Part shown: piece after piece, positions 1-20,927 of the stretch
How positions within the stretch are numbered: position 1 is the stretch's first letter
Layout of the letters: each line of letters starts with the position of its first letter
DNA from: a virus
Reading direction: 5' to 3' (one strand)
Length of the DNA stretch: 20,927 nucleotides
Virus record (IMG/VR): IMGVR_UViG_3300035204_000113
Location: 1 to 20,927 of that record
Program-made: the position numbers and the translations under genes
The notes under the pieces: model-generated
The model's database searches: none
The model's input: only the letters and a program-made list of their open reading frames with translations
Told to the model about the DNA's origin: nothing

Positions 1-2656
1 TACTATCTTGAGCTGGAGCAACAGCTGCACATCTAAAGTTCTTGGGTAAATAACCAGCAGCGTGGATAGAAACCTCCGTTGCGTTGTTTACCGAAGTACC
101 AGCCGAAGAGTTATAAAGGTATAGTCTCTCGTCATCGAACCAGTAAATCTGAGTCCCAAGAACCAAGGGCTCAACAATGCTCGAAGCTGAGTAGAATGAT
201 GTTGGAGCCAACTCAGCAGTTGTCGGAGAGATAATATTGTTTGAGCCCTGTAATTCATATTGTGTTTCTCCTCCCGTATTAATGAACATGAAATCATCGA
301 ACGGTATCATAAAATTAATTCTAGTATACTTCCCTGAGGAGGCACGAATATCAATAGGATCATCGTTAGTGAGGTTATTTGGATCATCTAACCAAAGATT
401 AAACCAGTCGTTGTTTCTGGAACTAAAAACCATATCATCAACAGAAAACCAAAGACGTTCTCTCCAGAAAGCGATATCCGAAATGTGTCTCCCTCTAATC
501 CTGTTATCACTATCGGGTTGAAAGGCTTGAGGACCGGGGTTGTTTTTGTCATTCCCCGCTTCTCTAGGCTTCCAGTCTGGGTATTCGACAGACCATGAAT
601 TATTCCCTGTATTAATGACCAAGAAGGGAAGAGAAGCCTCGTATAAAACAGAATGTTCGTCTTCCGCTCTTACTCTGTCATAGTGAGGGATAGTAGTATT
701 CGATGTACATCTATAAAATCCTTGTGGAAATGTTAAGAATCCCTTACGACAATACCAGACTTTACCAAAGCCTTCGAGATTTCCTAGACCCGTTCTCTCG
801 TATAAGAACTTGGTAGCTTCCTCTTCTCCATTTACTCGATTAACGTCATCACCTTCCGGTGGAATCTCAATAGCATCAAAGCTTGAAATGTTTTGACCTA
901 ACTCCCTTTCGAAAATATCTGCCGACACTTCTTTATTGTCTCGGACAGGAGTATGCATGCTGATATCATACAGAATTCCTAATCGCTGGCCTATATTTCC
1001 GCTAAGAACCTCTTCAATTTTAAGAGGTAGTGTTCCTTCGACTCCTCCGACAGCGTCTCCATTAGAGCCATAGACCAAGAACATACCATCCTTAGTGCTG
1101 TTAAGAGTGAGAGTATATTTATCGTCGCTATCGTCTTGTAAATTATATCTTAATTGTCCCCAATTATCCCCAGACAAAGCATATGTATTATTTCCGCCGT
1201 CGTGATCATAAACTTTAACCGACTCACTTATTGCTCCGCCGAAAGAATCTACAGGAGCAGTCGACGAATCGTAGTCTCCTGCTACGCCTGTGTCAGCCCC
1301 ATCATTTGAGTTATCAGCGTCTGATAAGTATGGTTGTAAGTTCTTCCCTAATTTTCTTGCGGCATCGAAGACTGAGTTTGTCCCACTAAATCCTAAATGA
1401 GTTGCTGTATACCCGTTACCATCAAAAATCTGCACGATGTCTGTGCCTACGTCCAGCTTAATTTTACCTGTAGGCTTAGAGTTGCTGTCAAGCTCTAATG
1501 AAAACGGATTAGTTGTCCCAATAAAAGTATCGATGTCTATAGCAGGATCAGGCGGCTCTCCAGTAGAAGTCTCCGTTGTATCTACCATCATTGAATTGAG
1601 GGCGGTAATTAAACTATCTAAATCAGTAACACTTTCTTGGGAAAGTCTACATTCCCCAATACCATATGTACTGGCTGTGTCTCCCGCAAGGACATTCATC
1701 TCAAAATCTGAGATACTAATCGTGCCGTTGCCATCTGCTCCTTTAAAAAGAGTGATTGGGTGGGTTCCAGAACAACCTCCGACCGGCTCGTTCTGATCGT
1801 TAGCGGGAACAAAAGCTCCGCCCATGACGTAATCACCAGTCTCGTCTGAGGCAGCGGCGATTCGATAGGTCAGCTTCTTACCTAACTCATGCGTACTTGG
1901 ACTATTTCCCCCACTGTTGTTTGAGTCTTCTGACATGTCTGCCCAAGTCCAAGTAGTAGTTGGTACTTCTTTATTTAGGACCATCATAGCATTACCGAAG
2001 AACGTAGCTTTTAAGCAGTCTCTGGCTGCCTTACCTTCGGGATTCCATTTAACATATTCCCAGACATCATCAATCCTAGTATTTGCCCAAGGGATATCAT
2101 CGGGATTGTCTCCTTCAGCTTCATTATTGGGATAGTACATGTCGATGTCTGTATAATCAGGATACCCTGAAGCACTTCCATCCATTTTGTTCCAGTTCAT
2201 TTCTTGATTATAATCACTGGTCCCTTGAAAGACCCGCTCAATAATACAATCTCCGGTACGAACCTTTTGGCTTTCTGCCATCGGACTACTTGCGTTTGGA
2301 GTAGTCTCCAAACCAACGTCCATAAACTTAAAGATCCTGATAAGGTCTTCTGAACCATGTGCTACGCTTCTGTCAATGATAATGATATATCTTTCATTAA
2401 TATTCTTATCAAAAAAGAAGTAAGCTACATCATCTACAGGAGTTGTTGCAACATCACTAATGAACAAGGAATTATCAAGGAATCCACCAGCTCCGCCACC
2501 GTGAATAAATTCTAATGGAGGTCTCTTTTCTGCGGACCTTTCTAAGGTAAGGATTGCGTTTTCTATGTTCTGTAATTCTGAGGTTAATCTCTTGGAACTA
2601 GGCTGCCTAGCGACACCGCTAAACAGATTCATAATCGGAACCCTTACTGTTGCCAT
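1..2656 (-). CDS. Tail tubular protein B (T7 gp12-like nozzle), 3' end cut by window edge
   Basis: This is the tail nozzle protein that sits below tail tube A and closes the podovirus tail tip. The frame is open from the ATG at 2656 to the left edge, so 885 codons are present and the C-terminus is missing. The N-terminus carries the family pattern: an MNLFSGVARQPS segment, then a QNIENAILTLERSAEKRPPLEFI-like stretch with the 'KRPP' signature. Near residues 725-770 a WRERLWFS...VFSSRNNDWFNLW block matches the conserved gp12 region. T7 gp12 is about 794 aa, so this one is longer, apparently by an Asp/Gly/Asn-rich middle (about residues 180-500). That middle holds an EF-hand-like loop (306-317) and a DADNSNDGAD stretch near 445-460. 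The ribosome site AAGGAG lies 7 nt before the ATG, overlapping the end of tail tube A. Naming is by motif reading, not by database search. Confidence 0.88.
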   Translation of the reverse strand, partial: MATVRVPIMNLFSGVARQPSSKRLTSELQNIENAILTLERSAEKRPPLEFIHGGGAGGFLDNSLFISDVATTPVDDVAYFFFDKNINERYIIIIDRSVAHGSEDLIRIFKFMDVGLETTPNASSPMAESQKVRTGDCIIERVFQGTSDYNQEMNWNKMDGSASGYPDYTDIDMYYPNNEAEGDNPDDIPWANTRIDDVWEYVKWNPEGKAARDCLKATFFGNAMMVLNKEVPTTTWTWADMSEDSNNSGGNSPSTHELGKKLTYRIAAASDETGDYVMGGAFVPANDQNEPVGGCSGTHPITLFKGADGNGTISISDFEMNVLAGDTASTYGIGECRLSQESVTDLDSLITALNSMMVDTTETSTGEPPDPAIDIDTFIGTTNPFSLELDSNSKPTGKIKLDVGTDIVQIFDGNGYTATHLGFSGTNSVFDAARKLGKNLQPYLSDADNSNDGADTGVAGDYDSSTAPVDSFGGAISESVKVYDHDGGNNTYALSGDNWGQLRYNLQDDSDDKYTLTLNSTKDGMFLVYGSNGDAVGGVEGTLPLKIEEVLSGNIGQRLGILYDISMHTPVRDNKEVSADIFERELGQNISSFDAIEIPPEGDDVNRVNGEEEATKFLYERTGLGNLEGFGKVWYCRKGFLTFPQGFYRCTSNTTIPHYDRVRAEDEHSVLYEASLPFLVINTGNNSWSVEYPDWKPREAGNDKNNPGPQAFQPDSDNRIRGRHISDIAFWRERLWFSVDDMVFSSRNNDWFNLWLDDPNNLTNDDPIDIRASSGKYTRINFMIPFDDFMFINTGGETQYELQGSNNIISPTTAELAPTSFYSASSIVEPLVLGTQIYWFDDERLYLYNSSAGTSVNNATEVSIHAAGYLPKNFRCAAVAPAQDS

Positions 2657-2659
2657 TAG

Positions 2660-2797
2660 TTACTCCTTACCAATTAGTACTTCGCACTGAACTTGTTCTA
2701 CCTCTCCACCGATGTCGTTGACCCGCTCTCCTAATAGAAGAATCTCCCCCGATAAAGATATTCCGTTGTTTGTGAGCAATGTCAGAAGCCCGAGCAC
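2660..2797 (-). CDS. Candidate overlapping +1-frame ORF at the end of tail tube A
   Basis: A 45-codon frame (possible GTG start at 2797, stop TAA at 2660-2662) overlaps the tail tube A end. Its last 28 codons read GEILLLGERVNDIGGE followed by VEQVQCEVLIGKE. More than half of these codons start with G, a bias typical of true coding frames, while the annotated frame over the same bases is rich in AGA/AGG/CGN Arg and Ser codons. It could be (a) the real C-terminus of tail tube A if one G of the G5 run (2746-2750) is skipped or is an assembly error, (b) a small independent gene, or (c) chance. No strong ribosome site precedes the GTG. I see no known family. Confidence 0.3.
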   Translation of the reverse strand: MLGLLTLLTNNGISLSGEILLLGERVNDIGGEVEQVQCEVLIGKE

Positions 2798-3401
2798 GCA
2801 TACGGCTCAGTTGTTCCTTCTGTGCTAGAACCTTATCCACCTCGCTATCTCCTGTAGTCAACACTTGATATTCTCTTCCGGCTCTATCAGCAATACCTTG
2901 TTGAATAGGAGTAGACATATCATTCCACGAAAGCTGAATCCTTTCTAGGACTGTGTACTTTCCGTTGTTGTGAGTAGGAACCTCCCATGCACTAGTATCT
3001 TCAATAATATTGTAGAGAATAGGTTTATAATTAGGGTTGCCTCCGGATTGTCCTGAATCATGTCGGATAATAGACATAATTAATTGCTGAGGCCTGCCAT
3101 CGACGCTATAAGATGTCCAATGATTACTAAGTAATTCAGCATAGATAGTTGATCCGTCTGTGTTTGAGGTCGTTCCTTGTTTCAAAACAATTTTATTATC
3201 ATCGCTGGAATCAGGAGCATAATAAGTAACTAACTCATTCTCAGCAATTCCTCTAAGTTGCCAATCACGGGTAACTTGGTCTAACATAAACTCTGCAACA
3301 GACGTATCTACGCCTGAATCTGTAGTTAAATCATTGACCATAGTTTCCCCGGAAGCAAGAAGCATTTGGTTTACTGCATCCTGTTTTAATAAAGCTCCCA
3401 T
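2667..3401 (-). CDS. Tail tubular protein A (T7 gp11-like)
   Basis: 244 aa; the adaptor ring between portal and nozzle. The N-terminal half has the typical helix pair: a QMLLASGET...NDLTT opening followed by VAEFMLDQVTRDWQLRGIAENE (about residues 35-57), the family's 'L..V.R..Q..G' pattern. The conserved C-terminal helix IQQGIADRAGREYQ (165-178) through VDKVLAQKEQLSRMRARASDIAHKQRNIF (188-216) is also present. T7 gp11 is 196 aa, so this is somewhat longer. The start has AAGGAG 6 nt upstream. The last 28 residues are unusually Arg/Ser-rich, and the +1 frame over the same bases reads more like protein (see findings), so the C-terminus may be affected by a frameshift or a one-base error in a G5 run. 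The gene lies directly downstream of the capsid terminator, so its message must come from read-through or another promoter. Confidence 0.88.
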   Translation of the reverse strand: MGALLKQDAVNQMLLASGETMVNDLTTDSGVDTSVAEFMLDQVTRDWQLRGIAENELVTYYAPDSSDDNKIVLKQGTTSNTDGSTIYAELLSNHWTSYSVDGRPQQLIMSIIRHDSGQSGGNPNYKPILYNIIEDTSAWEVPTHNNGKYTVLERIQLSWNDMSTPIQQGIADRAGREYQVLTTGDSEVDKVLAQKEQLSRMRARASDIAHKQRNIFIGGDSSIRRAGQRHRWRGRTSSVRSTNW

Positions 3402-3451
3402 AATTTCTCCTTAGTTTTAAAATGATTAGCAAGTAGGGGTGGAAGATATAC

Positions 3452-3466
3452 GGATCACCTCCTTTC
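3452..3466 (-). promoter_or_regulatory. 15-nt perfect complement of a 16S rRNA 3' tail (super Shine-Dalgarno without adjacent start)
   Basis: The message strand reads GAAAGGAGGTGATCC, the exact complement of a 16S tail GGATCACCTCCTTTC. No ATG, GTG or TTG with a useful reading frame follows at normal spacing. The next gene (tail tube A) has its own AAGGAG 6 nt before its ATG, about 50 nt further on. The site immediately follows the U-tract of the capsid terminator. It may be a ribosome standby or anchor site for tail tube A, or a relic of a lost small gene. Confidence 0.5.
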
Positions 3467-3506
3467 AAAAAAATGCCCCTTGCCCCCCAAGAGGAGGACA
3501 AGGGGC
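3467..3506 (-). terminator. Strong rho-independent terminator after the capsid gene
   Basis: On the minus strand the arms 3506-3493 and 3488-3475 form a 14-bp continuous stem (GCCCCTTG plus TCCTCC against GGGGGG plus CAAGGGGC, with two G-U pairs). It closes a TCTT tetraloop and is followed after one A by seven T (3473-3467). It lies 27 nt after the capsid stop, the same place as T7 T-phi after gene 10. It probably limits late transcription beyond the capsid, keeping capsid messages more abundant than tail messages. Confidence 0.9.
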
Positions 3507-3532
3507 TTAAGTTGTAGCTCGCTAATTAACTA

Positions 3533-4747
3533 TCAGTTAATAAGCATAGCACCAGCGCACTCTGAGCGGAGCACATCGCCACCCTTGAAGGTGGATGCGA
3601 CCGTAAAGTGCGTGTTGCGTCGAACATCTTCGACGCTATCGACCTTCATGCCCTGAAGCGTGAGGCGTGCGACGGCCTCAGGCTGCCAAATAAGAGCAGC
3701 CAAAGCACTCATGTCCAGATTGTAACGACTGTCACCAATCGAAGCACCTGACGCAGAGTAGTCCGTCTTGAAGCCACCGTGGTTGGTCTTCATGATAGTA
3801 CATCCCTGATAAGTCAGGGTGTCAGTAATACCGTGCATGCCCATAGTAAGGGGAGCACCAAGACCGCCCATATCCGTAGCACCACCGCCGAAGAACGGAT
3901 GACCCCCGCCATTATTGAAGTCAGTGTTATCTCTTGCGATGTTCAGCGAACGGATGTCAGCGAAAGCCTGCGGAGAAACCGCACAGATAACGCCTTCAGT
4001 AGGAGCATTGATCTCCTGCAAGTGAACGAAGAAGCCTTCGATATCCTCAAGGAGACCGAGAGCTGCATCAGTTCTATTGGCAGTCGTAGCTGAAGCAAGA
4101 CCGAGATTGTTATAGTCAAAGCCACGGTCTACACCAGTTGCACCGTTACCGCCGTTGCCTTCACCAGCACCGTCGCCAGTGTAAACCTGACCACCAGTGA
4201 GGTCTTCTTCGCCACCGGATGCATCAGCATCCTTACGAGGACGGCCCGATCTAGTAAGAGCATCGCCAGTTAAGGCACAAGCACTCTTAGCAATCAAAGC
4301 AGCAATCTGCTTATCACTGGTGTTAGCCAGAGTCATGCCAGTCTGACGCGCCATCTCTGAGCGGTACTCCCATTGGGAGATCATCAGGTCGGGGTTGTCA
4401 AGCTCGAAGTGAGCCGCCATCGGACGGTCATCGAGCGTCACTGCGATGGAGGTCGAAGGACCGCCGCCGCCAGTGAGTTCCTCACCAGCACCCCACTGAG
4501 GCTTAAGACCAACAGTACCCGTCATTGGGAACTTGATGGACGTACCGTCAGTGATTGTTCGGTGAGTCACATGGGGTTCAAAAGAAATGTACTGGTCATA
4601 AGCGTTGAGGACTTCGCCCGCCCAAACCTGAAGCCACAAGTTTGAACTTGCAGCCCCAACGTTAGGAACGTTTGAAAGCGTGTTTTCACGATCAACGCCA
4701 GTAAGACCAGAGTGAAGAGTTCCACCACTAGGAAAGAAAGTAGCCAT
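3533..4747 (-). CDS. Major capsid protein (T7 gp10-like, HK97 fold expected)
   Basis: 404 aa; forms the icosahedral shell on the scaffold. The N-terminal arm (1-35) leads to the LWLQVWAGEVLNAYDQ helix and a FEPHVTHRTITDGTSIKFP segment (57-74), corresponding to the T7-type 'G.s.kFP..G' strand. The C-terminal part LAALIWQPEAVARLTLQG (349-366) through STFKGGDVLRSECAGA (385-400) is the usual end of this family. A Gly/Asp-rich insertion of about 30 residues (177-206) and a second Gly-rich stretch (279-297) probably form exposed loops. The gene is visibly richer in G/C-ending codons than its neighbours, fitting high expression. The start has AAGGAGT 7 nt upstream. Upstream is the scaffold gene and downstream a strong terminator. 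No slippery site for a 10B-type extension was seen near the stop. Confidence 0.93.
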   Translation of the reverse strand: MATFFPSGGTLHSGLTGVDRENTLSNVPNVGAASSNLWLQVWAGEVLNAYDQYISFEPHVTHRTITDGTSIKFPMTGTVGLKPQWGAGEELTGGGGPSTSIAVTLDDRPMAAHFELDNPDLMISQWEYRSEMARQTGMTLANTSDKQIAALIAKSACALTGDALTRSGRPRKDADASGGEEDLTGGQVYTGDGAGEGNGGNGATGVDRGFDYNNLGLASATTANRTDAALGLLEDIEGFFVHLQEINAPTEGVICAVSPQAFADIRSLNIARDNTDFNNGGGHPFFGGGATDMGGLGAPLTMGMHGITDTLTYQGCTIMKTNHGGFKTDYSASGASIGDSRYNLDMSALAALIWQPEAVARLTLQGMKVDSVEDVRRNTHFTVASTFKGGDVLRSECAGAMLIN

Positions 4748-4795
4748 TTAAGTTACTCCTTATTGTCTTAAAGGTTAAAAATAAAATTGATCGCC

Positions 4796-4912
4796 TCAAC
4801 CTACGATAGGATTGTTCTTTACAGAGTCCATCTCTTTAGGCGGAAAGGTTATTATCTTTTTACCAAGGCTCCATGAGAGCGGGTTATTAATAATAGCTTT
4901 CCAATAGGCCAA
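4796..4912 (-). CDS. Small +1-frame ORF between scaffold and capsid (uncertain)
   Basis: The 166 bp between scaffold and capsid are not empty. A frame +1 to the scaffold runs on past the scaffold stop for about 40 codons and looks like protein: PDLAYWKAIINNPLSWSL followed by GKKIITFPPKEMDSVKNNP. It has two Trp and many G/A-starting codons. As a separate gene it could start at TTG 4912, directly after the scaffold TGA (38 aa), but no ribosome site is visible. As an extension it would need a +1 shift near the scaffold stop (ACC TGA T). An indel in the assembly is the third option. I recognise no family. Confidence 0.35.
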   Translation of the reverse strand: MAYWKAIINNPLSWSLGKKIITFPPKEMDSVKNNPIVG

Positions 4913-4913
4913 A

Positions 4914-5840
4914 TCAGGTACGATACCCGTACTGATTCGTTGCGATAATCCTTGCATCAACAGACTGACGAAACTTAGCGTCAGTTTTATAACGAGGATT
5001 CCGCTGATCCGCAAACATCTCCTGATTAGAAGCATACGGCGTAACACCATCGTAGGCATTCGCTGTTGCGGTTCGATTCGGAGTAGCTCCGGGTTCACGA
5101 CCCCTCGCTACCGAGACATTATCCGAAGTCTCGTATCGGGCTTTAAGCCCTAGGATTGCCGTCTTGTAGCCCGGACCTGCTAGCTGGCCGTTGACTGCTT
5201 GACGTTCATCATCTGATAAATTAGTACCTGCCCACTCCATAATCTTATTTAGCTCTTGCTGACCTCCGACTAGACCGGCAGCATTCTCAACATTCTGTTG
5301 ATGTATTGTAGCTCGTTGAGTCATATAGTCATCAATAATCTTATCATCTACATTAAGCCGCATCTTAATTGTATTTCGCAGAGCATCAGGAACTTCGCCG
5401 TTGTTGGCATCAATCATGTTACCCCAATCATTCCATTCACCTACAGATACTTCTTGAGGAGGCTCAAGATCTGTAGTCTTTACATCGCTTTCAGCCTGTT
5501 CAGACGGTGCTGAAATCTTCAGGGTCTCTACATTTTCAGGTTCGGCTTCTGGCTGAGGTGTTTCTTCTGAAGTATTAGGATTATAGTTAGGATTCTCCGC
5601 ACCATTTTCAGCATACTGCTTCTTGAGATCAGCAATCTCCTGCTGACCCTGAGTATACTGAGCCTGTGCATTCTTTAGAGAATCAAACCAAGCCCCAGCG
5701 TCTGTAAAGTTCTCAGGAATAGTTTCTCCTGATTCTTGGGTATACCTAATAAAGGCTTCTTTTTCTCTAGCCTGCTGAGCTTCCATTGGAGTGGGGTTTA
5801 GGGGTTGAGTATTTGTAACTTCTTGAGTTGGTTCGTTCAC
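4914..5840 (-). CDS. Capsid assembly scaffold protein (T7 gp9-like)
   Basis: 308 aa; an internal scaffold that guides capsid shell assembly and then leaves. The N-terminal third is acidic and rich in Gln, Pro, Asn and Glu (low complexity, about 1-130), typical of this family. The C-terminal signature is clear: VTPYASNQEMFADQRNPRYKTD (about 265-286) followed by KFRQSVDARI, the conserved 'M..DPRY..D..FR..V..R' motif that contacts capsid. The start is GTG at 5840, overlapping the TGA of the preceding 46-residue gene as GTGA, with GAGGAAATATAA upstream of it. T7 gp9 is 307 aa, so length agrees. The frame +1 to this gene stays open past the stop and reads like protein (see separate entry). Confidence 0.9.
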   Translation of the reverse strand: MNEPTQEVTNTQPLNPTPMEAQQAREKEAFIRYTQESGETIPENFTDAGAWFDSLKNAQAQYTQGQQEIADLKKQYAENGAENPNYNPNTSEETPQPEAEPENVETLKISAPSEQAESDVKTTDLEPPQEVSVGEWNDWGNMIDANNGEVPDALRNTIKMRLNVDDKIIDDYMTQRATIHQQNVENAAGLVGGQQELNKIMEWAGTNLSDDERQAVNGQLAGPGYKTAILGLKARYETSDNVSVARGREPGATPNRTATANAYDGVTPYASNQEMFADQRNPRYKTDAKFRQSVDARIIATNQYGYRT

Positions 5841-5977
5841 TTATATTTCCTCTTAGGGTTTTTAGCGGTTGTACGCTCATTAGTAACTAGCTTCTTACCG
5901 GTTCTTTTGGCGTATGCTTTAGCATCTGCGATGCCTTTCTTTGTATATGGAAATGTTCTACCACCTACTTCTGGCAT
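5837..5977 (-). CDS. Small basic protein between portal and scaffold (46 aa)
   Basis: An ATG at 5977 opens 46 codons: MPEVGGRTFPYTKKGIAD then AKAYAKRTGKKLVTNER and a Lys/Arg-rich tail ending at TGA 5837. TTAGGAGAAAG lies 7 nt upstream of the ATG, overlapping the portal stop. The end overlaps the scaffold GTG by 4 bp. About one third of residues are Lys or Arg. The 'FPYTKKG...AK.YAKKTGKK' layout recalls tiny basic proteins found beside portal genes in many marine phages, which have no assigned function. A role in head assembly or DNA packaging is a guess from position only. Confidence 0.8.
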   Translation of the reverse strand: MPEVGGRTFPYTKKGIADAKAYAKRTGKKLVTNERTTAKNPKRKYK

Positions 5978-5989
5978 TAAATCTTTCTC

Positions 5990-7567
5990 CTAACCGATGC
6001 CCATTTGCTGAGCAACCTGAGCAATACCTTGCCCACCAGTTTGTTCAATATCTTGTTGTGCAGCTTGAGCAGCCAAGCCTTGGGCTTGTTGTAGCATCCC
6101 CTGCTGGATCTGCTGCTGTTGTTGTTCTTCCTGAATCTTACGTTCTTGTTCCATGACTTCTTCTTCGCTCTTAACCCAGTTAGAGGAGTCAAAGCCCAAT
6201 GCAGTAATGAGAGCTCGTCCATATTCTTCCCACCTAAACATAGCCATAGCTTGTTCAGGAAGATTACGAACCATCTCACCCATTTGCATTAGCTTCTGAA
6301 GATCAGAGTCTCTGCTTAGAGACTGGAGCCCAGTAACAATCTCAACTGTTAGTAGACCCTCCTCTGTAAATTGCTGCTCTAATCTATCGTCGACTAACTC
6401 TTCTGATAACATTAAGAAGATTGTTCTTTCAACAATAGGAACTAATAGATTTCTTGAGATAGCGGAGAATGCTCCACCTAAAACCTGTTCCAATTCCTGA
6501 CCAACCATTCTAACAGCGGTCGCCGTCACACGATCTCCTGAAGGAATGGCGGAACTATTAAGTAAGAAACCGTTTCCTACTTCTTTTCGTAAGGTTTCCA
6601 CGGCTGTAGCTGCGGCTTGGATTTGTGGATTCATGGTTTGAGAAGGAGACATCACAAATAAATCTTGTTGTCTGGCGGGAACCCACGAGCCGTTTGGGTA
6701 GCCATTGATATCATCAATTTCTGTAATACCGGCAGGGTCTACGCATAAGAAGAATGCACTACCCGCAGCCATACCTTCAATCAAGGCTTCAGTGTATGAC
6801 TCCAATGTAGCAATATCTCCGATCATATCTTCGCAGTGTGAGCGACCATAGTTTTCTCCAGCAATCTCGCTCCATCTAAGGGGAGTGAAGGGACAAATCT
6901 TATACTCACCTGTTTCAAAGACTTCATCGTTCTTCTCTTTAGTAACTTTCCACACATCACCTTCTTTTACAACACGATTGTACACCGTATCGTACCCACT
7001 TCTATCCTGCGGTCCAGTACCTTGGGTAAAATAATCATGGTTAATGTCTTCAGTAGACGGAACAAACTCAAGGAAGATAATCTCTAAGCATTCCCCGTTT
7101 ACATCTCTCTTTACAACATAATGATCAAGCCTGACTAACCTAAAAGAATAATCATCTTCCATAACAACAAGGACATCCCCGACAACAATCAGGTGTTGAA
7201 GGGCTTGAAAAATTACTTCCCTTAAGTTTTTAGAGGATAGCTTTCTGTGTACTTGATAGCTTAGGGAATCCAGATAATTCCAAACTTCAACCGACATTTC
7301 TGTCCCCATTTTACTAGAGAATGAAAAGAATGGTGCGTCATTAAGAGGCAACATAGCGGCTAAGATTCTACTAGCCATACTAGTCACACCTCTCGATGAT
7401 ACAGATGAGAATGTTTGATCTATCTGATCCTGTTCGGTCGATCCCTTTGGCGGCAATAAACTTGGTATAGTTAAAGAAGCGGCGTATCTAGCTCTCTGAA
7501 GTTTTGCCTCTCGTTTATTATCCATAAGACGGAATCGTTCAGCAACAGTCTCTTCAGATTTAGTCAT
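5990..7567 (-). CDS. Portal / head-tail connector protein (T7 gp8-like)
   Basis: 525 aa from ATG 7567; a GTG directly before it at 7570 is a less likely start because the GAGGG ribosome site abuts it. The protein forms the dodecameric ring at the capsid vertex through which DNA is packaged and the tail attaches. Features matching T7-type connectors include the N-terminal ERFRLMDNKREAKLQRARYAA helix, the GVTSMASRILAAMLPLNDAPFF segment (about 58-80), and the ...YGRSHCEDMIGDIATLESYTEAL region (about 240-262). A GFLLNSSAIPSGDRVTATAVRM block (about 333-354) precedes the long helix. The C-terminal 60 residues are extremely Gln-rich. T7 gp8 is 536 aa. The start overlaps the end of the preceding gene. 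Confidence 0.93.
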   Translation of the reverse strand: MTKSEETVAERFRLMDNKREAKLQRARYAASLTIPSLLPPKGSTEQDQIDQTFSSVSSRGVTSMASRILAAMLPLNDAPFFSFSSKMGTEMSVEVWNYLDSLSYQVHRKLSSKNLREVIFQALQHLIVVGDVLVVMEDDYSFRLVRLDHYVVKRDVNGECLEIIFLEFVPSTEDINHDYFTQGTGPQDRSGYDTVYNRVVKEGDVWKVTKEKNDEVFETGEYKICPFTPLRWSEIAGENYGRSHCEDMIGDIATLESYTEALIEGMAAGSAFFLCVDPAGITEIDDINGYPNGSWVPARQQDLFVMSPSQTMNPQIQAAATAVETLRKEVGNGFLLNSSAIPSGDRVTATAVRMVGQELEQVLGGAFSAISRNLLVPIVERTIFLMLSEELVDDRLEQQFTEEGLLTVEIVTGLQSLSRDSDLQKLMQMGEMVRNLPEQAMAMFRWEEYGRALITALGFDSSNWVKSEEEVMEQERKIQEEQQQQQIQQGMLQQAQGLAAQAAQQDIEQTGGQGIAQVAQQMGIG

Positions 7568-7968
7568 CACCCTCTACCCCCTGATGGTCCGGGCTTCTTC
7601 TTCTTTGGTTTGTCTGTTAGACGCTGCTCTTTAGTCGAACCGGGACGAGACTCTGTACCATAACGATCCCCAGATCCCATGATGTCTTGCTGCTGTGCCA
7701 CGTCTTGGGCTTCTTGTCCCTCAGCCTCCATACCAACCATTTCTTCCTTCGCTTCACGAGCAGCGAGAGCTTCTGCCTCCTCTTGCTTAGCCTTATTTGC
7801 CGCTGCTTCATCTCGTTCTTGTTGTCTTCTTGCATCTTCCAACGCTTCTAACCTAGCTTCTCGACGCTGTCTCGCAGCTTCAGCCCTTTCTTCGGCTCGT
7901 CTCGCAGCTAATTCGGATTCAGTAGGTCCTTGATACCCTCCTCCTCCACCTTTACTTGAACTACCCAT
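7567..7968 (-). CDS. Charged, probably coiled-coil virion-region protein (133 aa)
   Basis: 133 aa. A glycine/serine start (MGSSSKGGGGGYQ) is followed by a long Ala/Glu/Arg-rich stretch (18-90) with almost no aromatic residues, a likely single long helix or coiled coil. A basic Lys/Pro/Gly tail ends the protein (KPKKKKPGPSGGRG). AAGGAG lies 6 nt before the ATG. The stop overlaps the portal start. In T7 the small genes before the portal include virion or tail-assembly proteins such as gp6.7 and gp7.3; an analogous role fits the position and composition but no sequence signature proves it. Confidence 0.8.
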   Translation of the reverse strand: MGSSSKGGGGGYQGPTESELAARRAEERAEAARQRREARLEALEDARRQQERDEAAANKAKQEEAEALAAREAKEEMVGMEAEGQEAQDVAQQQDIMGSGDRYGTESRPGSTKEQRLTDKPKKKKPGPSGGRG

Positions 7969-8185
7969 TATTCTCTCCTTGTCTGATATATCTAGGGTTT
8001 ATAGTTTCTCCTGAAACTTGATTGTTTAATATACCCCTAAGTTTAGAAATCACCTCTCTCTGTCCACCTCGAAAAGCCCAAGCTTCCCGGGTAAGATCAA
8101 GAGAGTATTCATACTTTGGATACATGTCTTCAAGAATCTCCAGAAGTTCTGGATCTATTCTTGGCCACTGTCTTTTTTTGCTCAC
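7961..8185 (-). CDS. Hypothetical protein, 74 aa
   Basis: A GTG start at 8185 with AAAGGAG 10 nt upstream. The sequence MSKKRQWPRIDPELLEILED then MYPKYEYSLDLTREAWAFRG has normal amino-acid content and predicted helices, so it reads as a real protein. It overlaps the upstream 63-residue gene by 56 bp in another frame and the downstream gene by 8 bp (stop TAG inside the next ATG region). I do not recognise a family. The position before the portal suggests an accessory structural or assembly role, as inference only. Confidence 0.7.
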   Translation of the reverse strand: MSKKRQWPRIDPELLEILEDMYPKYEYSLDLTREAWAFRGGQREVISKLRGILNNQVSGETINPRYIRQGENNG

Positions 8186-8321
8186 GGTTCTTCAGCTCCT
8201 TTCTCAGTCGAAAGACTTCTTCCATTGCCAGCCTTTCTCGCTGAGACATAGGCAACTGATGCTCGAACTCAAACTCCATACGTTCTAAGGAGTTTGTATT
8301 AGTCATTGTTAGTTTCTTCAT
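8130..8321 (-). CDS. Hypothetical protein, 63 aa, coupled to RNR
   Basis: The ATG at 8321 overlaps the RNR stop as ATGA, which argues for translational coupling. A second ATG five codons later is an alternative start. The sequence (LERMEFEFEHQLPMSQRERL then AMEEVFRLRKELKNREQ) is charged and helical; the tail is basic. The last 56 bp are shared with the next gene in a different frame, and the AAGGAG of that gene lies inside this one. No family recognised. Confidence 0.6.
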   Translation of the reverse strand: MKKLTMTNTNSLERMEFEFEHQLPMSQRERLAMEEVFRLRKELKNREQKKTVAKNRSRTSGDS

Positions 8322-10210
8322 AAGTCTACAATCTCACACTGACCTGCTACACAAGCGGCAGTCTGAACTCCTTTAGTACTATCTTCAACTTCCCAGTTCT
8401 TCAAACCATCCCAGCTATCGAGGCAAGGGAGATCTGTAACCATACGTGAGTACGAGTCTTCATCAATCTCCTCATAAGGAGCTTGCTCGTAAGTATGTTC
8501 TGAATAAGGAAGGAAAGAAATTCCACTCATTAATTCAAAATTATCCCACACAAACTGACCGACTTCCATCCACTCCTCATCTTTAATTGAGACAGTAATA
8601 GAAGGCTTGTGTTCACACCAGTAAAGTTGATATCGTTTCCAAATCTTAAGGTGATCAATCGCAGAGAGCTGCTCCCTCATGATAGAAGTCGATGGAGCTG
8701 ACTGCGGGAAAGAAAAGACAACAACGTTTTCAGGCTGATAGTTACACTTCTCATGTGGGAAGCCGTTAGCTATCATGTACTGAGTCATCGGATCTTTCAC
8801 GTCTCCTCGAACACGACGAATGTAGTACTTACTATGCCTCGGATGAATACCTGAGGCAGAATCCACAAGCTGGGATACAGTACCACTAGGCTTCACGCAT
8901 GTAATAGCTTTGGATTTATTGATACCGAGTTTATCGGCATATCTTTCGTTAGTGAAGATAGCTTCCGATTTTAAGTTCATGAGCAACTCAGGATCTGCCG
9001 AAGCAGTCAAGAGATTATCCATTATCCCTGTTAAGCTGACTCCCAACAATGCTTCTTCCCTACAATTCTTTTCAAAGTTAGGATTGATATGTCGGAAATT
9101 AGTAAGGGAAGCTTGGAATGTACCAAGGATAGTAGCCAACCGAACCTTACGAATAAGATCGTCCGCACTATCTGTGTCCCTGATTACAACTTCAGTGAGA
9201 TTACAGAACTGCATGTCCCTAAGAATAATCTCAGAGCATGGGTTTGTACCGAACTTGTGGTTGGCATCTCGTCTACCATTTCTAGAGATTACGGTACGGC
9301 AGGCATCTCTATTAAAGATACCACGCTCACCTGATTTGGAATTGTACAGAGATACCCACTCCTCCATGAACTGTCCCATTGAAGGCCTGCCTTCGTATAC
9401 AGCTGAGTTGTTAGCTTGAGAGCGGAAGGATTTATCACGCCACCACTCACCGGTCTTAGCAACACGGAGGTCCGCATCATTAAGGTCTGATAAGGAGATC
9501 AAGGCTGATCGTCTTACTCCACCTACTTCAACACAAGACCCGATCTTACACACGATGTCGTGTACTTCGATAGGTTTAAGCTGCCTTCCCCCTGCCTCAC
9601 GGAATGTGGAAACAGTAAAGCTAAATAATTTCTTAAGTGGCTCAGGTCCACTAGCTCTACCCCCAAACGTCTTAAGCCTAGACCCCATTGGTCTAATCTT
9701 AGAGTAGTCAACGGAAGGTTCTTCGCCTTTCCAAAGAGACTCCAACAGTTGTCGGAATGCCTTAGCCCACCCAAGCTTTGAGTCGCCTATAATAATAGTG
9801 GTATCCACTTCTTCAATAACAGGGATAGGCGGAAGCTTATCAACATCTTCCTTCTCAACACTAAAGCCGACACCCGTACCATTCATCAGAATGTAAAGCA
9901 CCTCATCAAAAGCTTGGGGGCGATTGATTGCGAGGTAGCTACAGTTGTAAGCACATATATTATCTAACTCGACAGGTTCTCCAGCCGTCATAAGCAAACG
10001 CATACTAGGCATAACATCATGCGTATAGATGGCTTCATAGAGATCGTGTTCTAGGTGTTCTTCTAATTCATAAGAAGTATTTTCTTTAAGATGATTACGC
10101 ATAAAAGAAACGAAACGATCTACGGTTTCATTCCATGTCTCTCGTCGGAGGTCTTCATCCTTCCACCGTGCGTAACGAGACAAACTAATAAATTGTCTAT
10201 ATAAATCCAT
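8318..10210 (-). CDS. nrdJ: Class II (adenosylcobalamin-dependent) ribonucleotide reductase, monomeric type
   Basis: 630 aa. It reduces ribonucleotides (triphosphates in the best-studied monomeric enzyme) to deoxyribonucleotides without oxygen dependence, using host-derived B12 coenzyme, and so supplies dNTPs for phage replication. The N-terminal RYARWKDEDLRRETW is typical of the monomeric class II family. Active-site residues visible: C90 and C336 (redox pair), N323, C325 (thiyl radical Cys) and E327 in the NPCSEI motif, and the CVKPSGTVSQLVDSASGIH loop at 438-456. The C-terminal C620-X4-C625 pair matches the re-reducing cysteines of Lactobacillus leichmannii RTPR. At 630 aa it is shorter than that enzyme (739 aa), as many phage versions are. 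No intein interrupts NPCSEI. It sits between a ParB-like gene and the virion genes, away from the polymerase, so it may be expressed late. Confidence 0.95.
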   Translation of the reverse strand: MDLYRQFISLSRYARWKDEDLRRETWNETVDRFVSFMRNHLKENTSYELEEHLEHDLYEAIYTHDVMPSMRLLMTAGEPVELDNICAYNCSYLAINRPQAFDEVLYILMNGTGVGFSVEKEDVDKLPPIPVIEEVDTTIIIGDSKLGWAKAFRQLLESLWKGEEPSVDYSKIRPMGSRLKTFGGRASGPEPLKKLFSFTVSTFREAGGRQLKPIEVHDIVCKIGSCVEVGGVRRSALISLSDLNDADLRVAKTGEWWRDKSFRSQANNSAVYEGRPSMGQFMEEWVSLYNSKSGERGIFNRDACRTVISRNGRRDANHKFGTNPCSEIILRDMQFCNLTEVVIRDTDSADDLIRKVRLATILGTFQASLTNFRHINPNFEKNCREEALLGVSLTGIMDNLLTASADPELLMNLKSEAIFTNERYADKLGINKSKAITCVKPSGTVSQLVDSASGIHPRHSKYYIRRVRGDVKDPMTQYMIANGFPHEKCNYQPENVVVFSFPQSAPSTSIMREQLSAIDHLKIWKRYQLYWCEHKPSITVSIKDEEWMEVGQFVWDNFELMSGISFLPYSEHTYEQAPYEEIDEDSYSRMVTDLPCLDSWDGLKNWEVEDSTKGVQTAACVAGQCEIVDL

Positions 10211-10218
10211 TGTTATTC

Positions 10219-10722
10219 CTAAGTAAATCTAAAGTGAGTACCTTCCATCATTAGGTTTTCAATATGCCTAAGCCAAAAAGCGTCATCATATTCAACGATA
10301 ATAATATCTACGTGAGTAAACCCAGCTCTTTTTAATGCCTCGAATCTTTGAGTCCCTGTCCATAACAGAGGCTTTGTATGATCGAACTTTCGTTCTGGTC
10401 CAATATTTCCTAATGTCTTTCGTAGTTTTTGATTAACTCTTGTTATACAGTGATCTTGTGTTGAAACTCTATAATTTTTAAGGACTCGTTCATCTACCCC
10501 GACACAAGACAAAGGCCACCAAAGTCCATCCTTTTCTATACTAGAAACTAGATTTTTAAATCCCGGTCGCTCCCAGTCCTCGAGGTTTCTTGATTCTCCA
10601 AACGGATTCTCAATGTCTTCGAGAGCGTATTTTTGTGCGTGCCAAGCTCGTCGCTCTGATTCACACAACGCCCATTTAGTCCTAGGGGTTACTTCTTTGT
10701 TTAAAGCTTCGGCATACTTCAC
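10219..10722 (-). CDS. ParB/Srx-like nuclease-domain protein
   Basis: 167 aa from the GTG at 10722, chosen because it overlaps the upstream TGA as GTGA like other junctions here. A GTG at 10755 would add 11 residues; neither start has a strong ribosome site. LVSSIEKDGLWWPLSCV (about 58-74) and GTQRFEALKRAGFTHVDIIIV (about 123-143) match the ParB N-terminal fold: a 'l..SI...G...P' helix-strand, and the G-x-x-R-x-x-A box followed by 'aG...v.v.i.'. The usual 'NG.HR' is WTGTQR here. The helix-turn-helix part of plasmid ParB is absent. Phage proteins of this class include nucleases and nucleotidyl-binding proteins; the role here is unknown. It lies 8 bp before RNR. Confidence 0.65.
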   Translation of the reverse strand: MKYAEALNKEVTPRTKWALCESERRAWHAQKYALEDIENPFGESRNLEDWERPGFKNLVSSIEKDGLWWPLSCVGVDERVLKNYRVSTQDHCITRVNQKLRKTLGNIGPERKFDHTKPLLWTGTQRFEALKRAGFTHVDIIIVEYDDAFWLRHIENLMMEGTHFRFT

Positions 10723-11033
10723 TCTTTCTTTAATCCAATAATTTGAAACCAGCACAACGCCGAGGCATTCGTGCCCACATCATACCGGATTTCTTTAGCC
10801 TCCACTTCAAGAAGAACGCCCGTCTGGACCTCCATTGTAATTCCATCAATCTCAAGAGTGTGAGTTCCGCCAGCATCCCAAGTAACATTGCCTCTGTCAT
10901 CAGTACCTACTAAAACCCGGATCCAAATAGCGTCTTGTTTTTCGCTGAACTCTAATGTTCGGCTTCCAGTACTCGATGGTTCAGTAGACTCGTAACAATC
11001 GTCACTTGTTTTAGTATATTTTGCATAAGCCAT
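10719..11033 (-). CDS. Small putative virion protein, paralogue 2 (104 aa)
   Basis: 104 aa starting MAYAKYTKTSDDCYES. It is a paralogue of the adjacent 90-residue gene: both begin MAY-x-KY, have a DA(I/L)W strand, and end with a LxxEVxxKEI block followed by an 'alC.fqII.L' strand. The all-beta pattern with 'G.t.ev..Gv.l.v.akeI' resembles short beta-rich phage proteins found with tail or spike components. I assign no function beyond that. The ATG overlaps the TGA of the upstream gene by one base (TGATG). Confidence 0.72.
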   Translation of the reverse strand: MAYAKYTKTSDDCYESTEPSSTGSRTLEFSEKQDAIWIRVLVGTDDRGNVTWDAGGTHTLEIDGITMEVQTGVLLEVEAKEIRYDVGTNASALCWFQIIGLKKE

Positions 11034-11305
11034 CAGTTACTCCATCTTTCACCGGATTCGAGGCTGACGATCTCGCTGCACTTTGTATCTGCATCAACAA
11101 TCTCCTTAACCTCAATCGGAAGAAGCGTACCATCTGAAATTCCTTTGAATGTTACCGCGGTATCATCCTTTACCAGCTTGACTTTGAGGTCGCCATCCGT
11201 TCCGCCGGTTCCGCCGGTATTACTACCAACCCATAACGCATCGTGCTCAGTTGTAATTGATCCAGTGCCAAGTTCTGTTGCACTTCTATACTTATCGTAC
11301 GCCAT
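11033..11305 (-). CDS. Small putative virion protein, paralogue 1 (90 aa)
   Basis: 90 aa: MAYDKYRSATELGTGSITTE, then a Gly/Thr-rich loop, then LKVKLVKDDTAVTFKGISDG and TLLPIEVKEIVDADTKCSEIVSL. The 'v.l..d.tavtF..i..GtlLPi.vk.i....t....Iv.L' layout is common in short phage beta-proteins located near tail or capsid genes, including spike-base-like proteins. It looks like a tandem duplicate partner of the next gene. AGGAG lies 9 nt before the ATG, which shares one base with the upstream stop (TAATG). Confidence 0.75.
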   Translation of the reverse strand: MAYDKYRSATELGTGSITTEHDALWVGSNTGGTGGTDGDLKVKLVKDDTAVTFKGISDGTLLPIEVKEIVDADTKCSEIVSLESGERWSN

Positions 11306-11910
11306 TATCTAAAACTCCTGTATGATTTTATTTCTGGTTTATAGTTAGTAGTTAAGCTTTCGTAAAGCTCCCAAGGGAGCTCGCCGCTGGCATAAATCCC
11401 AAGAACACCTAGGATTTGTTTACTGATTGAGACACAATCAGGTGACGGCTTAGGTATGTGAGCCCCACCTCGGGCATGTCTTACGATGCCCCAGAATACG
11501 GTCTTCCAAATATTAATACTAAAGCCCTCGCTGACAGCTCTGAGTTTACCCCAATCGATCTTACTCCTAGGAACTTTAAAGATTAATTCCTTGGCGATCT
11601 CATAAGAACCCCCGGGCTTATCTCCAATATATAATTCCTCACACATCCAATGACTTGGAATCTGGGAATCAATGTTGTGGATAAGACCATCGATAGCTAT
11701 TTGGCAATGCTGAACAGGACTACCTGCCCAGCAATAGACCCATCGAATACAGTTCATATCCTTAGTAAGAAAGAATTTAATTCGAACATCTACAAGAGAC
11801 TCTGTTTCATTCTCCTCTTGTATATTCTCGGGGTTATCTCTATAGACCCGATTATAGGGCGGTCTTAGCTTCTTTCGCCGCTGACTTCGGGCTTGAGGTC
11901 TGGAATCCAT
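11305..11910 (-). CDS. Probable permuted papain-fold (NlpC/P60, YiiX-like) protein
   Basis: 201 aa from ATG 11910. A VRIKFFLTKDMNCIRWV strand-helix (42-58) precedes SPVQHCQIAIDGLIHNID (64-81), an 'H.qi.i.g.....' strand with H68. It is followed by PKPSPDCVSISKQILGVLGI (153-172) with C159 at a helix start. His before Cys in this order is the layout of circularly permuted NlpC/P60 enzymes (YaeF/YiiX type), which act as amidases, peptidases or acyltransferases. A cell-wall or virion-entry role is possible, but no signal peptide or binding domain is seen. The first 40 residues are basic and low-complexity, overlap the exonuclease by 46 bp and contain the promoter repeat (codons about 17-23), so translation may truly begin later; no ideal in-frame start with a ribosome site was found. 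Confidence 0.6.
   Translation of the reverse strand: MDSRPQARSQRRKKLRPPYNRVYRDNPENIQEENETESLVDVRIKFFLTKDMNCIRWVYCWAGSPVQHCQIAIDGLIHNIDSQIPSHWMCEELYIGDKPGGSYEIAKELIFKVPRSKIDWGKLRAVSEGFSINIWKTVFWGIVRHARGGAHIPKPSPDCVSISKQILGVLGIYASGELPWELYESLTTNYKPEIKSYRSFR
11842..11860 (-). promoter_or_regulatory. Putative phage RNA polymerase promoter, copy at start of late block
   Basis: Minus strand GCCCTATAATCGGGTCTAT followed by AGAGATA. The same 19 bases occur only once more, at 18212-18230, in the same orientation. The downstream CTATAG(A) resembles the start-site end of T7 and SP6 promoters (CTATAG), suggesting initiation at the G. It contains a TATAAT hexamer, but no -35-like TTGACA lies 17 bp upstream, so a host sigma-70 promoter is less likely. 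It would drive the peptidase-like gene, RNR and virion genes. Confidence 0.6.
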
Positions 11911-12653
11911 AGCTTCACTTCCTCCTTTTCCTTGTCATACTCACCCTTTCTGAGTATCCTAACGCAGATTGCCTGCGATACAGCGTATTCTTCAGGGGTC
12001 ATAGTCTCAATTATGTCAATTCGTTTGTGATCAGGCCGTGGATTTTCTCTAAATAAGTCCATGACTACTGAATCCCACTCCTCTCGGGGTGTATCCTTCA
12101 ACAGCTTCTCTGCTTTCTTAGGTCCCCAGTTCCAAACACCAAAGATATTATCAGTCAAGTCTCCGGATATCCACTGCTTGTAGAGATTCAGGTCTGCTTG
12201 CTCCTCGTCTACAAAGCTAGGGCAGTCCTGATACTCGGGATGCCAGTGCCAGCCCGGACAGGCCTGAAGATCCTTGTCGATAGACACAGCCGTAGCCAAG
12301 CCATCTGAAGCCATCATCCCTAGGATATCGTCAGCCTCGATACGAGGTCGACGGATGGTAGTGCATCTGTCTTCCACGATCTCGAAGGCATACTCTAAAG
12401 ACTCAGGCTCAGGGCGACCTGACCTATTGATCTTATATAAGGGGAAGTAGTCACGCCGGTAGTTGTCTTTCCTATTACAGGAGAAGGCAACCACGCAGCT
12501 TGAGTGACCAGCAGTCCATAGATCAATGTCATGGTGGAGCCTGCTTTCCAGCATATCAATGCCTTCGTTGTCAGCCCACCACGCTGCTCGGTGTACTAGG
12601 ATGTCTCCATCCAGCACGGCTAAATTAGGTTTCTTCATCGTCTTCATCCTCAT
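11865..12653 (-). CDS. 5'-3' exonuclease (T7 gp6-like, FEN/PIN fold)
   Basis: 262 aa; degrades DNA from 5' ends, removing RNA primers and recycling host DNA into nucleotides. Acidic metal-binding residues appear in family order: D15 and D17 in LAVLDGDILVHRAAW, E106/D108/D109 in RIEADDILG, D126/D128 in SIDKDLQACPG, and D165/D168 in SGDLTDNIFG followed by the GPKKAEKLL helix-hairpin region (177-185). T7 gp6 is 300 aa. Starts at M1 (12653), M3 (12647) or M6 (12638) are possible; M6 has GAGG at fitting distance. The gene overlaps the kinase end by 29 bp and is the last gene of the replication unit. Confidence 0.88.
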   Translation of the reverse strand: MRMKTMKKPNLAVLDGDILVHRAAWWADNEGIDMLESRLHHDIDLWTAGHSSCVVAFSCNRKDNYRRDYFPLYKINRSGRPEPESLEYAFEIVEDRCTTIRRPRIEADDILGMMASDGLATAVSIDKDLQACPGWHWHPEYQDCPSFVDEEQADLNLYKQWISGDLTDNIFGVWNWGPKKAEKLLKDTPREEWDSVVMDLFRENPRPDHKRIDIIETMTPEEYAVSQAICVRILRKGEYDKEKEEVKLWIPDLKPEVSGERS

Positions 12654-13461
12654 CTTCGAAACTAATTAAGAAATCAATATCTAATGTTGGGGTCTGTCCA
12701 TCGTCAATCTTATCTTGAAGAAGATCTAATTGCTCTGGTGTAAATCCCTGACCTGTGAGCCTCTTGAGAATATACTCAAGAACATCAGCGGGATCGGGAA
12801 CAGAACCGTTTCTCTGGGCTTCACACATAGGACACTCACATAAATCCTCACATCCTAGGTTAGGTGAGTGTACACTTAGCCAGTTTTCTAATCGTTCTTT
12901 AACTAACTTAGTCAGCTGTTTCTTAGTGCCGTCGTTAATAACAAACACATCAAACACATCGTCAAAATGAGACTCGAATCCACTAGAGTCGATGATTCGA
13001 CTCATGTGTTCTGATTCGTGACTTCTCCAATCTGCTTTCCTATTGGGAAGTTTGTCTCCTCTAGAAACAAAGATAAGGATTCCATCCATAGCCTTAGCAA
13101 ACTTACACTCGTTCGGATAACGACAGTCATCAAAGATAACCACTCGTTCCCAATGCTTCCTGCCCTCAGCAATATCCTCTGCTTCTTCTTTAGAAATGCC
13201 TGCCAACCTTTGAGCTGCTTCTAGAATAAAGTAATCAGGATCTTGTGTCCTCTTCATTTTACCAAAGTCTTGGCAAAATGTTCGGAAAGCGTCGTGATTA
13301 ATATCCTTACTAAGTCCTGCCTTTTTCGCTTCTTCTTTAATAGGAGCGGCGAAGTTATCGATCACGGGGATGTATCCATGTTCGAATACTTCTTCCGCAA
13401 TTAGGGAAGCTAAGTAAGACTTGCCTGACTTAGCTTGCCCGGATAAAACTATTACTTGCAT
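12625..13461 (-). CDS. Deoxynucleoside monophosphate kinase-like P-loop protein with Cys4 tail
   Basis: 278 aa. A P-loop GQAKSGKS (8-15) and a DDCRYPNE motif (111-118, the 'D.R.pNE' signature of phage dNMP kinases such as T4 gp1) support phosphorylation of dNMPs to dNDPs, feeding RNR and polymerase pathways. The catalytic domain ends near residue 195. A tail of about 80 residues follows, with CEDLCECPMC (C204, C208, C210, C213), a probable zinc knuckle, and a very acidic end (EDEDEDDEET). This tail is not part of the usual kinase and has no family I recognise. GAGG precedes the ATG at 13461; the upstream gene ends 7 bp away. Confidence 0.8.
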   Translation of the reverse strand: MQVIVLSGQAKSGKSYLASLIAEEVFEHGYIPVIDNFAAPIKEEAKKAGLSKDINHDAFRTFCQDFGKMKRTQDPDYFILEAAQRLAGISKEEAEDIAEGRKHWERVVIFDDCRYPNECKFAKAMDGILIFVSRGDKLPNRKADWRSHESEHMSRIIDSSGFESHFDDVFDVFVINDGTKKQLTKLVKERLENWLSVHSPNLGCEDLCECPMCEAQRNGSVPDPADVLEYILKRLTGQGFTPEQLDLLQDKIDDGQTPTLDIDFLISFEDEDEDDEET

Positions 13462-13468
13462 AGTAACC

Positions 13469-13810
13469 TCACTCGTACAAAATTGTTAGTCCTAACATAG
13501 TTGCTAGGCGATGTTCTATAATAGAACCTTCAGATTTTTCCCAGCCTGTAAGCATATACACAGCGTCACACTCACACAAAGCATTAAGGTCTCTTCTCAT
13601 TACAGACCTAAGACCTTCCTTGGATAGCAACTCACTATCTGTGAGGTTTAGTTCTTTATCTTGCTTAGCTGGATTATATGGAATAAAGTAAGAGAGCTTA
13701 GACAGCTTCTTTTCAGCCTTGTTAAATGCTGTTCGATTAAGGTCTTTGATCCCACGCATAGGACCGGCGATATAAACTCTCAGCTTATATTTAGTTTTAG
13801 TGGCACTCAC
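13469..13810 (-). CDS. DUF4406 / nucleoside 2-deoxyribosyltransferase-like protein
   Basis: 113 aa from GTG 13810, placed after GGAG and giving a 14-bp overlap with polymerase; an ATG at 13840 would add 10 residues and a 44-bp overlap. YIAGPMRG (13-20) is the nucleotide-binding start of this fold. RRDLNALCECDAVYMLTGWE (72-91) and KSEGSIIEHRLATMLG (92-107) complete the family pattern, with E99 in the position of a catalytic or structural Glu. Proteins of this group are widespread in phages next to nucleotide-metabolism genes and may handle nucleosides; the true substrate is unknown. Confidence 0.8.
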   Translation of the reverse strand: MSATKTKYKLRVYIAGPMRGIKDLNRTAFNKAEKKLSKLSYFIPYNPAKQDKELNLTDSELLSKEGLRSVMRRDLNALCECDAVYMLTGWEKSEGSIIEHRLATMLGLTILYE

Positions 13811-15500
13811 TCCAGTTTTCTCCGATTTTAAATTCTCCATCTAATCTCATCCGACAGCCGAGACGTTCTCCAGCCTCAGTGATAGAAGTAACCCCAAGTT
13901 TACCGACCTGTTCGGCTACACTTGGGTCGCATTCTAACTGCCACTCATCGTGAACAGTTGCCATGAACTTAGCTTTGTCTGCCAGTCCATTCTCCTTAAT
14001 CTTTTCGTTAAGGATACACTGAGCCAGTTTCATCACGATTGCACCATCACCTTGAATCTGAGTATTCAAAGCCTTATGTGCAGATCGAACGGGTACGGAG
14101 CGACCATCGAGTAGGGTAACGGCTTTACGAGAATCCGCAGATACTCTTGCTCTGTCCATTACTTTCTTCAGGGCAGGTAGCTCAGCCAAGAACTTCTTCT
14201 TAAGCTTAGCTCCTACGCCTTCACCCTTACCTACAATCTCTCCAATCTTTTTGTTACCAGCACCGTATATAAACCCGTAGAAGAAAGTCTTAGCTTGGTC
14301 TCTAGTGGACAAGCCTGCGGCTTCTTGGTTTGTGGTATGGATGTCGCCGTTGAGAATGACGTTGGCGTAACTACCCTCATCAAACTCAGCCATTCGGCTA
14401 GCTAGGAGACGGGCTTCAAGACCGGAGGCATCAATGCCTACCTGCTTCCATCCATCTCTTGGTTTAAACAACGCCCTAGCCCGTGCATCTCCAGACACTT
14501 GCTGAAGATTAGGCTGAGAGGCAGTCATCCTACCGGTAACAGTACCTTGTGGGTTCAAACTCCCGTGAATCCTACCATCCCTACTATGAGACGCTCGAGT
14601 AACCCAGTCAGAGACTTGGCTCATAAGCTTAGTAGTGTCGAAGTAAGTACAGAGTCGCTTGGCTTCTGGAAAGTCTAGTGCTTTCAGAACCTGTGCATCA
14701 ATATTGTAATTACCTTTGTCGGTAGTGGGGGGTTCCCAATTATATTTTTCCATTAGCCTATCACCAATCTGCTGTCGAGAACCGGGATTAAACACCTCAA
14801 CTTTATCCTTGAGACGCTTACCTGTTTTATCTGAGTATCTGATATGAATCTTGTCGGGAAAGATACTCCTCATTTGATCTTCAATAAAAGCCTTCTCATA
14901 CATAAGCTCTTGTTCAAGAGCCTGTGCTGCTTCTAAGTTAAAACCAAATCCATTCTCAATCTGATCGGCAATAATATTAGTAACCATATGCTCAAGGCGT
15001 ACTGGCTTTTCATTCTTCTTAATGAAATCTAGTTGGTATCTGAATATTCTTTCAGACACATGTACATCTTGAATACAGTAGTCTTCCATTTCCTGACTCC
15101 AAGTTTCCCATCCTCCTTGGTAGTCAGTCTTATACTCACCCAAATACTCACCCCAAGCCTTTAGGGAGTTCCCTCCTAATGGGTGGTTGGCTTTATCGGG
15201 GAACATCATCCTCGATATAACGAGCGTATCGTATGCTTTAGTAGGAATATGATGAGTACCCCGCTCCAGAATAGGAATGTCATAAAGAATAATGTTGTGA
15301 CCGATGATAATATCAGCACTGCATAAAGCACGGATACCATCTTCAATATCATTTTCTCTATAAACCTTAACGGAACCTGTATCAATGTCCTTTGTAACAA
15401 GAACATGAATGCGGTCAGCTTCTGGATGAGGAACGCCTTTACGGTCAAGTACCAATTCATTTAAACCATTAGCCTCCAAATCAAATACTAGTCTCGACAT
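13797..15500 (-). CDS. Family A DNA polymerase (T7 gp5-like) with 3'-5' exonuclease domain
   Basis: 567 aa from ATG 15500, which has GGAGG 5 nt upstream; a TTG at 15512 is possible but unlikely. Exonuclease motifs: D7-x-E9 (VFDLEANGL), GHNIILYDIP (67-76) and YCIQD (141-145). Polymerase motif A is GIDASGLEARLLA with D357 and E362. Motif B is RDQAKTFFYGFIYG with R400, K404, Y408 and Y412. Motif C is ATVHDEWQ with H517, D518 and E519. Y408 aligns with T7 Tyr526 and E. coli Pol I Phe762; Tyr at this place is associated with fast, lytic phage polymerases. T7 gp5 is 704 aa, so this enzyme is compact, and the thioredoxin-binding loop region appears short (no long insertion between exonuclease and motif A). 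It overlaps the helicase end by 20 bp. Confidence 0.96.
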   Translation of the reverse strand: MSRLVFDLEANGLNELVLDRKGVPHPEADRIHVLVTKDIDTGSVKVYRENDIEDGIRALCSADIIIGHNIILYDIPILERGTHHIPTKAYDTLVISRMMFPDKANHPLGGNSLKAWGEYLGEYKTDYQGGWETWSQEMEDYCIQDVHVSERIFRYQLDFIKKNEKPVRLEHMVTNIIADQIENGFGFNLEAAQALEQELMYEKAFIEDQMRSIFPDKIHIRYSDKTGKRLKDKVEVFNPGSRQQIGDRLMEKYNWEPPTTDKGNYNIDAQVLKALDFPEAKRLCTYFDTTKLMSQVSDWVTRASHSRDGRIHGSLNPQGTVTGRMTASQPNLQQVSGDARARALFKPRDGWKQVGIDASGLEARLLASRMAEFDEGSYANVILNGDIHTTNQEAAGLSTRDQAKTFFYGFIYGAGNKKIGEIVGKGEGVGAKLKKKFLAELPALKKVMDRARVSADSRKAVTLLDGRSVPVRSAHKALNTQIQGDGAIVMKLAQCILNEKIKENGLADKAKFMATVHDEWQLECDPSVAEQVGKLGVTSITEAGERLGCRMRLDGEFKIGENWSECH

Positions 15501-17229
15501 ACGGACCTCCAAATGTTATGTTGCCGTCAGCATCTACCACAAATTCTATTTCTTGCATACGTCCGCTTGTTTGGTTGTATCGGAGAGCCGAAGCTACACC
15601 AACATTACCAGTAAAGCGATTCTTTAGTACTCGAAGTATAGAAGTGTGGGCGATGTCAGGATCGGGGGATTGTCTGTCTCGCTCAAGAGCAACCACGAGG
15701 TTGGGAACAGAAGCAAGAGAGCCAGACCCACGCAGGTCGTGCAATCCAATCCGTCCACCTTCTTCGTACTGCCGTCCTTGAGTCTTTCTCAACTGAGAAA
15801 TAATATCGATATGAACTCCTGTTCGTTCGACTAATTGCCGCAGGCATTTCATAAGATCATCAATGACAAGACGCTCACCACCGTACTTATCCTGATCGTA
15901 AGATTCCATCATCGCAATGACAGCAGCAGTGATGTGATCAAGGATAATAACTTTACATCCAAGAGACACAGCCATGTACTCAATACGAGATAGAAGATTC
16001 TTATAGTTGTGACAGCCGTGGCTATCATAGATAAAGAGATCTGTATTAGCAATCTCTGTCCGAGCACGTTCGTACTCTTCTTCTGATAGTTCGGCAAACC
16101 CTTCGGAAAGACAACTAGACTTGCCAAGTTTCTTGCGAAGATTATCTAAGGCGGTCATAGCTTTGATCTTTCTAATGGGTTTATTAATCCTAAGTGAGAT
16201 TAAGTCATCCAAAGTTTCTTCTGGAGATTCTTCGAGCATTAACATGCCAACAGTTCTGTTGTTCTCCAAGTGGTGGTTGACTAATTCTCGTACAAGAGTA
16301 GACTTACCGGAGCCTGTGCCACTCGTCCACATGACAAGCTCACCTGCTCGTTGACCGATGAGGAAGTCAGTAAGCTGAGCGAAGGGGTAGTCCCATACCT
16401 CGTGACTGACGTTAGCATCGATAGTACTCTCGATTTCTGATGCGTGCAGGATACCGTCTGGCTTAAAGATCTGTGCTTCCCAGAATGCTTTGACTAGAGA
16501 AGCTCCTTCGTTATTGAGGAGACACTCATTCGCATCCTTATACTGAAGACCTTTAACAATCTTTACCTTTCCGGGCGGCATGATTTCAGCACACTTATTA
16601 GCAGCTTGAATACCTGCCTCGTCGTTATCGAACATGATAATGACTTCATCATAAGCATTTAGAAACTCGTAGTTATCCTTGAACGCACGGGGTCCTGATG
16701 TAGTTCCGTTAGGAAGACTAACAACAGGATACTTCTTGTTAAGAACCTGAGACATAGTAAGACAATCAATCTCACCCTCGGTCACTAGGATCCTACGACC
16801 ACCGGAACTCTTCCAGAGATTCTGCCCAAACATGGGGAGGTTGGACGCGTCTCCCTTCCAAGCAAACTTCTTATCCTTTCCTCGGACATGTTGTGCTTGT
16901 AGGCTTCCGTCTTGGCTATAGTAATTAGCCACTTCGTATACGTCTTCACCGCTACGTACACACCTGTAGTTATACAGTCGGCATACGTCATCAGTGATTC
17001 TACGATGAGGAAGATCAGTAATACTTCCTGACCAAGGGCTCCAGTCGCCCGTTATCTTAGGCTCATGCTTAGTAGTACCATCGCCTTTCTCGTGGTACTC
17101 GCAAGCAAAACAATACCCATGTCCATCAGAGTATCTAGCGAGGTTGTCGCCACTCTTATCGTTGCCGTTCTCACGACACTTAGGACACGGTTCCTTTCCA
17201 ATACAATAACTATCATCTGTAGTGTTCAT
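15481..17229 (-). CDS. Primase-helicase (T7 gp4-like)
   Basis: 582 aa, close to T7 gp4 (566 aa). Order of domains: an N-terminal zinc ribbon with C15, C18, C40 and C43 that reads primase sites; a TOPRIM primase core with E151 (VTEGEIDCLT) and DND 201-203 (IIMFDNDEAG); a linker; then the RecA-like ring helicase with Walker A GTGSGKST (304-311), catalytic Glu in MLEES (331-335), Walker B VIILDH (427-432), a SQLRKT sensor (478-483) and NRF at 537-539 near the arginine finger. It primes and unwinds at the replication fork with the adjacent polymerase. The ATG follows AAGGAAACTGTACT. The last codons overlap the polymerase start. Confidence 0.96.
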   Translation of the reverse strand: MNTTDDSYCIGKEPCPKCRENGNDKSGDNLARYSDGHGYCFACEYHEKGDGTTKHEPKITGDWSPWSGSITDLPHRRITDDVCRLYNYRCVRSGEDVYEVANYYSQDGSLQAQHVRGKDKKFAWKGDASNLPMFGQNLWKSSGGRRILVTEGEIDCLTMSQVLNKKYPVVSLPNGTTSGPRAFKDNYEFLNAYDEVIIMFDNDEAGIQAANKCAEIMPPGKVKIVKGLQYKDANECLLNNEGASLVKAFWEAQIFKPDGILHASEIESTIDANVSHEVWDYPFAQLTDFLIGQRAGELVMWTSGTGSGKSTLVRELVNHHLENNRTVGMLMLEESPEETLDDLISLRINKPIRKIKAMTALDNLRKKLGKSSCLSEGFAELSEEEYERARTEIANTDLFIYDSHGCHNYKNLLSRIEYMAVSLGCKVIILDHITAAVIAMMESYDQDKYGGERLVIDDLMKCLRQLVERTGVHIDIISQLRKTQGRQYEEGGRIGLHDLRGSGSLASVPNLVVALERDRQSPDPDIAHTSILRVLKNRFTGNVGVASALRYNQTSGRMQEIEFVVDADGNITFGGPYVETSI

Positions 17230-17244
17230 AGTACAGTTTCCTTG

Positions 17245-17628
17245 TTAGCTATTTAACTTCTCTACCCTAACTACGAAGTAACCTGCTTCGCCGGGTTCAG
17301 TCCATGCCTTTTCAGCACGGACAACAACGACCTGTTTATCATCAACCCAAAGTTTGCCGTTGAGACAATCAAATATAGCTTTTAAGTAGTTGTCGATATC
17401 CGCTTTTGGATAATCGAGCTTAGTTCTTTTAGGTTTAGTAACATACACGAATACCTCAGTCCGGAGGTTCTCCTCAAGTGGAGTCCACTCCGGACCAAGG
17501 GCATCCGTGACAGTCTTCACAGCATCAGTCTTAAATTTCTTATAGGGTCCAGTATAATATGCACCCCACTTAGAAACCCTCGGCCTACTGGCAGCGATTG
17601 GATTGATGTTGAAGACAAACTCAGCCAT
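17245..17628 (-). CDS. RusA-type Holliday junction endonuclease
   Basis: 127 aa. NPIAASRPRVSKWGAYYT (9-26) and PKADIDNYLKAIFDCLNGKLWVDDKQV (74-100) are the RusA family blocks. D77, D79 and K83 together with D96/D97 match the catalytic Asp/Lys set of E. coli RusA (D70, D72, K76, D91). It would resolve branched DNA before packaging, replacing the unrelated T7 gp3 at the same gene position. The ATG shares one base with the SSB stop (TGATG). Confidence 0.9.
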   Translation of the reverse strand: MAEFVFNINPIAASRPRVSKWGAYYTGPYKKFKTDAVKTVTDALGPEWTPLEENLRTEVFVYVTKPKRTKLDYPKADIDNYLKAIFDCLNGKLWVDDKQVVVVRAEKAWTEPGEAGYFVVRVEKLNS

Positions 17629-18161
17629 CAGAAGGGCAGGTCTTCGAGCTCTTCGTCAGGAAGATTTTCAGCAACCGTAGGGGCAGCTGCCTTATTATCC
17701 AAATCTTCATCACGAAAGCCTTCGACCTTTTCAAATCCGGTAGTAACACCGTGGTTGGTCTTCTCAACAATCTGAACACCTTCTAAATAGAATGAGATAG
17801 ACTCGTCTCTTTCCAACAAACAAGGCACAACCTTAACTCGGCAGATATCTCCGCCGAAGGGCAGTGCTTTAGTTTGTTTTGCGTCAGCGTCGACGCAGGG
17901 GAAAGTTTGAATTCCATCCTTAGCCTTAAGGACATTCTTAAACTTAATAGTCTTGACACCTTCCTTGTTCTTTCCCATACCATTGATCTTCTTGCCACCA
18001 AGTTCAGTCATGGTTTCTTCCAGCAAGTTATTAAGATCATCGTCCAACTGGACGGTCAAGCTATGGTGAGGGTTACCAAACTTAACGTCAGGCTTGTGTA
18101 GATGTGACCATGTGACACTCACGTTCTCAGTAAACAAAGCCTTTCCATACTTGTTCTTCAT
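17628..18161 (-). CDS. Single-stranded DNA-binding protein (T7 gp2.5-like)
   Basis: 177 aa from ATG 18161, chosen because AAGGAG lies 7 nt upstream; an ATG at 18188 would add 9 residues (MNFRTRRKS) without a site. The beta-rich body (KALFTENVSVTWSHLHKP..., ISFYLEGVQIV) fits an OB-fold protein. The tail is acidic and ends DEELEDLPF, an aromatic-ending acidic tip as in phage and bacterial SSBs that recruits polymerase and helicase. It sits first in the replication unit, directly after the promoter repeat, like T7 gene 2.5 before endonuclease and primase. Confidence 0.82.
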   Translation of the reverse strand: MKNKYGKALFTENVSVTWSHLHKPDVKFGNPHHSLTVQLDDDLNNLLEETMTELGGKKINGMGKNKEGVKTIKFKNVLKAKDGIQTFPCVDADAKQTKALPFGGDICRVKVVPCLLERDESISFYLEGVQIVEKTNHGVTTGFEKVEGFRDEDLDNKAAAPTVAENLPDEELEDLPF

Positions 18162-18211
18162 ACTTTTTCTCCTTGTTCTGAAGTTCATTTAAATTAATAT
18201 GGATAGTATCC

Positions 18212-18230
18212 ATAGACCCGATTATAGGGC
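18212..18230 (-). promoter_or_regulatory. Putative phage RNA polymerase promoter, copy before SSB
   Basis: Minus strand GCCCTATAATCGGGTCTAT followed by GGATAC, identical over 19 bp to the copy at 11842-11860. It overlaps the stop codon of the preceding 66-residue gene (CTA TAA is inside it) and lies about 50 bp upstream of the SSB ATG, a natural place for a promoter opening the replication unit. The 18189-18211 spacer would be the 5' leader. Confidence 0.65.
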
Positions 18231-18422
18231 TTCCTCTTTCTTTTCTTTATTATTAGGGTTGCTTTCTTCAATATTCATAATAGCTTTTTGGATATCTCCT
18301 GAGATGGCCTTAAGCATCGTAGATATATTGTCGAGAAACGTCAGGACTTGAGGGGCAGAGATGCCTTGGTTCTCAAAATCCTTGTACTTGTCGTGTACTT
18401 CGAACTTGTTATCTTCGCTCAT
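18222..18422 (-). CDS. Hypothetical protein, 66 aa
   Basis: 66 aa, acidic and Lys/Glu/Asn-rich at both ends, with a helical middle (APQVLTFLDNISTMLKAI, about 23-40). The ATG overlaps the metallophosphoesterase stop as ATGA, so translation is probably coupled. Its last codons lie in the promoter repeat. No family recognised. Confidence 0.75.
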   Translation of the reverse strand: MSEDNKFEVHDKYKDFENQGISAPQVLTFLDNISTMLKAISGDIQKAIMNIEESNPNNKEKKEEAL

Positions 18423-19114
18423 TTAAATTCTCCTCTGTAATAAGTTTCGCCTTTGGCACAAGGCATGATTTCGTGATAGGGTATTCCGTCGATGACTAAG
18501 CCGCAGCTAAGTACTGGTTTCTTTAGAAACTTAGAACCATAGCTCATGGCTGGGTTGTGAATATCCACACCACATCCAACATCCATCCCAAAGATTCTAC
18601 CATTAGGTCCACACAACCACTTCACTCCTGCATTGGAGTGGTGGTGACCGATTACGGTAGACACCATCTGACTTCTAGCGGCATTGAAGCCAGTAAACAA
18701 TCCGCTTACTCCTTCTCCGTGATAGTAAAGGACATCGTCTATCTCCGTACTATGAACCCACTTCCATTTAGGTGTGTTCCACACATCAGCATAGTCTCTA
18801 ATAAACTGGGATGGTATGTTAACAGTGGAAGCTAGTCTATATACCCGCATGTCATGGTTGCCGATAGTTACAGTAGCCTTGGGAAAAGCCTTGTTCCATT
18901 TCTGAACTCCTTCTAAAGTCAGTTGATACTCGGTGTTTACATCTGAAGAATCGATGTCTTTGGCGTGGAAGGAAATGTTGTGGTGGTCAACAATATCACC
19001 TAAGAATACTACAGTATCGCAATCCCAATACTCATACATATCCAGACAGAAATCCAGATACCCCGGATGAGTAGCAGGCTCGTGCAAATCTCCGATTGCG
19101 AGAACTCTAGCCAT
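18419..19114 (-). CDS. Calcineurin-like metallophosphoesterase
   Basis: 231 aa from ATG 19114 (GAGGGAG 7 nt upstream); longer in-frame starts lie inside the previous gene and are unlikely. Metal ligands appear in family order: D9 and H11 (GDLHEP), D40 with D43 (FLGDIVDH), N86 and H87 (GNHD), H132 (YYHGEG), and H157-H159 (GHHH). The fold hydrolyses phosphate esters or phosphodiesters; the substrate in phages is not settled (nucleotides, RNA ends and DNA ends are all possible). Its place between small early genes and SSB suggests an early role in taking over host nucleic-acid metabolism. Confidence 0.9.
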   Translation of the reverse strand: MARVLAIGDLHEPATHPGYLDFCLDMYEYWDCDTVVFLGDIVDHHNISFHAKDIDSSDVNTEYQLTLEGVQKWNKAFPKATVTIGNHDMRVYRLASTVNIPSQFIRDYADVWNTPKWKWVHSTEIDDVLYYHGEGVSGLFTGFNAARSQMVSTVIGHHHSNAGVKWLCGPNGRIFGMDVGCGVDIHNPAMSYGSKFLKKPVLSCGLVIDGIPYHEIMPCAKGETYYRGEFK

Positions 19115-19439
19115 TACTTGTCTCCCTCGGGAGCCCACGACGTTTAGCATCAGCCCTCCATTGGGCTGCAAGGGACGGGAGATCCTTCTTTTTTCGGGTT
19201 CCTTCAACAGGAAAGGCAAGTACATTCATACTACCGTCTTCATCCCTACTCTCAACATGCTCCCACTTTTCCTCATAAGCCTCAATCGGTTCGTGGACAC
19301 TCGCAATCCCCGCCACATCATCCTTCTGGGCAGCGGTCAGCCATGTGTCACCGTCCACGTTCCGTGTCGGGCATATCACTTCGTGTGTCCTCTTCGTCCC
19401 CGCTACTCCCTTGAACGTTTTCGTTAGTCGTTCCATCAT
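19107..19439 (-). CDS. Hypothetical protein, 110 aa
   Basis: Two tandem ATGs (19439, 19436) follow AAAGGAG; the second has ideal 7-nt spacing. The C-terminal half (AQKDDVAGIASVHEPIEAYE, then WEHVESRDEDGSMNVLAF and a basic end) reads as normal protein. The first 92 bp are shared with the upstream 95-residue gene in another frame and the last 8 bp with the metallophosphoesterase. GC content is locally higher than in neighbouring genes. No family recognised. Confidence 0.65.
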   Translation of the reverse strand: MMERLTKTFKGVAGTKRTHEVICPTRNVDGDTWLTAAQKDDVAGIASVHEPIEAYEEKWEHVESRDEDGSMNVLAFPVEGTRKKKDLPSLAAQWRADAKRRGLPRETSNG

Positions 19440-19635
19440 TCATCTCCTTTAAGTATTGTGCTTTAAATGCCTGAGGATTAAAGTCTAATCCTTTCATAAT
19501 TGGGTACCAACTTTCAGGCACGTTACCGCGTTCTACGTCGTGCTTTACGCCCATCTCTACTTCACTACCCCACTGAGTCATGTTGCAGTATTGTTCGATA
19601 CGCTTCATAGCAGTTATATGTGAGTTAACTTTCAT
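19348..19635 (-). CDS. Hypothetical protein, 95 aa
   Basis: ATG 19635 with AGGAG 7 nt upstream, overlapping the previous gene by 11 bp. The body (MKRIEQYCNMTQWGSEVEMG, then VPESWYPIMKGLDFNPQAFKAQYLKEM) contains Trp and Tyr residues and looks like a small folded helical protein. The last 30 residues are Asp/Glu/Ser/Gly-rich and probably disordered, and this is the part that shares bases with the next gene. No family recognised. Confidence 0.7.
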   Translation of the reverse strand: MKVNSHITAMKRIEQYCNMTQWGSEVEMGVKHDVERGNVPESWYPIMKGLDFNPQAFKAQYLKEMNDGTTNENVQGSSGDEEDTRSDMPDTERGR

Positions 19636-19849
19636 CCAATTCTCCTGATTCTTTTAGATCATCAAATTCTTCCTGTGTTATTTTACCGAAAGCAAGATCC
19701 CATCGTGCTTGTAATTCTTTCTCGCCAACCTCACGTTCAGCTGGTCGAGTACCTTCAGTACCTGTTATAGGAACCGACCCATCAACATTATAAATGTTCT
19801 TTGATAGTTCTCTCCTTGCTTTCCTACTTCTAAACTCGTCTCTTAGCAT
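19625..19849 (-). CDS. Hypothetical protein, 74 aa
   Basis: 74 aa, ATG 19849, with GTGGAGG upstream inside the end of the preceding small gene (stop and start separated by one base). The N-terminus is basic (MLRDEFRSRKARREL) and the C-terminus acidic (ARWDLAFGKITQEEFDDLKESGELDES) with a short 'A.GKITqEEFd.lK' helix-turn pattern, which resembles the short SHOCT-like helical motif of unclear role. Early region; function unknown. Confidence 0.7.
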   Translation of the reverse strand: MLRDEFRSRKARRELSKNIYNVDGSVPITGTEGTRPAEREVGEKELQARWDLAFGKITQEEFDDLKESGELDES

Positions 19850-19850
19850 G

Positions 19851-19979
19851 TTAATCCTCCACTACATCGGTTGAATTGGTGTCAATATCAATCCAATCCC
19901 AACCGTCGATACAAAACCAACCTTGGTGTTCCAACTCATTGATGTCTTCATCCGTCGGTTGTTGTTCCGGGTCTGTCAT
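19851..19979 (-). CDS. Very acidic 42-aa early protein
   Basis: ATG 19979 with AAGGAG 10 nt upstream; 42 codons ending TAA at 19851, one base before the next ATG. The sequence runs MTDPEQQPTDEDINELEHQG then WFCIDGWDWIDIDTNSTDVV. It has 14 Asp/Glu, no Lys or Arg, and three Trp. That is the profile of small phage inhibitors that bind basic surfaces of host enzymes or mimic DNA, but no similarity to a known inhibitor is visible. It overlaps the previous gene by 32 bp. Confidence 0.65.
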   Translation of the reverse strand: MTDPEQQPTDEDINELEHQGWFCIDGWDWIDIDTNSTDVVED

Positions 19980-20331
19980 ACCTGTAAATCTCCTTAATCA
20001 TCTCTCGTGGAATTTTATTTATCATGCCGCATTCTTCTGGACCAATACTATCGGTAATAGAAACAAACTCTTCACAAGAGTAAAGCAAGTAGCCAAGTGT
20101 CCTCATTAGAGGTGGGCTCTTTGCCGCTTCTTCTAGCCCCGCCTCAATATCTGTCCACCCGGAATCACCACATGCTTCCGCATCTAGCCACACTATTTCA
20201 AAGATCGTCTTACTAACTGAAGAAGTAGTTGGATTCGAGTACGAAGCTGGGGTCAAGTCCCCCACCGGGATTTGGTAGGGGCGGAGTTGGGAGTCCGAGG
20301 TATTCCTCGACATCCTTCTTGAGCGTTTCAA
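19948..20331 (-). CDS. Small conserved-type phage protein downstream of RNA polymerase (start uncertain)
   Basis: The frame is open from a TTG at 20331 (AAGGAG 7 nt upstream, but inside the polymerase gene) to TGA 19948. The convincing part begins about residue 40: KTIFEIVWLDAEACGDSGWTD, then LMRTLGYLLYSCEEFVSITDS and KIPREMIKEIYRY. This is the 'v.W.Da.....W.d.e......t.GyLl......v.i..s......g.....IP..mIk.I..l' pattern of a short beta-rich protein found in many phages, function unknown. The first 40 residues overlap RNA polymerase and may not be translated; a start close to the polymerase stop at 20213 would be expected, but no ATG/GTG/TTG lies there in frame before GTG 20193. Confidence 0.6.
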   Translation of the reverse strand: MKRSRRMSRNTSDSQLRPYQIPVGDLTPASYSNPTTSSVSKTIFEIVWLDAEACGDSGWTDIEAGLEEAAKSPPLMRTLGYLLYSCEEFVSITDSIGPEECGMINKIPREMIKEIYRYDRPGTTTDG

Positions 20332-20927
20332 GTACGTTCTCCTTGTGTATTTCTATAAACGCTAGCCGTAAGCACTCGTTCATAGTATCAATGTCTGGGG
20401 CGTGTACACCGTAGGAATCATGAATCATGGAGAATGAATCAATTCCTTTGTGCATTAGCCGGATAAGGGTTAAGAACATGTGGGCGGCATCTAAACTATG
20501 AATATAATTTGGAGCAATCCCAAGCTCTTGTCCGTTCGGATTCACACCATCATAATAGTTAGCGAAGACTAACTCAAACTTCTTCTTGTTAAAGAGTTCG
20601 GTATATGATCGACGTTGCCGAACGGGCTGGTACACATGTTCGACTGTAAAGCCGGAGGGGGTAGTCCAAATAAGGTGCTTATCAGCAGCATTAGCTACTC
20701 CAGCAACCTCCTTCAGCCAATCCTTTCCTTGGTTTGGCATAGCGAGGGTTTCTCCAAGCCCTTGCTGTACCGCCCGGGCCATCTCAACAACAGCACCACT
20801 CCTGTCCTCACGAGGAACCCAATCAAGGTGTCCTTCTGATTTCAGGTACTTCTGTATGCCGTAAAACGTAAGGCCGTAGGCATCACACATCGTCGGTCTC
20901 TTAACTACAGATCGGTCGATGCCTTCT
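20213..20927 (-). CDS. T7-type single-subunit RNA polymerase, C-terminal part (5' end outside window)
   Basis: 237 residues remain before the stop at 20213; the frame is open to the right edge. GIDRSVVKRPTMCDAYG corresponds to T7 RNA polymerase residues around K631 and Y639 (GVTRSVTKRSVMTLAYG). MIHDSYG contains the catalytic Asp equal to T7 D812, preceded by the PNYIHSLDAAHM helix. The end ...LESNYFFS takes the place of the T7 'FAFA' foot. In T7 this part holds the palm and fingers active site. The polymerase would transcribe from the two repeats at 18212-18230 and 11842-11860. Compared with the 883-aa T7 enzyme, about 650 N-terminal residues, including the promoter-recognition part, are not in the window. 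Confidence 0.95.
   Translation of the reverse strand, partial: EGIDRSVVKRPTMCDAYGLTFYGIQKYLKSEGHLDWVPREDRSGAVVEMARAVQQGLGETLAMPNQGKDWLKEVAGVANAADKHLIWTTPSGFTVEHVYQPVRQRRSYTELFNKKKFELVFANYYDGVNPNGQELGIAPNYIHSLDAAHMFLTLIRLMHKGIDSFSMIHDSYGVHAPDIDTMNECLRLAFIEIHKENVLETLKKDVEEYLGLPTPPLPNPGGGLDPSFVLESNYFFS

Follow-up and report, generated by a model that had tools for sequence, protein, structure and literature searches.

A repeated 19-bp element as the probable promoter of a T7-like RNA polymerase in a group of uncultured phages

The 19-bp repeat and its surroundings

The window, the whole stretch of DNA that we analysed, is a 20,927-base fragment record (IMGVR_UViG_3300035204_000113) whose main genes all lie on the minus strand. 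They encode a T7-like single-subunit RNA polymerase (RNAP1, of which only 237 residues of the 3' part are present, at the right edge), a metallophosphoesterase, a Gp2.5-type single-stranded DNA-binding protein (SSB), RusA, a primase-helicase, a DNA polymerase and an exonuclease, along with a B12-type ribonucleotide reductase (RNR) and the portal, scaffold, capsid, tail tube and nozzle proteins. Cultured phages gave no DNA-level match to the window by megablast, and the best full-length matches of RNAP1 among cultured phages are ~29% identical to it. A scan of viral sequences with the protein of the late ORF matched one locus, and one with the SSB protein gave no match. Sinorhizobium phage phiM6, reached via the RNR, was rejected as a relative because its gene order differs. 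The features of the window are as follows.

20213..20926, minus strand: 3' part of the gene for RNAP1, including the specificity loop (phrog_414, E=1.9e-57; loop alignment)
18222..18422, minus strand: 66-aa ORF with its stop codon within copy 1
18212..18230, minus strand: putative promoter copy 1, before the SSB gene, in the same place in G001, G003 and L113; predicted start 18211 or 18210
18198..18214, minus strand: inverted repeat TATGGAT-ACT-ATCCATA (7-bp stem, 3-nt loop), overlapping the end of copy 1
17628..18161, minus strand: Gp2.5-like SSB (phrog_112), the first gene after copy 1
11842..11860, minus strand: putative promoter copy 2, late block, inside the ORF of the next line and without hairpin; predicted start 11841 or 11840
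11305..11910, minus strand: ORF of unknown family, with copy 2 near its start
8318..10210, minus strand: B12-type RNR; the late site immediately precedes this gene in many relatives

An earlier note on this DNA had proposed that an exact 19-bp repeat on the minus strand is a phage-specific promoter. Our scan confirmed the two copies of GCCCTATAATCGGGTCTAT at the places listed, and a chance origin, which the note had thought unlikely, is indeed hard to maintain, with 0 copies expected in 100 dinucleotide-preserving shuffles of the window. The claim that the sequence occurs nowhere else holds for the window, at up to 3 mismatches, and fails beyond it: two other viral contigs have exact copies, and further relatives have near ones. 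The repeat reaches past the 19-mer, GCCCTATAATCGGGTCTAT(A/G)GA being common to both window copies.

Both copies do stand at functional borders, as had been claimed, copy 1 between genes and copy 2, instead, inside a gene. Copy 1 overlaps the stop codon of the 66-aa ORF, and the SSB gene starts at 18161 after AAGGAG, with a longer SSB frame beginning at 18188. Copy 2 falls within the first codons (for PYNRVY) of ORF 11305-11910, which has a good ribosome-binding site of its own, and three extra ORFs separate this late site from the RNR gene in the window. The late-copy codons AAT CGG GTC TAT are identical in 4/4 phages, as against 19/73 other residue-conserved codons (hypergeometric p=0.0065), and are thus kept beyond coding constraint.

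Sites in close and diverged relatives

The further copies upstream of other units that a promoter should have were sought in relatives and found: the element precedes both the RNAP1 and the SSB gene and also stands at the late block and the left end. G001 carries an exact copy ~45 nt before the RNAP1 gene, and L004 has one in its late ORF. The 66.7-kb relative G003 has only four sites, all on the coding strand (left end 9776, RNAP1 22237, SSB 26792, late 33157), and G001 has three, likewise on the coding strand and at module starts (left end, RNAP1, SSB); no late site was found in the G001 contig, and the next-best scores in both scans are at background. For the window itself, an RNAP1 site and a left-end site are predicted beyond its right edge. 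ATCGGGTCTAT is invariant in the RNAP1, SSB and late copies while the preceding A/T block varies, and the two left-end copies diverge from ATCGGGTCTAT after GGGTCT. The left-end copy (G001 19428, minus strand; G003 9776, plus strand) comes immediately 3' of the stop of a giant ORF. After it comes an A/T-rich stretch containing CTTAGG/CCTAGG repeats, which may be a replication origin.

Where RNAP1 is ~50% identical, each lineage repeats an element of its own, built around GGGT, in corresponding places: ATAACCGGGTATARTAGTATA, four times, in G005, GAAACGGGTATAGTAG in G004, AATARTTGGGTWATGG in G006 and G007, and CCCTATAGTTGGGTCTAAAAG in L081. A matrix built from 24 sites in eight records was run on relatives left out of its building, and it placed a site before the RNR gene in 16 of 20 non-redundant held-out loci at empirical p<0.05 (12 at p<0.01), 23-30 nt from the start codon in 15 of the 16 and 18 nt in the other one. 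In most held-out distant relatives the same scan gave no scoring site upstream of RNAP1 or SSB, and pairwise comparison of these regions in distant relatives mostly yielded nothing, because not every lineage keeps the RNAP1 and SSB sites. These two sites belong to some lineages, and since the RNR region scores where the RNAP1 and SSB regions mostly do not, the late site is the most widely kept.

Other signals occupy these upstream regions in some relatives. L034, L036 and L041 carry TTGACA-N16-TATAAT, a consensus sigma70 promoter with an extended -10, upstream of SSB in place of the 19-mer, and in L036 it is repeated ~420 nt upstream of RNAP1; these promoters independently mark the SSB upstream region as a place of transcription start. 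A terminator-like hairpin, AATACTACTCAGGAAACTGGGTAGTATT, lies ~15-50 nt upstream of RNAP1 in L009, L012, L013, L015, L017, L018 and L021, in most of them followed by a T run.

The polymerase and its promoter core

Aligned to T7 residues 739-770, the RNAP1 loop reads xRRS[YFLIV]xxLFNxK..EL in most relatives. The column of T7 residue 749 holds Y or F in the window group, G004 and G005, all of which have C before GGG (CGGGT), and L, V or I where the base before GGG is T (TGGGT). A tree from which the loop was excluded requires at least two changes of residue 749; G004 and G005 cluster with L077 and L035, apart from the window, and L077, on the sister branch and with L at 749, has GGTTGGGTATATAG before RNAP1. 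The Y-bearing L038/L042 branch, whose promoter is not settled, was left out of this comparison. The core base thus appears to vary together with the specificity-loop residue, through few independent changes.

We conclude that the 19-mer is very probably the promoter of the phage's own T7-like RNAP1. Recurrence, strand, synteny, drift with RNAP1 and the covariation of loop and base all favour the promoter proposed in the earlier note, and its expectation of a polymerase with its own specificity and a core differing from that of T7 is supported by the YGGGT core and by variants in relatives that track RNAP1. The broad features of T7-type promoters are present: a single-subunit RNA polymerase is encoded (phrog_414 in the window; a full RNAP1 with PF00940 in relatives) and core bases vary with its specificity loop, if through few independent changes. 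As in T7/T3/SP6-type phages, the same sequence is repeated on the coding strand at the starts of gene blocks, and inspection finds the A/T-rich upstream block, A/T melting stretch and predicted purine start of those promoters, over ~20-23 bp. The specificity loop would bind the double-stranded core (the A/T-rich block, then C-GGG-T), and RNAP1 would melt the TAT stretch and start on the purine just after it. A few strong sites would then start the modules, namely the left end with the early genes, the RNAP1 gene, SSB with replication, and RNR with the structural genes, dividing the genomes into few transcription units.

T7 has 17 promoters, against four sites in ~67 kb here. It has a host promoter directly before its polymerase gene, where these phages have a site of their own; this arrangement exposes a promoter through which RNAP1 could act on its own gene by positive feedback. 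The GGG lies ~9 nt before the predicted start, unlike in T7/T3/SP6-type promoters, and the core is YGGGT rather than their CGACTCAC, CCCTCAC or GTGACAC (PMC11617373, PMC4496689). The T7 promoter spans -17 to +6 (PMC11617373, PMC4496689). The resemblance of the CTAT(A/G)G end to T7 and SP6, drawn in the earlier note, stands for the CTATA|G-like end and the purine start and not for the core, which falls outside the T7/T3/SP6 consensus: the CACTATAGGG-like core of that group (CAC at -7 to -5) is absent, and the core here is GGGTCTAT.

Compared by eye, the nearest published sequences would be the promoters of the Syn5 and VSW-3 RNA polymerases, ATTGGGCACCCGTAA and TTAATTGGGCCACCTATA (PMC11617373). 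Both have an A/T block followed by TGGG, like the TGGGT variants of relatives, and that of VSW-3 also ends in CTATA; in both published elements GGG stands ~12 nt from the end, which is ~3 nt farther than here, and the bases that follow differ. On these comparisons YGGGT is a seemingly new promoter specificity, for which a 2025 survey of T7-like RNAP promoters may hold a matching category. It supplies a promoter specificity for a large uncultured phage group. With its variants it also forms a natural set of polymerase-promoter pairs, where one loop residue and one promoter base seem to change in step and a recognition rule is open to swaps. New orthogonal polymerase-promoter pairs could come from this group.

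Close relatives encode a second, shorter single-subunit RNA polymerase, and its use of the element is the first alternative to weigh:

L094:13346-15475 (G003) and L091:14263-16386 (G001): RNAP2, between the left-end site and RNAP1

RNAP2 is complete in both G001 and G003 (709 aa, 26.6% identical to RNAP1) and comes directly after the left-end site, a position that would suit a user of the promoter. Yet it has diverged strongly (~25% identity, G003 versus G004) although relatives keep the GGGT element, and it was not detected in some GGGT-keeping relatives, such as G025/L081; the RNAP1 loop, by contrast, is conserved and covaries with the element. That relatives share the element while their RNAP2 is divergent or undetected therefore points to RNAP1 as the user, and we regard RNAP2 as an improbable one. 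Second PF00940 genes occur in several relatives.

The adjoining dyad and the early region

The earlier note had no hairpin in its account: the SSB and RNAP1 copies adjoin one at a fixed distance from the core. They run into TATKGAT-NNN-ATCMATA, with arms conserved and loop free (ACT, GGA, AGA, GCA, ACA and GCA in six copies), and the one two-sided arm change is found in the SSB copies of G001 and L113 (TATTGAT/ATCAATA). The late and left-end copies inspected have no hairpin. Other lineages have different dyads, ATGGAGT-AAC-ACTCCAT in G007, AGTAGTATACTACT in L074 and GGGT-AGAAG-ACCC in L078, with the centre ~14 nt from the first G of GGGT across lineages, counted by eye. Folded as RNA from the predicted start, the sequence forms a 4-bp stem only (-2.6 kcal/mol), whereas the whole repeat forms 7 bp (-5.5 kcal/mol). 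A CCC/GGG stem inside the 19-mer was considered and rejected, since the SSB copies of G001 and G003 do not retain the CCC, and a sequence scan likewise rejected the window copies as terminators.

In T7 leaders a stem-loop shields the 5' end of the mRNA. Transcripts from the RNAP1 and SSB sites would begin with such a stem-loop, which would most likely protect them in this way; we give a 5'-terminal mRNA hairpin about an even chance of being the dyad's role. An operator is a markedly less likely role, a virion-polymerase hairpin slightly less likely again, and some other function takes the rest.

Could the conserved sequence itself be the binding site of a regulator, with a phage or host protein on the 19-mer or a dimer on the dyad? 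The dyad, with its 7-bp half sites, overlaps the predicted start, at RNAP1 and SSB only, and an operator would also be compatible with the change on both arms seen in two SSB copies. Against this, the 19-mer core lacks symmetry, the element tracks the RNAP1 loop, and the dyad changes wholly in sequence between lineages, with loops of 0 to 5 and a fixed centre, unlike an operator. A regulator site is therefore very unlikely as an account of the element, while an operator role for the dyad alone is possible.

An RNA-level or coding feature, be it a processing site, a leader structure or merely conserved codons, is less likely still: a hairpin adjoins two classes of site and the late copy lies in coding sequence, but that copy lacks a hairpin and its codons exceed coding constraint, the two window copies stand in different reading contexts, and Rfam has no match in the window. 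A host sigma70 promoter around the TATAAT (-10 consensus) inside both window copies can be dismissed, since several conserved copies that keep ATCGGGTCTAT have other letters in place of TATAAT (TTATAT, TAATAT, TTAAAT, AAAAT), and a scan found no -35 partner at either window site.

The promoter of the N4 virion RNA polymerase is an inverted repeat with a 5-7 bp stem and a 3-nt loop, in which conserved loop and stem bases are needed (PMC4496689). The RNAP1 and SSB sites likewise have a 7-bp stem and a 3-nt loop, but their loop is free, with no conserved bases in the six copies, and, unlike in N4, the conserved element precedes the hairpin and occurs also without it, at the late and left-end sites.

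The giant ORFs before the left-end site have RNA polymerase-like motifs (L092:6995-9667 in G001, in a 4716-aa frame, and 15 relatives, L094 and L117-L130). Their proteins have D-x4-G and R-x3-K-x7-Y, invariant or nearly so, at T7 spacing, with D, R, K and Y unchanged in 16/16 aligned, and an HD motif ~120 aa before these, that is, in the permuted order C-A-B. Matches to RNA polymerase profiles are weak, and two structure predictions of the domain (pLDDT 54 and 50) gave no usable fold match; giant RNA polymerases are a lead only.

We consider it doubtful, though worth stating, that these phages combine a T7-like particle with a cascade of three single-subunit RNA polymerases. A giant enzyme of ~4,000-5,700 aa with permuted catalytic motifs (C-A-B) would probably be injected, RNAP2 would be the second early polymerase, and RNAP1 would use the YGGGT promoters; the giant enzyme would enter at the hairpins of the RNAP1 and SSB sites and at three early ones after RNAP2. 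If so, the RNAP1 and SSB sites would be double promoters, for a handover between polymerases.

The three early hairpins lie just after RNAP2 (L094:15546, 15690 and 15858 in G003; 13740, 14049 and 14183, minus strand, in G001). They have 7-bp stems and AAA or AGA loops, each then followed by AATAGAA(G)A, and their stem sequences differ but still pair (GGTGGGC/GCCCACC, GGTGACC/GGTCACC); the hairpins look like promoters of a virion polymerase or like a structured RNA. L094 also contains a hammerhead II match below threshold at 10711-10791 and, in the early region at 12385-12451, a Pistol ribozyme scoring 65.8 bits, above the gathering score.
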